Shown one piece after another: positions 1-64,000 of a stretch of DNA of 64,000 nucleotides. The stretch covers positions 1,012,501 to 1,076,500 of the forward strand of contig NZ_CP146608.1 in assembly GCF_037113415.1 (NCBI RefSeq). Direction: 5' to 3'. Under the pieces are notes generated by a model. It made no database searches, was not told the DNA's origin, and worked only from the letters and a program-made list of their open reading frames with translations. The position numbers and the translations under genes were made by a program. Origin of the DNA: Devosia sp. XK-2. GTDB taxonomy: Bacteria; Pseudomonadota; Alphaproteobacteria; Rhizobiales; Devosiaceae. How positions within the stretch are numbered: the first letter of the stretch is position 1; the number at the start of each line of letters is the position of its first letter.

Positions 1-540
1 CTGCAGCGCACCCGTATCGGGCCGGCCCGCGATTACCGCTATGGCATTGAGCGCTACTACAATTGGCTGCGGACGACGCAATACCAATCCTCGCCTACAC
101 GATACAACACTGTGGGCCGCCACATCCTGGCCGATATCGACACGGTCCCGACCACGTTCCAATCGATCTGCGCGGTCCTGGAAGTGGATCGGCAAAGGCA
201 GGTGGCACTGGCCGAACTGGGCGGCATAGAGCAAAGCGTGGCAGACAATGTCGCGGCGCGGCGCACCGAAAACCAATGGCATATCGATTGGTTCGTGCGG
301 GCCCTCAACTACCGCTATCAGAGCTATGCCTATGCGCTCGACCATCTGCTGGTCGAAACGCCGCATGAGCAATCCATGAGTGTGGACGAACATTTGCGAC
401 GCATGCGGCCATGGGTCGACCGAGCCAATCGCGGGGACTTCTGCTCGTCCAATTCGGGAAGCGGCAGCGGCCATGGCGTCACCATACCGTCACGCTTCCA
501 GACGATGGTTTATGATCGGGAGGTCGTGCTACCCAAGTAG
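1..540 (+). CDS. Unknown protein, C-terminal part only
   Basis: The reading frame is open from the left edge of the window to a TAG at 538-540, so at least 179 residues of a longer protein are present and the true start lies outside. The visible part is soluble in character, rich in Tyr, Arg and Trp, and has no membrane segment. It starts with a Tyr/Arg-rich stretch (DYRYGIERYYNWLR) and ends in a low-complexity Ser/Gly patch (SSNSGSGSGHG). An internal GTG at 112 could be read as a start but has no convincing ribosome binding site, and the frame continues upstream of it. I do not recognise a family. The gene is followed 26 bases later by the chromate transporter, in the same direction. Confidence 0.5.
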   Translation: MQRTRIGPARDYRYGIERYYNWLRTTQYQSSPTRYNTVGRHILADIDTVPTTFQSICAVLEVDRQRQVALAELGGIEQSVADNVAARRTENQWHIDWFVRALNYRYQSYAYALDHLLVETPHEQSMSVDEHLRRMRPWVDRANRGDFCSSNSGSGSGHGVTIPSRFQTMVYDREVVLPK

Positions 541-566
541 GGCCAGCTGCCAGCCTATAGGGTACC

Positions 567-1925
567 ATGACGGTCGACACCAAGCCTGCCTATCCTTCAT
601 TTTCGGAGGCACTCCGCGTCTGGGCCAAGATCGGCCTTCTGTCCTTTGGCGGACCGGCCGGACAGATCGCCTTGATGCACAAAGAACTGGTCGAGGAGCG
701 CCGCTGGATATCGGAGTCCCGGTTTCTGCACGCCCTCAACTATTGCATGCTGTTGCCCGGACCCGAGGCCCAGCAATTGGCGACCTATGTGGGCTGGTTG
801 CTGCATGGCTGGCGGGGCGGTGTGGCCGCGGGCGTGCTTTTCGTGCTGCCGGGATTCTTCGTGATACTGGCATTGGCCACCAGCTATTCGCTGTTTCAAC
901 AGGTGGACTGGGTCAACGCGATCTTCTTTGGCCTCAAGGCCGCTGTGCTGGCAATCGTCGTCGAAGCCCTGATCCGGGTTGCGCACCGGGCGCTCAAAAA
1001 CAGCTTGTCCTATGGCCTGGCGGCATTCGCTTTCCTGGCGCTGTTTGCCTTTGCAGTGCCGTTTCCGCTCGTGGTTCTGGGGGCCGGTCTCGTCGGCTAT
1101 CTGGTGGCCAGGCAGCGGTCGGACCTTCTGACCGGAGGGGGGCACAAGTCCAACGCGAGCGCCCCGCAAATGGCCGCTGTAATCGACCAGAACGTGTCGG
1201 AGGTCGACCCGAGCTGGCGGCGCGCCCTGATGGTGACGGGTGTTTGGGGTGGCCTGTGGGTCGCCCCGCTGGTGCCGCTGACCCTGCTATGGGGCTGGGA
1301 CAATGCATTCGTCGCCATTATGGGGTTTTTCTCGCAGATGGCGGTGGTGACATTCGGCGGCGCCTATGCCGTGCTCGCCTATGTGGCGAGCGAGGCCGTG
1401 GGTACATTCGGCTGGCTGCAACCGGGCGAAATGCTGGACGGATTGGCCCTGGCGGAAACAACGCCGGGACCGTTGGTTCTAGTGCTCAGTTTTGTCGGCT
1501 ATGTGGCCGGCTTTCGCGACCCGGCGGGATTGCCGAATGTCTGGGGCGGAGTGCTGGGCGCGAGTCTTGCCACCTGGGTCACCTTTGTCCCCTGCTTCCT
1601 CTGGATCTTCCTTGGCGCCCCCTATATCGAGCGGCTGAGGTCCAATGTGGCGCTGGTGGGGGCATTGGCGGCGATCACCGCGGCGGTGGTCGGCGTTATC
1701 TTCAATCTGGCCCTGTGGTTCGCCCTGCATGTGCTGTTCCGCGAGGTCGGACGCATCGAGGCGGGGCCCCTATTCTTGGCCTGGCCCAATTGGACGACGC
1801 TGGACTGGACCGCTGTGGCGCTGACCATTGTCGCCGGCATGGCGCTGTTCGGCCTGCATTGGGGCGTGCTGCGCACCCTTGCCGTCTGCGCGCTCGGCGG
1901 GCTGGTGGTGCAGGCCTTGCTTTAG
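567..1925 (+). CDS. chrA: Chromate efflux transporter, CHR family (long form)
   Basis: A 452-residue inner-membrane protein with about ten hydrophobic segments, the usual size for two-domain CHR transporters. The N-terminal CHR motif FGGPAGQ is at residues 27-33, and the matching motif of the C-terminal half (TFGGAYAVL) is near residue 262, so both halves are present. Family members export chromate taken up by sulfate transporters. Some paralogues have no proven chromate role, so the substrate is inferred from family. The start ATG follows GCCAGCTGCC... with no strong Shine-Dalgarno. Its stop overlaps the stop of the convergent ABC permease gene by three bases. Confidence 0.85.
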   Translation: MTVDTKPAYPSFSEALRVWAKIGLLSFGGPAGQIALMHKELVEERRWISESRFLHALNYCMLLPGPEAQQLATYVGWLLHGWRGGVAAGVLFVLPGFFVILALATSYSLFQQVDWVNAIFFGLKAAVLAIVVEALIRVAHRALKNSLSYGLAAFAFLALFAFAVPFPLVVLGAGLVGYLVARQRSDLLTGGGHKSNASAPQMAAVIDQNVSEVDPSWRRALMVTGVWGGLWVAPLVPLTLLWGWDNAFVAIMGFFSQMAVVTFGGAYAVLAYVASEAVGTFGWLQPGEMLDGLALAETTPGPLVLVLSFVGYVAGFRDPAGLPNVWGGVLGASLATWVTFVPCFLWIFLGAPYIERLRSNVALVGALAAITAAVVGVIFNLALWFALHVLFREVGRIEAGPLFLAWPNWTTLDWTAVALTIVAGMALFGLHWGVLRTLAVCALGGLVVQALL

Positions 1926-2629
1926 CGTGCCTGGCGCCTGAGATAGAGCCAGGCGGCATGGGCGACCAGAGCCCCGAAGAAAGCCAGCCCGCCGAACGAC
2001 CAGGCATAGCCCAGGCCCTCGTTGCCCCCGACAAAGGCCTCAATCCCATTGAGCGCCCAACTGGCCGGGGTCAGCCACAGGACCGGCCGGTACCAGGCAT
2101 CCTGCGGGATGAAGAGACCGACCGTGGCAATGGCGACATAGAGATTGAGTATCTTGAACAGACCGAGCGCCTGCACCTTGTCGTGCGAAATGGCGGGGAT
2201 GAGCAGGGTCACCCAGGACACGGCCAGCGATAGTGTGAGGATAGGCACCAGCCATTGGTGGAACGGCAGGTCGATGGCGCGCGCCGCATAGATGAAGGCG
2301 AAGGCATAGAGCAGCACAAAGGCCGTGGGCAGGGCGACACGCGCCCAGAGGACACCCATGGCGGAGGCCGGACTGACAAGCAGGGCCTGGTTCACGCCAC
2401 TATCCATTTCATCCACGATCAGCATGGCGAAAAGATAGCCCATGCCCGGCATATAGGTGAGCAGGAGCAGAAGCTGGGTATTGTGCCACCATTCGGGATA
2501 GAGCCCCATATGGCGCAGGATCGAGGCTATCGTCGCCAGGGCGATCATCATCACCACGATATTGATCATGATGCTGTCCCGCGTGATCGAGACGATGTCG
2601 TGGCCGATGACGGACAGGACGCGGTTCAT
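1922..2629 (-). CDS. ABC-2 type transporter permease
   Basis: A 235-residue membrane protein with about six hydrophobic segments and no signal peptide, typical of an ABC-2 half permease. It is the last gene of a three-gene minus-strand operon (ATPase, permease, permease) and lies 10 bases downstream of the first permease. The two permeases differ in sequence and presumably form a heterodimer with the ATPase dimer at 3362-4258. The DE-containing cytosolic loop (VDEMDSGVNQALLVSP) resembles the conserved loop of the partner permease (MERSQNTLSALAVSP), which suggests that the two genes are ancient duplicates. The exported substrate is unknown. The layout resembles the three-gene fluoroquinolone exporters of actinobacteria, but that is only an analogy. 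Confidence 0.8.
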   Translation of the reverse strand: MNRVLSVIGHDIVSITRDSIMINIVVMMIALATIASILRHMGLYPEWWHNTQLLLLLTYMPGMGYLFAMLIVDEMDSGVNQALLVSPASAMGVLWARVALPTAFVLLYAFAFIYAARAIDLPFHQWLVPILTLSLAVSWVTLLIPAISHDKVQALGLFKILNLYVAIATVGLFIPQDAWYRPVLWLTPASWALNGIEAFVGGNEGLGYAWSFGGLAFFGALVAHAAWLYLRRQAR

Positions 2630-2639
2630 GGCGTGGCTC

Positions 2640-3365
2640 CTAATCTTCGACCCGGCTGAGTTCGGAGGTGTAGACGCCGATCGTCCAGCGATAGAAGACG
2701 ACGATCATCACCGCCATATAGGCAAAGGCATAGACGATATCGGCCGTGCTGACGGCGGACGGCTGGGCGGCCCAGAGCATGGCCCGCAGCATGGCGTGAC
2801 CCGGATTGATGGCAAAAAGCAGCCATTGCCAGATCCCGGTGACCACACCGAAATGGGAAGCCAGAGGCAGAAACAGGATTATGGTGATCGGCATGGCCCG
2901 CGCGATGAAATGGTTCATCGAATTCGCGCCGGCAACGATCAGGAAACCGCCCAATACGCCAATCGCCCCGGTAAAAGCCAGCACGAGGGTGAAACGCAAC
3001 ACCATGTCGATGGGCGGCACCCAATAGGCCACCGCCAGAAGGAACAGGCTGCCCACAATGGCCAAGAGGGTCAGGGTGGCGACCTTGGCAAGGATATAGT
3101 TGCCCACCGGGGCCGGGGAAACGGCCAACGCCGAAAGCGTGTTCTGGCTGCGCTCCATCAGGACGATGGAGCCCACAAAGCTGGCCCCGACAATGGCCGG
3201 ATCGAAAAAGAGGACCAGCGTGAAAATGGTGGGCGGCGCCTCGGGCGGCAGCAGCTTGAGGAAGATGGCGAAGCCCAGCGTGGTCAAGACGGTGAATAGA
3301 TAGATGTTCTCGCGCGCCTGTAACTGAATGTCCCACACGATCAGTCGTTTGAGGGTGGCACTCAT
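2640..3365 (-). CDS. ABC-2 type transporter permease
   Basis: A 241-residue membrane protein with about six transmembrane segments. It overlaps the end of the ATPase gene by four bases (start at 3365, ATPase stop at 3362), which indicates translational coupling. It carries the loop motif MERSQNTLSALAVSP, where ABC-2 permeases contact the ATPase. It probably pairs with the neighbouring permease at 1922-2629. The operon is divergent from a TetR regulator, the usual arrangement for inducible drug or lipid exporters. The substrate cannot be read from the sequence. Confidence 0.8.
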   Translation of the reverse strand: MSATLKRLIVWDIQLQARENIYLFTVLTTLGFAIFLKLLPPEAPPTIFTLVLFFDPAIVGASFVGSIVLMERSQNTLSALAVSPAPVGNYILAKVATLTLLAIVGSLFLLAVAYWVPPIDMVLRFTLVLAFTGAIGVLGGFLIVAGANSMNHFIARAMPITIILFLPLASHFGVVTGIWQWLLFAINPGHAMLRAMLWAAQPSAVSTADIVYAFAYMAVMIVVFYRWTIGVYTSELSRVED

Positions 3366-4258
3366 TGCGCCGCCACCGGTTCGGTCTGGTCCAGACGATG
3401 GCCTGTTACATTGGTGAAGACCTTATCGAGGCTCGCCTCCTGGGAATGGATGCGTTCGACAGCGCCCGAGCGGAGCAAGGCCAGAAAGCCGGGATCGTCG
3501 CCCAGCCCGTCCAGCGGAAATTCAGCGGTTTGCGCATCCGCCGTGCCCACGGCAACCATCCGGCGGCCATGCGCCGATTTGAGCGCCTGCGGTGTGTCCA
3601 GAGCCGCAAAGCGGCCATCGACCATGAAGGAAATGCGATCGCAGAGCTGGTCCACGTCGTTCATGTTGTGCGTGGTGAGCACCACGGTTTTGCCGGCGCG
3701 GGCGAGATCGGCAACCAGCGATTTGACGATGCCGGCATTGACCGGATCGAGCCCGGCCGTGGGCTCGTCCAGAAAGATCAGTTCCGGATCGTGCTGCAGG
3801 GCGCGAACGAAATTGAGCCGCATGCGCATGCCCTTGGAAAAGGTCTCGACGCGCTTGTCGAGATAATCTTCCAGACCCACCAGCGCCAACATCTCGGCCG
3901 GGCTTCGGCTGGGCCGCGCATAGAGCGAGGCGAAGAAATCCAGATTCTCCCGGGCGGTGAACTTGAGATAGTGATTGGGCAATTCGAAGCCGACGCCAAT
4001 GCGCTCGAAATAATCCGATCCCCAGGCATCGAGTGGTTTGCCCATGATGGCGACCTGGCCGCCAAAGCCGCGCTGCTGCCGGGTGAGGACCTTCTGCGTG
4101 GTGCTCTTGCCGGCGCCCGAAGGCCCTAGAAGGCCAAAGATTTCACCGCGCCGCACCGCGAAGCTGACGCCGTTCACGGCAGGCTTGGCCTGGCCCTTGT
4201 AGACGTAGCTGAGATCGTGGACGGAGATGATATCGTCCACATGCGCTGTCACGGCCAT
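3362..4258 (-). CDS. ABC transporter ATP-binding protein of the exporter operon
   Basis: A 298-residue ATPase. Walker A GPSGAGKST is at residues 45-53, the signature FSKGM at 140-144, Walker B LIFLDEP at 160-166 followed by TAGLDP, and the H-loop is TTHNM. The segment where the Q-loop glutamine is expected reads FELPN instead, a variant seen in this exporter subgroup. I chose the ATG at 4258 rather than an in-frame ATG at 4294, because AAGGAG sits six bases upstream of it and the longer version would run into the promoter and operator. It is first gene of the ATPase-permease-permease operon, divergent from the TetR gene at 4332. Confidence 0.88.
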   Translation of the reverse strand: MAVTAHVDDIISVHDLSYVYKGQAKPAVNGVSFAVRRGEIFGLLGPSGAGKSTTQKVLTRQQRGFGGQVAIMGKPLDAWGSDYFERIGVGFELPNHYLKFTARENLDFFASLYARPSRSPAEMLALVGLEDYLDKRVETFSKGMRMRLNFVRALQHDPELIFLDEPTAGLDPVNAGIVKSLVADLARAGKTVVLTTHNMNDVDQLCDRISFMVDGRFAALDTPQALKSAHGRRMVAVGTADAQTAEFPLDGLGDDPGFLALLRSGAVERIHSQEASLDKVFTNVTGHRLDQTEPVAAQ

Positions 4259-4268
4259 GAAATGCTCC

Positions 4269-4319
4269 TTGACTTGTTCGGCGGCACGCAACATAAACAG
4301 ACCGACGGTTGGTTTGCAA
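4269..4319. promoter_or_regulatory. Divergent promoters with a TetR-type palindromic operator
   Basis: A 21-bp palindrome with the form AAAC-AG-ACCG-A-CGGT-TG-GTTT lies at 4295-4315, centred on 4305. Two opposed promoters overlap it. Rightward, TTGACT (4269-4274), 17 bp, CATAAA (4292-4297) reads into the TetR gene. Leftward, TTGCAA (4319-4314), 18 bp, TATGTT (4295-4290) reads into the ABC operon. A repressor bound at this site would block both promoters, which fits autorepression plus exporter repression by the adjacent TetR protein. The motifs are read directly; the binding is inferred. Confidence 0.65.
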
Positions 4320-4331
4320 GAGGAAACGACT

Positions 4332-5036
4332 TTGGCCAGGGCTTATCTCAGCGCCAATGAGCGACGTGAACAGATATTGGATCGCGCCCAGGCGCTGTTT
4401 TTCAGCAAGGGCTTTGATGCAACCACGGTACAGGACCTGATGCTGGCCGCGGGCGTCTCCAAAGGCGGATTCTATCATCATTTCGCGTCCAAGGAGGATG
4501 TGCTCGAAGCCATGAGCGAGCGGCTGGCATCCGTTTCCATAGCGCTCATCCAAGACGTGATGGCGATACCCGGCCTGAACGCATTTGAGCGGCTCGATCA
4601 GTCGCTTCGGGCAATGCGCCGGTTCAAGAAAGAAAATGCCAAGGGCATCATCGCGGCCTTCAACACCGTGCTGCGGGCAGAGAACATCGTGCTCTACGAT
4701 CGGATCAACCGCGCCAATATCCGCATCGTTCTGCCACTGCTCTCCGCGATAATCGAAGAGGGACGGCAGGACGGCAGCTTCAATGTGCCCAATGCGCGCC
4801 AGGCCGCGCAGGCGATCCTGGCGCTTGGCAGCATGCTGCAGGACGCCGTGGCCGGGGCCCTGGCTGCCAGGAACCAATCAGATCGTCAGAGGGCCAATGC
4901 GGAACTGGACAGCGCCCTGCGCTGGCAGGGCATTGCGATTGACCGCATTCTGGGGCTGCCGGATGGGAGTATTCAATATGCGGAACCTGGCTTCGTGGAC
5001 GCGCTTCTGCCGGTGGACGACAAGGCAGGGCGATAA
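4332..5036 (+). CDS. TetR/AcrR-family transcriptional regulator
   Basis: A 234-residue regulator when started at the TTG at 4332 (ARAYLSANERREQIL...), which has AGAGGAA about seven bases upstream. The longer frame from 4227 would run backwards through the promoter and encode a non-conserved leader. The TetR helix-turn-helix covers about residues 28-51 (DATTVQDLMLAAGVSKGGFYHHF), with the typical GxFYxxF. The rest is an all-helical ligand-binding domain. It is divergent from the ABC exporter operon and a 21-bp palindrome lies between them, so it most likely represses that exporter and itself. The ligand is unknown. Confidence 0.88.
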   Translation: MARAYLSANERREQILDRAQALFFSKGFDATTVQDLMLAAGVSKGGFYHHFASKEDVLEAMSERLASVSIALIQDVMAIPGLNAFERLDQSLRAMRRFKKENAKGIIAAFNTVLRAENIVLYDRINRANIRIVLPLLSAIIEEGRQDGSFNVPNARQAAQAILALGSMLQDAVAGALAARNQSDRQRANAELDSALRWQGIAIDRILGLPDGSIQYAEPGFVDALLPVDDKAGR

Positions 5037-5077
5037 ACGCCGCCGCGGGCGTGTTCTGAAAAAGAGGCATAGGGACC

Positions 5078-5821
5078 ATGGACGTTGTACTGGGCGCGAC
5101 CTTGCACGATCCGGTAGGACGAACGGCCGAAACGGTTGCCCGTCTGGACCCGCAATTGCGGGCCTTGTTCCCCTCCATTGCCGTTAACGTGTCTGACGCG
5201 ACCCGCCCCGAAGTGCTTTCGGCGGTGCGGGACCTGGGGGGGCGCGTGATGACCCACGCAGCGGCCGAGGCCAATATCGGCCGGTTTCGTCGCGATGCTG
5301 TCGCCTTCGCCGCCGATGGACGGCATGTGCTCTACGTGGATTTCGACCATCTGATGCGCTGGGTCGAACATGGCCTTGACGACCTCAAGCGCGTGCTGGC
5401 GGTGGATCCGGACGTAGATATGCTGGTGGTCGGGCGATCTGCAGCCGCGCTGGCCGAGGGACCTCGGCGCCTGCGGGAGACAGAGAACCTGGTCAATCAC
5501 GCCTATGCACTTCTGACGGGCGAGCATTGGGACCTGATGTTTGCGGTTCGTCGCCTATCGCCAGCGGCGGCCGATCTTGTCGTCAGCCAGAGCCGGGTCG
5601 ATACGCTGGCCAATGATGTCGAGTGGCCATTGCTGGCCCGCCGAGCCGGCCTTCGGCTCGGCTACACGGCATCCGACGCCCTGTCCTATCGCACGATCGA
5701 GGCATTCGGAGCCCCGGCCGATAGCGGCGACGAAGATGCATTACAGTGGATCAGGCGGCTTGAATTTGCCGCGCTCCATGCTTCGGCCATGCGGCCGTTT
5801 CTGGACGACCAGATGGACTAA
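5078..5821 (+). CDS. Unknown protein with a glycosyltransferase-A-like DxD motif
   Basis: A 247-residue soluble protein, no signal peptide. The N-terminus (DVVLGATLHDP) looks like the first beta strand of a nucleotide-binding fold. Near residue 85 it has YVDFDH, placed like the DxD metal site of GT-A glycosyltransferases. A conserved-looking LxxTENLVNHAYALLTGEHWDLMFAVRRLS block sits in the middle. Catalysis is not shown. The start ATG follows AAAGAGGCATAGGGACC. It comes 41 bases after the TetR gene and ends against the convergent Nudix gene, with stops overlapping by three bases. I do not recognise a named family and give no function. Confidence 0.6.
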   Translation: MDVVLGATLHDPVGRTAETVARLDPQLRALFPSIAVNVSDATRPEVLSAVRDLGGRVMTHAAAEANIGRFRRDAVAFAADGRHVLYVDFDHLMRWVEHGLDDLKRVLAVDPDVDMLVVGRSAAALAEGPRRLRETENLVNHAYALLTGEHWDLMFAVRRLSPAAADLVVSQSRVDTLANDVEWPLLARRAGLRLGYTASDALSYRTIEAFGAPADSGDEDALQWIRRLEFAALHASAMRPFLDDQMD

Positions 5822-6390
5822 ACCAGGGGTGTCATCGCGCTGAGGCGGGTCGCCGCTTTTGGGGCGAAGTCCTGAAGCATGGCCGCGTCGCGCCATTGGG
5901 CGGCATGCACCTCTTCGCGCTGGGCGATCAGCGGGCTGGCCGGGTCGGCGACAAACAAATATTGCAGGTCGTGGTGGATGTGAGGCGGCTCGTTGCGGGC
6001 CGGTTTGCCCGGAACGTCATGGCTGTCGATGACGAAGGGCAGGTCGCCGCCCGCATGCCAGGGATGAAGCGCAAGGCCGCTAATACCGGTTTCCTCCTCC
6101 GCCTCGCGCTGGGCCGATTGGTGGAAATGCTCGGCCGGCTCATAGTGCCCGCCCGGCTGCAGCCAGCGGCCAACCGTGATGTGATCGATCAGCAGGGTCT
6201 GACGGTGGTCGGGCGAAAGAACAATAGCGCTGGTGGTGACATGGCCGGGAAAGGTCGTGCGCAGATCGAGACGGTGATCTTGCTCCATCTGCCAGCGAAG
6301 CAGCGACAGATGCTCGCGCGGCGAAGCGATTTCGTCGAGGTAGTGGATAACGATTCGGGTCAGGGCAGCGGCGAAACTTTCAGGCGTCAT
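5818..6390 (-). CDS. Nudix hydrolase
   Basis: A 190-residue cytosolic protein with a complete Nudix box (GX5EX7REUXEEXGU) at residues 81-103: GHYEPAE, then REAEEETGI. All metal-binding glutamates are present. Nudix enzymes cleave nucleoside diphosphates linked to another moiety; the substrate cannot be read here. The N-terminal 50 residues (helical, with SLLRWQMEQDHRLDLRTTFPGHVT) are an extension seen in some alphaproteobacterial Nudix proteins. It is separated from the upstream small gene at 6394-6684 by only three bases, so the two are probably co-transcribed with the DUF1254/DUF1214 pair. Confidence 0.85.
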   Translation of the reverse strand: MTPESFAAALTRIVIHYLDEIASPREHLSLLRWQMEQDHRLDLRTTFPGHVTTSAIVLSPDHRQTLLIDHITVGRWLQPGGHYEPAEHFHQSAQREAEEETGISGLALHPWHAGGDLPFVIDSHDVPGKPARNEPPHIHHDLQYLFVADPASPLIAQREEVHAAQWRDAAMLQDFAPKAATRLSAMTPLV

Positions 6391-6393
6391 GCG

Positions 6394-6684
6394 CTAAATG
6401 TAGACCAGATCATAGACGTAAGATTTGGCCCCCTTCTTGCTGACCCATTCGCCCTCGGGCGGGGCGTCAAGCGGCTGGTCGGTCGGCAGTGTGTTCCAGG
6501 GACGGCCAGCGACGTCCTGGCTTTCGTCGTTCCAGGCAACCCAGCCCAGATCGGGCTCGAAGACGATCCAGTAATCGCCGTCCGCACGCCGGAACCCGCT
6601 ACGGCCACCCGGTTCAGCCGCGCGCACAAAGACATAGACCAGATCGTCGCTCCTGCGACGCAGTTCGAAGCGATCAATGGTCAT
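6394..6684 (-). CDS. Small conserved hypothetical protein
   Basis: A 96-residue soluble protein rich in aromatic and charged residues (MTIDRFELRRRSDDLVYVFVR..., GDYWIVFEPDLGWVAWND). It has no signal peptide and no metal-binding motif. Its start overlaps the stop of the DUF1254 gene by four bases (6681-6684), and it ends three bases before the Nudix gene starts, so it sits inside a tight operon. I do not recognise the family. The operon position and good codon use make it a real gene. Confidence 0.6.
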   Translation of the reverse strand: MTIDRFELRRRSDDLVYVFVRAAEPGGRSGFRRADGDYWIVFEPDLGWVAWNDESQDVAGRPWNTLPTDQPLDAPPEGEWVSKKGAKSYVYDLVYI

Positions 6685-7226
6685 GCCCGTGGCCCACAGC
6701 TGATTTCAGAGAGTTCGGCCTCGAACCGGGCGCGCATGGCCGCATGTGGAGCCGAGAGGCGGACGAGAACGAACAGGTCATTGCTCGCTGCCTCCACAAT
6801 CAGCAGGCCTTCGGTGATATCGATCTCCTGCTGGGCCAGGAGACGCGTCTGCGCCGGATTGAAGACGCCCATGTCCACGGTCTGGCCGATGCCATCGCGA
6901 TTGGTGGTGGAATAGATAACGATGCCGTTCTGATCATAAACGGCGACGGACCAGAATGCGTCAGGCAAGACGCCATTGAGATAGGCGGGACCATCGGACA
7001 GGTCGATCTGGCAAAGCCCGTAGCTCAACTCGGGGTCCAGATGCAGCGGATTGGGCGCGCCCTGCGTCATGGCGTCGAGCACCACCATGCGGTTTTTCGC
7101 CTCAAAGGTGCTCACGCGCGACCAGGCAGTCTCCTCCGCCAAAAGGGGGAGGGCGAGGATGGTGGCGATGTGAATAATGCCACCGAGGAGCAATCCGCCA
7201 ATCAGCCAGAGCAGCGTACGGATCAT
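6681..7226 (-). CDS. DUF1254 membrane-anchored protein
   Basis: A 181-residue protein with one N-terminal transmembrane segment (residues about 3-30, LLWLIGGLLLGGIIHIATILALPLL) and a periplasmic domain. It matches my memory of the short DUF1254 proteins of rhizobia, which are encoded directly after a DUF1214 protein; in longer homologues the two domains are in one chain. Conserved-looking elements are NRMVVLD, DAFWSVAVYDQNG and NRDGIGQTVD. Its start overlaps the stop of the DUF1214 gene by four bases. The biological role of the pair is not known. Confidence 0.75.
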   Translation of the reverse strand: MIRTLLWLIGGLLLGGIIHIATILALPLLAEETAWSRVSTFEAKNRMVVLDAMTQGAPNPLHLDPELSYGLCQIDLSDGPAYLNGVLPDAFWSVAVYDQNGIVIYSTTNRDGIGQTVDMGVFNPAQTRLLAQQEIDITEGLLIVEAASNDLFVLVRLSAPHAAMRARFEAELSEISCGPRA

Positions 7227-7798
7227 GCGCAGTCCTCCAGGGTAATGGAGGGCATGGCCGTATCGGACGACGCGAAGCCGGACAAGGCCGTCGTGTCATA
7301 GAGCGTCAGGACGAATTGAAACGGACCACTGCCGGCCAGTTCCAGCCAGTTTTGCGGCCTTAGCCTAGTGCCCACATGGATGTTCATGGCGCCGTCCGGC
7401 TGCCGCACAATATCGCTCGAACGCAATGCGGCATCTCCGCCGGGAGTGGCAATATTGACCCAATTGGGATCGACCGCCGACAGCGTCCAGAATGTCGATA
7501 CGGGCACATGGCCGGCTATGAGGTAGGAACAAGCCAGATCGAGCGGCGCATTATCGCTATCGGTGGTGGCAATGAATTGCAGCCCCTCACTGCGCCCAAG
7601 CTGCAATGCGGCCTCGCGTGTAATATGGGCACGGGCATAGGGATTGGGCGCTGGTGAGCCGATTTCGGGCCATGCCGTCCATGGCCCTACCGACACCGCG
7701 CCAAAAAGCCGCCCATCGGTGAGCGCGTAATAGCTCAGGCCGAAGCCGACAGCGAGGGCGACGGCGATGGACATGAGGAGGCGCAGGACAAAACGCAA
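7223..7798 (-). CDS. DUF1214 membrane-anchored protein
   Basis: A 191-residue protein with an N-terminal transmembrane segment (residues about 4-28) and a periplasmic domain with DUF1214-like features: GPWTAWPEIGSPAPNPYARAHITREAALQLG, STFWTLS and FVLTLYDTT. It is the first gene of the operon that continues with the DUF1254 protein, a small unknown protein and a Nudix hydrolase. Split DUF1214-DUF1254 pairs are common in Hyphomicrobiales. Function unknown. The region upstream (7799-7923) is the divergent promoter region shared with the exported protein at 7924. Confidence 0.75.
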   Translation of the reverse strand: MRFVLRLLMSIAVALAVGFGLSYYALTDGRLFGAVSVGPWTAWPEIGSPAPNPYARAHITREAALQLGRSEGLQFIATTDSDNAPLDLACSYLIAGHVPVSTFWTLSAVDPNWVNIATPGGDAALRSSDIVRQPDGAMNIHVGTRLRPQNWLELAGSGPFQFVLTLYDTTALSGFASSDTAMPSITLEDCA

Positions 7799-7923
7799 GG
7801 GTCAGCTTCTCTGCATTTTGGGCATATTTGGCTGGGCCAGATGCGTTTAGGGACCTTTAGGCTTGTAGCAATGCAGCGCTTTATGCGGAAGGTATTTATG
7901 CACCGGTTTGGGAGGAGAGCCTG

Positions 7924-8388
7924 ATGAAGGGGAAGTTTGGCGCGAGCCTGGGTCTGGTCATTGCAATTGCCGCCGCGACAGGCGCCGCCACCGGAAAGGA
8001 GAAGGTTTCAGCCGTAGACCTCTCGCTTTGGGTGGGGGATTGGTCGGCCAGCGTTGAACAGGACATATACATTGCGCTGGATGAACGCGGAGGCCTTTTT
8101 GTGGAGGGATTCGCCAGTTGGGGCGCCCAAGACCCTGAGCGTGTCGAACGCGGCGCTATCAATGTCGGGGAGATTTCCGCCCATGTCCCGGAGGACTGGG
8201 TGCGGGCCGACGGTCGACTGGAATTCGCCGTGGGACCGAACGGCCCCATCCCCGTGCGGGCGGCAGAAGAATATGACTGCGTGATCGCCCTGCAATTGCG
8301 CGGCGAGGTCATCGTTGCGGAGGACAACATGATGTGTGGCGGGCACAATGTGACGTTCACCGGCACCTATCGGCGAATGCCGGATTGA
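7924..8388 (+). CDS. Exported protein of unknown function
   Basis: A 154-residue protein with a Sec-type signal peptide (MKGKFGASLGLVIAIAAATGAATG) and a mature part containing two cysteines (ECDCVIA-type position near 118 and MMCGGH near 138) that could form a disulfide in the periplasm. The WVGDWSASV and FTGTYRRM segments resemble the ends of a small beta barrel. GGGAGGAGAG six bases before the ATG is a strong ribosome binding site. It stands alone, and its stop abuts the convergent penicillin-binding protein gene (stop at 8389). Confidence 0.6.
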   Translation: MKGKFGASLGLVIAIAAATGAATGKEKVSAVDLSLWVGDWSASVEQDIYIALDERGGLFVEGFASWGAQDPERVERGAINVGEISAHVPEDWVRADGRLEFAVGPNGPIPVRAAEEYDCVIALQLRGEVIVAEDNMMCGGHNVTFTGTYRRMPD

Positions 8389-10548
8389 TTAGAACGCGCT
8401 GCTGCCGGCAACCGTCGCCTGCGCAGTGTCGTGCATGGGCGCGACAGCCGCTCCGGCCGCTTCCAGCCGCCCAGCCAGATCGAGCAGCTTGCGGGCCGCT
8501 GCCGGCTTGAGGCTGGGTGGGCGTTCGGCGATGTCTTCGACTTCCGCGGGATCGGTATCGGCGACGATGGTCTGAGGGGGCTCGAAATCGACGCCGAAGA
8601 CCGGCTTAATCTCGATATTGGTATGGGCGAACGCCATGAATTTCTGCCAGGCAATAGTGGGCAGGGTGCCGCCGGTGAGATTATTGGTGGGGCGGTAATC
8701 ATCATTACCGAACCAGACCGCGGCAACATAATTGCCGGTAAAGCCGCAAAACCATGCGTCGCGATAGGATGTGGTGGTGCCGGTCTTGCCAAGGGTCGGC
8801 ACACCCTCAATGGCGGCGCGGCGCCCGGTGCCGCCGGTCACGACGGTGCGCATCATCAGGTTCATATTGGCCACGGTCTGCTCGGAGAGAACGCGGACAT
8901 GACCTTCCTCCGGGTCGCGCTCCCAGACCAATTGGTCATTGAGGGTGGTCATGCGCGTGAGGCCATAAGCCTGCGTTTTGTAGCCATGATTGGCAAAGAC
9001 CGCATAGGAGCTGGTCATGTCGATGACCGAGACCGGCGCCACGCCCAGAGCCAGCGAGCGGGTTACTTCGTAATCCTGGCGCAGACCCATGCGGTGGCTG
9101 AGCGCGGCAATAGGTTCGCGACCGGTCTTGATCGAAAGTGTAACCGGGACGGTGTTGATGGAGGCGGCAAAGGCGCTGAGCAAGGTGGTCTGCCCGCGAT
9201 ACGAACGGCCATAATTCTGCGGGCACCAATTACCGATGCAGACCGGCCGGTCGGTAATGGTATCGTTGGGGGTCAGCCCGAGTTGCTCGAAGGCCTCCGC
9301 ATAGACGAAGGGCTTGAAGGAAGAGCCTGGCTGGCGATTGGACACGATGGCACGGTTGAACTGGCTCTTGGCATAGTCAGTGCCTCCAACCATGGCCCGG
9401 ATGGCACCCTGGGTGTCGGTGACGACCATGGCGCCCTGTTCGACACGATATTGCTCGCCCTGTTCACGGATGACCGAGGTGATCGCCTCTTCGGCATAGG
9501 CCTGAAGGGTGGTGTCGATGGTGGTGCGAACGATGAAATTGTTGCCGGGCGCATTGGTGGTTTCGATAATGGCCTTGGCTTCTTCGAAGGCCCAATCGAG
9601 GAAATAGTTCGGCGAGTTGATATCGTTGGTACGGTCGATAGCGGCGGCCGGATGGCGGCGGGCGGCGGTGACCTGACCCTCGGTAAGGAAACCGGCGGCC
9701 ACCAGATTGGTCAGCACCAGATTGGCGCGGCCGCGCGCGGCAGCGAGATCGACATGGGGCGCGTAATTGCCCGGCGCCTTGAACATGCCGGCCAGCATGG
9801 CGGCTTCGGCCAGATTGATGTCCTGCACGCGCTTGCCGAAATAGAATTCGGACGCCGCGGTCACCCCGTAATTGCCGCCGCCCATATAGGCGCGATCGAA
9901 ATAGAGCTTGAGAATTTGGTCCTTGGAATAGTTCCATTCCAGCCAGACCGACAGAAAGGCCTCGACGATCTTGCGCTCGATGGTGCGCTCGGAGGACAGG
10001 AACAGGTTCTTGGCGAGCTGCTGGGTAATCGAGGAACCACCCTGGGTGCTGCGCTCCCCCTGCGCATTGCTAGCCAGGGCGCGCAACGTGCCGACCACAT
10101 CGATGCCGAAATGCTCGTAAAATCGCCTGTCCTCGGTGGCGAGCGTGGCCTTGATCAGGTAATCGGGCATCTGGTCGAGCGCGACGCTGTCGTCGGACCG
10201 GATGCCGCGCCGGCCGATCTCATTACCGAAGCGGTCGAGGAAGACGACGGAATAATCTTCGGCCTTATTGAAGGCGCCGCGGTCGATAATGTCGAAGGCG
10301 GGCAGGGCGAGCGCCGTCATCAGCACACAACCAATGGCGCCAAAGCTCAGCGCATCGGACAGAATTTCGACCAAGAACCGCTTTATGCCCGAAACATGAA
10401 AGCGTGACATGAAATCCTGAAAGCGCGTATAGCCGCGCCCAAGCGCCTGCCAGAATTCGTAGAGTGAGGAATCGAGCCAAGCATCGGCGGCCAGCATGCT
10501 GGCTTTTGGCCTGCGTTTCTTTTCCTTGGTATAGAACGGATCCTGCAC
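8389..10548 (-). CDS. Class A penicillin-binding protein (transglycosylase/transpeptidase)
   Basis: Bifunctional peptidoglycan synthase. With a GTG start at 10548 it has 719 residues: cytosolic N-terminus, one membrane anchor (about 67-88), a GT51 domain with the catalytic glutamate in ATEDRRFYEHFG (about residue 139) and QGGSSITQQLAKNLFLS, then a transpeptidase domain with SSFKPF (about 405-410), SIN and GKTGTT (about 586). The frame is open upstream to an ATG at 10650, but the extra 34 residues look non-coding and cover an inverted repeat, while GGGG precedes the GTG. It polymerises lipid II and cross-links stem peptides in the periplasm. Divergent from the YcgN-like gene. Confidence 0.88.
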   Translation of the reverse strand: MQDPFYTKEKKRRPKASMLAADAWLDSSLYEFWQALGRGYTRFQDFMSRFHVSGIKRFLVEILSDALSFGAIGCVLMTALALPAFDIIDRGAFNKAEDYSVVFLDRFGNEIGRRGIRSDDSVALDQMPDYLIKATLATEDRRFYEHFGIDVVGTLRALASNAQGERSTQGGSSITQQLAKNLFLSSERTIERKIVEAFLSVWLEWNYSKDQILKLYFDRAYMGGGNYGVTAASEFYFGKRVQDINLAEAAMLAGMFKAPGNYAPHVDLAAARGRANLVLTNLVAAGFLTEGQVTAARRHPAAAIDRTNDINSPNYFLDWAFEEAKAIIETTNAPGNNFIVRTTIDTTLQAYAEEAITSVIREQGEQYRVEQGAMVVTDTQGAIRAMVGGTDYAKSQFNRAIVSNRQPGSSFKPFVYAEAFEQLGLTPNDTITDRPVCIGNWCPQNYGRSYRGQTTLLSAFAASINTVPVTLSIKTGREPIAALSHRMGLRQDYEVTRSLALGVAPVSVIDMTSSYAVFANHGYKTQAYGLTRMTTLNDQLVWERDPEEGHVRVLSEQTVANMNLMMRTVVTGGTGRRAAIEGVPTLGKTGTTTSYRDAWFCGFTGNYVAAVWFGNDDYRPTNNLTGGTLPTIAWQKFMAFAHTNIEIKPVFGVDFEPPQTIVADTDPAEVEDIAERPPSLKPAAARKLLDLAGRLEAAGAAVAPMHDTAQATVAGSSAF

Positions 10549-10579
10549 GGTGAACCCCAACGCCCCTCTACGGGGAGGA

Positions 10580-10600
10580 TTGTCCGCAATGGCCGGACAA
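10580..10600. repeat. Short inverted repeat in the divergent PBP/ycgN-like spacer
   Basis: Perfect 7-bp arms, TTGTCCG (10580-10586) and CGGACAA (10594-10600), with a 7-base spacer. It lies 32 bases upstream of the chosen GTG start of the penicillin-binding protein and 83 bases upstream of the YcgN-like gene. It may be an operator or a leader hairpin; nothing else identifies its role. Confidence 0.35.
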
Positions 10601-10682
10601 GGCAACACAATCGCTGGAATATGATTGCATTGCGTTAGCTGCAAGCGCAAACCCGCAACAGCATGAACGGCAAACGGTAAAC

Positions 10683-11138
10683 ATGGCCTTCTGGGAAGAC
10701 AAAACGCTCGAGCAAATGTCCCCTGTCGAATGGGAGGCGCTGTGCGATGGCTGCGGGCGCTGCTGCCTGATCAAGCTCGAAGACGAGGATACCGGCACGC
10801 TCATAACCTCCGATGTGCGCTGCAAGCTGCTCGACGGGGACACCTGTGCCTGCACCAATTATCCCCGCCGCAAGGAAATCGTGCCAGACTGCATTAAGCT
10901 GACGCCACAAAATGTGCGCGAAATTCCCTGGATACCCACCACCTGCGCCTATCGGCGTCTGGCCGAGGGCAAGGGGCTGGCCTGGTGGCATCCGCTGGTG
11001 TCCGGCGACCCGCAGACGGTGGTGGATGTGGGCGTTTCGGTCAAAGGACGGACCTTCCTCGAAACCGAGATCGATCCGGAGGAATGGGAGGAGCATGCCG
11101 TCGTTTGGCCCGAATGGGAGCCGCCGGAAAGTCTTTAG
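10683..11138 (+). CDS. YcgN family cysteine-cluster protein (UPF0260)
   Basis: A 151-residue soluble protein. The N-terminal cysteine cluster is C21, C24, C27, C28 ([19 protein letters not shown]), followed by further cysteines in [17 protein letters not shown] and an ...PDCIKLTP element, the typical pattern of the YcgN/UPF0260 family. The C-terminus is Glu/Trp-rich ([19 protein letters not shown]). The family is widespread in Proteobacteria; it is thought to bind a metal or iron-sulfur centre through the cysteines, but the biochemical role is not established. Divergent from the penicillin-binding protein gene. Confidence 0.85.
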
Positions 11139-11213
11139 CAAGAGATGGTTACCTGCTGTTAACCATAGTTGTGGCCAGATTGGACGACCCGGCAATGGCC
11201 CAGGACAGGCTTG

Positions 11214-11852
11214 ATGAACAGAGTGACCACAAGCGGCAGTGACGGCCTTTGGGCGCGCATTCGCGCGGCGCTGGCCCGTGGCGCCGAGGTGCGCGAGCCA
11301 CCCTATGGACAGGCGGCCATTGCCCGCAATCCGAACAAGAAATCGCGCCTGGCACAGCGCATTGACGAGGAATTGCGGCGCGGCTGGGCCTATTGCGCCG
11401 AGCGCAATGTGTCGCTGTGCGTGCTGGCTCTCGAAATCGACGGCTATGCCGGCTATTTTTCCACCTATGGCCACGAGGCGGTTGAGGAAGGGATCGAAAC
11501 CGTCGAAATGACGCTGGCCAGCCTGCTCCCGCGCGAAACCGATACCTGCCTGCGCAACGGCCAGGCCGGCTTTGTATTGATCCTACCCGACATGCCCGCG
11601 CTGATGGCGCGTGACCTGGCCAGCAAGATTGCCGCCGCGATCCGCCGGCAGGGCGTGCCCAATCGCGAAAGCCATGCCGGCCTTGTGACCCTGAGCACCG
11701 GCATCGCCGTGGTGAACCCGCAGGGCAAGCTGGATCGCGCCGTGCTCAATGCCGCCAATCAGGCCGTCAAGAAGGCCCAGCGACGGGGTCTGGCCCGGCT
11801 GGAAATTGTCGACCTGCGTGGACGCGACGACAAGCGGCGCCAGGCGGCGTAG
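11214..11852 (+). CDS. Degenerate GGDEF-domain protein
   Basis: A 212-residue cytosolic protein from ATG 11214. The fold pattern is that of a diguanylate cyclase domain: LCVLALEIDGYAGYFSTYGHEAVEEGI matches the first strand and helix (normally DIDxFKxxND), and LVTLSTGIAVVNPQGKLDRAVLNAANQAVKKAQRRG matches the C-terminal SIGIA...ADxALYxAK. The catalytic GGDEF loop reads GQAGF (RNGQAGFVLILPD), so it is very unlikely to make c-di-GMP. It could be a nucleotide sensor or a protein partner. An in-frame ATG at 11169 is possible but adds a non-conserved leader. Confidence 0.65.
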   Translation: MNRVTTSGSDGLWARIRAALARGAEVREPPYGQAAIARNPNKKSRLAQRIDEELRRGWAYCAERNVSLCVLALEIDGYAGYFSTYGHEAVEEGIETVEMTLASLLPRETDTCLRNGQAGFVLILPDMPALMARDLASKIAAAIRRQGVPNRESHAGLVTLSTGIAVVNPQGKLDRAVLNAANQAVKKAQRRGLARLEIVDLRGRDDKRRQAA

Positions 11853-12009
11853 CACCGTTTAAACTCGACCTCCCTTCCAAACGCGCTTCGTCGTAGCGAC
11901 GATCCGGTTGCATTGAGGCGCCCGTTTCCCTAAAACGCCCGTCCCCGCGCAGGCGGAGTGCGATTACGTCCCCCCCGGACGGCCTTGTCGCCGCGTCTGA
12001 TTGCCAGAG

Positions 12010-12051
12010 CATGATCCTGACCGAGGGGTGACCTTTCCGGTCCCGGTCATG
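12010..12051. terminator. Imperfect hairpin before the Hsp70 gene, possibly a terminator
   Basis: Arms at 12010-12023 and 12038-12051 pair at 11 of 14 positions and are followed by CTTTTCC. This is weak as an intrinsic terminator for the upstream GGDEF-like gene. The rest of 11853-12082 shows only a small TCGTCG/CGACGA hairpin near 11891 and no gene. Confidence 0.3.
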
Positions 12052-12082
12052 CTTTTCCACGTTTCTTGCGAAGGATGGCACC

Positions 12083-13342
12083 ATGACCCTTTCCTGCGGC
12101 CTCGATTTCGGCACGTCCAATTCCACGCTGGGGCGCATTGCGGCCGATGGCGCCCCGCACCTGCTGCCACTGGAAGGGGAGCAGCTCACCTTGCCCAGCG
12201 TGCTGTTCTTTGGCGCCGAAGACCGAACCATCCATTTCGGGCGCGCGGCGCTGAGCGAGTATATCTCGGGCGCCGATGGGCGCTTGCTTCGCTCGATCAA
12301 GAGTGTTTTGGGCACGAAGTTGTTCGATGACGGCGTCCGTTTGGGCGCCCGTGTCTATCGATTCGATGACATAGTGGGGATTTTCGTCGCCGAGTTGAAG
12401 GCGCGCGGCGAAGCGGCCACTGGCCTGGAACTGGACGCGGTGGTGGTCGGACGGCCAGTGCAGTTTGTCGATGACGACCCGGTCGCCGATGCCGAAGCAC
12501 AGCGCCAGCTTGAACAGGCAGTGCGCCGCCAAGGCTTTGCCCATGTTGAATTCCAGTTCGAACCCATCGCTGCGGCGCTCGATTATGAGCGACAGGTGGA
12601 CAGGGAGCGCATCGCCCTGATCGTCGACCTGGGCGGCGGCACGTCTGACTTCTCGCTGGTCCGGGTGGCGCCGGAACGGGCTGGGCGTGCGGATCGCAGC
12701 GACGACATCCTGGCAACGGCGGGTGTGCATATCGGCGGCACCGATTTCGACCGCCTGCTGGCGATGAGCCGGGTCATGCCGGAACTGGGGCTTGGATCAC
12801 GCACCATTGACGGCAAGCGGCACCTGCCGGTCGCACCCTATGTGGACCTTTCCACATGGCATCGCATCAACCGGCTTTATGACGCCAAGGCGCAGCGCGA
12901 CTTGCGCTCGACCATCCGCGAGGCGCGGGAGGCCGAGAAAGTCGAAACCTTTGTCATGCTGGTGGAGGACCGGCTCGGCCATCGGCTGATCGGTGCGGTG
13001 GAAGACGCCAAGATTGCGCTGTCGGATGGCGACGCGGTGCGGTTCGATTTTGCGGTACGCGACCGCCGGATCGAAACCCTCATGACCGGCGCGCAGCTCG
13101 CCGAGGCTCTGGCCGCCTCAATCGGGCGGCTGGAACAGACTATTGCCCAAACCCTGCGGCTGGCGGGCCTCTCGGCGAAGGAGATCGATAGCCTGATCCT
13201 GACGGGCGGGTCGACCCTGGTGCCGGCGGTTTATGGACGGTTGCGGGCGCTTCTGCCCGAGGCGCAAGTGGTGCGGACCGATGTGCTGGGCAGTGTCGGG
13301 TTGGGCCTCGCCCTTGAGGCCAAACGGATTTTTGGGGCCTAA
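12083..13342 (+). CDS. YegD-type Hsp70 family protein
   Basis: A 419-residue actin-fold ATPase. Phosphate 1 motif GLDFGTSNS is at residues 6-14, phosphate 2 IVDLGGGTSDFS at about 181-192, and the adenosine motif LILTGGSTLVP at about 371. It stops where the substrate-binding domain of DnaK would begin, so it is an ATPase-only Hsp70 like E. coli YegD (450 aa), whose client and function are poorly known. The 230-bp spacer upstream contains an imperfect hairpin close to the start, so expression could be controlled at the leader. No co-chaperone gene is adjacent. Confidence 0.85.
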   Translation: MTLSCGLDFGTSNSTLGRIAADGAPHLLPLEGEQLTLPSVLFFGAEDRTIHFGRAALSEYISGADGRLLRSIKSVLGTKLFDDGVRLGARVYRFDDIVGIFVAELKARGEAATGLELDAVVVGRPVQFVDDDPVADAEAQRQLEQAVRRQGFAHVEFQFEPIAAALDYERQVDRERIALIVDLGGGTSDFSLVRVAPERAGRADRSDDILATAGVHIGGTDFDRLLAMSRVMPELGLGSRTIDGKRHLPVAPYVDLSTWHRINRLYDAKAQRDLRSTIREAREAEKVETFVMLVEDRLGHRLIGAVEDAKIALSDGDAVRFDFAVRDRRIETLMTGAQLAEALAASIGRLEQTIAQTLRLAGLSAKEIDSLILTGGSTLVPAVYGRLRALLPEAQVVRTDVLGSVGLGLALEAKRIFGA

Positions 13343-13421
13343 TGGGGCAGGGGCGCGTGGGCGGGCCGGGCGCAACCAAATCGAGCCATGAGGATTTGCT
13401 CCTCTGGCAAGGGAGAATCCA

Positions 13422-14642
13422 TTGAGCCAGATTGCGTTCAAGTTCCGGCAGATCGCCCAGAGAATGTGGTTTCTGCCCGCGGCATTTTCGCTCGCGGCCG
13501 TGATGACCCTGTTGGTCGCCTTCGGCATGGCCCGCCTGATACCCGATAGCCTGCCCTTCACGCTGTCGTCCGAAGCGGTCGAGTCCATTCTCACGGTTCT
13601 GGCCTCGAGCCTGCTGACCGTGGCGGTATTCGCGCTCTCCACCATTGTCAGTGCGCTATCCAGCGCTTCGTCCCAAACCTCGCCAAGGGCGGTGCCGCTG
13701 ATTGTTGGAGACCGGCGCGCACAGACCTCGATATCGGTCTTTATCGGCGCTTTCCTGTTTTCAGTCGTGGGCATAATCGGGCTGTCGGCCGGTATTTACA
13801 GCGAAGCGGGGCGGCTGCTGCTGTTTGTGGTGACATTGGCGGTGGTCGTGCTGGTGGTGGCAGCGCTGATCCGCTGGATCGGCCAGATGTCGGCCATTGG
13901 CAGGGTTGCCGAGACCGTGAGCCGAGCCGGAGAAGCGGCGGAAAAAGCTTTTCGGACCGTGCCGGGCAAGGGCCTGCTCGGGTGCCGGGAACTGGCGGGC
14001 GAGCCATCGGGGCACCCCGTTTTTTCGCGCAAGACCGGCTATGTGCAGCATATCGATATCGGGCGGCTGCAGGACCATGCCGAGGACAATGACCTATTGA
14101 TCACCATCACTTCGCGGCCCGGCGCCTATGCAGCGCCGGACCGTCCACTGGTTCTGGTGGCAGGATCGGTCGACGAGGCATTGGCGGAGAAGCTGGCGGG
14201 CGCTTTCACCGTGGGTTCGGCACGCACCTTCGACAGCGATCCGCGATTCGGGCTGATCGTGCTTTCCGAAATTGCGGGCAAGGCCCTCTCGCCGGGCTTC
14301 AACGATCCGGGCACGGCTATTGCCGTTGTCAGCACGCTTGTGCGCGTCCTGACCGAGCGGCCCGACGAAGACAGCGAGCTCAAATATGAGCGCGTGCTGG
14401 TTGCCCCGCTCAGTGCCAATGACCTGATGGCCGATGCCTTCCGGCCGATTGCCCGCGACGGCGCGGGCAGTATCGAGGTGATGCTGCGCATGATTGCCGG
14501 GCTAAAGACCCTGGCCCGCTGCCGGCCGGAACTGGAAAGTGCGGCCAAGGGCATGATCAAGGATGCGGTGGAACGGGGCACCGCCGCGATGAGCGCCAAG
14601 AGCGACAAGGCTGCGCTCAAGGCCGCAGGAACGATTGAATAG
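13422..14642 (+). CDS. DUF2254 membrane protein
   Basis: A 406-residue inner-membrane protein. Four hydrophobic segments lie in the first half (about 16-37, 52-75, 103-125, 132-150), followed by a cytosolic domain of about 240 residues with the family's SPGFNDPGTA element (LSPGFNDPGTAIAVVSTL). The start is a TTG at 13422, with GGGAGA six bases before it; no ATG in frame lies near the N-terminus. DUF2254 proteins are common in Hyphomicrobiales and have no assigned function. The gene stands alone directly before the GTA cluster. Confidence 0.8.
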   Translation: MSQIAFKFRQIAQRMWFLPAAFSLAAVMTLLVAFGMARLIPDSLPFTLSSEAVESILTVLASSLLTVAVFALSTIVSALSSASSQTSPRAVPLIVGDRRAQTSISVFIGAFLFSVVGIIGLSAGIYSEAGRLLLFVVTLAVVVLVVAALIRWIGQMSAIGRVAETVSRAGEAAEKAFRTVPGKGLLGCRELAGEPSGHPVFSRKTGYVQHIDIGRLQDHAEDNDLLITITSRPGAYAAPDRPLVLVAGSVDEALAEKLAGAFTVGSARTFDSDPRFGLIVLSEIAGKALSPGFNDPGTAIAVVSTLVRVLTERPDEDSELKYERVLVAPLSANDLMADAFRPIARDGAGSIEVMLRMIAGLKTLARCRPELESAAKGMIKDAVERGTAAMSAKSDKAALKAAGTIE

Positions 14643-14646
14643 GGCC

Positions 14647-14685
14647 AGCCGGGGCCCGCCTCTGCGAGCTTTGTCTTCCCCGGCT
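14647..14685. terminator. Inverted repeat after the DUF2254 gene
   Basis: Perfect 8-bp arms AGCCGGGG (14647-14654) and CCCCGGCT (14678-14685) with a 23-base loop begin four bases after the DUF2254 stop codon. There is no T-run, so it is at best a weak terminator or a transcript-end hairpin. The remaining bases up to the GTA small terminase (14686-14818) hold no recognisable gene and probably contain the GTA promoter. Confidence 0.35.
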
Positions 14686-14818
14686 TCTCAGAAAAGCGAT
14701 GGTGCGGCGTGCTCATCGTTCCAGAACTTATGCAAGATATCCCCGCGTGACGCCGGTCTGGTAGTGTTCAGGCATAGTCGACGAATTGGGTCGATGCGGC
14801 CGCGCTGAAGCGGCCCGG

Positions 14819-15277
14819 ATGAAAGTTCCTGACATGGATGGATATGACCCGGAGCGGAACCGCGCCGGCGACGTCGTGCCCTGGGCTTCGGTCAGGGCGG
14901 ACTATGAGGCGGGCCAGATGACCTGCAACGGCATCGCCCATCGCTACAAGCTGCATCGCGGGCAACTCGATCGGCGCGCGCGAGCCAATAAGTGGGTGCG
15001 GCCGGGCAGTCGCGAGGCGCTGGACCGGCAATTGCTGGTGGGGCGCCTCATGGGGCTGCTCGAGCGGCAGATGGATATGGTGGAGGCGGAAATGGACAAC
15101 GGCAATCGCGCCGAAAGCAAGGTGCTGAGCGACCTGGTGCGCGATCTGGACAAACTGATTGCCCTGGAGCGGGCCGAGGCAAGACCCGCTGGCAGTTCCC
15201 GGAACCCTGGTGAGGCCAGCGAATTGCGCCGCAAGCTTGAAGAGCGCATCAACGCCATTACCAAGGGAATGATCTGA
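14819..15277 (+). CDS. GTA small terminase-like protein (gene 1 position)
   Basis: A 152-residue basic protein. An N-terminal helix-turn-helix-like part (WASVRADYEAGQMTCNGIAHRYKLHRGQLDRRARANKW) resembles the DNA-binding region of small terminases. A coiled-coil-prone helix follows (LVGRLMGLLERQMDMVEAEMDNG...LDKLIALERAEA), fitting oligomerisation. It sits four bases ahead of the large terminase, the place held by the small terminase (orfg1) in Rhodobacter capsulatus GTA. In RcGTA the small terminase has lost specific cos/pac recognition, which allows packaging of random host DNA. Two starts are possible (14819 and 14834); neither has a strong ribosome binding site. Confidence 0.7.
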   Translation: MKVPDMDGYDPERNRAGDVVPWASVRADYEAGQMTCNGIAHRYKLHRGQLDRRARANKWVRPGSREALDRQLLVGRLMGLLERQMDMVEAEMDNGNRAESKVLSDLVRDLDKLIALERAEARPAGSSRNPGEASELRRKLEERINAITKGMI

Positions 15278-15281
15278 CCCA

Positions 15282-16532
15282 ATGGTGACAATGCGGTCTG
15301 TCCTGCTCGATTGGGCAGCGGGCATTGAAGACAGCGAACTATGTGACATCGCCTTTAACTGGCCCGTCTGGGCCATGCCGCATCAATTGCCGCCGGCCGG
15401 GGACTGGACCACCTGGCTGTTGTTGGGTGGGCGCGGCGCCGGCAAGACAAGAGCAGGCGCTGAATGGGTGCGCATGCTGGTCGATCAGGGCATTGGTCCC
15501 ATTGCCCTAGTGGGTGAAACCATGACCGAGGCCGAAGCGGTGATGGTGCGCGGCGAGAGCGGCATATTGAGGGTCTGTCCGCCCGATAACCGGCCCAAAT
15601 TCAGCGGCAATGTGCTGAGCTGGCCCAATGGCGTGGAAGCCCATGTACTGCCGGCCTCGGAGCCTGAACGCTTTCGTGGGCCGCAATTTGCGGCAGCCTG
15701 GTGCGATGAGACCGGCAAATGGAAAAAGGCCGAGGCGGCCTTCGACATGCTGCAATTCGGGCTGCGGCTGGGCACACGGCCCCGCCAATTGGTGACGACC
15801 ACGCCGCGCAGCACCAAGCTGACGAAGCGCCTGATGGCCGACAAGCAGACCGTGATCACCAGCGCCGAGACCAAGGTGAACAAGCACCTGGCGGACGCCT
15901 TTATGGCCGCGGTGGTGGCGCGCTACAAGGATTCCGTGCTGGGCCGGCAGGAACTCGATGGTGAGATGATCGAGGACCGGCCCGATGCCCTTTGGCAGCG
16001 GCGCATGTTCCACCCGCCCGGGGACGCAGCAATGGAGAGGATCGTTGTCGCCGTCGATCCGCCGGTGACGGGTACAGAGCGCTCGGACGCCTGCGGCATT
16101 GTCGTGGCGGGACGGGCAGGCGAAGGCGCCGTGGTGCTGGAAGATGCAACGCTCAGGGGTGTGCGCCCGGACATGTGGGCGGCGCGAGCGGTGGCGGCGT
16201 TTCATGCCCATGAGGCCGATTGCATCGTCGTTGAGGTCAACCAGGGCGGCGATCTGGTGCGGCAGGTGCTGGCACAAGTCGATGGTGCAGTGCCGGTGCG
16301 CACAGTACGGGCCAGTCGCGGTAAATGGGTGCGCGCCGAGCCGGTGGCGGCGCTCTATGCGCGCGGACTGGTGTCCCATGTGTCCGGGCTGACAGCGCTC
16401 GAAGATGAGCTTTGCGCTTTCGGGCCGGACGGGAAAGCCGAAGGGCACTCGCCCGACCGCGTCGATGCGCTCGTTTGGGCGCTGACGGAATTGGTGCTGA
16501 ATGAGACAAGGCCACGGGTCCGCGGCCTCTAG
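15282..16532 (+). CDS. GTA large terminase (gene 2)
   Basis: A 416-residue packaging motor. Walker A GGRGAGKT is at residues 49-56, Walker B with catalytic glutamate in AAWCDETGKW near 138, the coupling motif TTTPRST near 170, and a C-terminal RuvC-like nuclease with IVVAVDPPVTG near 257 and DRVDALVWALTEL near 392. All acidic residues expected for ATPase and nuclease are present, so the enzyme looks intact. It would cut and pump DNA into the capsid through the portal. It follows the small terminase by four bases and is separated from the portal gene by 281 bases that contain a minus-strand small gene. Confidence 0.92.
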   Translation: MVTMRSVLLDWAAGIEDSELCDIAFNWPVWAMPHQLPPAGDWTTWLLLGGRGAGKTRAGAEWVRMLVDQGIGPIALVGETMTEAEAVMVRGESGILRVCPPDNRPKFSGNVLSWPNGVEAHVLPASEPERFRGPQFAAAWCDETGKWKKAEAAFDMLQFGLRLGTRPRQLVTTTPRSTKLTKRLMADKQTVITSAETKVNKHLADAFMAAVVARYKDSVLGRQELDGEMIEDRPDALWQRRMFHPPGDAAMERIVVAVDPPVTGTERSDACGIVVAGRAGEGAVVLEDATLRGVRPDMWAARAVAAFHAHEADCIVVEVNQGGDLVRQVLAQVDGAVPVRTVRASRGKWVRAEPVAALYARGLVSHVSGLTALEDELCAFGPDGKAEGHSPDRVDALVWALTELVLNETRPRVRGL

Positions 16533-16553
16533 CGGGCGATCAGTCGTAACGCG

Positions 16554-16704
16554 CTAACTCAAACGGGCGCATTCGGCACAAAGAGGCTTTCCGCCGGTAC
16601 CCGAACGCCAGTTTTCGGCCTCGATATTGTTGCCCGTATTGCAGTTGGAATTGTTGTGGTGAACATCGGCCTTGACCGAATGCCACGGGGATTTCTTGGC
16701 CATT
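16554..16704 (-). pseudogene. Small Cys/His-rich protein gene with a frameshift, antisense between GTA genes 2 and 3
   Basis: Read on the minus strand, the gene starts with MAKKSPWH from the ATG at 16704 and continues, after a one-base shift at the AAA run 16679-16681, as SVKADVHHNNSNC..., then NTGNNIEAENW... and GGKPLCAECARLS, ending at the TAG 16554-16556. Without the extra base it would be a 49-residue protein. The HHNN-x2-C...GTGGKPLCxxC pattern matches a family of small hypothetical proteins I recall from many proteobacteria, probably a zinc ribbon. AGGTGGTTCCCAA precedes the ATG. As given, the frame from 16704 runs into unrelated sequence, so it is broken or contains a sequencing error. 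Confidence 0.6.
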
Positions 16705-16813
16705 TGGGAACCACCTCATTGGGGATTGCTGGCCCGAAGGCTGAACGATTCTGGGGGATGTCGAAATCCGGACTGCTCCGGAAAGGACTTCTCCGTATCC
16801 GAGGGAACAAAAG

Positions 16814-17983
16814 ATGCCCAACTTCCTGAACCGCCTGTTTGGCGGACGGACGAACATGCCCAGCGAAACCAAGAGTTTTGCCGGGCATACCATGCTGACG
16901 CTGAGCCAGTTGGGGCCTGCACAGTGGAGCGGGCGGGGCTATGCGAGCCTGGTCAATCAGGGTTTCATGCGTAATCCCGTGGTCTATCGCTGCGTGCGGT
17001 TGATTGCCGAGGCGGCGAACCGGGTGCCGTTGGTGGTCAAGGCCGATGGCCGGACTGTGAGCGAGCATCCGCTGCAAGCGCTGCTGCAAAGGCCCAATGG
17101 GCGGCAATCGGGCGCCGAAATGCTCGAGGCCGTCTATGCGTATCTCCAAACGGCCGGCAATGCCTATCTGCAGGCCGGAATCGTTGATGGCGCGGTGCGG
17201 ACTTTGTTCGTGTTGCGGCCGGACCGGATGAGCGTGGTCGCCGGGCGCGATGGCTGGCCGGTGGCCTATGACTATAAGGCCGGGGGCAGGGCGACGCGGA
17301 TTTCGCAGGAGCCGCTGCCCGTTCCCGGCGTGCTGCATATGGCGCTGTTCCATCCGCTCGACGACCACTATGGCATGGGGCCGCTGGAGGCGGCGCAGAC
17401 CAGTCTGGACATCCACAATGCCTCGGCCCAGTGGAACAAGGCACTGCTCGACAATGCGGCGCGGCCGAGTGGGGCGCTGGTCTATTCGGCAGGGGCAGGG
17501 AGCCTGACCGAGGAGCAGTTCAACCGCTTGAAAGAGGAGATGGAAGCCCAGTTTTCCGGCGCCGCCAATGCCGGCAGGCCCATGGTGCTCGATGGCGGGC
17601 TCGACTGGAAAACCATTGCCCTCAGCCCGCGCGACATGGACTTCATCGAAGCCCGGCACGCGGCGGCGCGGGACATTGCCCTGGCCTTCGGCGTCCCGCC
17701 CTTGCTGCTCGGCATTCCGGGCGACAACACTTACGCGAACCTGGCCGAAGCCAATCGGGCGCTGTGGCGGCAGACCCTGGTGCCGCTGGTGGTGCGGGTG
17801 AGCCAGGAACTGAGCGAGTGGTTGGGACCGGCCTTTGAAGGGGCAGAAGTCGTTCCGGACTTCGAGGGTGTCGAGGCGCTGGCCGAGGACCGAGCGGCGC
17901 TCTGGGCGCGCGTGGGGTCTGCCGACTTCCTAAGCGATGCGGAGAAGCGGGAGCTGGTGGGCATGGGAACGGATCGGGATTGA
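16814..17983 (+). CDS. GTA HK97-family portal protein (gene 3)
   Basis: A 389-residue phage portal protein. Recognisable features: NPVVYRCVRLIAEAANRVPLVV near the N-terminus, LLDNAARPSGAL in the middle, and the diagnostic LLGIPGDNTYANLAEANRALWRQTLVPLV near residue 295-325. It forms the dodecameric ring at the capsid vertex through which the terminase pumps DNA and to which the tail attaches. Length and order (after terminase, before protease and capsid) are those of RcGTA-type clusters. The ATG at 16814 follows GAGGGAACAAAAG. Confidence 0.92.
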   Translation: MPNFLNRLFGGRTNMPSETKSFAGHTMLTLSQLGPAQWSGRGYASLVNQGFMRNPVVYRCVRLIAEAANRVPLVVKADGRTVSEHPLQALLQRPNGRQSGAEMLEAVYAYLQTAGNAYLQAGIVDGAVRTLFVLRPDRMSVVAGRDGWPVAYDYKAGGRATRISQEPLPVPGVLHMALFHPLDDHYGMGPLEAAQTSLDIHNASAQWNKALLDNAARPSGALVYSAGAGSLTEEQFNRLKEEMEAQFSGAANAGRPMVLDGGLDWKTIALSPRDMDFIEARHAAARDIALAFGVPPLLLGIPGDNTYANLAEANRALWRQTLVPLVVRVSQELSEWLGPAFEGAEVVPDFEGVEALAEDRAALWARVGSADFLSDAEKRELVGMGTDRD

Positions 17984-17987
17984 ACGG

Positions 17988-18176
17988 ATGGACGAGCTGA
18001 CAAAAACCGTCATCGAGCGCGGCGACCTGGCTCATCTCGCTCTCTTCCTCTGGGCAAGCGGTTCGAGTGCCTTGCTCGTGTGGAGCCTGAGGGAGATGGC
18101 GAAGGTGAATCAACACTTCAACGACTTCGTGCAGGAGATCGCACAGTTGAATCGGCTTTTCCGGAAGGAGGACTAA
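17988..18176 (+). CDS. Small membrane protein at the GTA gene 3.5 position
   Basis: A 62-residue protein from ATG 17988 with one hydrophobic segment (LAHLALFLWASGSSALLVWSL) and a short polar C-terminus (MAKVNQHFNDFVQEIAQLNRLFRKED). It starts five bases after the portal stop. RcGTA has an equally small gene called 3.5 here; I have no functional information on it. Its end carries GGAAGGAGG, which serves as the ribosome binding site of the next small gene. Confidence 0.65.
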   Translation: MDELTKTVIERGDLAHLALFLWASGSSALLVWSLREMAKVNQHFNDFVQEIAQLNRLFRKED

Positions 18177-18180
18177 GCCC

Positions 18181-18312
18181 ATGACGGATAAACAGAATCG
18201 CGAGGGCGCGCAGCAGACGTTCCGGCAATTTGCCTGGAACCTGGCCGGCACGCTGGCCGACAAGCAACGGGCGGCACCCCGGCCGCGTTCGAGTGGGACG
18301 AAGCGCGGATGA
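18181..18312 (+). CDS. Very small gene between portal and protease
   Basis: A 43-residue frame: MTDKQNREGAQQTFRQFAWN, then LAGTLADKQRAAPRPRSSG and TKRG. AAGGAGG lies nine bases before its ATG, and its TGA overlaps the ATG of the protease gene in an ATGA (18309-18312), the spacing of translationally coupled phage genes. The N-terminal half is a possible amphipathic helix and the C-terminus is basic. I do not know a named family. It could simply be a leader that couples translation of the protease. Confidence 0.55.
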   Translation: MTDKQNREGAQQTFRQFAWNLAGTLADKQRAAPRPRSSGTKRG

Positions 18313-18782
18313 GTGCCATTCCCATAGACGCGGAAGGGCGGTTTGCCGGCTATGCGAGCGTGTTCAATAGGCTCGACAGTGGCGGCGATATCGTCCTGCC
18401 GGGGGCCTTTGCGAAAAGCCTCGCCAAGCGGCGTGGCCGGATACGGCTGTTGTTCCAGCATGACCCCAAGGAGCCGGTGGGTACCTGGGAGAGCATGGGC
18501 GAGGACGGTCACGGCCTGTTCGTCAGTGGGCGGCTGGTGCCGGGCGTACCGCGTTCGGATGCGCTGCGGCGGCTCATTGAGAACCGGGCGCTCGATGGAT
18601 TGTCCATCGGCTTCCGCACGGTCAAGGCCAGCCGCCGGGACGGCAACCGCCTGCTGCATGAGATCGACCTCTATGAGGTTTCGATCGTCACCTTTCCGAT
18701 GATGGAGGACGCGCGCATCGCCGCCCCCCTCACCGCCGGCGCGGCCATTGCCGCCGCCACGAAAACTATCCGCAACCGATAG
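18309..18782 (+). CDS. GTA HK97-family prohead protease (gene 4)
   Basis: A 157-residue serine protease of the U35/HK97 type. It opens with the family pattern GRFAGYASVFNRLDSGGDIVLPGAFAKSL. The catalytic histidine lies in LLFQHDPKEPVG and the serine in LDGLSIGFRTV, followed by LYEVSIVTFPM. All catalytic residues are present. It cleaves the N-terminal delta domain of the capsid protein during head maturation. Its ATG overlaps the preceding small gene's stop, and the capsid gene follows 12 bases downstream. Confidence 0.9.
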   Translation: MSAIPIDAEGRFAGYASVFNRLDSGGDIVLPGAFAKSLAKRRGRIRLLFQHDPKEPVGTWESMGEDGHGLFVSGRLVPGVPRSDALRRLIENRALDGLSIGFRTVKASRRDGNRLLHEIDLYEVSIVTFPMMEDARIAAPLTAGAAIAAATKTIRNR

Positions 18783-18794
18783 AAGGAAACCGAC

Positions 18795-20018
18795 ATGGAT
18801 CGGATCGACGACGGCCTTGAAACCAAGGCCGGCGCAGGGGGCGATATTGCCGCGCTCTTCGCCGAATTCTCCTCTGCATTCGAGGAATTCAAGGCCACCA
18901 ATGACCAGCGTCTGAAGGAGATCGAAAAGCGCGGTACGGCCGACGGCCTGATCGAGGGCAAGCTTGAGCGGCTCAACCGCGTCATTGACGGGCACAAGGC
19001 TGCCATGGATCGCCTGAGCGCCGAACGCGGGCGCCCGGCCATTGAGGGCAAGGGCGGCAGCCTGCCCGACGGCGAATACAAGGAAGCCTTTTCGGCCTAT
19101 GTGAAGCATGGCGAGGAAAAGGCGCTGCAGATCGGCGTCAATGCCGATGGCGGCTATGTGGTGCCGGCCGAAGTCGAGACTGAGATCACGCGGCTGATGA
19201 CCCATATCTCGCCCATTCGCGCCATTGCCGGTGTGCGGCAGGTGTCGGGCTCGGTCTATAAGCGGCCGATTACGGTATCCGGCCCGGCAACCGGCTGGGT
19301 AGGCGAGGCGGCGGCACGTCCCACCACCAATAGCCAGACCCTGGCGGAGCTGAGTTACCCGACGACCGAACTCTATGCCATGCCAGCGGCCACCTCGGCC
19401 TTTCTCGACGATGCGGCGGTGGATGTTGGCCAGTGGATTGCCGACGAGGTCAATGCGGCCTTTGCGGCGCAGGAAACCACGGCTTTCGTGACCGGTGACG
19501 GCAGCAACAAGCCCAATGGCTTCCTTAACGCCACCAAGGTGGCCGAGGCGAGCTGGAGCTGGGGCAATCTGGGTTATCTCGCCACCGGCGTTTCCGGGGC
19601 GCTGCCAGCGAGCAATGCCAGCGACGTGCTGATTGACTTGGTCTATGCGCTGAAGGCCGGCTACCGCCAGAACGCGACCTGGGTGATGAACCGCAAGACG
19701 CAAGGGGCATTGCGCAAACTCAACGACGCTGACGGCAATTACCTCTGGCAACCGGCAGCGGCGGCCGACGGGCGCGCCAGCTTCATGGGCTTCCCGCTGG
19801 TCGAGGCCGAGGACATGCCCAATATCGGCGCCAACTCGTTCTCACTGGCCTTTGGCGACTTCCGACGAGGTTATCTGATCGTGGATCGTCAGGGCGTCTC
19901 GGTGCTGCGCGACCCGTTCAGCTCGAAACCCTATGTGCTGTTCTACACGACGAAGAGGGTTGGCGGCGGGATCGCCGATTATGACGCGATCAAGCTGCTG
20001 AAATTCGGCGTGTCGTGA
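18795..20018 (+). CDS. GTA major capsid protein, HK97 fold (gene 5)
   Basis: A 407-residue capsid subunit. The first ~110 residues are charged and coiled-coil-prone (EEFKATNDQRLKEIEKRGT...), the removable delta/scaffold domain. The HK97 core follows: GYVVPAEVETEITRLMTHISPIRAIAGVRQVSGS, EL(S)YPTTELYAMPAATSAFLDDAAVD, AFVTGDGSNKPNGFL, NRKTQGALRKLNDADGNYLWQP and YDAIKLLKFGVS. AGGAAACCGAC precedes the ATG. A strong palindromic element follows its stop codon, probably setting a high capsid-to-connector transcript ratio. Confidence 0.93.
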   Translation: MDRIDDGLETKAGAGGDIAALFAEFSSAFEEFKATNDQRLKEIEKRGTADGLIEGKLERLNRVIDGHKAAMDRLSAERGRPAIEGKGGSLPDGEYKEAFSAYVKHGEEKALQIGVNADGGYVVPAEVETEITRLMTHISPIRAIAGVRQVSGSVYKRPITVSGPATGWVGEAAARPTTNSQTLAELSYPTTELYAMPAATSAFLDDAAVDVGQWIADEVNAAFAAQETTAFVTGDGSNKPNGFLNATKVAEASWSWGNLGYLATGVSGALPASNASDVLIDLVYALKAGYRQNATWVMNRKTQGALRKLNDADGNYLWQPAAAADGRASFMGFPLVEAEDMPNIGANSFSLAFGDFRRGYLIVDRQGVSVLRDPFSSKPYVLFYTTKRVGGGIADYDAIKLLKFGVS

Positions 20019-20039
20019 GAGCCGTGATCCTGCTCATCT

Positions 20040-20112
20040 GAAGGGGAGGGCCTGCGCTCCGGTGCTCACGTACTCATAGTACGCTCCGCTCCGGTGCTCG
20101 GGCCTCCCCTTC
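20040..20112. repeat. REP-like palindrome between capsid and adaptor genes
   Basis: Outer arms GAAGGGGAGG (20040-20049) and CCTCCCCTTC (20103-20112) pair perfectly. Inside lie a direct repeat GCTCCGGTGCTC (20056-20067 and 20088-20099) and a small GTAC...GTAC hairpin. Elements of this form are scattered in intergenic regions of alphaproteobacteria. There is no T-run after the stem. It would give a stable RNA hairpin at the 3' end of the capsid message. The rest of 20019-20175 holds no gene. Confidence 0.6.
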
Positions 20113-20175
20113 ACCTGACTCAGGCTGACGACCCTCACTTCGCGCCGTGCCCCATACAATATCGGGAAGTACAAC

Positions 20176-20742
20176 ATGACTGCATATCTCCTGGCGGGGC
20201 CCGCCGAGGAGCCGGTTTCGCTTGCCGAGGCCAAGGCTTTTCTCAAGGTCGATGACACGACGGAAGACGGACTGATCACCACGCTGATCGGAGCGGCACG
20301 GCTACATATTGAAGGCGTGACCGGCAAGGCGCTGCTGGCTCAGAGCTGGCGGGTCGTGCTCGATGACTGGCCCGAAGGCGGGACCGCGAAGCTGCCGGTT
20401 TCGCCACTGATTTCGGTGACGGCTATTACCGCGACCGACGACAATGGCGGCAGCCACGACATCGCGCTGGCGCAGTTTCTGAGCGAGCCCGATCGGCTGA
20501 TTGTGCCCCGCGTCGTGGTCGGTATGCCCGCACTGCAGGAGCGCCAGGGGCTCGAAATTGATTATGTCGCCGGCTATGGCACCGCGCCGGGCGATGTGCC
20601 TGCCGACCTGAGGCAGGCATTGTTGGGCTTGGTCGCCCATTGGTATGAGCATCGCGACGCGGTGATTGTTGCCGGCTCGGGCGCTATCGTGCCCCCGGGT
20701 TTTAACCGGGCTGTGGCCGGCTATAAGCGGGTGCGGCTATGA
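20176..20742 (+). CDS. GTA head-tail adaptor (gene 6, gp6-like)
   Basis: A 188-residue helical connector protein: N-terminal EPVSLAEAKAFLKVDDTTEDGLITTLIGAARLHIEGVTGKAL is the classical phage gp6-like head-tail connector signature, followed by a beta-rich insert and a C-terminal helix LRQALLGLVAHWYEHRD. It forms the ring under the portal. Its end overlaps the next gene by an ATGA (20739-20742), so translation of genes 6 and 7 is coupled. Confidence 0.88.
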   Translation: MTAYLLAGPAEEPVSLAEAKAFLKVDDTTEDGLITTLIGAARLHIEGVTGKALLAQSWRVVLDDWPEGGTAKLPVSPLISVTAITATDDNGGSHDIALAQFLSEPDRLIVPRVVVGMPALQERQGLEIDYVAGYGTAPGDVPADLRQALLGLVAHWYEHRDAVIVAGSGAIVPPGFNRAVAGYKRVRL

Positions 20743-21083
20743 GCGGGGAGAAGATCCCGGCCATCGGCACGCTGACCGACCGCGTCCAACTCAAGCGTCG
20801 CGAAACCTCAAGCGATGGCGTCGGTGGGCATGAGCGCCTCTATGTGCCGGTGACCCATCTCTGGGCCCGGGTGCGTAGCCTTTCGGGCCGCCAGGGCACC
20901 AATGCCGATGGGCGGGTGGTCGCCATCTCTCATAGCGTGGTCCTGCGCTTCCGCAATGATGTCTCCCCGGGTGACCGGATCGTCTATCGCGGCCGGAATC
21001 TCGATGTGGTGAGCATGGCCGACCTCAATGGGCGGCGGGCCTATCTCAGCTGCGCCTGCAGCGAAACCAGTTTTACGGGGTAG
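20739..21083 (+). CDS. GTA head-closure protein (gene 7)
   Basis: A 114-residue small beta-barrel protein of the phage head-closure (SPP1 gp16-like) group: GTLTDRVQLKRRETSSDGVGGHERLYVPVTHLWARVRSLSG, then HSVVLRFRNDVSPGDRIVYRGRNLDVVSM, the usual pattern. It plugs the head after DNA packaging and is the docking site for the tail. Start ATG overlaps the stop of the adaptor gene; the tail terminator gene follows after three bases. Confidence 0.88.
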   Translation: MSGEKIPAIGTLTDRVQLKRRETSSDGVGGHERLYVPVTHLWARVRSLSGRQGTNADGRVVAISHSVVLRFRNDVSPGDRIVYRGRNLDVVSMADLNGRRAYLSCACSETSFTG

Positions 21084-21086
21084 ACC

Positions 21087-21482
21087 ATGCACCCGATTGC
21101 GAGTTTGCAGGCGGCACTGGTGACCGTGCTGGACGCCGATGCAACACTGACCGCGCTGATCGGGGCAGGGGGCGTATTCGACGCACCGCCCCGCGACCGG
21201 CCAGTGCCCTATGTGGTGATCGACCGGCACGACATGCGTCAACATGATGGCGATGCGTCGCCGGGCCAGGAGCACCGATTGCTACTGCATTGCTGGAGCG
21301 ACCAGCCCAGTCGGCGCGCTGCGCTTGATATTGCCGAACGGGTCATTGCCGTGGCGCTGGCGGGGATCGTGCCAGCCGGACTGACGGTGACCCATGGCGA
21401 ACATATACGCACCGAAACGGGCGTGGATACGGCCACCGGCCAGGCCCGGGCAGCGGTGACTTTGCGGTTTTTCAGCGAATAG
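21087..21482 (+). CDS. GTA tail terminator, DUF3168 (gene 8)
   Basis: A 131-residue protein with the DUF3168 pattern: HPIASLQAALVTVLDADATLTALIGAGGVFDAPPRDRPVPYVVIDRHDMRQ, then HRLLLHCWSD and VTLRFFSE at the end. In RcGTA and related siphophages this protein caps the tail tube at the head-proximal end and fixes the tail-head joint. It is 3 bases downstream of the closure gene and 12 bases ahead of the tail tube gene. Confidence 0.86.
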   Translation: MHPIASLQAALVTVLDADATLTALIGAGGVFDAPPRDRPVPYVVIDRHDMRQHDGDASPGQEHRLLLHCWSDQPSRRAALDIAERVIAVALAGIVPAGLTVTHGEHIRTETGVDTATGQARAAVTLRFFSE

Positions 21483-21494
21483 TGGAGACATGCC

Positions 21495-21908
21495 ATGGCA
21501 GCGCAAAGCGGCAAGGACATGCTTTTAAAGCTCGACCAGACCGGGTCGGGGAGTTTTCTCACAGTGGCGGGACTTCGTACCCGCAGCCTCAACTTCAATG
21601 CGGCCAGCGTCGACACCACGGATCAGGAAAGCGCCGGGCGTTGGCGCGAGCTGCTGGCCGGAGGTGGCGTGAAGCGGGCCTCGGTTTCGGGTGCTGGTGT
21701 GTTCAAGGACCAAAGTTCGGACGCTACAATCCGCAGCCTGTTCTTTGCCGGCACAATCCGCAACTGGCAGCTCATCCTGCCGCATTTCGGCACCGTGGAA
21801 GGGCCCTTTCAGATCGTGGCGCTGGAATTTTCCGCCGACCACGCGGGGGAGGTGACCTTCGATCTGGCGCTGGAAAGCGCGGGCGAAGTGACGTTCGCGG
21901 CGATTTAG
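21495..21908 (+). CDS. GTA major tail (tube) protein, TP901-1 type (gene 9)
   Basis: A 137-residue tail tube subunit: MAAQSGKDMLLKLDQTGSGSFLTVAGLRTRSLNFNAASVDTTDQES is the family's N-terminus, and RASVSGAGVFKDQSSDATIRSLFFAG and FSADHAGEVTFDLALESAGEVTF complete the beta barrel. GTGGAGAC lies upstream of the ATG. It is expected to be the second most abundant particle protein after the capsid. It lies between the tail terminator and the small tail chaperone genes, as in RcGTA. Confidence 0.9.
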   Translation: MAAQSGKDMLLKLDQTGSGSFLTVAGLRTRSLNFNAASVDTTDQESAGRWRELLAGGGVKRASVSGAGVFKDQSSDATIRSLFFAGTIRNWQLILPHFGTVEGPFQIVALEFSADHAGEVTFDLALESAGEVTFAAI

Positions 21909-21917
21909 AGGGCAACA

Positions 21918-22232
21918 ATGACGAATATTCATCGTGGTGAAATCGCGGCCGAGATCGGTGGCGAGACGAGAACGCTTTGCCTGACGCTGGGGGCGCTGGC
22001 GGAGTTGGAAGCGCGGCTGGGGGCGGGGGATCTGGCCGGATTGGCGGAGCGGTTTGGCGCGGGGCGGGTCTCGGCCAAGGACCTGACGGCCATTCTGGGC
22101 GCCGGTCTGCGAGGCGGCGGTAATGCCGTGAGCGACGACGATCTGGCTCGCATGAGCGTGGAAGGCGGCTTGCGCGGTGCGGCGGAAATCGCTGTGCGCC
22201 TGCTCAAGGCGACATTTGGAGAGACCGAATGA
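21918..22232 (+). CDS. Gene transfer agent family protein (gene 10)
   Basis: A 104-residue protein (HRGEIAAEIGGETRTLCLTLGALAELEARLGAGDLAGLAERFG...), matching the small 'gene transfer agent family' protein that follows the tail tube gene in alphaproteobacterial GTAs. By position it corresponds to the first tail assembly chaperone of siphophages (like lambda gpG). Its stop overlaps the start of the next gene by an ATGA (22229-22232). Confidence 0.85.
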   Translation: MTNIHRGEIAAEIGGETRTLCLTLGALAELEARLGAGDLAGLAERFGAGRVSAKDLTAILGAGLRGGGNAVSDDDLARMSVEGGLRGAAEIAVRLLKATFGETE

Positions 22233-22420
22233 GGCCCTTTCCCTGGAAACAGGCAATGGGCTTTGGGCTGGGCGTGTTGCGCCTGCCGCCGCGCGATTTC
22301 TGGGCGATGACGCCACGCGAGCTGGCCAGCGCCTGGGGCGCAGTGATGGGCGATCGGGCCGGGCCGCTGGAACGGCGCGAACTCGATGGATTGATGGAGC
22401 AATTTCCCGATGGCCGGTGA
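22229..22420 (+). CDS. GTA tail assembly chaperone (gene 10.1)
   Basis: A 63-residue protein: FPWKQAMGFGLGVLRLPPRDFWAMTPRELASAWGAV is the pattern of the short DUF2376-type phage tail assembly chaperones of alphaproteobacteria. It starts in the ATGA overlap with gene 10 and itself overlaps the tape measure gene by 11 bases. In lambda-like phages this pair is joined by ribosomal frameshifting; here they are separate, overlapping genes. Confidence 0.85.
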   Translation: MRPFPWKQAMGFGLGVLRLPPRDFWAMTPRELASAWGAVMGDRAGPLERRELDGLMEQFPDGR

Positions 22421-22952
22421 CCTTTTTGGCAATACGTTTCGAGACGAGCTGAGTGACGTCAATGATGAGCTGGGGCGGATCAGCGACCTGGCTCAAGGTG
22501 TCGCCAGCGCGGTCAGCCGGGCTTTTCGCGGGGCGGTGACAGACGGGAAGTCGTTTCGCTCTGTCCTGAGCGACATCGCCAATGCCTTTGCCGACATTGC
22601 TCTTAAAGCTGCATTCAAACCGCTGGGAACGCTGGTCGGCGGGCTGGTTGAAAACCTGTTCACCGCGACCAATCCAACGGTGGCCCCATTCGCCAAGGGC
22701 GGCGTGATAGCCGCGCCAAGCTATTTCCCGCTTGGGCAGGGGTTGGGTCTGGCTGGCGAGGCAGGGCCGGAAGCGATCATGCCCCTGCAGCGCGGGCCCG
22801 ATGGGCGGTTGGGCGTGACCGGTGGTGGCGGCGGAGTGGTCAATGTCACCTTCAATGTGACCGCGAGCGACGCGCGCAGCTTTGCCGCCAGCGAAGCGGA
22901 AGTGAGCGCGATGTTGTTGCGAGCGGTGCGGCGGGGCTCCCGCAGCACTTGA
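22410..22952 (+). CDS. GTA tail tape measure protein (gene 11)
   Basis: A 180-residue, very short tape measure protein, consistent with the short tails of GTA particles. N-terminal helices (FRDELSDVNDELGRISDLAQGVASAVSRAFRGAV) and the lambda-tail-like FRSVLSDIANAFADIALKAAFKPLGTLVGGLV are followed by GGVIAAPSYFPLG...LAGEAGPEAIMPLQRGPDGRLGV, which is diagnostic for tape measure C-termini. Starts inside gene 10.1. The 69 bases after it contain only the ribosome binding site (TGGAG) of gene 12. Confidence 0.87.
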   Translation: MAGDLFGNTFRDELSDVNDELGRISDLAQGVASAVSRAFRGAVTDGKSFRSVLSDIANAFADIALKAAFKPLGTLVGGLVENLFTATNPTVAPFAKGGVIAAPSYFPLGQGLGLAGEAGPEAIMPLQRGPDGRLGVTGGGGGVVNVTFNVTASDARSFAASEAEVSAMLLRAVRRGSRST

Positions 22953-23021
22953 TGTTCTGGCGATGCGGGCCTGCAGGCCGCGGATTCTGTGCGCCGTGGT
23001 GCGACAATGGAGATCGAATAG

Positions 23022-23643
23022 ATGGCTTTTCACAATGTTCGTTTCCCGCTCGATATTGCGCTTGGGGCGCGGGGCGGGCCGGAGCGAAAGACGGATATTG
23101 TGACGCTGGCCGGGGGCGGCGAAGCGCGCAATGGGCGCTGGGCGCATTCGCGGCGGCGCTACAATGCCGGCTATGGCGTCAAGTCTCGGGCCGACATGCA
23201 GGCCGTGCTGGCCTTTTTTGAGGAAAGGCGCGGCCGTCTGCATGGTTTTTTGTGGCGCGATGGGCTGGACCATTCTTCGGGGAGCGCGTTGCCGCAACCG
23301 GCTGACCAGGTGCTCGGCACCGGCGATGGCGTTCAAACGGTCTTTCAACTGAGCAAGACCTATGGGGGCACGTTCGATCCCCTATCTGCGGCCCATTGCC
23401 AAGCCGGTCGCGGGCAGCGTCCGCGTCGCGGTCGATGGTGTGGAGGCGCTGAGCGGATGGAGCGTGGACGGGACCACCGGTCAGATCAGCTTTGACAGCG
23501 CCCCGGAAGCAGGCGCCAGCGTTTCGGCTGGCTTTCTGTTCGATGTGCCGGTGCGCTTTGATACCGAGCGGCTTGATATTGAGCTCAACGGCTTCGATGG
23601 AGCCGAAGTGCCAAATATTCCATTGGTGGAGATCCTGCCATGA
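23022..23643 (+). pseudogene. GTA distal tail protein, DUF2460 (gene 12), frameshifted
   Basis: The gene is in two frames. From ATG 23022: MAFHNVRFPLDIALGARGGP..., up to FQLSKTYGGTFDP. The conserved remainder YLRPIAKPVAGSVRVAVDG... to EVPNIPLVEILP is in the +1 frame and ends at TGA 23641-23643. Removing one C of the CCCC run at 23379-23382 joins them into a normal DUF2460 protein of about 206 residues. In RcGTA this protein forms the ring between the tail tube and the baseplate hub. As given, the gene makes a truncated product of 157 residues, which would stop tail completion if the shift is real. The end overlaps gene 13 by an ATGA. Confidence 0.85.
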
Positions 23644-24530
23644 GGACGCTGCCAGAGGCGCTGGCCGCGCATCTGGACCAAGGGGAGACCACCACCGCCC
23701 ATTGCTGGCGGGTGCTGCGCAGCGATGGGATCGTGCTGGGCTTTACCGACCATGACCTGGCGCTCATCGTCGAAGGCACCGAATGCCGCCCCATGCACGG
23801 GCTGGACGGCGGCGAAGTGCCGTCACGACTGGGTCAGCAGGTGGAGACCGGGGAGGTGCTCGGCATTCTCTATAGTGACGCGATTGCCGAAGAGGACATT
23901 CTGCTCGGGCGCTATGATGGTGCGCGGGTGGAAACCTGGCTTCTCAATTGGGCAGAGCCGGGGCAGCGCGTGCGTCTGAGGGTCGACACGATCGGTGAGA
24001 TCGTGCGCGAGGATGGCCTGTTCCGGGCTGAACTGCGCTCGCCCCAACAGGGCCTGAACGTGACCAGAGGACGTATGTTCCAGGGGCTGTGTGACGCCAT
24101 GGTCGGCGACCAGCGTTGCGGGATCGATCTCGATGCGCTCGGGCACAAAGGCGAAGCGATGGTGGTCGGCAAGATTGACGACTTTCAACTGCGCGTCAGC
24201 GGACTTTCGGGTTTCGAGGAGGGGTGGTTTGCCTTTGGCACCGCGCGCTGGACGAGTGGAAAGCGGTCGGGTCTGAGCGATCCCGTGCTGACGCACCGCC
24301 GCGACGCAGATGGCGACGTGCTCGGCTTTGGCCAGCGCGTGGGCGAATGGTGCGCCATCGGGGACAGTCTGGACGTGCATGTGGGATGCGACCGCCGGTT
24401 TGCGACCTGCAAGTCCAAATTCGCCAATGCCGTCAATTTTCGCGGTTTTCCGCATATTCCGGGCAGCGACTTTGTGCTGCGCCATCCGCGCGCCGGCTAT
24501 GACATGGACGGACGGGCGGTGGTGCCGTGA
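23640..24530 (+). CDS. GTA baseplate hub protein, DUF2163 (gene 13)
   Basis: A 296-residue protein with both parts of the DUF2163 family: N-terminal TLPEALAAHLDQGETTTAHCWRVLRSDGIVLGFTDHDLALIVEG, and C-terminal CDRRFATCKSKFANAVNFRGFPHIPGSDFVL, which holds the conserved cysteines that bind an iron-sulfur cluster in the RcGTA hub. It anchors the peptidase and the megatron protein at the tail tip. Starts in the overlap with the broken gene 12 and overlaps gene 14 by a GTGA. Confidence 0.9.
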   Translation: MRTLPEALAAHLDQGETTTAHCWRVLRSDGIVLGFTDHDLALIVEGTECRPMHGLDGGEVPSRLGQQVETGEVLGILYSDAIAEEDILLGRYDGARVETWLLNWAEPGQRVRLRVDTIGEIVREDGLFRAELRSPQQGLNVTRGRMFQGLCDAMVGDQRCGIDLDALGHKGEAMVVGKIDDFQLRVSGLSGFEEGWFAFGTARWTSGKRSGLSDPVLTHRRDADGDVLGFGQRVGEWCAIGDSLDVHVGCDRRFATCKSKFANAVNFRGFPHIPGSDFVLRHPRAGYDMDGRAVVP

Positions 24531-24967
24531 TGCAGGATCAAATTGTCGACGCAGCTCGGGCCTGGCTGGGCACGCCCTATCGGCACCGGGCCTCGACGCT
24601 GGGGGCGGGCTGCGACTGCTTGGGATTGCTGCGCGGCGTCTGGCGTAAACTATATGGCGATGAGCCGGCCATTGTGCCGGCCTATCGCGCCAATTGGCGT
24701 GGCCAGGGGCACGACGCAAGCCTGCGCCTGGCGGCCGAGCGATTTCTGATGCCTGCAGCCGGTCCGGGCGAGGCGGGACAGATCGTGCTGTTTCGCCTCG
24801 GCGGGGCCGCCGAGCCGCGCCATTGCGGCATTCTGGTCGCGCCGGACAGGTTCATCCACGCGCAGGAACATCTGGGCGTGGTCGAGGCCAATCTGACGGC
24901 GGCATGGCTGAGCCGGGTGAGCGGGTTCTATTGGTTTCCGGGCAGTAGCACCGATGCGGCAGATTGA
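24527..24967 (+). CDS. GTA NlpC/P60 cell-wall peptidase (gene 14)
   Basis: A 146-residue NlpC/P60 cysteine peptidase. The active-site cysteine lies in GAGCDCLGLLRGVW, and the histidine in EPRHCGILVAPDRFIHAQEH. It opens the peptidoglycan of the recipient cell at the tail tip. The frame opens with GTG ATG (24527/24530) and either codon may be the start; the GTG overlaps the TGA of gene 13. After it comes a 137-base spacer with two palindromes before the megatron gene. Confidence 0.9.
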   Translation: MMQDQIVDAARAWLGTPYRHRASTLGAGCDCLGLLRGVWRKLYGDEPAIVPAYRANWRGQGHDASLRLAAERFLMPAAGPGEAGQIVLFRLGGAAEPRHCGILVAPDRFIHAQEHLGVVEANLTAAWLSRVSGFYWFPGSSTDAAD

Positions 24968-24975
24968 ACCGCGCC

Positions 24976-25063
24976 GCCCTCGGACTTGATCCGAGGGCCA
25001 CTTCGCACCCCAACCAAATTACCAGTGCTTGCGTCGGCGGGCCCTCGGGTGGAGCCCGTGGGC
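24976..25063. repeat. Two REP-like palindromes before the megatron gene
   Basis: The first, 24976-24998, pairs GCCCTCGG with CCGAGGGC around ACTTGAT. The second, 25041-25063, pairs GCCCTCGGG with CCCGTGGGC around TGGAG, with one mismatch. The shared GCCCTCGG core suggests a dispersed intergenic element, a type common in alphaproteobacterial genomes. The hairpins may stabilise or attenuate the transcript between genes 14 and 15. Confidence 0.55.
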
Positions 25064-25104
25064 GGCGCAACGGGTGTTGATGGTTCGAAAAAAGGAACAA
25101 AGAC

Positions 25105-28100
25105 ATGGCCACACTGGCACTATCGGTTGCCGGTCAGTTTGCCGGTGGGCTGCTGGGCGGTCCTATCGGCGCGACCGTTGGGCGGGCGCTTGGCGCCTTG
25201 GCGGGCAGTGCCGTTGATGGGCTGCTGTTCGGCCAGCGGGACCAGGCGGCCGAGGGGCCGCTATTCGACGTCCGGCTGGGGGCGTCGAGCGAAGGCCTGG
25301 CGGTGCCGCGGCTTTATGGCTGGGGGCGCCTTTCGGGCAACATCATCTGGGCGCGCGAGCTGATACGCCATGTCAGCGAAACCGCCGGGTCCAAGGGCCT
25401 GTCACCCGCGCCGGAAGAGAGCGAGGAAATCCTCGCCAGCTTTGCCATCGCCTTCTGTGAGGGCGAGGTGGCGCGTTTGGGGCGGATTTGGGCGGATGGG
25501 CAATTGCTCGATACGCGCGGGCTTAATCTGCGCTTTTATCATGGGGATGAAGACCAGACGCCGGACAGCCTGATCGAGGCCGTTCAGGGCCCGGGCAAGG
25601 CGCCTGCCTATCGCGGGCTCTGCTATCTGGTGGTGGAGAACCTGCCCCTGAGCCGGTTCGGCAACCGCATTCCCCAGCTTTCGGCCGAATTATGCCGCGT
25701 GGTGGGCGATCTGGAGCCGGCCATCCGCGCGGTCACCATCATTCCGGGGGCGACCGAATTCGGCTATGATCCGACGCCGCGCGTGCGCGTGGTGGGACCG
25801 GGGGCGGGCACCAGCGAAAATGCGCATCTGATCGCCGGAACCAGCAATTGGAGCTGGTCGCTCGACGAGCTGCAGGCGCTCTGCCCCAATCTCGAACATG
25901 TTGCGCTGGTGGTGAGCTGGTTTGGCGACGATCTGCGCTGCGGATCCTGCACAATAGCGCCGCGCGTCGAAGGGGCAGATCGCACGATCGAGGGCACGGA
26001 ATGGAGCGTGGGTGGTATCACCCGCGCCACGGCCCAGGTGGTGACCAGCCATGACGGCGGGCCAGCCTATGGCGGCACGCCATCCGATGCATCGGTACGG
26101 GCCGCCATTGCCGATCTCAAGGCGCGCGGTCTCAAGGTGACGCTCTATCCCTTCGTGCTGATGGACATCGCACCGGGCAATGGCCTTGCCGATCCCTATG
26201 GCGGCAGCGAACAGGGGGCCTATCCCTGGCGCGGACGGCTGACCTGTTCACCGGCGCCGGGCCGGCCCGGTTCGCCCGATGGCACGGCCGCCGCCGGCGC
26301 ACAGACTGCCGCCTTTGTGCCCGGCTACCGAGAGATGGTGCTGCACTATGCCCAATTGGCGGCAGTGGCCGGTGGCGTCGATGCCATGCTGATCGGGTCG
26401 GAAATGGTGGCGCTGACCAGTGTGCAGGGAGCGGGCAACAGCTTTCCATTCGTCGAGGCGCTGGTGGACCTGGCCGCAGATGTGCGCGCGATTGTCGGGC
26501 CGGGGACAAAGCTGACCTATGCGGCCGACTGGAGCGAATATTCGGGTTGTCAGAAGGACGGCGCGAAATTCTTCCATCTCGATCCGCTTTGGGCATCGGC
26601 CAATATCGATGCCATTGGTATCGACTGCTACGTGCCGCTGGCCGATTGGCGCGATGGCGAGGCCCATCTTGACCTGGCGCTGGCCGGAACCGGCTATGAG
26701 CTGAACTATCTGGAAGCCAATATTGCCGGCGGCGAGGGCTTCGACTGGTACTATGCCAGCGACGCGGACCGGCGGGCGCAGACCAGAACGCCGATTGCCG
26801 ACGGGGCGTATGGCGAAGCCTGGATATGGCGCTACAAGGATATCGCCGCCTTTTGGGGACAGCAGCATTTCGACCGCCCGGATGGCGTTCGCAGCGCCAC
26901 GCCGACGGCCTGGGTGCCGGGGTCAAAGAAGATATGGCTAACCGAAGTCGGGTGCGGCGCGGTCGACAAGGGAGCCAATCAGCCCAATATTTTCGACGAT
27001 GCCAAAAGCGCCGAAAACGGCCGGCCACACTTTTCGAATGGGACGCCTGACGCTCTGATCCAGCGACAGGTCTTGCGGGCGCATCACCGCCATTGGAACA
27101 ATACGGACGTCAACCCCGCGGGCATGGTCGATACCGGGCGGCTCTATTGCTGGACCTGGGATGCGCGGCCTTTTCCGGCCTTTCCGGCGCAATCGGGCAT
27201 ATGGTCCGATGGGGTCAATCATGCGACGGGCCATTGGTTGACAGGTCGACTGGGCGCACTGGCCAGCGACGAACTGGCCACCACTGTCGCCGCTGAATAT
27301 GCCTGCCCCATCGAGGCCGCGCCGTCCGCACCGTTGATCGGCGGCCTGACCGTTTCAGGGACCGGAACGGCACGCGATCTCATCGAACCCATCCTGGAGC
27401 TGACGGGGCAGACCCTCGCGGCGCGGGAGGACAAGCTGGTGGGCATCGCCCACGGACCGGGCACGGTGACCCATATCGAGCCGGAGACTTTGGCACAGAC
27501 CGAGGCGCCAGTGCTGTCGCGGCGGCGCGGCAACGGCGCGGAAAAACCGACACGTCTCACCTTAGGGCATTTCGACCGCGAGCGCGACTACCTCACAGCG
27601 ACCTCGGCAGCCCTGCGGGCAGGACCGGGTCCGACACTGTCGCAAAGCATGCCGATCGTTTTGGACAATTCGGCCGCCCGCCGGGCTGCCGAACGCCTGC
27701 TCGATCTGCGGTCCGCCGGCGACGACGGGATCGAATTCGCGCTGCCCCCGGACCGGCTGGCGATCGAGCCCGGAGACAGACTGACGCTGACCGGCCTGGC
27801 CGAGCAGCCATTTATGGTCAGCGAAATTCGCGATGGTGCGGTTCGCCGCATATCGGCCATAGCGCTGCGGCGGGGTGACGCTCTGGCTGGCGGTGTCGAG
27901 CGGCCGCGCGGGCAATTACCCATGCCGCTCGCGGCCGTCGCGCCGGCAATTGCGACCGCGCATCTGCCGCCCCCGCCGTCCGATCCGCTGCGGAGCCGGC
28001 TCGTCGTGGGCGCCTATGCAAAACCATGGCCCGGGCGGGTGACGGTTTCCGATGATGCCACCGACGGGGCGCTGGCTGGGCTGGCAAGACCCGCAGCGCT

Positions 28101-28854
28101 CGGACAAACCCTCTCGTCCCTGCTGCTGCCGGGTCAGGAAGGACGCTGGGATCGCGGGCCGGGCCTCGATATCGACCTGTGGTCGGGGCATCTGGCCGAT
28201 ATTGAACCGCTATCGGTTCTTTCCGGCAGCAACCGGCTGATCGTCGAAACTGATGCCGGCGCGTGGGAGGTTCTGGGGTTCGCCTCGGCCGAACTCATCG
28301 GCCCCGGTCAGTACAGGCTAACAAACCTGCTGCGCGGACTCGACGGGTCCGGCCACGCCATAGGTCCGGTATCGATTGGGCGGCGGATCATGGTGTTCGA
28401 CCAGAATACGGGTGCCATCCCGATCGACGCGAGCTGGATCGGAGAGACCAGGAACCTGCGCGTTACAAGCCCGGGCGATGGTGCCGGTCAAGTGCTGCCG
28501 GTAACTCTTGGCATCGCTCCGGCACTGCCAATGGCGCCGGTGCACCTCTCGGGCGTGACGCTTCCTGGTGGCGACATCGTTTTGCGCTGGACGCGCCGCA
28601 GCCGGGCCGATGCCGATGGCTGGGGCATTGGCGAGGCGCCTCTCGAGCACCTGCCGGAGAGTTGGCTGATCGACATTGTCGATGCCGGTCTACCCACCCG
28701 CACGCTCACCTCGGCAGGCACCACCGTCACTTATGGGGCGAGTGAACAGGCAGCCGATTTCGGCGGCCCGGCGAACGATTTTGCATTCACGGTGCGGCAG
28801 GTCAGTCCGGTCTTCGGTGCCGGGCATGCCGGTTTGGGAGAATTTCATGGCTGA
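25105..28854 (+). CDS. GTA megatron / host-recognition tail protein (gene 15)
   Basis: A 1249-residue tail-fibre/baseplate protein. The N-terminus is glycine-rich (GGLLGGPIGATVGRALGALAGSAVDGLLFG), followed by QAAEGPLFDVRLGASSEGLAVPRLYGWGRL, typical of phage tail tip proteins. Residues about 430-730 form the GTA TIM-barrel-like domain (KLTYAADWSEYSGCQ, FHLDPLWASANIDAIGIDCYVPLADWRDG, KKIWLTEVGCGAVDKGANQPN). The last third carries repeated beta domains that probably bind the recipient surface. Length is close to the RcGTA homologue. AAAGGAAC precedes the ATG. The end overlaps the lysozyme gene by eight bases. Confidence 0.92.
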   Translation: MATLALSVAGQFAGGLLGGPIGATVGRALGALAGSAVDGLLFGQRDQAAEGPLFDVRLGASSEGLAVPRLYGWGRLSGNIIWARELIRHVSETAGSKGLSPAPEESEEILASFAIAFCEGEVARLGRIWADGQLLDTRGLNLRFYHGDEDQTPDSLIEAVQGPGKAPAYRGLCYLVVENLPLSRFGNRIPQLSAELCRVVGDLEPAIRAVTIIPGATEFGYDPTPRVRVVGPGAGTSENAHLIAGTSNWSWSLDELQALCPNLEHVALVVSWFGDDLRCGSCTIAPRVEGADRTIEGTEWSVGGITRATAQVVTSHDGGPAYGGTPSDASVRAAIADLKARGLKVTLYPFVLMDIAPGNGLADPYGGSEQGAYPWRGRLTCSPAPGRPGSPDGTAAAGAQTAAFVPGYREMVLHYAQLAAVAGGVDAMLIGSEMVALTSVQGAGNSFPFVEALVDLAADVRAIVGPGTKLTYAADWSEYSGCQKDGAKFFHLDPLWASANIDAIGIDCYVPLADWRDGEAHLDLALAGTGYELNYLEANIAGGEGFDWYYASDADRRAQTRTPIADGAYGEAWIWRYKDIAAFWGQQHFDRPDGVRSATPTAWVPGSKKIWLTEVGCGAVDKGANQPNIFDDAKSAENGRPHFSNGTPDALIQRQVLRAHHRHWNNTDVNPAGMVDTGRLYCWTWDARPFPAFPAQSGIWSDGVNHATGHWLTGRLGALASDELATTVAAEYACPIEAAPSAPLIGGLTVSGTGTARDLIEPILELTGQTLAAREDKLVGIAHGPGTVTHIEPETLAQTEAPVLSRRRGNGAEKPTRLTLGHFDRERDYLTATSAALRAGPGPTLSQSMPIVLDNSAARRAAERLLDLRSAGDDGIEFALPPDRLAIEPGDRLTLTGLAEQPFMVSEIRDGAVRRISAIALRRGDALAGGVERPRGQLPMPLAAVAPAIATAHLPPPPSDPLRSRLVVGAYAKPWPGRVTVSDDATDGALAGLARPAALGQTLSSLLLPGQEGRWDRGPGLDIDLWSGHLADIEPLSVLSGSNRLIVETDAGAWEVLGFASAELIGPGQYRLTNLLRGLDGSGHAIGPVSIGRRIMVFDQNTGAIPIDASWIGETRNLRVTSPGDGAGQVLPVTLGIAPALPMAPVHLSGVTLPGGDIVLRWTRRSRADADGWGIGEAPLEHLPESWLIDIVDAGLPTRTLTSAGTTVTYGASEQAADFGGPANDFAFTVRQVSPVFGAGHAGLGEFHG

Positions 28855-29590
28855 TGCGCGCTTCGAGGCCTGCCTGACACAGATCTTGAGACATGAGGGT
28901 GGATATGTGGACCACCCCGCCGATCCCGGCGGGGCCACCAATATGGGCATAACGCGCAAGACGCTGGCCCGCTGGCGCAACATATCGCCATGGTGGGCGC
29001 TGCCCAAAATCGAAGTCAAGCAACTGGGCAGAGCCGAAGCGGCGGTCATCTATAAGGCTGGATACTGGGACCAGTGCCGGGCCGAGGAGATGCCGCCGGG
29101 CGTCGACCTTGCCATGTTCGACTATGCGGTCAATTCGGGCCCTGACCGGGCCATTCGCGCATTGCAGAGCATTCTTGCCGTGGCGGTGGATGGCCGGGTG
29201 GGGCCGCTGACGCTTGGTGCTTTGGCGCGGCGGGACGCGGCCAAATTGATCGAGGCGCTGTGCGACCGCCGGCTCGGTTTCCTCAAGGCGCTTTCGACTT
29301 TCCCGATTTTTGGGCGCGGCTGGACGGGCCGCGTCGAAACCGTGCGCGCGGCCGCCCTGGCGGAAGCGCCCAAAAGCAGTTCATCAACCTCAGGAGATTG
29401 GATCATGGACATTCTTTCAGGCTACAAGACTTATATCGTTGCCGCCTTCATGCTGCTGGCCGGGCTGGCGCAGATGGCGGGTATCGACCTGCCGGCGCTC
29501 GAAAGCGGCTCGTCCGGCAGCCTGGTGCTGGAAGCCCTGGCGATTCTGTTCCTGCGGCGCGGCCTCAAGGGCGATATCGGGAAAGCCTGA
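28847..29590 (+). CDS. GH108-type lysozyme fused to a membrane segment
   Basis: A 247-residue frame starting at ATG 28847 within the megatron stop region. Residues 1-186 are a complete GH108 muramidase: catalytic glutamate E17 in ILRHEGGYVDHPADPGGATNMGIT, YKAGYWDQCRAEEMPPGVDLAMFDYAVNSGP, and a peptidoglycan-binding C-part (ALQSILAVAVDGRVGPLTL). The last 61 residues (MDILSGYKTYIVAAFMLLAGLAQMAG..., ALAILFLRRGLKGDIGKA) are a small two-helix membrane protein usually encoded separately. Its own ATG at 29405 has AGGAG seven bases upstream, so it may also be made as a free 61-residue protein. Probably lyses the GTA producer cell. There is no secretion signal. Confidence 0.82.
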   Translation: MADARFEACLTQILRHEGGYVDHPADPGGATNMGITRKTLARWRNISPWWALPKIEVKQLGRAEAAVIYKAGYWDQCRAEEMPPGVDLAMFDYAVNSGPDRAIRALQSILAVAVDGRVGPLTLGALARRDAAKLIEALCDRRLGFLKALSTFPIFGRGWTGRVETVRAAALAEAPKSSSSTSGDWIMDILSGYKTYIVAAFMLLAGLAQMAGIDLPALESGSSGSLVLEALAILFLRRGLKGDIGKA

Positions 29591-29666
29591 GGGTAAATGT
29601 GTGGAAATCGGGGGTGCTTTGCCGCATTCATGTCCCATTCAGTTTGCAGCCGCTAATAATCGGCTC

Positions 29667-29966
29667 ATGAAAACGAACGCCCCCAAACCTTCCGCTCCCA
29701 TCGCCCTGGCCCTGGCTTTGGCACTTGCCCTGGCAAGCACTGGCCAGAGTCAGGCCCAGGCCTGCCTCGACAAGCGCCAGATTCAGGAAGCGGTGTCTTC
29801 CGGACAGATTGCGTCGCTCGACACGGTGCTGGCACGCGCGGGCGTGGACGCCGGCTCGGAAATCCTCAATGTTCAGGTGTGTGACGAAGGCGGAGCGCTG
29901 GTATATGTTATCGGTGTACTCAGCCCGGATGGTCAGGCAAAAAATCTGACGCTGAGCGCGCAATAG
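29667..29966 (+). CDS. feuN: FeuN-like small periplasmic protein (PepSY-like)
   Basis: A 99-residue exported protein with a signal peptide of repeated Ala-Leu (IALALALALALASTGQSQAQA) and a mature domain of about 67 residues (CLDKRQIQEAVSSGQIASLDTVLARAGVDAGSEILNVQVCDEGG) that resembles PepSY. It lies 25 bases upstream of a FeuP-like response regulator and a FeuQ-like kinase. In Sinorhizobium meliloti, FeuN is the small periplasmic protein at exactly this place and inhibits signalling through FeuPQ; I assign the name by that synteny and size. Two cysteines could form a disulfide. Confidence 0.65.
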   Translation: MKTNAPKPSAPIALALALALALASTGQSQAQACLDKRQIQEAVSSGQIASLDTVLARAGVDAGSEILNVQVCDEGGALVYVIGVLSPDGQAKNLTLSAQ

Positions 29967-29991
29967 CGGTGAGTCCAGCGGGGGACGGATC

Positions 29992-30651
29992 ATGCGTATT
30001 CTGGTTGTTGAAGACGACGTCAATCTCAATCGGCAGATAAAGGAGGCCCTGACCGAGGCCGGCTATGCCGTTGACGTGGCATTCGACGGGGAAGAGGGGC
30101 ATTTCCTGGGTGACACCGAGCCCTATGACACCATCATCCTCGATATCGGCCTTCCGCAGATGGATGGGCTCTCCGTGCTCGAAGAATGGCGCCGGGCCGG
30201 CAAGACAACACCGGTGCTGCTGCTGACGGCCCGCGACCGCTGGAGCGACAAGGTGCAGGGCATCGACGCCGGCGCCGACGATTATGTGGCCAAGCCATTC
30301 CATATGGAAGAAGTGCTGGCCCGCGTGCGGGCGCTGGTGCGCCGTGCGGCGGGACATGCCAGCAATGAGATCGTCTGTGGTGCCGTGCGCCTGGATGCCC
30401 GCAGCGGCAAGGTAACGGTCGATGGCCAGTCGGTGAAGCTGACGAGCCACGAATTGCGGCTATTGAGCTATCTCATGCACCATAAGGGCAAGGTGATTTC
30501 GCGCACGGAGTTGACCGAACACCTTTACGATCAGGACTTTGACCGCGACAGCAATACGATCGAAGTCTTTGTCGGGCGTCTGCGCAAAAAGCTGCCCGAT
30601 GACTGCATCCAGACCGTGCGCGGACTGGGCTACCAGATCCTTGGGGATTGA
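29992..30651 (+). CDS. feuP: FeuP-like OmpR-family response regulator
   Basis: A 219-residue regulator. The receiver domain has acidic D8/D9, phosphoacceptor D51 (IILDIGLPQMDG) and lysine in DYVAKPF. The winged-helix domain (LTSHELRLLSYLMHHKGKVISRTELTEHLYDQDFDRDSNTIEVFVGRLRKKL) is very close in my memory to rhizobial FeuP, including LYDQDFDRDSNTIEV. FeuP controls osmoadaptation and cyclic glucan export genes (ndvA) in S. meliloti; the target genes here are unknown. It is the middle gene of feuN-feuP-feuQ. Confidence 0.8.
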   Translation: MRILVVEDDVNLNRQIKEALTEAGYAVDVAFDGEEGHFLGDTEPYDTIILDIGLPQMDGLSVLEEWRRAGKTTPVLLLTARDRWSDKVQGIDAGADDYVAKPFHMEEVLARVRALVRRAAGHASNEIVCGAVRLDARSGKVTVDGQSVKLTSHELRLLSYLMHHKGKVISRTELTEHLYDQDFDRDSNTIEVFVGRLRKKLPDDCIQTVRGLGYQILGD

Positions 30652-30693
30652 TCCGCTTGAAGCGTCCCGCGGCTGACATGACAAAGCTCTGAC

Positions 30694-32073
30694 ATGCTGC
30701 GCAAAGGGTCCATCGCTGCATCGCTGTTCTGGCTGTCTGCCGGGTGGCTGGTGCTTGCGCTGGTCACCACCGGTATCCTGCTCACCGATCTCTATTCGCG
30801 CGCGCTCGACACAACGCTGACCGAAACGCTCGACTTCCACGTTGAAAGCCTGGCTGGGGCGCTGCTCGACACCGGCGATCCGCGCGATGCGACCATTGCC
30901 CTTGCCGATCCGCGTTTCGAACGGCCTCGCTCGGGCTGGTACTGGATCATCCGTGGCGAGCAGGGGGAGCTGATCAACCTCTCGACATCGGTGGTCGGTA
31001 TCGATTTGCCCGGCGTCGGCGCCGCGGCCGACACCATGGGCCGCAGCACCGAGGTGATCGACGATCCCTTCGGCACGCAATTGCGCATGGTGGAACGCAC
31101 GGTGAGGCTGGCTGATAGCAGCTACCGCATCACGGTTTCGGGCAATTTGACCGAGATGCTGGAGCTGGTCGCCGATTTCCGGGGGCAGACCTTTATTGTG
31201 CTGGGCGCCGTAGGCGTCATGTTGGCGATCATGAGCGCGATCGTGGCGCGCATTGCATTGCGGCCGATCGCGCGCCTCAGCGGTGCGGTGGAAGCCGTGC
31301 GGGAGGGTGAAAGCGCCGAAGTGTCTGGCAGCTATCCAACCGAGATCGCCCCGCTGGCCGAAGAGGTCAATGAATTGCTGCGCTCCAATGTGCAGATCAT
31401 CGAGCGGGCCCGCAATCAGGTCGGCAATCTGGCTCATGGGCTCAAGACACCCATTGCAGTGCTGCGCAACGAGGCGCATGCGCGCAAGGGCGCGCTGGCC
31501 GATGTGGTGGCCTCCGAGACCGAGAAAATGAGCAATATGGTCTCGACCTATCTCGAAAGGGCGCGGCTTGCAGCCCGCACTTCAGTGGTCGGCAAGAAGG
31601 CCGATGCCACCATGATCATGCTGCGCCTGACGCGCGTGATGCGCAAAATCCACCCCGATGTCACCATCGCTTTTCAGCGGCCCGATGCTTCGCTCCCCTG
31701 GTTCCGGGGCGATGAGGCCGACCTAGAGGAAATGGCGGGCAATCTGCTCGACAATGCCTGCAAATGGTCCAATGGCCAGGTGGGCGTGCGGCTGAGCAGC
31801 GTCCGCAGCGACAAAGGCACCCAACTACTGATGCGTATCGACGACAATGGCCCCGGATTGTCGGAGGCCGACGCGCAAAAAGTGTTGCGTCGCGGCGTCA
31901 GGCTGGATGAGAAAACCCCGGGAACCGGACTGGGACTGGATATCGTCAAGGAACTGGTCGATGTCTATGGCGGTGAGCTTGAGCTCAAGCGCTCGCAACT
32001 GGGCGGATTGCTAGTGGAGCTGAAGCTGCCGACGGCCCGGCTGGGTGGACTCGTCAGGCCGCCCGGAACCTGA
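30694..32073 (+). CDS. feuQ: FeuQ-like sensor histidine kinase
   Basis: A 459-residue membrane kinase: transmembrane segments at about 8-31 and 166-191, a periplasmic sensor of about 130 residues (RPRSGWYWIIRGEQGELINLSTS), a HAMP-like linker, the H-box LAHGLKTPIAVLRNEA with the phosphorylated histidine near residue 248, and an ATP-binding domain with N-box NLLDNACKW, G1 DDNGPGL and G2 GTGLGLDIVKEL. The H-box with HGLKTP places it in the PhoQ/FeuQ subgroup. It starts 42 bases after feuP. The signal in rhizobia is hypo-osmotic, with FeuN modulating it from the periplasm. Confidence 0.8.
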   Translation: MLRKGSIAASLFWLSAGWLVLALVTTGILLTDLYSRALDTTLTETLDFHVESLAGALLDTGDPRDATIALADPRFERPRSGWYWIIRGEQGELINLSTSVVGIDLPGVGAAADTMGRSTEVIDDPFGTQLRMVERTVRLADSSYRITVSGNLTEMLELVADFRGQTFIVLGAVGVMLAIMSAIVARIALRPIARLSGAVEAVREGESAEVSGSYPTEIAPLAEEVNELLRSNVQIIERARNQVGNLAHGLKTPIAVLRNEAHARKGALADVVASETEKMSNMVSTYLERARLAARTSVVGKKADATMIMLRLTRVMRKIHPDVTIAFQRPDASLPWFRGDEADLEEMAGNLLDNACKWSNGQVGVRLSSVRSDKGTQLLMRIDDNGPGLSEADAQKVLRRGVRLDEKTPGTGLGLDIVKELVDVYGGELELKRSQLGGLLVELKLPTARLGGLVRPPGT

Positions 32074-32134
32074 CGCACTTTCGCCGCATTGCGACAACAA
32101 GAACCAATTGAATGCACCAGAGGCCAAATAACCG

Positions 32135-32608
32135 ATGAATCGTATTTCTCTTTTTGCTCTTCCGATTTTCGCCCTGGCCTTGGCCGCCTGTTCGAGCACC
32201 GGCACCACACGGGTCGTGCAGGCGCCGGTCGTCGCTCAGCCCATGGTGACGCAGCCTCTGGTGCCGACCTCCGCGCAAACCGTGCAGACCGCAAAGCTGA
32301 CCACCAGCATTGCCAATGGCTTTGTGGACCCCGCAGCCTTGGCCCTGATGAGCGCCAAGGACTCCAACGAGGCCAATAGCGCCCAGTTCTATGCCCTGCA
32401 GTTCGGTCGTCCCGGTGCGCCGCGCCAATGGGCCGGCGACAAGGGCACAACGGGCTCGGTCGCCGTCGGGCCCTATGTGCGCGTGAACAACCTCGATTGC
32501 CGCGATTTCACCCATACGGTCAAAGTGGGTGGCACGGACTATGTCAAGAAGGGCACCGCCTGCCGCGAAGTGAACGGCAACTGGAACGTGGTCCAGGGCG
32601 CCGCCTGA
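32135..32608 (+). CDS. Surface-antigen-like lipoprotein
   Basis: A 157-residue lipoprotein: signal peptide with lipobox LAAC, lipidated cysteine C19, serine at +2 (outer membrane), and a flexible Val/Gln/Pro-rich linker. The C-terminal domain reads RQWAGDKGTTGSVAVGPYVRVNNLDCRDFTHTVKVGGTDYVKKGTACREVNGNWNVV, the pattern of the 17-kDa surface antigen / RT0821-type domain, whose CRDFTHTV...GTACR is conserved. Structural or envelope role; exact function unknown. It follows feuQ by 61 bases in the same direction. Confidence 0.8.
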   Translation: MNRISLFALPIFALALAACSSTGTTRVVQAPVVAQPMVTQPLVPTSAQTVQTAKLTTSIANGFVDPAALALMSAKDSNEANSAQFYALQFGRPGAPRQWAGDKGTTGSVAVGPYVRVNNLDCRDFTHTVKVGGTDYVKKGTACREVNGNWNVVQGAA

Positions 32609-32686
32609 CAAACGCATTCGGCGTCGGGAAAAGGATTGTTTACCACGGCCCTATAGGGTCGTGACCGATCGTGTTCCCGACCCGAA

Positions 32687-33409
32687 ATGCTTATGAGCCA
32701 ACCTGCCACCAGCCCCGCCGCTGCCGCGCCTTCACCTGCCAGGGTTGAGGCAAAGGCTGGCGCGCGCGTTCCGCGGCCCTTTTGCGGCGTGATCGACCCT
32801 GTTCTGGTGAACGAGCCGGTGCTGTTTGCCTTTGGCGGCTCGGTCAGCGCCGAAGCGGCCGCAAGTATATGGACCTGGGTCGCGCGCGACCTTTGCCCGG
32901 ACCTCATTTCCGCCGACGGCGTCGCCAATGGCAATTTCGGCGCGGCCGATCTTGAGCCGCTGATGCCGGAAATATTGTCGCGCATGAAGGCGGCCGTGGA
33001 GAAGGTCGACCGCGACAATGAGGCCCTGCGCCGCCTGCGGGCTCAATCCGGGCGTGACAATTTCCGCGACGAGGTGGCCGTGGTTATGGCCGCCCTTAGG
33101 GCCCGCGCCCTGCTGCCAAAGGCGCAGGGCTTCGGCAAGGCGGTCAACGCGATGAGCGACGATGCCGCCCTTGGTGTTGCTCTGCAGTCGATGCCGCTGA
33201 AAGATCCCGTGCTGGCCGCGCTGCTTTTTCACGCCGCCATGGGCCAGATCGCCAATCCCACGCGGCTCATCACCGCTGTCATCAAGCTCAGCGGCAATGC
33301 CGGCGAGCAGGTCATCGCCCGCAATGGATTTTCGCCTCTGCTCGATGCGGTTCTGGCTCATGCCCAGAACCAGCTGAAGCATTTGCAGCTTGGCGGACCC
33401 CCTTGCTGA
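32687..33409 (+). CDS. Unknown protein, probably the N-terminal part of a frameshifted gene
   Basis: A 240-residue frame (also an ATG at 32693). After a Pro/Ala-rich start it has the block VPRPFCGVIDPVLVNEPVLFAFGGSVSAEAAASIWTWVARDLCPDLI and then long helices. No signal peptide. The frame ends abruptly after LKHLQLGGPPC at a CCCCC run (33398-33402). Removing one C would continue it directly into LADIDMVCRSLERFHRLV of the next frame without a gap, giving a helical protein of about 405 residues. I do not recognise the family. It is followed by the convergent sarcosine-oxidase-like genes. Confidence 0.6.
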   Translation: MLMSQPATSPAAAAPSPARVEAKAGARVPRPFCGVIDPVLVNEPVLFAFGGSVSAEAAASIWTWVARDLCPDLISADGVANGNFGAADLEPLMPEILSRMKAAVEKVDRDNEALRRLRAQSGRDNFRDEVAVVMAALRARALLPKAQGFGKAVNAMSDDAALGVALQSMPLKDPVLAALLFHAAMGQIANPTRLITAVIKLSGNAGEQVIARNGFSPLLDAVLAHAQNQLKHLQLGGPPC

Positions 33410-33911
33410 CATCGATATGGTCTGCCGCAGTCTGGAGCGCTTTCACCGCCTGGTGCGCTCGCTGACCGGCTATGTGGAATTTGCCCGCGGAAGCCGCGCG
33501 ACCCAGGTTCTCTCGACAATCACGAAAATGGTCTCCGACCGGGTCGAGCCGCGCCTCAAAGAGGTGGCCACGGACCTTAACCAGGCCATGCGCCGGCCGC
33601 GCGAGGGCGCAGACCGGATCGACAATGACCGGCTGCTCGGGGCGATCAACGGGGTCTATCTGCTCTCGTCGGTCCGCGATTGTCGCGATTCGCTGGCTCT
33701 AAATGCCGTTTTCGACCAGGCCTGGAGCCAGACCGGCCAGGCGCTTGAATTGCATATCCAGCGCAATCTGGACCTGCTGCGCCAGAATCCGGGCGATGCC
33801 ATGACCGGCGCGCGGCTCGATGCAGCCATCAAGATGGCCGAGGTGCGCTTCAACGCCGATTATGCCGAGACGCTGCGGCGCGCTCGCGCAACGGCGGAAC
33901 GCCGGGCCTGA
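33390..33911 (+). CDS. Unknown helical protein, probable continuation of the preceding gene
   Basis: A 173-residue frame that could start at TTG 33390, but there is no ribosome binding site and the first 20 bases overlap the preceding frame. The content is fully helical (CRSLERFHRLVRSLTGYVEFARGSRATQVLSTITKMVSDRVEPRLKEVATDLNQAM), without membrane segments. I judge it more likely to be the C-terminal part of the protein beginning at 32687, split by an extra C in the run at 33398-33402. If the two are real separate genes, they are translationally coupled. Confidence 0.55.
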   Translation: MADPLADIDMVCRSLERFHRLVRSLTGYVEFARGSRATQVLSTITKMVSDRVEPRLKEVATDLNQAMRRPREGADRIDNDRLLGAINGVYLLSSVRDCRDSLALNAVFDQAWSQTGQALELHIQRNLDLLRQNPGDAMTGARLDAAIKMAEVRFNADYAETLRRARATAERRA

Positions 33912-35891
33912 TCAATCGTCAATCGCGGCAGTGCGGACGCGCACGATCTGGCCCTTGTCCCTCACCGTCAGCGGATAATCGGCGGCGGCGCCGTGCGCAG
34001 CCACCAGGGCCAATGGCCCAAGCGCAGTATGCCTGAGCACGACCCCGACCGCCAATGCCGGATGGTCCGTGTCTGAGTTCGGGAAGATGAGTGCGCCTGC
34101 GTCGAGCGCGCGAGGCTCGTCCGGCACCAGGCGGACAAGGCGCGCATCCTCGCCAAAGCGTCCCGTAAGATAGGCTGGCACTTCCTTGTCGCCGATGGGT
34201 TCCCAGGCATCGGCTTGTTGCATGCTGGTTTCCGCGGCCAGGGAGATGGAGGCGACGCGCTCCTGTGCGACAATGCCGGCAGCCGGCTCGGGTATCAGCT
34301 TGAGGTCGACGCCCGCCGCGACCTCGCTGGCCGTGAGCGGCTGCGGGGCCTCCGCAAGCAGCGTCAGGCCACGGGCCGCGGGCTGCCAGAACTGCAACCG
34401 CAACCGGGGCTTGGCCGGCTCGGGACGGGGTAGGAGGCCGCTACTGCCGTCGAGGTAAGCGGGGGGTCCTCCGGCGACCGGATTGGCAATGGACGTGGGG
34501 CCATCGGGCGTTTCATAGAGCGGATCGACGACCGGGTCCTCGACCGGACGGCGTGTCCGACCCAGCAATTGATCGATGGCGTCGGCGCCGCTCTGAATGC
34601 AGCCGCGCCGGGTAAGATATCCAGCGGCGCTGCCCGCCAGGGCGATCGCCTCCAACTGCCCCTCTGCCTCCAGCCGGCCCGGATTGCCATGCCACCGGCT
34701 GGTGCCGCCAGCGATATGCCAAAGGGTCAGGTCCGGCTGCCAGCCGCCGCAAACCAATAGCCTGTCGGTTACAAGCACCGCTGCGCCTGAGGTTTGCGCG
34801 TGAACCGACAGCGTGCCGCCAGCTCTCACCATGCCGGCCGAAGACACGATCGTGCCCGGTGACTGCACGATGCCATAGGCGCGCGAGAAGGCAATGAAAC
34901 GCGAATTGGCCTGGGGGCGGCTGTCCAATATCCGGCCAATGCCAATTTCTGCATCGCTGGTCAGCATGGCCAGGCGATAGGCCGGATTGCTGCCGGTGGC
35001 GAAAATTGCGTTCTGGCCCGGCCAGACGCCAAACCGTGTCGCCAGTTCATAGGCATCCAGCGTGCCCATGACCCCCGGCAATCTGTTGCCACCGAAGATC
35101 GGCAGACGCTCCAGGGACCCCGTCGCGATGACAATGTGGCCCGCCGTGATGTCGATGACCCGGCCGCGGACCTTCCCCTCCTCGACGTCAATCTGATGGA
35201 TGCGGGCCAGGCCGGTGCGAATGGCAAAGACATGCGTCGATGTCAGCACCGTAATTGCCTCGCTTGCCGCCACCTCCGTGCTGAGGCGCGACATGCTTTC
35301 ATCGGGGGCGTCTTCGCCCTCCTGGGTGCCGAACAGGCCGGATTGGCCACCGAGAAACGGTCGCGCTTCGACGAGCGTCACCGCCAACCCGGCCCTGGCC
35401 GCTGCAAGAGCGGCCGAAAGTCCGGCGACACCGCCGCCTATCACCAGGACGTCGGTTGTTTGCGGCCGGCCGCCCGGTGTAGTTTTCCAGGGGCGGGTGA
35501 GCGGCTGGGTGGCGCTGAGTGTCAGTCCCAAAGTGCGACCGGGCTGGAAGAGCCGCGCAAGGCCCCTGGAGCGCTCGACCCCGACTGTCACGAATTCGGC
35601 GCCGTCCAGCGCTGGCGTTCTGGCCATGGGAAGCGCCGATTGCGGATCATCGGCTAGGTTCTCATGGCTGATCGCCGGCGCGGCGCGCATGGTCAGGCCG
35701 ATGGGATTGTCCAGGTGCAACCCAATTGTATCGATGCCCGCCGCCAGGGCCGCGCTCAGCACCGTGTCGCCGGCGAACCCGGACACAAGCCGCCCGTCCA
35801 ACCGGAAGCGCAAGGGGCGAGAGCGGTCAATGGCAGTGCCGGCAAAGCCTCGGGGAGCCGTTTCCGGCAGGCGGTTGATTTGAGGTCTCAC
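33912..35891 (-). CDS. Sarcosine oxidase alpha-like FAD protein, shortened
   Basis: A 659-residue protein starting at GTG 35891, which overlaps the upstream gene's TGA (35888-35891). N-terminal residues about 20-60 (RPLRFRLDGRLVSGFAGDTVLSAALAAGIDTIG) match the ferredoxin-like start of heterotetrameric sarcosine oxidase alpha subunits. The FAD domain follows with VLVIGGGVAGLSAALAAARAGLAVTLVE and a GYLTRRGC element. Alpha subunits of about 1000 residues end in a folate-binding GcvT domain; here only about 170 residues remain. A longer frame to 36266 exists, but its leader is Arg/Gly-rich non-coding sequence. Substrate unknown. Confidence 0.7.
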   Translation of the reverse strand: MRPQINRLPETAPRGFAGTAIDRSRPLRFRLDGRLVSGFAGDTVLSAALAAGIDTIGLHLDNPIGLTMRAAPAISHENLADDPQSALPMARTPALDGAEFVTVGVERSRGLARLFQPGRTLGLTLSATQPLTRPWKTTPGGRPQTTDVLVIGGGVAGLSAALAAARAGLAVTLVEARPFLGGQSGLFGTQEGEDAPDESMSRLSTEVAASEAITVLTSTHVFAIRTGLARIHQIDVEEGKVRGRVIDITAGHIVIATGSLERLPIFGGNRLPGVMGTLDAYELATRFGVWPGQNAIFATGSNPAYRLAMLTSDAEIGIGRILDSRPQANSRFIAFSRAYGIVQSPGTIVSSAGMVRAGGTLSVHAQTSGAAVLVTDRLLVCGGWQPDLTLWHIAGGTSRWHGNPGRLEAEGQLEAIALAGSAAGYLTRRGCIQSGADAIDQLLGRTRRPVEDPVVDPLYETPDGPTSIANPVAGGPPAYLDGSSGLLPRPEPAKPRLRLQFWQPAARGLTLLAEAPQPLTASEVAAGVDLKLIPEPAAGIVAQERVASISLAAETSMQQADAWEPIGDKEVPAYLTGRFGEDARLVRLVPDEPRALDAGALIFPNSDTDHPALAVGVVLRHTALGPLALVAAHGAAADYPLTVRDKGQIVRVRTAAIDD

Positions 35892-36964
35892 TCGGCCTGC
35901 TCCCCCCCGAAACCGGGGAACTCGGCCACCGCCGTGCTTCGATTGTCTCTGTCGACAAGATGCTGCTCGAACCAATGGGCCTCGGCGCGGGACGCGGCTC
36001 CCGCCAGCCAGCGGGCGAGCGCGGGCGCGATGAAAGCGCCATAGCATCCCGTACCGGCGACAATATCGGCACCGTGACCTTCCACCCGCCCGAAGGCCGG
36101 TGCGCCATCCCGGGTGACAAGGGCTGGATAGCTGGTCTGCCCGGCCTGGACGATCTGCCTGTCTTCGCCCAAAAGGCCCTGCAGATGCGCGGAGAACTCT
36201 GCCCGTTCGCCCGGCCCGAACGCTGCCACTCCGCCTTCGGGCTGCTGAGTGAGGAACAATCCCCAATCCAGCTCGAGCATTATCGAGGACGTCAGCGGTC
36301 GCGTCGGCGCCGTCAGGATGCTGCTATGCTGCCGGCGCCGGAAAAGCGTCGGCCACTGGCGCAGCGGCAGCCAGGCCATGATCGCCTCGTCATCTGCAAG
36401 CACGGCCTGCCGGGCGCCAAAAACCATGCCGTTCTGCGCCAGTTCCACCCGGCCGTCCTTATCGACATTGACCGACTGAGGCGTCAGGCGCCGCACCTGA
36501 CTTTGCGCAAGCCATGGTTCCAGACCGGTTTCCATCTGGGCGCGATTGAGCCTGAATGCGTCGCGCAGCACGATGCCTGCGCGGTTGCCGCCAAGCGTGG
36601 ATTGCGCAACCGGCTCGGCGGCAACGCCAAATCCCACCGCCATATGCCTGATGTGGGAAAGCGCCTCGATCTCTCGCGGCCCCTCCGCAAAAAAGATCGG
36701 ATCGACGCGGGAGAGCGTGCCGCGTCCGGCAATACGGCTCATGAGCCGCGATGCTTCAGGGATTGTCCCGACGAGGATGGTCCAGCTTTGGGGTCGCGTT
36801 ATCGGCGCCACTGACAGATCGATGCCGCGCGGCAGCCGATAGCTGGCGCGGCTTTCTCCCGCCAGCAGGACTTTCTTGTTGTGAGAGCCGGCCAGCAGGC
36901 CTGCCAGAAATTGCGCCAGCGGCGTGGATCCAAAGACCGCGAAATCGAAATCGGGCTCGCTCAT
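35888..36964 (-). CDS. FAD-dependent oxidoreductase, partner of the sarcosine oxidase alpha-like protein
   Basis: A 358-residue protein, shorter and more diverged than the beta subunit of sarcosine oxidase (about 415). The N-terminus FDFAVFGSTPLAQFLAGLLAGSHNKKVLLAGESRASYRLPRG replaces the usual GxGxxG by GSTPLA, so dinucleotide binding is doubtful. C-terminal DAO-like elements remain: GAPAFGRVEGHGADIVAGTGCYGAFIAPALARWLAG. It is first in the two-gene operon with the alpha-like gene, coupled by GTGA. The pair lies between the feu locus and ccm operon, convergent with the former and divergent from the latter. Confidence 0.65.
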   Translation of the reverse strand: MSEPDFDFAVFGSTPLAQFLAGLLAGSHNKKVLLAGESRASYRLPRGIDLSVAPITRPQSWTILVGTIPEASRLMSRIAGRGTLSRVDPIFFAEGPREIEALSHIRHMAVGFGVAAEPVAQSTLGGNRAGIVLRDAFRLNRAQMETGLEPWLAQSQVRRLTPQSVNVDKDGRVELAQNGMVFGARQAVLADDEAIMAWLPLRQWPTLFRRRQHSSILTAPTRPLTSSIMLELDWGLFLTQQPEGGVAAFGPGERAEFSAHLQGLLGEDRQIVQAGQTSYPALVTRDGAPAFGRVEGHGADIVAGTGCYGAFIAPALARWLAGAASRAEAHWFEQHLVDRDNRSTAVAEFPGFGGEQAE

Positions 36965-37102
36965 GCGGCAAATAAGCCCGCGACTACACGCCCCTGTGGC
37001 AATGCGTCCATCTTATCACGCGCTGTTTTGGTGGTTTTTTGCCGCATTCGGCTTATAGAGGGCCATGCCTTGCCGCGTCTGGCAGACAAGCGTTTGGGGC
37101 CC

Positions 37103-38182
37103 ATGATTTTCTGGTCGATCGCCATTGCCGTTACCGCCATTGCCTGCGCTGCCCTGTTTTATGCGGCGGCCGGACGAACGGTCAACGCGCGCAAAGACGA
37201 AATGGCTGACGACAAACAGCATTTCCGCACGGTTCTGGCGGCCATCGACGCCGATGAAGGCAATGGCAAACTCGATGCCGAGCAGGCCCAGGCCGCCCGC
37301 GGCGAACTGGCCCGTGAAGTGCTGCGCCACGGCAATAGGCCGAACCACGGGGGCGGGCAAGACCTTGGCCGTCCGCTGCTGCTCCTTGGGGTAACGGCTA
37401 TAGCCGTTTTGAGCCTGTCGCTCTATGCGGTTCTGGGGCGGCCGGACCTGCCCGTGCAGCCATTGTCGGAGCGGCCGGAGGCTGCCGCGCAAAACATCGA
37501 TCTGGAAGACGCCGTGGCACGCATAGAAGCGCGGCTGACCGAAGCGCCGGACGACCTGCGGGGCTGGCAGGTCATCGCGCCGGCCTATCTGGAAATGGGG
37601 CGTTTTGCCGACGCTGCGCGTGCCTACCGGCAGGTGCTGGCATTGTCCGGACCTACGGCCGATCTGCAAACCGATCTGGCGGAAGCTCTGTTGCTCGATG
37701 CCGGCGGCGCTGGTTCCGAGGAAGCCATGGGCCTGCTGCGCGCCGCCGCCCAGATTGACAAAACCCATACGCGGTCCAGACTTTATCTGGCGGCCGAGCT
37801 CATGCGGTCGGGCAGCTATGATGATGCGAGCGCCTATTGGCAGCAGGCCATCGATCTGGCCAGTGGTGACGAGCCCTGGTTGCCGGCCGCACGGCAGGGC
37901 CTGGCAGTGGCGCTGAATGACGGCGTCGATGCCACCGCCGAGCAACAGGCGGAGATGATCAAGGGCATGGTTGGCGGATTGGCAGACCGCCTGTACAGCG
38001 AAGGCGGCACGATCGAGGAATGGACACAATTGGTGCGATCCTATCTCGTTCTCAACGCCACCGACGACGCCCAGCGCGCATTCGACGCCGCTATTGCCGC
38101 CTATCCCGCCGCCTTTGATCGGGGCGAACTCGATACGCTTGCACTGGGTGCAGGCCTGACGCTTAACGGAGACCGTCCATGA
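37103..38182 (+). CDS. ccmI: Cytochrome c maturation protein CcmI (CycH)
   Basis: A 359-residue membrane protein from ATG 37103 (MIFWSIAIAVTAIACAALFYAAAG). Transmembrane segments lie at about 1-23 and 92-113, followed by a periplasmic TPR domain (LRGWQVIAPAYLEMGRFADAARAYRQVLALSG, SRLYLAAELMRSGSYDDASAYWQQAIDL). CcmI binds apocytochrome c C-termini and delivers them to CcmF/CcmH. It is the first gene of ccmI-ccmE-ccmF-ccmH and overlaps ccmE by an ATGA. The 138-bp spacer to the divergent FAD gene carries its promoter. An upstream in-frame extension to 36881 is not used, as it crosses into the divergent gene. Confidence 0.9.
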   Translation: MIFWSIAIAVTAIACAALFYAAAGRTVNARKDEMADDKQHFRTVLAAIDADEGNGKLDAEQAQAARGELAREVLRHGNRPNHGGGQDLGRPLLLLGVTAIAVLSLSLYAVLGRPDLPVQPLSERPEAAAQNIDLEDAVARIEARLTEAPDDLRGWQVIAPAYLEMGRFADAARAYRQVLALSGPTADLQTDLAEALLLDAGGAGSEEAMGLLRAAAQIDKTHTRSRLYLAAELMRSGSYDDASAYWQQAIDLASGDEPWLPAARQGLAVALNDGVDATAEQQAEMIKGMVGGLADRLYSEGGTIEEWTQLVRSYLVLNATDDAQRAFDAAIAAYPAAFDRGELDTLALGAGLTLNGDRP

Positions 38183-38656
38183 CCATGCCGGCCAATGCCC
38201 GCCGTCGCGGCCTGACCCGCAAACAAAAGCGCCTTGCCGTTATCGGCGGATTGGCCATTGTGCTGGCCATTGCCACGGCTCTTATTCTGACTGCCTTGCG
38301 GGACCAGATCGTGTTTTTCTATGCGCCCAGCGATGTTGTCGCGCGCGACGTTATGCCAGGGCAGGCCATCCGATTGGGCGGCCTGGTCAAGGAGGGCAGC
38401 TGGACGCGTCAGGGGAAGAGAGAACATCTTTACCGTGACCGATGGCGGACACGATATCGTCACCCACTATGTCGGCATTCTGCCCGACCTGTTCCGCGAA
38501 GGGCAGGGGGTGGTTGCCGAGGGCAGCCTGGGTGCAGACGGTCGCTTCGAGGCCAATAATGTTCTGGCCAAACACGACGAGAACTATGTGCCCAAGGAAG
38601 TCGTCGAAGCGCTCAAGGCCCAGGGTGAATGGCGGCCGGAGGCCGGTGCGCAGTGA
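38179..38656 (+). pseudogene. ccmE: Heme chaperone CcmE (CycJ), frameshifted
   Basis: The N-terminus is in one frame (MTMPANARRRGLTRKQKRLA..., membrane anchor about 21-42, [27 protein letters not shown]), and the rest in the next ([19 protein letters not shown]..., [15 protein letters not shown], heme-binding histidine in [12 protein letters not shown]). Removing one G from the GGGG run at 38412-38415 gives a normal CcmE of about 158 residues. As given, translation from ATG 38179 stops after 126 residues without the heme-binding histidine. The start overlaps ccmI (ATGA) and the end overlaps the ccmF GTG. Confidence 0.9.
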
Positions 38657-39906
38657 GCATCGAACTCGGCCATTTCGCGCTGATCCTGGCGTTTGCCATC
38701 GCAACGGTGTCGGCCATTGGCGGCCTGACTCTATGGCGTCGCGGCGATCGGCTGACAGCCGCACTGAGCCAGGCCTCCATTCTGCAATTCGTTCTAGTGG
38801 CCCTGGCTTTCCTGGCCATAGTGCAGGCCTTTGTCGTCTCCGATTTCAGCCTGGCTCTGGCCGCCGAGCATTCCCATTCGCTCAAACCCCTGATTTTTAA
38901 GATTTCCGGGGTCTGGGGCAATCACGAAGGTTCCGTGTTGCTCTGGGTGCTCATACTGGTGCTGTTCGGTGCTCTTGTTGCAGCCTTTGGCCGCAACCTG
39001 CCCTCCGACCTGGCCAATCTGGTGCTCGGTACGCAGAGTCTGCTGACGGCCGCCTTTGCTGGATTTACGCTCTTTACTTCCAACCCATTCGCGCGCCTTT
39101 CGCCAGCGCCGCTGGAAGGGGGCGATCTCAACCCGGTCCTGCAGGATATTGGCCTCGCCATTCATCCGCCGCTGCTCTATGCGGGCTATGTCGGCTTTTC
39201 GATCTGTTTCTCCTTCGCCATCGCCGCGCTGGTATCGGGCCGCATCGACCAGGCCTGGGCGCGTTGGGTGCGGCCCTGGACGCTGTTGAGCTGGACCTTT
39301 TTGACCCTGGGCATCGCCATGGGCTCCTATTGGGCCTATTACGAGCTGGGCTGGGGCGGCTGGTGGTTCTGGGACCCGGTGGAAAATGCCAGCTTCATGC
39401 CCTGGCTGGCCGGCACCGCCTTGCTGCATTCGGCCCTGGTCATGGAAAAGCGCAATGCGCTCAAGATCTGGACCATCTTTCTCGCGATCATCACGTTTTC
39501 CCTGTCGCTTCTGGGCACCTTCCTGGTGCGCTCCGGCGTTCTCACATCCGTCCACACCTTTGCCAGCGACCCCACACGAGGCCTCGTCATCCTCACCATA
39601 TTGGCGATCCTGATTGGCGGCGCCTTTCTGCTGTTTGCCATGCGTTCGCCTGCTCTGCGCCAGGGCGGCCTGTTCGCCCCGATCAGCCGCGAAGGCGCCT
39701 TGATCCTCAATAATCTGTTCCTGGCGACGGCGGTCGGCGCGGTGTTGGGCGGCCGGCCAGAGGCTGATCGGCTTTGCCGCTCTGGCGGTCTTTCTCGCCA
39801 TCCTGATTTCCGCACTGGCCGGAAATTCGATTTCACTGGTCCCGCTCGGGCTCCTGCTGGGCTTCTGGGTGGCCTTTGGTTCCGTGGCCGAACTGATCGA
39901 GCGTAG
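38653..39906 (+). CDS. ccmF: CcmF (CycK) N-terminal part, interrupted by a duplicated segment
   Basis: Starts at GTG 38653, overlapping the ccmE stop. Residues 1-365 (to 39747) are normal CcmF: many transmembrane helices, [30 protein letters not shown], and the heme-handling WWD signature [18 protein letters not shown]. At 39748 the sequence jumps into a copy of the ccmF 3' region in the wrong frame, so the last 52 residues ([14 protein letters not shown]...) are nonsense and it stops at 39906. Deleting 39748-40742 rejoins codon 365 (TTG) to TTC at 40743, giving a standard 657-residue CcmF. CcmF and CcmH form the heme lyase that attaches heme to CxxCH. Confidence 0.88.
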
Positions 39907-40748
39907 CCGGATGGGCCGTATTCCGTTTGGTGAAAGCCTGCGACGCCTGGCAGGGCTCCCGCGCTCGATCTGGTCGACGGCTATCGCGCATCTGGGGCTG
40001 GGCCTGACCGTGCTTGGGATCGTCTCCGTATCGGCCTGGGAGACCGAATTGGTGACGACGCTCAACCCGGGCGAGACGGCCGAATTGTCGGGATACCAGA
40101 TTGCCTTCGACACATTCGAGCAAATGAACGGCCCCAATTATCTGGCCGATGCGGGCAGCTTTACGGTCACGGCACCGGATGGTGGAGTGGCCCGACTGGT
40201 GGCCGAACGGCGAACCTATATGGCCAGCGGCATGCCGACTACGGAAGCGGCTATCCAGACCTATGGGCTGTCCCAGCTTTACCTGCAATTGGGCGAGCCC
40301 CTGGACGACACCCATGTCGTCCGCGTCTGGCACAAGCCCTATATCCTGCTGATCTGGATTAGTGCGCTGGTCATGGCGGCGGCCGGGGCTCTTTCGCTGA
40401 CCGACCGGCGCATCCGCCTGGGCGCACCCCAGCCGGCGCGAAAGCCACGCCCCGAGGCGGCCCAATGAAACTGCGCGCGCTTCTGGCTTGCTTGCTCCTC
40501 TGCCTGTCGCCGGTCACCATGGCGGTGGGGCCGACCGAAATTCTGCCCGATGCGGCCCTCGAGCAGCGGGCCCGCGATATTTCGGCGGGCCTTAGGTGCC
40601 TGGTTTGCCAGAATCAGTCGATTGACGACAGCGATGCCGACCTTGCCCGAGATCTGCGCCTATTGGTGCGCGAGCGCTTGCTGGCGGGCGATAACCGATC
40701 AGGAGGTCGAGCAATATATTGTCGATCGCTATGGCGAATATGTTCTGC
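39748..40748 (+). repeat. Direct repeat, copy 1 (ccmF 3' end and ccmH 5' half)
   Basis: This segment is identical to 40901-41900 except for one extra A (GATAACCG at 40691-40698 against GATACCG). It contains the out-of-frame last 240 codons of ccmF and the first 92 codons of ccmH. Its right end runs into TGTTCTGC (40741-40748), a string shared by ccmH (41893-41900) and the interrupted ccmF site, so the junction has 8 bp of microhomology. Confidence 0.95.
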
Positions 40749-40779
40749 ACACTCTATCCGCTCCTGCTCGATGCCCTGA
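40465..40779 (+). pseudogene. ccmH: Truncated extra copy of ccmH (cycL)
   Basis: A 104-residue frame identical to the full CcmH at 41618 for its first 76 residues (signal peptide, [34 protein letters not shown]). The extra A at 40693-40694 then shifts the frame, and beyond 40742 it runs into ccmF sequence. It lacks the membrane anchor. The CxxC motif is intact, but the product is unlikely to work. Belongs to repeat copy 1. Confidence 0.85.
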
Positions 40780-41621
40780 CCGGCACGACCATTTCGGTGG
40801 GCGCACCCTTTTTCAACTTCACCTTCGGGGCGCTGATGGCGCCATTGCTGCTGGTTCTGCCATTCGGGCCGCTGCTGGCCTGGAAGCGCGCCGACCTCGT
40901 GGCGGCCGGCCAGAGGCTGATCGGCTTTGCCGCTCTGGCGGTCTTTCTCGCCATCCTGATTTCCGCACTGGCCGGAAATTCGATTTCACTGGTCCCGCTC
41001 GGGCTCCTGCTGGGCTTCTGGGTGGCCTTTGGTTCCGTGGCCGAACTGATCGAGCGTAGCCGGATGGGCCGTATTCCGTTTGGTGAAAGCCTGCGACGCC
41101 TGGCAGGGCTCCCGCGCTCGATCTGGTCGACGGCTATCGCGCATCTGGGGCTGGGCCTGACCGTGCTTGGGATCGTCTCCGTATCGGCCTGGGAGACCGA
41201 ATTGGTGACGACGCTCAACCCGGGCGAGACGGCCGAATTGTCGGGATACCAGATTGCCTTCGACACATTCGAGCAAATGAACGGCCCCAATTATCTGGCC
41301 GATGCGGGCAGCTTTACGGTCACGGCACCGGATGGTGGAGTGGCCCGACTGGTGGCCGAACGGCGAACCTATATGGCCAGCGGCATGCCGACTACGGAAG
41401 CGGCTATCCAGACCTATGGGCTGTCCCAGCTTTACCTGCAATTGGGCGAGCCCCTGGACGACACCCATGTCGTCCGCGTCTGGCACAAGCCCTATATCCT
41501 GCTGATCTGGATTAGTGCGCTGGTCATGGCGGCGGCCGGGGCTCTTTCGCTGACCGACCGGCGCATCCGCCTGGGCGCACCCCAGCCGGCGCGAAAGCCA
41601 CGCCCCGAGGCGGCCCAATGA
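40719..41621 (+). CDS. ccmF: CcmF (CycK) C-terminal part, separated from its N-terminus
   Basis: Real CcmF sequence starts at 40743 ([37 protein letters not shown]...) and runs to the TGA that overlaps the ccmH ATG at 41618. The first eight codons of the frame (MSIAMANM) come from the broken ccmH copy, and no ribosome binding site is obvious there. This piece has the last transmembrane helices and the periplasmic domain ([49 protein letters not shown]). Plant mitochondria use split CcmF, so a two-piece protein is conceivable, but the exact repeat points to a recent event or an assembly fault. Confidence 0.8.
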
Positions 41622-41900
41622 AACTGCGCGCGCTTCTGGCTTGCTTGCTCCTCTGCCTGTCGCCGGTCACCATGGCGGTGGGGCCGACCGAAATTCTGCC
41701 CGATGCGGCCCTCGAGCAGCGGGCCCGCGATATTTCGGCGGGCCTTAGGTGCCTGGTTTGCCAGAATCAGTCGATTGACGACAGCGATGCCGACCTTGCC
41801 CGAGATCTGCGCCTATTGGTGCGCGAGCGCTTGCTGGCGGGCGATACCGATCAGGAGGTCGAGCAATATATTGTCGATCGCTATGGCGAATATGTTCTGC
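40901..41900 (+). repeat. Direct repeat, copy 2 (in the intact ccmF 3' end and ccmH)
   Basis: Second member of the about 1-kb direct repeat, offset 1153 bases from copy 1 (1152 after the single-base difference). This copy is in its natural context: it continues upstream into ccmF 40743-40900, which is unique, and downstream into the rest of ccmH. Confidence 0.95.
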
Positions 41901-42082
41901 TCAACCCACGCCTGGGGGCGCACACGCTGTTGCTCTGGGCCGCCGCGCCGCTGCTATTGCTGGCTGGCCTGATGGTCCTGCTCCTGGCCCGCCGCCGGCC
42001 CGCCGCGTCTGCTCCGCAGGCCCTGACCGCCGAAGAGACCGCCGCGCTCGAGGCCCTGAATCAAGGCGAAAATCGCCCCTAG
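41618..42082 (+). CDS. ccmH: Cytochrome c maturation protein CcmH (CycL)
   Basis: A 154-residue protein, full length for the family. Signal peptide ([20 protein letters not shown]), redox motif [10 protein letters not shown] with C45 and C48, and a C-terminal membrane anchor (about 103-128, [25 protein letters not shown]). It keeps the apocytochrome CxxCH thiols reduced and works with CcmF and CcmI. The ATG overlaps the ccmF TGA (ATGA at 41618-41621), so the usual coupling is preserved for this copy. Last gene of the ccm operon; 123 bases separate it from degP. Confidence 0.92.
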
Positions 42083-42205
42083 TTGCGACACATTCCCGCC
42101 TGCAACATTGCTAAAGCTTAATGTTGGCGCAACTTCGCAGAAAGGCGCGTCGTTCCATACGTATCGCCATAAGCTGTTGAGAGCTTAACGAAGGAGATAC
42201 GTTCC

Positions 42206-43741
42206 ATGCGTTCGACTATTCTTTCGCGTACGCGCCGCTGGTTGGGTGCTTCCGCCCTGGCCTTGCTGGTTGGTGCCGGCGGTGTCGGCTCGGCCCTGAT
42301 TCTGACCGGCCAGGCCGCCAATGCGCAGATGCAGAACGCCGCCCAGATCGTCGTGCCACAGGCCTCGGTGCAGCAAGGCTTTGCCGACCTGGTGGACGCC
42401 GTCAAACCGGCGGTGGTCTCGATCCTGGTGGAAGCCGAATCCCCCAGCCGCACCATCCAGCGCGGCGGCCGCGACTTTAACTTCGAGTTCAATTTCCCCG
42501 ATCTGCCCGAAGATCATCCGTTCCGCGACTTCTTCGACCAGTTCGGCGGGCCCAACGGGCCGGGTGCACCTGGCGGCCAAAACGCGCCGCGGCACTTCAT
42601 GGCCGCCGGCTCGGGCTTTATCATCTCCCAGGACGGCTACATCGTAACCAATAACCACGTGGTCGAAGACGCCACTAAGGTTACCGTGGTCTTTGAAGAT
42701 GGCTCCGAGCAGGTTGCCGAAATCGTCGGTACCGACCAGCGTACCGATCTGGCCGTGCTCAAGATCGAAGGCCAGGATCTGCCCTTCGTGACCTTCGAGA
42801 ACGAGCCCAGCCGCGTGGGCGATTGGGTGGTTGCCGTGGGTAACCCCTTCGGCCTCGGCGGCACTGTGACCGTTGGCGTCATCTCCGGCGCTGGCCGCGA
42901 TATCGGCGGCTCCAATTACGGCGACTTCCTGCAGATCGACGCGGCGGTCAATACCGGCAATTCCGGTGGCCCGGCCTTCAACACCAATGGTGAAGTGGTT
43001 GGCGTCAACACGGCCATCTATTCGCCCAATGGCGGCAATGTCGGGATCGCCTTTGCCATCCCGGCACATACCGTCAAGCAGATCGTGGACCAGTTGATCA
43101 ATGATGGCACGGTGACCCGCGGCTATCTGGGTGTCTCCATCCAGGACGTCAGCAAGGACATTGCCGACAGCGTCGGTCTGTCCAATGCCCGCGGCGCCAT
43201 TGTCCGTGAGCCGACCGAAGATGGCCCTGCCGGCGCTGCCGGTGTGAAATCGGGCGACATCATCCTCAAGGTCGATGGTGAACAGATCGACGATGCGCTC
43301 GACCTCAGCCGCACCATTGCCAGCAAGGCGCCCGACTCGACCGTAGACCTGACCATCTGGCGCGATGGCGCCGAGACCTCGATCCAGGTCCAGCTCCAGC
43401 AGCTCGACGAAGCCGCCGTTGCCGCAACGCCGGACCAGCCCGTGCCGCCCCAGGCCCTGCCTGAAGCCGCCACGGCCCTGGGCATGACCCTGGTGCCTAA
43501 TGGCGACGGTTCGGGCGGTCTGCTGGTGCAGAATGTCGATGGAGATAGTGCCGCCGCGCAGCGTGGTTTCGCCACCGGCGACGTCATTCTCGAGGTCGAC
43601 AACAAGCCTGTGGCCGAACCGGCCGATTTCGACGCCGCGGTGCAGGCAGTTCAGGATCGCGGCCTGAATACGGTGCTGATCAAGGTCGCCCGTGACGGTG
43701 AAGCTCGCTTTGTCGGCTTGCCGATTGGCGATACTGAATAA
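42206..43741 (+). CDS. degP: DegP/HtrA-type periplasmic serine protease
   Basis: A 511-residue protein with a Tat-like or Sec signal peptide (RTRRWLGASALALLVGAGGVGSALILTGQAANA). Catalytic triad H151 (VTNNHVVED), D181 (RTDLAVLKI) and S253 (NTGNSGGPAFN), then two PDZ domains (VTRGYLGVSIQDV..., SGGLLVQNVDGDSAAAQRGFATGDVIL). It degrades or refolds misfolded envelope proteins. AAGGAG nine bases before the ATG. Its place after ccmH and before a two-component pair is the order I recall for rhizobial cycHJKL-degP. The gene ends at 43741, 56 bases before the regulator. Confidence 0.93.
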   Translation: MRSTILSRTRRWLGASALALLVGAGGVGSALILTGQAANAQMQNAAQIVVPQASVQQGFADLVDAVKPAVVSILVEAESPSRTIQRGGRDFNFEFNFPDLPEDHPFRDFFDQFGGPNGPGAPGGQNAPRHFMAAGSGFIISQDGYIVTNNHVVEDATKVTVVFEDGSEQVAEIVGTDQRTDLAVLKIEGQDLPFVTFENEPSRVGDWVVAVGNPFGLGGTVTVGVISGAGRDIGGSNYGDFLQIDAAVNTGNSGGPAFNTNGEVVGVNTAIYSPNGGNVGIAFAIPAHTVKQIVDQLINDGTVTRGYLGVSIQDVSKDIADSVGLSNARGAIVREPTEDGPAGAAGVKSGDIILKVDGEQIDDALDLSRTIASKAPDSTVDLTIWRDGAETSIQVQLQQLDEAAVAATPDQPVPPQALPEAATALGMTLVPNGDGSGGLLVQNVDGDSAAAQRGFATGDVILEVDNKPVAEPADFDAAVQAVQDRGLNTVLIKVARDGEARFVGLPIGDTE

Positions 43742-43797
43742 TGCCCAACGGCCCCGGGGCTGACCTGGGGCCGCCCCTTCAATACGGAGCGTCAGCC

Positions 43798-44469
43798 GTG
43801 AAAATCCTGCTCATCGAAGACGATCGCGAAGCGGCGAGCTATCTCGTCCAGGCCCTCGATGAAGCAGGCCATGTGACCCACCACGCCGCTGATGGCGAAA
43901 CCGGCTACGCAATGGCATCGGGCATGGATTACGACGTGCTCATCGTCGATCGCATGCTGCCCCGCCGCGATGGCCTGAGCATTGTCGAAAGCCTGCGCGC
44001 CGAAGACGACAAGACACCGGTTCTGATCCTTTCGGCATTGGGTGAGGTCGACGATCGCGTCACCGGCCTGCGCGCCGGCGGCGATGATTACCTGACCAAA
44101 CCCTATGCCTTCACCGAACTTCTGGCCCGCGTCGAAGTGCTCGCCCGCCGCTCCAGCCCAGCGGAAGCGGCCACCAGCTATACAGTGGGCGGCCTGACCC
44201 TGGACCGCCTCAGCCGCAAGGTCGAACGCGAGGGCGAAAATATCCTGCTGCAGCCGCGCGAGTTTCGCCTCTTGGAATATCTGATGAAAAATGCCGGCAA
44301 GGTGGTGACCCGCACCATGCTGCTCGAAAATGTCTGGGACTATCACTTTGACCCCCAGACCAATGTCATCGACGTGCACATGTCGCGCCTAAGATCCAAG
44401 ATCGACAAGGGCCATGCCAATCCGCTGCTCCACACTGTGCGCGGCGCCGGCTATATGATCCGGGAGTAG
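43798..44469 (+). CDS. OmpR-family response regulator
   Basis: A 223-residue regulator starting at GTG 43798, with GGAGCG seven bases upstream; an in-frame ATG at 43741 overlaps the degP stop and would add a non-conserved 19-residue leader. Receiver: E7/D8/D9 region IEDDREA, phosphoacceptor D51 (VLIVDRMLPRRDG), lysine in DYLTKPY. The winged helix ends in NVIDVHMSRLRSKIDKG...HTVRGAGYMIRE. The CusR/CzcR-like C-terminus does not define the signal. Directly followed by its kinase (three bases). Confidence 0.88.
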   Translation: MKILLIEDDREAASYLVQALDEAGHVTHHAADGETGYAMASGMDYDVLIVDRMLPRRDGLSIVESLRAEDDKTPVLILSALGEVDDRVTGLRAGGDDYLTKPYAFTELLARVEVLARRSSPAEAATSYTVGGLTLDRLSRKVEREGENILLQPREFRLLEYLMKNAGKVVTRTMLLENVWDYHFDPQTNVIDVHMSRLRSKIDKGHANPLLHTVRGAGYMIRE

Positions 44470-44472
44470 CCC

Positions 44473-45891
44473 GTGAGCCGCTTCGCCCAGGTCTGGCGAA
44501 CATCCACCGTCAGGCTGACTGCCACCTTCATCGCCATCTTCATCGTTTTTGCCATCTTGCTCATGGCCTTTATCGGCTGGCAGTCGAGCGTGCAGATTCA
44601 GCGCCAGCAAACCGACGATATCGATCGGGAGATCCGCCAATTCCAGCGTATCGAGGCCAATCAGGGTATCCGCGCGCTGGCCTTTGCCGTCAATCGCCTG
44701 TCCACCCAGCCTGGACCGGGCATCTATTTCCTTGGCGACGCAACCGGCCTTTACCTCCTGGGCAATGTGACCGACGTGCCGCCCGAAGTCGTCATCACGC
44801 CCGGTGTCTACAGCTTCGATTACGAGCGGCCAAACCCCCTGGGCGATGGCACAAATGCCGATGAACTGCGCCCGCCGCGCCAGCGTGAGGGTGTCGCGGT
44901 GGTGCGCTCGATTGAATTGGGCAATGGGATGCGCCTGGTCGTCGGCCGCGATGTAGTCGAGCGCCGCGGCTACTCGGCCATTATTCTGCAGAGCTTTCTC
45001 GTCGGCGTCGTTGGCATCATCCTGTTCTCGCTGGTCGCGGGCGGCATTACGGCCCGGCGCGTGCTGCGGCGCATCGACACCATTCAGCAGACCTCGACCA
45101 AGATCATGTCAGGCAATCTTTCCGAGCGGGTTCCGGTCACCAAGCGCAATGACGAATTCGATGCGCTGGCCACCAATCTCAATGCCATGCTCGACCGCAT
45201 CGAGCAGCTTTTGCAGGGCCTCAAGGAAGTCACCGACAATGTGGCGCATGACCTCAAGACCCCGCTCACCCGGTTGCGCAATCAGGCGGAGGCGGCCCTG
45301 CGAGACACCGCCAGCGTGGAAACCCGTGAGCAGGCGCTTGAGACGGTGATCGCCGAGAGCGATCGCCTGATCCAGACTTTCAATGCCCTGCTGATGATCG
45401 CGCGGGTTGAGGCCGGTGCACCCTCGGGCGCCCTGTCCGAGGTCAATATCAGCGATATTGTGGCCGACGTTGCCGAGCTCTATGGCCCCGTCGCCGAAGA
45501 CGAGGGCATCGTCGTCGAAACCAATATCGAGGGCGGCATATCGCTCAAGGCCAATCGCGAGCTTGTCGGCCAGGCCATGGTCAACCTTCTGGAAAACGCC
45601 ATCAAATATGCGCGCCCCGAGGACGGGACGCCGGGCAGGATCGTCGTCGACCTGGCCGCTGAGGCCGGCAAGGTCCGCATCTGCGTTGCCGACAATGGCC
45701 CGGGCATTCCCGAGCCGGACCGCAAGCGCGTGCTGGAACGCTTTGTCCGGCTCGAAAAGAGCCGCTCCGAGCCCGGCTCGGGCCTTGGCCTGTCGCTGGT
45801 CAACGCCGTGGCGCGGCTGCATGGGGGCACCTTCACCATCGATGACAATGCGCCCGGCGTGCGCGCCGTGCTTGAAATCCCCAGGCGCTAA
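44473..45891 (+). CDS. Sensor histidine kinase (HAMP) paired with the upstream regulator
   Basis: A 472-residue kinase from GTG 44473. Transmembrane helices at about 13-36 and 172-196 enclose a periplasmic sensor domain (YFLGDATGLYLLGNVTDVPPEVVITPGVYSFDYERP) typical of the CusS/QseC-like kinases of rhizobia. HAMP linker, H-box NVAHDLKTPLTRLRNQ with His near residue 259, N-box NLLENAIKYA, G1 DNGPGIP, G2 GSGLGLSLV. Lying behind degP, it may report envelope stress, but that is context only. Followed by glnE after 44 bases. Confidence 0.88.
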   Translation: MSRFAQVWRTSTVRLTATFIAIFIVFAILLMAFIGWQSSVQIQRQQTDDIDREIRQFQRIEANQGIRALAFAVNRLSTQPGPGIYFLGDATGLYLLGNVTDVPPEVVITPGVYSFDYERPNPLGDGTNADELRPPRQREGVAVVRSIELGNGMRLVVGRDVVERRGYSAIILQSFLVGVVGIILFSLVAGGITARRVLRRIDTIQQTSTKIMSGNLSERVPVTKRNDEFDALATNLNAMLDRIEQLLQGLKEVTDNVAHDLKTPLTRLRNQAEAALRDTASVETREQALETVIAESDRLIQTFNALLMIARVEAGAPSGALSEVNISDIVADVAELYGPVAEDEGIVVETNIEGGISLKANRELVGQAMVNLLENAIKYARPEDGTPGRIVVDLAAEAGKVRICVADNGPGIPEPDRKRVLERFVRLEKSRSEPGSGLGLSLVNAVARLHGGTFTIDDNAPGVRAVLEIPRR

Positions 45892-45935
45892 CCTGCCGTC
45901 TTGTCGGGGCCATGGGGCCGGGCTATGCCTCTTTT

Positions 45936-48815
45936 ATGAGCACAATTCTTGCCCCGCTTCCGCCCACCGACATGCCGCAATTCGAGGCTCTGCTGGCCGA
46001 TATGCCTGAAGCCTGCGCAGCCGCCCTGCGCTCAAGGCGCGATGCTATTGGCCCCTTGCTGGAGGCAGCGCCCTATCTGCTCGACCTGACGCGGGCCCAT
46101 GGGCCATGGCTGGTCGAGGCGCTCGATGCCGGCCCCGACCGGGCCTTTGCCGATTTGATCACGCAAGTCGGGCGAGCCGGACGCGAAGACGGTGAGGAGA
46201 ACGTCGCCCATGCCCTGCGCTGCGCCAAGGGGCGGACCGCGCTATTGGCGGCTATAGCAGAAACGGGCGGCGCCTGGACAACGGCCCGCGCCACCGAAGC
46301 CTTGTCCGATCTGGCCGATGCCGCGCTTGAAGCTGCTCTCGACCTGCTCATGCGGCAGGCTTCCGAAAAAGGTCACTTGGCGATCCCCCCCGACGAGGCC
46401 AGGGCCGCCAATTCCGGCCTAGCCCTCTTTGCCCTGGGCAAGCATGGCGGTCGCGAACTCAACTATTCCTCCGACATCGATATCGTCGTGTTTTTCGATC
46501 CGCAAAAGCCTGTACTGGCCGACCCCTCCGAGGCGACCAGGATCTATTCGCGCATGGTGCAGAAGCTGGTGGGGCTGATGGAGGACCGGCAGGCCGGCGG
46601 CTATGTGTTTCGCACCGATCTCCGCCTGCGCCCCGATCCCGGTTCGACGCCTGTGGCGCTATCCGCCGATGCCGCGCTCGCCTATTACGAAGTGCGCGGC
46701 CAAAACTGGGAGCGCGCCGCCTGGATCAAGGCCCGGGCCTGCGCAGGCGACAAGGCCGTCGGCGAGGCCTTCCTCAAGGATTTGGCGCCCTATGTCTGGC
46801 GCAAGCATCTCGACTTCGCCACCATTGCCGACATCCAGGCAATGAAACGCCAGATCAACATATCCAAAAAGGTCGGCGATATCCGGGTGGAAGGGCACAA
46901 TGTCAAACTCGGCCGCGGCGGCATTCGTGAGATCGAATTCTTCGCCCAGACCCAACAGCTGATCGCGGGCGGGCGCGACCAGACCCTGCGGGTGCGTCCC
47001 ACCGCGCAAGCCCTGGCGGCGTTGGCACAAGCAGATTGGATCAGCCAGCAGACGGCCGACGAGCTGACCCAGACCTATTGGTATCTGCGCGCCATCGAGA
47101 ACCGCCTGCAAATGCTGCGCGACGAACAGACCCATGTCATGCCCGATACGCCCGAGGCGGTGGCCCTTATTGGCAGGCTGATGGGTGAGGCCGACCTTGA
47201 AACCTTCGAAACGGCCTATCGCACGGCCCTTGAACGCGTCGCCCGCTATTATGCGGAGCTGTTTACCGAGGGCGAGACGCTCGGATCGGGTGAGGGCAAT
47301 CTGGTCTTCACCGGCAGCGATGACGATCCTGAAACGCTTGAGACGCTGACGGTGATGGGGTTTGCCGATGCCCATAAGGCCATCGAGACCATTCGCAAAT
47401 GGCACTATGGCAGCTATGCCGCCACGCGGACCTCAGCGGCCCGGGCGCACCTGACCGAATTGCTGCCGGCCCTGCTGCTGACCCTGGGGCGCGCCGGCAA
47501 TGCCGATGAGGCTCTGGCCCGCATGGACGATTTCCTGGGACGCCTGCCTGCGGGGGTGCAGCTATTCGCCCTGCTGCGCAACCACGCCCAATTGCGCACC
47601 TTGCTGGTGCAATTCATGGCCTCGGCGCCGCGCATGGCCGAGGCCGTCATTCATCGCGCCCATGTCATGGACGGCCTTATTGATCCGGCCTTTGCCAATG
47701 ACGTGACCCATCGCGATGTGCTGGTAGCCAAGGTGGATGCCTTTCTGGCGGACGCACGTTCCTATGAGGAACTGATCGACCGGGCCCGCATCATTGGTCA
47801 GGAGCAGAAATTCCTGGTGGCCGCAGGTCTGCTATCCGGCACAGTCAGCGCGCATGGGGCAGGGGAGCAGTTCACCGCTTTGGCCGAAACCCTGCTGCAT
47901 CGGCTGTTCGACAAGGTCCAGGACGAATTTGCGACCCGTCACGGGCGCATCCAGGGCGCAGAAGTCGCCTTGCTGGCTTTTGGCAAGATGGCCAGCCGGG
48001 AAATGACTTTCGCTTCCGACCTGGACTTTATCCTGCTCTACGACGCGCCCGACACCGAATCCGATGGCGAGCGGCAATTGTCGACACCGCACTACTTTGC
48101 CCGCCTGACCCAGCGACTGGTGGCGGCGGTGTCTGCGCCAACGGCGGAAGGTGTGCTCTACGAGGCTGATATGCGCTTGCGTCCCTCGGGCAATTCGGGG
48201 CCCCTGGCCACCAGCCTTGCGGGCTTTCGCGCCTATCACAAGGACAATGCCTGGACCTGGGAGCACCTCGCCCTCAGCCGGGCCCGTGTGGTGGCCTCCA
48301 CTGGCGACCTCGGCCGCAAGGTCGACGCGGAAATCGCCGGGATCATGGCTCGGCCGCGCGACAATGCCAAAACCATCGATGATGTCGTGTCCATGCGAGC
48401 CCTGATGGCCCGGGAGCGCAAGCCGCGCCACCCATTCGACCTCAAGCTGGTCAGCGGCGGGCTGGTCGATCTCGAATTTATCGCTCAATCGGCGCAATTG
48501 GTTGCCGGAGCCAATATTGCCCTTCCGCAGGACACAACGGCCCGCGTCCTGGCGCGGCTCGGCGAGCTTGAACTCGTGCCCGAGGGCCAGCGGCTGGCCG
48601 AAATCCATGCGGTCTATTCGACGATCCTGCAGGTCATGAGTTCGGCCTTGGTCAGCCCCTTCAAGGAAGAGGCTTGGACTCCCGCTTTCAGGGAATTGCT
48701 CGCCCACCTGGCCAATTATCCCGATTTTGTGCGTCTTGAACTGGATGTCGCGCAGATGCAGGCAACCGTGCAGGCAGCGGCCGAGCAGTGGTATGAGCGA
48801 GCGCGGGTGCTCTAG
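45936..48815 (+). CDS. glnE: Glutamine synthetase adenylyltransferase/adenylyl-removing enzyme
   Basis: A 959-residue bifunctional enzyme (start ATG 45936; an upstream ATG at 45912 adds eight residues). Two nucleotidyltransferase domains: GKHGGRELNYSSDIDIVVF near residue 167 (adenylyl-removing half) and GKMASREMTFASDLDFILLYD near 683 (adenylylating half), both with the catalytic SD(I/L)D. GIREIEFFAQTQQL and GGLVDLEFIAQSAQL mark the linked helical domains. It tunes glutamine synthetase activity to nitrogen status through PII. The stop overlaps the convergent histidine kinase stop by four bases. Confidence 0.93.
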   Translation: MSTILAPLPPTDMPQFEALLADMPEACAAALRSRRDAIGPLLEAAPYLLDLTRAHGPWLVEALDAGPDRAFADLITQVGRAGREDGEENVAHALRCAKGRTALLAAIAETGGAWTTARATEALSDLADAALEAALDLLMRQASEKGHLAIPPDEARAANSGLALFALGKHGGRELNYSSDIDIVVFFDPQKPVLADPSEATRIYSRMVQKLVGLMEDRQAGGYVFRTDLRLRPDPGSTPVALSADAALAYYEVRGQNWERAAWIKARACAGDKAVGEAFLKDLAPYVWRKHLDFATIADIQAMKRQINISKKVGDIRVEGHNVKLGRGGIREIEFFAQTQQLIAGGRDQTLRVRPTAQALAALAQADWISQQTADELTQTYWYLRAIENRLQMLRDEQTHVMPDTPEAVALIGRLMGEADLETFETAYRTALERVARYYAELFTEGETLGSGEGNLVFTGSDDDPETLETLTVMGFADAHKAIETIRKWHYGSYAATRTSAARAHLTELLPALLLTLGRAGNADEALARMDDFLGRLPAGVQLFALLRNHAQLRTLLVQFMASAPRMAEAVIHRAHVMDGLIDPAFANDVTHRDVLVAKVDAFLADARSYEELIDRARIIGQEQKFLVAAGLLSGTVSAHGAGEQFTALAETLLHRLFDKVQDEFATRHGRIQGAEVALLAFGKMASREMTFASDLDFILLYDAPDTESDGERQLSTPHYFARLTQRLVAAVSAPTAEGVLYEADMRLRPSGNSGPLATSLAGFRAYHKDNAWTWEHLALSRARVVASTGDLGRKVDAEIAGIMARPRDNAKTIDDVVSMRALMARERKPRHPFDLKLVSGGLVDLEFIAQSAQLVAGANIALPQDTTARVLARLGELELVPEGQRLAEIHAVYSTILQVMSSALVSPFKEEAWTPAFRELLAHLANYPDFVRLELDVAQMQATVQAAAEQWYERARVL

Positions 48816-50449
48816 GCAGCCAGATGAACCGCGGCCGGCTCGATCGGCAGGGAAATCGCCACGGTCGTTCCGATCATCGGGCTGGAATCGATGGCCAGGT
48901 TTCCGCCGCTGAGTTCGGCAATGGCCCGCGCGATTGAAATACCCAGGCCCGGGCCGACGCCATCGCGGGTAAAACTGGCATCGCCCAGTGCAAAGGGTTG
49001 GCTGAGGCTGGCCAGGCGGCCCTCGTCCATGCCTATGCCGGTATCGCTGATTTCGATCACCACGCCATCGTCTGCGGCGTAGCCGGCCAGCGTCACCTGT
49101 CCGCCAGCCTGCGTGAACCGGAGTGCATTGTCCATGATATTGCCGATCATGCGGATCAGCCCAAGGCGATCGCCACGCAGGACGGCGCCGGTCTCGCGTC
49201 CGGTCAGCAGGCTGATGCCGGCGCGCTGGGCCTGGCCATGGAAACGGGCCGCGACCGCATTCAGGACCTCATCAAGCAACACCGGCTCCTGCCGCAATGC
49301 CTTGCGTCCGCCCTCGAGTTCGGCCAGGTCGAGAATGGCAGCGAACGAGGTGAGCAGATGTTCACCTGAGGATTTGATGGTTTCGACATAGTCCACATAG
49401 CGACTGTCGCCTAGCGGCCCATAGGTCTCGTGCTGCATCAGTTCGGCAAAGCCGATAATGTGGTTGAGCGGCGTGCGGATGTCGTGGCTGAGATGCGCCA
49501 GGAAATTGGTCTTTGCGCGGCTTGCCGCCTCGGCCTTGAGCTTTTCTTCGTGATAGCGGCGGGCCAGCAGTCTTTGTTCCTCGCGGACGGCCTGTAGCAT
49601 GGCATCGGTGCGCTTGACCTCGGTAATGTCCGAGACCAGCGTCATGAAAGCGCCATCACCCAGCGGGCGCTCGTCGATTTGCAGGCATGTCCCGTCCCCG
49701 CAATGCAGCTCGAGCAGGCGGAGATTATGGTCTTCGCGCACCAGTTTCATATAGCCGCCGGCAATCAACCGGCTGACGGCCTGGTGATAGGTGACCCTGG
49801 TGTCATCGAGGTCGAGACGGCTGCGATATTGGTCATTGCAGACGATCAGTTGCCCGGTACCGGTCCAGCAGGCCAATCCCATGGGAATGGCCGAAGCCAA
49901 TTGGCTATAGCTCTCGCGCTCCTCGGGTGCCGGCATGCCTTTGCGGCGGCGCGACGATGCTAGCGTCAAGAGCCCAGCCAGCGCGAATGCCGCCGCGCCG
50001 CGCCCGGTGATGCCGGAAAGTGCCGCGAGTTGGTCCAGTTCCAATCCGAGCAGGCCATGGTCGCCGGCTGGGACGGCGTGGGCGAGAGGCCCGGGCTTAG
50101 CGTCGCTGGCAAGGCTGGCTTTGATCAGGCCGCCGCTGCGATAGGCGGCCGTATCGAGCACCGCTTGCGCATCGGCCGGGGAGCGCAGGGCGATATCGGC
50201 CGCCAGCATTTCCCCGATCGCCGCCAGCTCATGTTGCATGCCGGCAAAGGTGCGGGTGACGTCATAGACGATAAAGAGGCTGGCGGCGAGGAACGCGGTA
50301 GCCGCAACCGCAGCTGAGGTGCGAGAAAAATGCCAGGCGAAAAGGGTGCCGATAAGATGCGGGGCGCTTGAAGGTCTTTTCCTGGAGCCAGCGCGGAATC
50401 CAAGTGCGCCGGCGCCGGATGCTTCCGACGACCGCATAAAATTCTCCAT
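48812..50449 (-). CDS. PAS-domain sensor histidine kinase
   Basis: A 545-residue membrane kinase. Transmembrane helices at about 47-66 and 148-166, a PAS domain (LASAIPMGLACWTGTGQLIVCNDQYRSRLDL...), a coiled helix (RRYHEEKLKAEAASRAKTNFLA), H-box LSHDIRTPLNHIIGFAELM with His near 322, and an ATP-binding domain (NIMDNALRF, DTGIGMD, GPGLGISIARAI). The H-box and PAS_7-type sensor resemble the PleC/DivJ/PdhS family that controls the cell cycle in alphaproteobacteria; membership is a guess. A histidine kinase next to glnE is usual in rhizobia. Confidence 0.82.
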   Translation of the reverse strand: MENFMRSSEASGAGALGFRAGSRKRPSSAPHLIGTLFAWHFSRTSAAVAATAFLAASLFIVYDVTRTFAGMQHELAAIGEMLAADIALRSPADAQAVLDTAAYRSGGLIKASLASDAKPGPLAHAVPAGDHGLLGLELDQLAALSGITGRGAAAFALAGLLTLASSRRRKGMPAPEERESYSQLASAIPMGLACWTGTGQLIVCNDQYRSRLDLDDTRVTYHQAVSRLIAGGYMKLVREDHNLRLLELHCGDGTCLQIDERPLGDGAFMTLVSDITEVKRTDAMLQAVREEQRLLARRYHEEKLKAEAASRAKTNFLAHLSHDIRTPLNHIIGFAELMQHETYGPLGDSRYVDYVETIKSSGEHLLTSFAAILDLAELEGGRKALRQEPVLLDEVLNAVAARFHGQAQRAGISLLTGRETGAVLRGDRLGLIRMIGNIMDNALRFTQAGGQVTLAGYAADDGVVIEISDTGIGMDEGRLASLSQPFALGDASFTRDGVGPGLGISIARAIAELSGGNLAIDSSPMIGTTVAISLPIEPAAVHLAA

Positions 50450-50673
50450 CCTTTGAAGGGGTTTAGACCCAAACCAACCTTGCCCTTAACAAGGTATGAA
50501 TCAGGTCGGCATCGCTTGTCCAGAGCGTCGCCTGGGCCGTTTTGGGCGGAATTGGAAAAAGCGGAGTCAGCTGAATCACTTAGCCGAAAGAAAAAATCTT
50601 CCAAAGAGCGATCGCATGGATTTCGGCATGGGAGGTGCCCCGGGGGAGGGCCTTGCCGTCCCCCGGATTGTGC

Positions 50674-53310
50674 CTAGCCGGCCAGAATGCGGTCCAGAAT
50701 CTCACCCACATTGCGGCTGAGACTGTGCTGCTCCTTGAGCGCGCGCAGCGCTTCGAGGCCGGCTTCGCGGCGCGACGTTTCCAATATGGGCAGGATGCGG
50801 AAGCCGGTCAGAATGCGCGAGGCCACCTGCGGGTTTACCTTGTCGATCTCGACAACCGCTTCGGTAATGAACCGGAAGCCGGCACCGTCTACGCGCGCAA
50901 ACTGCGTCGGATTGCTCATGACGAAACTGCCCAATAGCGAGCGCAGGCGATTGGGGTTGGTCTTTGGAAAGTCTGGGGCCGCCAGAATGGCGCGCATCCG
51001 CTCTATCACCTCGTGATCGGGAGCCTGGGCCGAGGCCGTGAGCCACTTGTCGAACACCAGCGGGTCGCCGGCAAAGCGGGTGCGGAACTCGCCGAGCAGC
51101 GCGGGCGCATCCGCGGTCCAATGATGCGCAGAAATGGCCATGGCCGCATATCGATCGGTCATATTGGTGGCATCATGGAATTGTTGCGCGGCCAGCGCTG
51201 CGCCCTGCGCCGACCCGGCCACCAGCAAGGACAGAAGGCCGTTGCGCAGCGAGCGCCGGCCGGCCTGTCCGGCATCAGGGCTATAGGGGGCATTTGTACC
51301 AAGCGCGGCATAGGCGGCAGCGAGCTTGTCGCTTACCGGCGAAACCAATGCGGCAATTAGGGCCTTGCGGGCCTCCGATACGGCATCTGGATCGACATCT
51401 CTGCCGATGTTTCGGCTGACCACGGTCTCAGCGGGAATGCTCAACGCCTGAGCCTTGAAGGCGTCGTCGAGGTCCGGATTGTCCAGCGTATCGACCAGCG
51501 CCGCGCGCAAGGCGTCTACCTCGGCATCGGACCAGGCCTTGCCCTGTGCCGCATTGGCGATCAGCGCTATGGAGGCCGTTTGCAGGGCATCCCAGCGATT
51601 GAAGGGATCGCTGTCATGGCGCGCAAGGAACAGCAATTCGGCCTGTCCGAGATTGGTGCTGACCTTGACCGGCGCGGAAAAGCCCCGGAACAGCGAAGGC
51701 ACCGGCTTATTGGCGACGCCGGTAAAGGTCAGGGTGGCGCTGTCGCCCTCAAGTAGGATCAGGTCGCCTTCGACGGTACCGCCGGAAACCCCATTCCAAC
51801 CCATGGGGCTGCCGTTGGGGCCGATCAGCCCGAAGCGGACCGGGATCAAAAGTGGCTTCTTGGTTGGCTCGCCAGGGGTCGGGTCGACCTTCTGCGTCAG
51901 CGTCAGCGTATAGGTCTGGCTCGCCGCGTCATAATTGTCGGAAACGCCGATCTGTGGCGTCCCGGCCTGCAAATACCAGGTCACAAACTGGCTGAGATCA
52001 CGGCCGCTGGAGTCCTCGAACACTTTGATAAAGGCTTCAATCGTCGTGGCATCGCCATCATGGCGCTCGAAATAGAGATCCATGGCCTTGCGGAATCCAG
52101 CTTCGCCCAAAAGCGTAGCCAGCATGCGGACAATCTCGGCACCCTTCTCATAGACCGTGGTGGTATAGAAGTTGTTGATTTCGCGGAAACTGTCCGGGCG
52201 CGGCGGGTGGGCGAGGGGGCCGCCATCCTCGGGGAACTGGCTGGTCCTCAAGTTCTGCACGTCATGAATGCGCTGCACGGGGCGGCTGCGCTCGTCGCTG
52301 GTGAACTCCTGATCGCGGAAAACGGTCAGGCCTTCCTTGAGACAGAGCTGGAACCAGTCGCGGCAGGTGATGCGATTGCCGGTCCAATTGTGGAAATATT
52401 CGTGCGCAATGACCCGCTCAATGCCGTGGTAATTGGCGTCCGTCGCGGTCTCGGGCTTGGCAAAGACCAGTCTGTCATTGAAGATATTGAGACCCTTGTT
52501 CTCCATCGCCCCGAAATTGAAGTCGGAAACGGCGACGATGTTGAACACGTCCAGATCATATTCGCGCCCAAAGCGGCGCTCGTCCCAGGCCATGGAGCGC
52601 TTAAGGCTGTCCATGGCATAGGTGCATTCCGCTTCCTTGCCATGGGCGCAATAGATGCCCAGTTCGACCTCGCGCCCGCTCATGGTGGTGAAGCTGTCCT
52701 TGATCGATCCCAGATCGCCTGCGACCAGAGCGAAGAGATAGGCGGGCTTGAGGAAGGGATCTTCCCAGACTGCAAAATGAGTGCCGTCGCCCAATTCGCC
52801 CTGATCCACCAGATTGCCATTGGCCAGCAGAACCGGCGCCACCGCCTTGGGTGCACTCATGCGGACTTTGAAAGGAGCCAGAATGTCGGGGCGGTCGAGA
52901 TAATAGGTAATGCGGCGGAACCCTTCGGGCTCACACTGCGTGCACCAGGTTCCACCGGAGCGATAGAGCCCCATCAGCTTGGTATTGGCCTCCGGCTTCA
53001 GCGTCACTTCGGTTTCGAGAACGAAGCGGCGGTGCGGCGGCTCTACCAGCGTTAGCGAATTGGGATCACTCGCATAAGCGGACTGCTTCAGCGGCGCGCC
53101 ATCCAGCGCCACTGAATCGAGCTTGAGTTCATCGCCGTTAAGCACAAGCGGCGTGCCCGGCGCGGTCTTTTTCCGCGGCTCGATGGTCAATTGCGCCCGG
53201 ACGCGGGTACTCTCCTCGAGAATCTTGAAATCAAGCTCTACTGACACGATCCGGTACGGCGTGGGGGCATAGTCCTTGAGGTAAACGGTCTGCTCGCTCT
53301 CGATACGCAT
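50674..53310 (-). CDS. pepN: Aminopeptidase N
   Basis: An 878-residue M1 zinc aminopeptidase from ATG 53310 (MRIESEQTVYLKDYAPTPY); an ATG four codons upstream is less likely. Substrate-binding GAMEN (NFGAMENKGLN) is near residue 268, zinc site HEYFHNWTGNRIT with H303, and KEGLTVFRDQEF gives the third ligand. Length is that of proteobacterial PepN. It removes N-terminal residues from peptides in the cytosol. The 224 bases before the kinase at 50450 hold only a short ACCTTG/CAAGGT inverted repeat at 50477-50495. It is divergent from the ABC exporter. Confidence 0.93.
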   Translation of the reverse strand: MRIESEQTVYLKDYAPTPYRIVSVELDFKILEESTRVRAQLTIEPRKKTAPGTPLVLNGDELKLDSVALDGAPLKQSAYASDPNSLTLVEPPHRRFVLETEVTLKPEANTKLMGLYRSGGTWCTQCEPEGFRRITYYLDRPDILAPFKVRMSAPKAVAPVLLANGNLVDQGELGDGTHFAVWEDPFLKPAYLFALVAGDLGSIKDSFTTMSGREVELGIYCAHGKEAECTYAMDSLKRSMAWDERRFGREYDLDVFNIVAVSDFNFGAMENKGLNIFNDRLVFAKPETATDANYHGIERVIAHEYFHNWTGNRITCRDWFQLCLKEGLTVFRDQEFTSDERSRPVQRIHDVQNLRTSQFPEDGGPLAHPPRPDSFREINNFYTTTVYEKGAEIVRMLATLLGEAGFRKAMDLYFERHDGDATTIEAFIKVFEDSSGRDLSQFVTWYLQAGTPQIGVSDNYDAASQTYTLTLTQKVDPTPGEPTKKPLLIPVRFGLIGPNGSPMGWNGVSGGTVEGDLILLEGDSATLTFTGVANKPVPSLFRGFSAPVKVSTNLGQAELLFLARHDSDPFNRWDALQTASIALIANAAQGKAWSDAEVDALRAALVDTLDNPDLDDAFKAQALSIPAETVVSRNIGRDVDPDAVSEARKALIAALVSPVSDKLAAAYAALGTNAPYSPDAGQAGRRSLRNGLLSLLVAGSAQGAALAAQQFHDATNMTDRYAAMAISAHHWTADAPALLGEFRTRFAGDPLVFDKWLTASAQAPDHEVIERMRAILAAPDFPKTNPNRLRSLLGSFVMSNPTQFARVDGAGFRFITEAVVEIDKVNPQVASRILTGFRILPILETSRREAGLEALRALKEQHSLSRNVGEILDRILAG

Positions 53311-53556
53311 GAAACGGTCCAAATATGACGTTGGTTATGGTGGGGCCTGTGTCTGTCTGGTGACAGTCGACTCGTCGTTATCGTGTATCCTATGCGGCTC
53401 TCGGCTGCATAGCATGCTCTTTGCCTTCAATTGGGACGGCATTGGGGAGGATGATGCTAGAAGGTCGCCTGCACGTCGCTCCTCTGCACGTTTCGGTTGC
53501 ACGAGCGATGGTTCCAAAATTTCCGCACGGTTCGAGCCGTCGGCCATATATGCCTT

Positions 53557-53578
53557 GACCTCAACCGCGGTTGAGGTC
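53557..53578. promoter_or_regulatory. SoxR-box-like perfect palindrome
   Basis: A perfect 22-bp palindrome in the 322-bp spacer between pepN and the ABC exporter. The arms GACCTCAAC and GTTGAGGTC flank CGCG. The inner arrangement CCTCAA-6 bp-TTGAGG is the one of known SoxR boxes, and on the plus strand it begins inside a TTGACC hexamer (53555-53560), as in SoxR-controlled promoters. The expected -10 about 19 bp further is poor (CAAGGG), so the site may act differently. It lies 55 bases before the exporter start. I see no gene in 53311-53632 that I can support. Confidence 0.55.
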
Positions 53579-53632
53579 GCAAGGGTGTGGGCGAACAGTT
53601 CGGATGTCGCGAACAAAGAATGGTCTTGAAAC

Positions 53633-55483
<1,851 letters not shown>

Positions 55484-55486
55484 TTC

Positions 55487-55520
55487 AAAAAAAAGGGGCG
55501 GAACTTCGGTTCCGCCCCTT
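55487..55520 (-). terminator. Intrinsic terminator with UUCG loop
   Basis: Perfect 12-bp stem: AAGGGGCGGAAC (55493-55504) pairs with GTTCCGCCCCTT (55509-55520) around a TTCG loop closed by C-G, one of the most stable tetraloops. Read on the minus strand the stem is followed by eight T (complement of the A-run 55487-55494), so it ends transcripts of the EAL-domain gene. On the plus strand it lacks a T-run but lies four bases after the exporter's stop and may still act there. Confidence 0.9.
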
Positions 55521-57489
55521 AGCCGACCGAGCGTCCTTCCAGGCGGCTCAGCGAGCGCTCGCGCCTCAGATAGTCGTCCAGCTCGGCGACGGCCATGGGG
55601 CGGCCGAAGAAATATCCCTGCATGACCGAGCCGCCCAGCGACACCAGCGTCCGCAATTGCTCCTCGGTTTCGATGCCCTCAAAGACGCAGGAAATGCCCA
55701 GATTGCGGCAAAGGTCGATCATTGTTTTGACGATGGCGCGGCTCGCTATGTCGTTGGGCACCTCGGCTACAAAGCTGCGGTCGATCTTGATCCGGTGCAA
55801 TGGAAGCTGCTGCACATGGGTGAGGCTGGAATGTCCGGTGCCGAAATCGTCCAGCGCGATCCGGGCGCCCAGGCCAAGCAGTGTCAGGAGCGACTGATTG
55901 GCCTGCTGAAGGTCGCGCATGGCGGCCGTCTCGGTAATTTCGAAATCGATCCGGCAAGGCCCGGCCTTGCGGTCGATCAGGGCCACGATCTGCTCTATGG
56001 CGGTGGTCGACCCGATATCGTTGGCCGAAAGATTGACCGACAGGCGAATGCTGGGCGGCAGGATTTGGCTGATCGCCAGCGCCTGGCGCAGGACGCATTG
56101 GGTGATCTTGCTGATGCGCCCCGTCCGTTCGGCCATGGGAATGAAATCGCCCGGCGAGACCTCACCCAATTCCGGGCTGCGCCAACGCGCCAGCACCTCA
56201 AAGCCCGTCGTGGCTCCGAGCGATACGTCATATTGCGGCTGCAACACCACATAGATTTCATCATCGAGATTGGCCGAATGCAACAGGTGCTCCATATGGC
56301 GCACTCTGTTGATCTCCCTGGCATGTACCTCGGAGAAGACGACGGCGCTGCCGCGCGCCTCCCGCTTGGCCGCCGACAGGGCATAATCGGCGCGATCAAA
56401 CAGGCACTCGGCCTTGTCTCCAAGCTTGGACACGGCAAAACCTGCCGAAGCGGTCAGGTGAATGACACCGCCGGGCTGTTCGAAAGACAGGCGCATCGCA
56501 CCGCAGAGAACGTCACCGGCATGGGCCAGCGTCTGGCGATCCACCGGGCCTTCAAAGATCAGGCCGAATGTATTGCTTTCCAGCCGGGCCACGAGCGTAT
56601 CCGGCCGCCGCAACGAGTCCAGCCGCCGCGCCGCTTCTACCAGAACGCGGTCGCCGGCCAATTGCCCAAAGATCTGGTTGATCGACTTGAAGCGATCCAG
56701 ATCGATCCGCGCAACTGCAATCTCGCGCCCTTCGGCCTCGGCCCTGAGAAGCGCGTCGCTGAGATGGCGGTCGAAGCTGCGGCGGTTGGGCAGGCCGGTC
56801 AGAGCATCGCGAGTGGCCAGGCGATGGTTCTCCTCGCCCAACCTTTGCGTCTCCAACTGGCGTTGCACAATGGCGCTGCGCGACGCGACCAGATCGGCAA
56901 AATCGCGCGAATTGCCCAGCAGGATCATCAGCAGCACGGCCACCACGATGATCATGTTGATCGCGACGGCCACCAGCGTTTCCTGTCCCGATCCGATGAA
57001 GAACACGGTGAATGGGCCAAGCACGCAAAGACCCACGGCCAAGGCCGCGACGCGTACATGCATCAGGCAGAACATGCAGCCGATTGTGGTGACGCCCATA
57101 TAAAAGGCGATCTGCGATTGGAGATAGGCATCCCCATAGGGAAACAGGGCGAAGCTCCACGCCGTAAAACCAATGGCCAGCGCCGCGCCGATCCAGATCA
57201 TTGCGCGCAGATGGATGCGCGCCTTGTCCAGGTCCAGGACCCTGTGTCGTCCGCGCCACCACAGGACCATGCGCACTGCGCAAAATGTGGCCAATACACC
57301 GGGGATATAAAGGGTCAGTTCCACCGGCGCTACGGCCAGATGCGTCCACGCCACGATCAGCGTATTGGACACCAGCATGATATACATCAGAGGCACCTGG
57401 CCGCTGAGCGCGCGCCACTGGGCGAGGACGAGTTCAGGCGTTTCGGCCGGCGTCGACACTATTTTGAAGATGCGTCGGATCATCGACAT
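55519..57489 (-). CDS. Membrane GGDEF/EAL protein, probable c-di-GMP phosphodiesterase
   Basis: A 656-residue protein: about six transmembrane helices (residues 30-200), a GGDEF domain whose catalytic loop reads ESNTF (LVARLESNTFGLIF) and so is inactive, and an EAL domain with EVLARWR in place of EALxRW, but DDFGTGHSSL, KIDRSFV and FEGIETEEQL all present. The metal and catalytic residues of the EAL part seem kept, so it probably breaks down c-di-GMP, with the GGDEF part as sensor. The ATG at 57483 is an alternative start. It ends in the UUCG terminator. Confidence 0.85.
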   Translation of the reverse strand: MSMIRRIFKIVSTPAETPELVLAQWRALSGQVPLMYIMLVSNTLIVAWTHLAVAPVELTLYIPGVLATFCAVRMVLWWRGRHRVLDLDKARIHLRAMIWIGAALAIGFTAWSFALFPYGDAYLQSQIAFYMGVTTIGCMFCLMHVRVAALAVGLCVLGPFTVFFIGSGQETLVAVAINMIIVVAVLLMILLGNSRDFADLVASRSAIVQRQLETQRLGEENHRLATRDALTGLPNRRSFDRHLSDALLRAEAEGREIAVARIDLDRFKSINQIFGQLAGDRVLVEAARRLDSLRRPDTLVARLESNTFGLIFEGPVDRQTLAHAGDVLCGAMRLSFEQPGGVIHLTASAGFAVSKLGDKAECLFDRADYALSAAKREARGSAVVFSEVHAREINRVRHMEHLLHSANLDDEIYVVLQPQYDVSLGATTGFEVLARWRSPELGEVSPGDFIPMAERTGRISKITQCVLRQALAISQILPPSIRLSVNLSANDIGSTTAIEQIVALIDRKAGPCRIDFEITETAAMRDLQQANQSLLTLLGLGARIALDDFGTGHSSLTHVQQLPLHRIKIDRSFVAEVPNDIASRAIVKTMIDLCRNLGISCVFEGIETEEQLRTLVSLGGSVMQGYFFGRPMAVAELDDYLRRERSLSRLEGRSVG

Positions 57490-57541
57490 CGCGCTCGCGT
57501 TTCGTGCAGCGAGACTAGTCGGGCAAATACTAATTTATTTG

Positions 57542-57661
57542 TAAAAACGTTTTCGGCGGCGGCTGGTCCGGCAAGGGCCGTCACGCATGCTCGCGCGTGG
57601 GCCTGATTTCAACGGCGCCAGGGGCGATTTGCCCTGCAACGTTGCATTGAAATCGATTGCA
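57542..57661. promoter_or_regulatory. LacI-family operators ahead of the beta-mannosidase
   Basis: TGAAATCGATTGCA at 57648-57661 fits the LacI-family consensus TGNAANCGNTTNCA at all fixed positions. A second site, TAAAAACGTTTTCG at 57542-57555, has the central AANCGNTT and differs at two outer positions. They lie 56 and 162 bases before the beta-mannosidase ATG and 93 bases apart, so looping or double occupancy is possible. No LacI gene lies in the window. The rest of 57490-57716 holds no gene. Confidence 0.55.
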
Positions 57662-57716
57662 GGCGCTGCTATTGGCCATTGCGCTTCGGCTTTCGCCGAA
57701 TTCGGAGGAGACGTCC

Positions 57717-60236
57717 ATGGCCATCGCCGTTCACAATTCCGCCCTCGATCTGGGCGGGGAATTCACCTTGACCGCGAAGGCGCACGGCATCGAGACGAGC
57801 ATGGTTCTGCCCGGCGATGTGCATCACGCCCTATTGGCCGCAGACCTGATCCCCGATCCCTATTTCGGTGAAAACGAAAAGATGGTCATGTGGGTCAATG
57901 AGACGGCCTGGAGCGTCGAGCGCCGCTTCACGGCCTCCAGCGCGGACATCGATGGCTATCTGACCCTGACACTGGCTGAGGTCGACTGCATCGCCACGAT
58001 CTTCCTCAATGGCGAGGAAATCGCCCGCACCGACAATAGCTTTGTGCGCAACGACATTGACGTCACCGGCAAGGTGCATGCGGGCGAAAACACGCTGCGT
58101 ATCGACTTCGACATCGCCCCCGATGTCGCCAAGGCGCGCGCCGACGCGCATCCCTTCCCGATCCCGTTCACCAAAAACTACCAGACCAATGGTCTGGAGG
58201 GCATCCACATGAACTTCATCCGCAAGGCGGCCTGCCATGCGGGATGGGATTGGGGCATCTGCCTGATGCCGATCGGCGTCTATGGCACCATGAGCCTCAG
58301 GAAGTCGCGCCTGGCACGCCAGGAAAGCATCCAGGTCGATCAGGCTCATGGCCAGAACGCGGTCGAACTCTCGATAAAGACTCGCCTTTTCGCCTTTGCT
58401 CATGGGGAGGTTGAACTCGAGCACAGCATTGACGGCCAGGTCATCACCGACAAGGTCGTGGTGCAAAAGGGCGAGAACGTCTTCACCCGCAACGTTACCA
58501 TTCACAGCCCCCGCATCTGGTGGCCGGCGGGGCAGGGCGAGCAGCCGCTCTATGACCTCGTGACCAATGTCGAGGGAGAGATCACCACCCGCAAGATCGG
58601 CCTGCGCGATCTCAACTGGGTCGTAGAGAAAGACGAAATCGACCACTCCTTCAAATGCCGCATCAATGGCCGCGACATTACCATGATGGGCGCCAATTGG
58701 ATCCCAGCCGATGCCATTCCCAGCCGCGCCACGCCGGCTGTGGTGCGGGACCTGCTCGAAAGCGCCAAGGCGGCGAACATGAACATGCTGCGCATCTGGG
58801 GCGGCGGGCAGTACGAGCCGGACTGGTTCTACGATCTGTGCGACGAACTGGGCATTCTGATCTGGCACGACTTCATGTTCGCCTGCATGAGCTATCCATC
58901 GGACCGGACATTCCTCAAAAGCGTCGAGACCGAAATCACCCAGCAGGTGCGGCGCCTCAGCCATCACGCCTGCATCGCGCTCTGGTGCGGCGATAACGAG
59001 GTTATCGGTTCCCTCGATTGGTATCCCGAGACCAAAGCCGACAAGGAACGCTATATCGCCAATTATGACCGGCTGAACTCGATGCTGCACCGCATCGTCG
59101 AGGATGAGGACCCGGCCCGCCGTTTCTGGCCGTCCTCACCCTCGCTGGGCTATATGGATTTCTCCGATGGCTGGCACTCGGACACGCGCGGCGACCTGCA
59201 TTACTGGGATGTCTGGCACTCGGCCAAGAGCTTTGAAGCTTACCGCACGGTCAATCCGCGCTTTGCCTCCGAATTCGGCTTCCAGTCCTTCACCTCGATG
59301 AATGTCATCGAAACCTTTGCCGAGGCAAAGGATCGCAATCCGTCTTCGCCGGTTATGGAAAACCACCAGCGCAATGCCGGTGGCAATGCGCGCATCCTCG
59401 AAACCATGACGCGCTATTTCCGCTTCCCGCGCGATTTCGACCAGATGGTGTTCCTCTCCCAGATCCAGCAGGGTCTCGCCATCAAGACGGCCATCGAATA
59501 TTGGCGCTCCACCAAGCCGCGCTGCATGGGCACGCTCTATTGGCAGATCAACGACATCTGGCCGGTGGCAAGCTGGTCGAGCCTGGACTATGGCGGGCAA
59601 TGGAAGCTGATGCACTATATGGCGCGGCGCTTCTTCCTGCCGGTCAATGTCGTCGCAGTGCCGCAGATCACGACGGTGCAGACCAATTCGCGCGGCACGC
59701 CCGTCGAAGGTCAGCTGCCCGACCAGATCGCCCTGCGGGCCATCAACGATACGGGCAAGCCGGTGTCGATCGCGCTGGAAGTTCTGGCGGTGAAGGTAAC
59801 CGGTCAAAGCCGTACCGTTTTCTCAGGCAACTCGGCCGTCGGTCCAGATGCCGCCATCACCGTCACCGAGATCGCCTTCGGCGAATTGGGCGAAGATGAG
59901 TTCCTCTATTTCATCTGGAAGGACGCGCAGGGCAATATCTTGGGCGAAAACGATTATTTCCCCAAACCCTACAAGGCCTATGAACTGGTCGGCGCCGACA
60001 TTGACGCCAAATGGTCCGATCGCGACGGTCGGGCGGTGCTGACGGTGCAGTCGGATAAACCGGCTTTCTTCGCCACGGCCAGCGTTGATGTGCCCGGCTA
60101 TTTCTCGGACAATTCCATCACCCTGCTGCCGGGCCGGCCGGTGGAGCTGACCTTCATCCCGCGCCATGGCGCTTCGGTCAGTGCCGCAGACCTGACGGGA
60201 TCGCTGAAGCTGCGGCATCTAGCCGAGACGTTTTAA
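57717..60236 (+). CDS. GH2 beta-mannosidase
   Basis: An 839-residue cytosolic glycoside hydrolase from ATG 57717 with GGAGGAG upstream. The N-terminal sugar-binding domain opens with LVLPGDVHHALLAADLIPDPYFGEN-like sequence diagnostic of beta-mannosidases (MVLPGDVHHALLAADLIPDP). The TIM barrel has the acid/base E428 (WCGDNEVIG) and the nucleophile E519 (FASEFGFQSF), plus ANWIPADAIPSR and CMGTLYWQINDIWPVASWSSLDYGGQWK. No signal peptide, so its substrate must be imported mannosides. LacI-type operators upstream suggest induction by sugar. Confidence 0.93.
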   Translation: MAIAVHNSALDLGGEFTLTAKAHGIETSMVLPGDVHHALLAADLIPDPYFGENEKMVMWVNETAWSVERRFTASSADIDGYLTLTLAEVDCIATIFLNGEEIARTDNSFVRNDIDVTGKVHAGENTLRIDFDIAPDVAKARADAHPFPIPFTKNYQTNGLEGIHMNFIRKAACHAGWDWGICLMPIGVYGTMSLRKSRLARQESIQVDQAHGQNAVELSIKTRLFAFAHGEVELEHSIDGQVITDKVVVQKGENVFTRNVTIHSPRIWWPAGQGEQPLYDLVTNVEGEITTRKIGLRDLNWVVEKDEIDHSFKCRINGRDITMMGANWIPADAIPSRATPAVVRDLLESAKAANMNMLRIWGGGQYEPDWFYDLCDELGILIWHDFMFACMSYPSDRTFLKSVETEITQQVRRLSHHACIALWCGDNEVIGSLDWYPETKADKERYIANYDRLNSMLHRIVEDEDPARRFWPSSPSLGYMDFSDGWHSDTRGDLHYWDVWHSAKSFEAYRTVNPRFASEFGFQSFTSMNVIETFAEAKDRNPSSPVMENHQRNAGGNARILETMTRYFRFPRDFDQMVFLSQIQQGLAIKTAIEYWRSTKPRCMGTLYWQINDIWPVASWSSLDYGGQWKLMHYMARRFFLPVNVVAVPQITTVQTNSRGTPVEGQLPDQIALRAINDTGKPVSIALEVLAVKVTGQSRTVFSGNSAVGPDAAITVTEIAFGELGEDEFLYFIWKDAQGNILGENDYFPKPYKAYELVGADIDAKWSDRDGRAVLTVQSDKPAFFATASVDVPGYFSDNSITLLPGRPVELTFIPRHGASVSAADLTGSLKLRHLAETF

Positions 60237-60338
60237 TAGGCTTCCATACAAGAATATGCCGCCCGGTCATTGACTTGGGCGGCGCTCTTGTTCAGCTTGT
60301 TCGGCGGCCGCACATCCTCGTGGCCTCTGGATCTATGA

Positions 60339-61253
60339 ATGTCTCGTCCCTATGCGCCGCCCGCCGAACAGCGTTTGCTGGGCATCGGCCTGGCCCTTGC
60401 CGCCTATTTCATGTTCACCGGCATCGACTCCTCCGCCAAATGGCTGGGCATGGTCGGCATCTCCTTCGTCCAGATCGTTTTCCTGCGCTACGCCATCCAC
60501 CTGGTTCTGGTCGCCACCATCCATCTGCCACGCCATGGCCGGTCCATGGTCCGCTCCGCCAATCTGAAGCTGCAATTCTTTCGGGCCCTCGCTTTGCTGG
60601 GCGCCACAGGGTGCAATTTCCTGGCGGTGCAATATCTGCCGCTGACTGTCACCGGCTCCATAGCCTTCACCGTGCCATTGCTGATCTGCGCGCTGTCGGT
60701 GCCGCTGCTGGGTGAGCAGGTAGGCTGGCGCCGCTGGAGCGCAATCGCGGTCGGCTTTCTGGGTGTGCTGGTGATCGTGCGCCCCGGCACGGACGCGTTC
60801 CATCCCGCCACGCTTCTGTCGCTTGCAGCGGCGCTCAGTACCGCTTTTTACATGCTGCTGACGCGCAAGGTTTCGAGCTATGACAGCGCGGCGACGAGCC
60901 AGTTTTACGTCGGCATTTTCGCAACGGTTTTCCTGTTGCCGGTGGTGCCCTTTTTCTGGTCGTTTCCAACCACGCCCGATGGCTGGTTCGTCTTCTTCTC
61001 CATCGGCGTCTTCGGTTTCGTCGGACACCAGCTCATCACCGTAGCATCCAGCCTCGCACCGGCCACGGTTCTGGCGCCGTTTTCATATTTCCAGATATTC
61101 TTCCTCGCTGCGGCAAGTTGGATCATCTTCAACCAGCCACCCGATATCTGGCTCTATGTCGGCGCACCGATCGTCATCGGCTCCGGTCTCTATATCTGGT
61201 TGCGCGAACGGCGACTGGCCAAGCCGGAGACGGTGGTGGTCTCCGAGCGCTGA
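60339..61253 (+). CDS. DMT-superfamily (EamA) transporter
   Basis: A 304-residue membrane protein with ten hydrophobic segments in two EamA repeats (first: LLGIGLALAAYFMFTGIDSSAKWL..., VQYLPLTVTGSIAFTVPLLICALSVPLLGEQVGWRRW; second: LLSLAAALSTAFYMLLTRKV..., ATVLAPFSYFQIFFLAAASWIIFNQPPD). Likely exports or imports a small metabolite, which cannot be specified. It is 102 bases after the beta-mannosidase. Its 3' end overlaps the convergent NADH dehydrogenase gene by 64 bases. Confidence 0.85.
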   Translation: MSRPYAPPAEQRLLGIGLALAAYFMFTGIDSSAKWLGMVGISFVQIVFLRYAIHLVLVATIHLPRHGRSMVRSANLKLQFFRALALLGATGCNFLAVQYLPLTVTGSIAFTVPLLICALSVPLLGEQVGWRRWSAIAVGFLGVLVIVRPGTDAFHPATLLSLAAALSTAFYMLLTRKVSSYDSAATSQFYVGIFATVFLLPVVPFFWSFPTTPDGWFVFFSIGVFGFVGHQLITVASSLAPATVLAPFSYFQIFFLAAASWIIFNQPPDIWLYVGAPIVIGSGLYIWLRERRLAKPETVVVSER

Positions 61254-62539
61254 TTTTCGTCCACTTCTTCGAGCGGCCTGGCGCAGGTTGCATCACCATG
61301 GGTGATGAGCCGGGCGCTGCGTTGCCCGGTCAGGTAAATCCACAGCCAGCTCATCGTGATGAAGATGCGTGTGCGCGTTTCGATCAGGAAATAGATATGG
61401 GCAAAGCCCCATAGCCACCAGGCCAGCCAACCCGTGACCTTGGTGAAGCCGAAATCGATCACGGCCGAACTCTTGCCGATGGTCGCCAGATCCCCGGCAT
61501 GCTTGTATCGGAATGGGTCAGGCGTTTGGCCATTGAGCTTCTGCTCGATCGCGTGGGCGACATATTTGCCTTCCTGTTTGGCCGCGGGAGCGACGCCCGG
61601 AACCGGCTTGCCATTGTCCTGCATGACGCTGGCCACGTCGCCAATCACGTAAATATTGTCCAGCCCGGCAACGGACAGGTCCGGTCCAACCGTCACCCTT
61701 CCGGCGCGGTCACCTTCTATGCCGAGCCATTTGGCCACCGGCGAAGCGGCAACGCCTGCGGCCCAGACGACGGTATGCGTCGCGAGGCGCCTCTCGCCAT
61801 AATTGACACCCTCGGCATCGACTGCGCTGACCATCTGCCCCAGCTCGACCTCCACGCCCATTCGTCTCAGCGCAGCAAGCGCATAATCAGACAGGTCCGG
61901 GGCGAAGTTGGGCAGCACCCTTTCCCCGCCTTCGATCAGCACGACCCGCAAATCGCTGGGCTCGAGCGAATTGAACTGCCCCCTGATGCTGGCCCGCCCC
62001 AATTCGATGATCGCCCCCGCCATTTCCACCCCGGTCGGGCCGGCGCCGATAATGGCGAAGGTGAGCAGGGCGCGCCGCCGGTCGGGATCGATTTCCCGCT
62101 CGGCCGCTTCCAGGGCCAACAGCAATTTGCGCCGGATCGCCGTGGCGTCCTCGACCGTCTTGAGGCCCGGCGCGAACCTTTCCCATTCGTTGTGGCCGAA
62201 ATAGGCGTGTTGAGCCCCGGTCGCCAATACCAGGCTGTCAAAGGGTTCGGGCTCGCCATCTTCGAGCAGTACGTGGCGTTGTTCGATATCGATCCCGATG
62301 ACCGTGCCCATCAGCACACGAACATTGTTCTGGTGCCGCAGCAGATGGCGGATGGGCCAGGCTACTTCCGAAGGGCTCAACGCGGCTGTCGCGACCTGGT
62401 AGAGCAGCGGCTGGAACAGATGGTGATTGCGCCGGTCGATCAGTACGATCTCGACACCGACGCGCGCTAGAGCCTTGGCCGCCGCCAGCCCACCGAAACC
62501 GCCACCCACGATTACGACACGATGTCTGCGAGTGGTCAT
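61190..62539 (-). CDS. ndh: Type II NADH dehydrogenase (NDH-2)
   Basis: A 449-residue FAD enzyme: first dinucleotide fold VVIVGGGFGGLAAAKAL at residues 8-24 (FAD), second fold FAIIGAGPTGVEMAGAI near 167 (NADH), IYVIGDVAS with the FAD-contact aspartate, then the quinone-site-like AAKQEGKYVAHAI and a membrane-associated end (LAWWLWGFAHIYFLIETRTRIFITMSWLWIYLTGQRSARLI). It passes electrons from NADH to quinone without proton pumping. The last ~30 residues (CARPLEEVDENQRSETTTVSG...) extend into the convergent transporter gene and look non-conserved. Confidence 0.9.
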   Translation of the reverse strand: MTTRRHRVVIVGGGFGGLAAAKALARVGVEIVLIDRRNHHLFQPLLYQVATAALSPSEVAWPIRHLLRHQNNVRVLMGTVIGIDIEQRHVLLEDGEPEPFDSLVLATGAQHAYFGHNEWERFAPGLKTVEDATAIRRKLLLALEAAEREIDPDRRRALLTFAIIGAGPTGVEMAGAIIELGRASIRGQFNSLEPSDLRVVLIEGGERVLPNFAPDLSDYALAALRRMGVEVELGQMVSAVDAEGVNYGERRLATHTVVWAAGVAASPVAKWLGIEGDRAGRVTVGPDLSVAGLDNIYVIGDVASVMQDNGKPVPGVAPAAKQEGKYVAHAIEQKLNGQTPDPFRYKHAGDLATIGKSSAVIDFGFTKVTGWLAWWLWGFAHIYFLIETRTRIFITMSWLWIYLTGQRSARLITHGDATCARPLEEVDENQRSETTTVSGLASRRSRNQI

Positions 62540-62576
62540 GGCAGTCTCCTTCGGCTTTGGCCTGTCGGACGGTGAT

Positions 62577-63950
62577 CTAGGGCACGACGCGCGATCGCCA
62601 CCTCTTTACATAGTCATCCAGCCCCTCGGCCTGCAGTGGCGCCAATGCATGGCTGCCACCAGTCTTGGGCAGTTGTCCACCAAACAACAGGCTGGCGCCC
62701 AGGCTGGTTCCAGTGGCGTCGCCCGACGCCGCTACCGGTACGCCGGTCAAATAAGCGAGCATCGCTCCAAAGAGCCGGTTGCGGGCCAGTGGCCCCTCCA
62801 GCGTGATAGAGCGCCCAAGGCCGCACAGATCCAGGCAGGCTCGCGCCATAAGGGCCAGATAGAGCGAGGCGGCAGCCGTCCGCTGTCGGGGCGTCAAACT
62901 GTCTGGGTCCACGGTCCAATTGCCCGCCCGTTCGCCAAAGGGCCCGACGCCGGGAACAAAGGACGGCAATGCCTGCACATCATTGTCGATAACAAAGGTT
63001 ATGTCGGCCCGGCTCGGTTCTGTAATCTCGGGCACCAGCACATCGAATTCGCGTCCACCCATGAAGCGCGCGGTCGGCACGGCGCGGCCGAAGGCATCTA
63101 CATTGGCCAGGCTGTCCTTGCGCGGATCGAGCGCGGCTGTGCCGCCGCCAACCGTCATCAGGATCGACCATGTGCCGGTCGAGACGATGGTGAAGGGCTC
63201 ATCATGCTGCCCCAGATGCGGCACCAGCGACGCATTGGAGTCATGAATGCCGCAGGTCACCGGCGTCGTTGCCAGCAGGCCGGTTTGTGCGGCAATCTCT
63301 GGGCGCAACGTGCCGATAATGGAGACCGCGGGCCTGACCTCGGGGAACAATGCCCGCCAACCTAGCGCCTCCACCATAGAGGAAAAATCGCCCCGATCGG
63401 GCGCCCAAAGATCGGTGTGGCAGCCCAACGAGGTGACCTCGCTTGCCAGCACGCCCGTCAGCCGCCAGGCCCAATATTGGGGGTAGGGGACAATCGCGGT
63501 AACCGTCGCGAACTGCTCGGGAAACCGCCGCGATTGCCAGAATAATTGCGTCCCCCAATTGAGGCCATTGGGCAGGCGCGGCGAGAGACTTTCCGCAAAG
63601 TCCGGGCGCACCCGGTCATATTCGCCGGACGTTTCCTCCGGTCCGTCGAACTCATAATCGAGCACTGGCAGCGCCAGTTCCTCGCCGGTAAGCAAAGCCC
63701 CCGTCGCCCCGTGGGTGGTAATCGAAATCCCGTCAATGCCATGTTCGGCGTGCAGGGCGGTTAGCGCACCACAAATAAAGGTCCACAGGCCCTCGACATC
63801 GGCATGCGGATAGAGCCCTTCCTTACGGATAGTATTGGGGCGTCCAAGCGAGGTGACCTGCTGTCCTGTCCTGGTGTCGATCAGGACGACCTTGGCATTG
63901 GTTTTGCCAATATCGATGACGGCGACGTGGTGGGGAATGGTCTCGGTCAT
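62577..63950 (-). CDS. FGGY-family carbohydrate kinase
   Basis: A 457-residue sugar kinase: N-terminal phosphate loop VAVIDIGKTNAKVVLID (residues 8-24), SITTHGATGALL, catalytic-domain elements CGIHDSNASLVPHL with the likely catalytic aspartate, FTIVSTGTWSILM, and ITLEGPLARNRLFGAMLAYLTGVPV, ATGTSLGASLLF in the second actin-like domain. The sequence fits the L-fuculokinase/L-rhamnulokinase-like branch; the sugar cannot be fixed. It is 37 bases upstream (in its direction) of ndh and opens what may be a sugar locus that continues beyond the right edge. Confidence 0.85.
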   Translation of the reverse strand: MTETIPHHVAVIDIGKTNAKVVLIDTRTGQQVTSLGRPNTIRKEGLYPHADVEGLWTFICGALTALHAEHGIDGISITTHGATGALLTGEELALPVLDYEFDGPEETSGEYDRVRPDFAESLSPRLPNGLNWGTQLFWQSRRFPEQFATVTAIVPYPQYWAWRLTGVLASEVTSLGCHTDLWAPDRGDFSSMVEALGWRALFPEVRPAVSIIGTLRPEIAAQTGLLATTPVTCGIHDSNASLVPHLGQHDEPFTIVSTGTWSILMTVGGGTAALDPRKDSLANVDAFGRAVPTARFMGGREFDVLVPEITEPSRADITFVIDNDVQALPSFVPGVGPFGERAGNWTVDPDSLTPRQRTAAASLYLALMARACLDLCGLGRSITLEGPLARNRLFGAMLAYLTGVPVAASGDATGTSLGASLLFGGQLPKTGGSHALAPLQAEGLDDYVKRWRSRVVP

Positions 63951-64000
63951 GGCAAGCCCGCAAGAACAGATGTTGCGGCTTTAGCCCATTTTCCGCCACC

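Follow-up and report, generated by a model that had tools for sequence, protein, structure and literature searches.

SoxR is an established sensor of redox-active chemicals. MerR-type proteins are described as acting on over-long spacers of 19 bp (PMC11049809, PMC9909328), and a review of these regulators puts the DNA kink at the dyad centre (PMC9909328). The targets reported for SoxR include exporters, among them the ABC transporter SCO7008 of Streptomyces coelicolor (PMC4146615) and mfsA of Stenotrophomonas maltophilia, which has a 19-bp spacer (PMC4411124), and the pattern outlined for non-enteric SoxR in PMC4146615 is one of transporters together with enzymes acting on small molecules. Purified SoxR binds the S. 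maltophilia box, ACCTCAACTGCAGTTGAGGT, whose centre is CTGCAG, in vitro (PMC4411124).

The locus described here, from Devosia sp. XK-2, shares with mfsA the arms of the box, a GC-containing centre, the 19-bp distance from the -35 element to the -10 position and an efflux pump as the (here proposed) target, and in both organisms a SoxR box lies just 5' of the soxR start codon, at a distance of 7 bp in S. maltophilia (PMC4411124) and 9 in Devosia. The two differ in that the S. maltophilia target is an MFS pump beside soxR, whereas the one proposed for Devosia is an ABC exporter encoded far from soxR and preceded by a weak -10. The S. coelicolor regulon, in which PMC4146615 places SoxR over an ABC transporter (SCO7008, ecaA) and a few small-molecule enzymes, is likened to the Devosia case by transporter class; it belongs, however, to another phylum, and S. 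coelicolor makes its own inducer. The E. coli soxS box, CCTCAAGTTAACTTGAGG as printed in PMC4411124, has arms identical to those of the Devosia box, but it serves a second regulator and has an AT-rich centre, in contrast to the exporter and the CCGCGG centre of Devosia.

The palindrome, the exporter promoter and soxR

The window, i.e. the whole 64-kb stretch of DNA that was analysed, contains a perfect palindrome which is, with high probability, a SoxR operator set within the promoter of the exporter, a site predicted from its sequence and context (Table 1). A preceding sequence-only reading had proposed a palindrome with CCTCAA-6-TTGAGG arms, overlapping a TTGACC hexamer just 5' of an ABC exporter, and re-reading of the coordinates upheld this, with 54 bases between the palindrome and the exporter ATG (53633). 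The exact arms at this spacing occur at a single site of the window, and four sites are found when up to two mismatches are allowed, compared to a mean of 1.95 in shuffled sequence, where at least four were reached in 19 of 100 shuffles, so that the number of such looser sites is roughly that of random sequence. Throughout the genome, which is one contig of 3.8 Mb, the looser CCTCA-8-TGAGG has four exact sites, two of which carry the full arms, and these are the exporter site and one in the intergenic region shared by soxR and the gene divergent from it, with no others. By simple arithmetic at even base composition, a fixed 12-base pattern would be expected about 0.2 times per 3.8 Mb.

Table 1. 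Coordinates of the predicted operator, its promoter elements and the proposed targets (window positions unless marked as genome)
Feature	Position	Strand	Remark
Perfect 22-bp palindrome GACCTCAACCGCGGTTGAGGTC	53557-53578	+	candidate SoxR box plus flanking GA/TC
18-bp SoxR-box core, CCTCAA-CCGCGG-TTGAGG	53559-53576	+	54-61 bases 5' of the exporter across the genus
Box centre, CCGCGG	53565-53570	+	differs among relatives
-35 element TTGACC (within CTTGACC)	53555-53560	+	overlaps the box
-10 position, 19 bp past TTGACC	53580-53585	+	CAAGGG here, TAGNNN in most relatives
ABC exporter, ABCB/MsbA kind, 616 aa	53633-55483	+	proposed target; membrane part fused to ATPase
134-aa membrane protein gene	genome C1:3023548-3023949 (L005:1802-2206)		divergent from soxR

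Exporter boxes (n=25) and soxR-adjacent boxes (n=26, from 30 loci examined out of a family total of 40 SoxR matches above the cut-off) have in common the consensus TTGACCTCAA-N6-TTGAGGTNGTAG with a 19-bp spacer. TTGACC stands at 24 of the 25 exporter boxes of soxR-carrying genomes, and the second base of the -10 position is A in all 51 boxes of such genomes, 25 at exporters and 26 beside soxR. With a -35/-10 distance of 19-20 bp as the criterion, the promoter of this strain has TTGACC in the register kept by its relatives and CAAGGG at its own -10 position, so that the earlier remark on a poor -10 proved apt, the distance being the usual one. CAAGGG matches TATAAT in one of six bases, and the -10 of the E. 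coli soxS promoter is stronger. Since CAAGGG, CAAGGC and CATGGC are also found, next to perfect arms, in the soxR-carrying genomes G056, G004 and G038, respectively, the weak -10 is common to several members of the genus. No promoter-like site was returned by a sigma-70 scan of 53200-53700 on both strands with spacers of 16-18 bp only (0.3 expected). An orientation of the box towards the divergent gene at 50674-53322, whose HEYFHNWTGNR motif is suggestive of an aminopeptidase N, was discarded in view of the direction of TTGACC and of the TAG register at 19 bp, both of which face the exporter.

The exporter is a single chain with both an ABC_membrane and an ABC_tran domain, and no named exporter family of NCBIfam reached its cut-off among the 25 matches listed. 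In many Devosia genomes it is followed 3' by one or two tandem exporters that are 46-51% identical (for example G018:C72:279617-283457); in this window an opposite-strand gene, presumably GGDEF/EAL-like as recognised by eye, comes next instead. The region that separates the exporter from the divergent gene contains a non-coding block (53350-53490) which is conserved in 17 aligned Devosia leaders, irrespective of the box, and in which a terminator-like hairpin (53390-53412) is found. The possibility that the leader forms a structured RNA 5' of the box was considered and dismissed, given that Rfam had no match in 53150-53700 (E up to 1) nor in the window at gathering scores and that the 17-leader alignment folds weakly, with a consensus energy of -11.5 kcal/mol. 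Elsewhere on the chromosome, CCTCAAGGGGGAGGGAGG or its complement occurs in at least 14 identical copies (e.g. at C1 115582, 182934, 317524 and 361237) and is probably a short dispersed repeat. In the transcriptome of Devosia mutans under deoxynivalenol, many ABC transporters are up, and SoxR is not mentioned in the available portion of that report (PMC6868067).

That no soxR lies in the window, as the earlier reading had it, is correct, all seven MerR_1 genes of the genome being located outside it; its suggestion to look for a soxR with the same box elsewhere in the genome led to precisely such a gene, with identical arms beside it. This soxR is found at 3023019-3023462 on the minus strand, approximately 1.95 Mb from the exporter, and is the only match to TIGR01950 in the genome (E up to 1e-12), scoring about 218 bits (217.7-218.3) against a cut-off of 116.9. 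Its product carries CIGCGCLSTETC, which is the CX2CXCX5C arrangement of the four Fe-S cysteines, numbered 119, 122, 124 and 130 in E. coli SoxR (PMC9909328), and the nearest solved chain is that of E. coli SoxR itself (2zhg, 1.4e-50). The second box, CTTGACCTCAACTAATGTTGAGGTTGTAGC when read away from soxR, is situated 9 bases 5' of the likely soxR ATG and, in the TTGACC-to-TAG direction, faces the gene of the 134-aa membrane protein.

A search of the 75 Devosia genomes detected relatives of this membrane protein in 8, each of which belongs to the 14 that carry soxR. The protein has no Pfam or NCBIfam match over the cut-off, and its predicted structure is a four-helix bundle (mean pLDDT 82, pTM 0.63) for which a comparison with the PDB gave no match with E < 0.4. 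A SoxR box also lies 33 bases 5' of a gene of the EcaC/SgcJ family in two Devosia genomes (G006 and G082; L259:1572 and L260:1257), a feature resembling S. coelicolor, and a Streptomyces gene under SoxR control bears the name ecaC (PMC4146615). Further genes preceded by boxes code for a DHA2-like MFS pump (G047) and for proteins of the ornithine-cyclodeaminase family (G047, G041) and the glyoxalase superfamily (G003), and some boxes have no clear gene downstream. As judged from these annotations, the putative box-linked genes fit the pattern reported for SoxR in non-enteric bacteria.

Box and regulator across the Devosiaceae

The comparison within the genus drew on 75 Devosia genomes, 71 of them with the exporter, and 70 upstream regions were read, with G017 left out as its exporter is cut by a contig end and G073, G075, G084 and G085 left out for want of an exporter above the threshold. 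Of 136 genomes searched in the family 120 were used; 11 further genomes were dropped for the same lack of an exporter above the threshold, and the dropped rows include the soxR-carrying G093, G095, G105 and G108. A box was called at 11 or more of the 12 arm bases, and genomes with a SoxR over the cut-off were taken as soxR-positive.

By these definitions, a box lies 54-61 bases 5' of the exporter in 13 of 14 soxR-positive genomes of the genus versus 7 of 56 soxR-negative ones, and shuffled upstream regions reach 11 arm bases anywhere in 250 bases in only 4 of 7000 cases. The lone soxR-positive exception, G035, has its only exact site next to soxR. The box stays at one place in the genus, and the sequence between box and start codon drifts. 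Exact arms followed by T number 27 in the 14 soxR-positive genomes of the genus and 6 in the 61 others, five of these six preceding an exporter start. In G073 (loci L268 and L269), counted among the 61 others, the SoxR reading frame is broken into two frames and an exact box lies 5' of the start of an exporter-like frame (L269), and assembly error seems likelier than true loss for its split SoxR and missing exporter.

At the level of the family, the exporter box is present in 25 of 35 soxR-positive and 9 of 85 soxR-negative genomes (Fisher p 8e-11, with relatedness ignored). Since ten of the 35 soxR-positive genomes do not have it, the exporter is not a universal target; apart from G035, the soxR-positive genomes without the box belong to more distant clades. 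Among relatives of the exporter from the order but outside the family, the 11 loci inspected (L026, L028-L037) have no box, the best reaching 9 of 12 arm bases.

Kinship was taken into account with a FastTree phylogeny of the 120 exporters, on which soxR has to change 20 times and the box 16 times, and from which 17 independent pairs differing in soxR were drawn on supported branches in 200 pairings. Averaged over the pairings, the box changed along with soxR in 6.6 of these 17 contrasts, changed against it in 0.0 and stayed the same in 10.4, which in a sign test gave a median p of 0.016 with a range of 0.008-0.125, some pairings thus missing 0.05. In the reverse test with ten pairs differing in the box, soxR on average went the same way in 6.5 and the opposite way in 0.0; the median p was 0.031 (range 0.008-0.219), and a few individual pairings contained a single opposite case. 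Allowing for kinship, the support for an association of soxR with the box is moderate.

Seven of the nine soxR-negative genomes that keep the box adjoin soxR-positive genomes in the tree, namely G009, G011 and G005, which sit by the present strain, and G128, G106, G086 and G002, which sit by other soxR-positive rows; G031 and G043 do not. This is the pattern expected of recent loss, even though the tree cannot separate gain from loss, and in G106 soxR may merely be absent from the assembly, as the genome is only 82% complete. Damage to TTGACC, an arm or the -10 A affects seven of these nine boxes as opposed to 4 of 25 exporter boxes in soxR-positive genomes (p 0.002), a contrast that is partly circular because the -10 criterion was picked after the soxR-positive boxes had been viewed; when this criterion is dropped, the damaged boxes number 5 of 9 versus 4 of 25. 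Remnants of the box persist at the same position in the soxR-negative G083, G040 and G079.

The earlier reading had raised a worry over the unusual centre, CCGCGG. This can be laid aside, because centres vary freely and the CTGCAG-centred Stenotrophomonas box is bound by SoxR (PMC4411124): 15 distinct centres were counted in the 25 exporter boxes and 21 in the 26 soxR-adjacent ones. The two groups differ in the G+C content of the centre, which is 75% for exporter boxes and 48% for soxR-adjacent boxes (p 0.001 on distinct centres, relatedness being retained in this figure). As the kink sits at the dyad centre, the G+C content of this segment could tune the thresholds of the respective promoters.

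The proposed switch and its alternatives

In the model that we favour, a SoxR dimer would occupy the over-long 19-bp spacer between TTGACC and the -10 position, and with its [2Fe-2S] cluster reduced it would leave the promoter poorly usable. Oxidation of SoxR by redox-active molecules would then lead it to kink and untwist the centre, allowing RNA polymerase to use both elements, and the pump so made would export the offending compound. The binding of SoxR, the redox response, activation in place of repression and the cargo of the pump are what we infer here. The SoxR-box reading as such is strengthened by the presence of soxR in the genome, by the same arms beside it and by the co-variation of soxR and box in the family.

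A different model, which we consider unlikely, accepts that SoxR binds but supposes that the -10 is too weak, so that the box would be mainly a repressor site or be sliding from use, with a promoter further upstream driving the exporter. It would agree with CAAGGG at the -10 position, with the outcome of the promoter scan (in which only 16-18 bp spacers were taken), with the close relatives that lost or never had soxR, and with the conserved non-coding block further upstream. However, the -35, the arms, the 19-bp spacing and soxR are all intact in this strain, and G004, G038 and G056 combine similar -10s with perfect arms while retaining soxR; it also has to be considered that alphaproteobacterial -10 elements are loose.

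Use of the site by some other MerR-type regulator is very unlikely: although the genome has seven MerR_1 genes and the box persists in nine of 85 soxR-negative genomes, the site has the same arms as the SoxR box of E. coli (PMC4411124), identical arms stand beside soxR, box presence tracks soxR, and seven of those nine boxes adjoin soxR-positive relatives, with seven of the nine damaged. That the palindrome arose by chance is extremely improbable, since the genome of 3.8 Mb has just two sites with the exact arms, one of them next to soxR, and the position of the site is kept across the genus while the flank leading to the start codon drifts, even if matches with two mismatches are common.

Starting from the predicted SoxR operator, a more far-reaching reading, to which we assign a rather low probability, would regard the SoxR of the Devosiaceae as a plug-in module, gained or lost some 20 times on the exporter tree, superimposed on a core exporter and driving two graded outputs, of which the pump would come on last. 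The core exporter would be kept without SoxR; the soxR-adjacent boxes, with their AT-richer centres, would feed the predicted four-helix membrane protein, and the boxes with GC-rich centres the exporter. Because MerR-type proteins kink DNA at the centre, a GC-rich centre would raise the threshold, placing the pump last.

Taken together, the locus is very probably a known kind of switch, predicted from sequence features in a lineage for which a search of open-licence PMC papers gave no prior description. Within that literature no account of a SoxR of this kind in Devosia was found, and the co-mentions concern an ArsR-type repressor that is also named SoxR and a review on plastic waste and its resistance genes. 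With its ABC exporter, the locus would add a likely target of SoxR in Devosia, and a natural experiment is offered by the dozens of related genomes, some with soxR and some lacking it, most of those without the regulator having either no box or a damaged one. The interest lies mainly in the repeated loss or gain of soxR and in the soxR-linked membrane protein, and comparing sister strains would allow the role of SoxR beyond enteric bacteria to be addressed.
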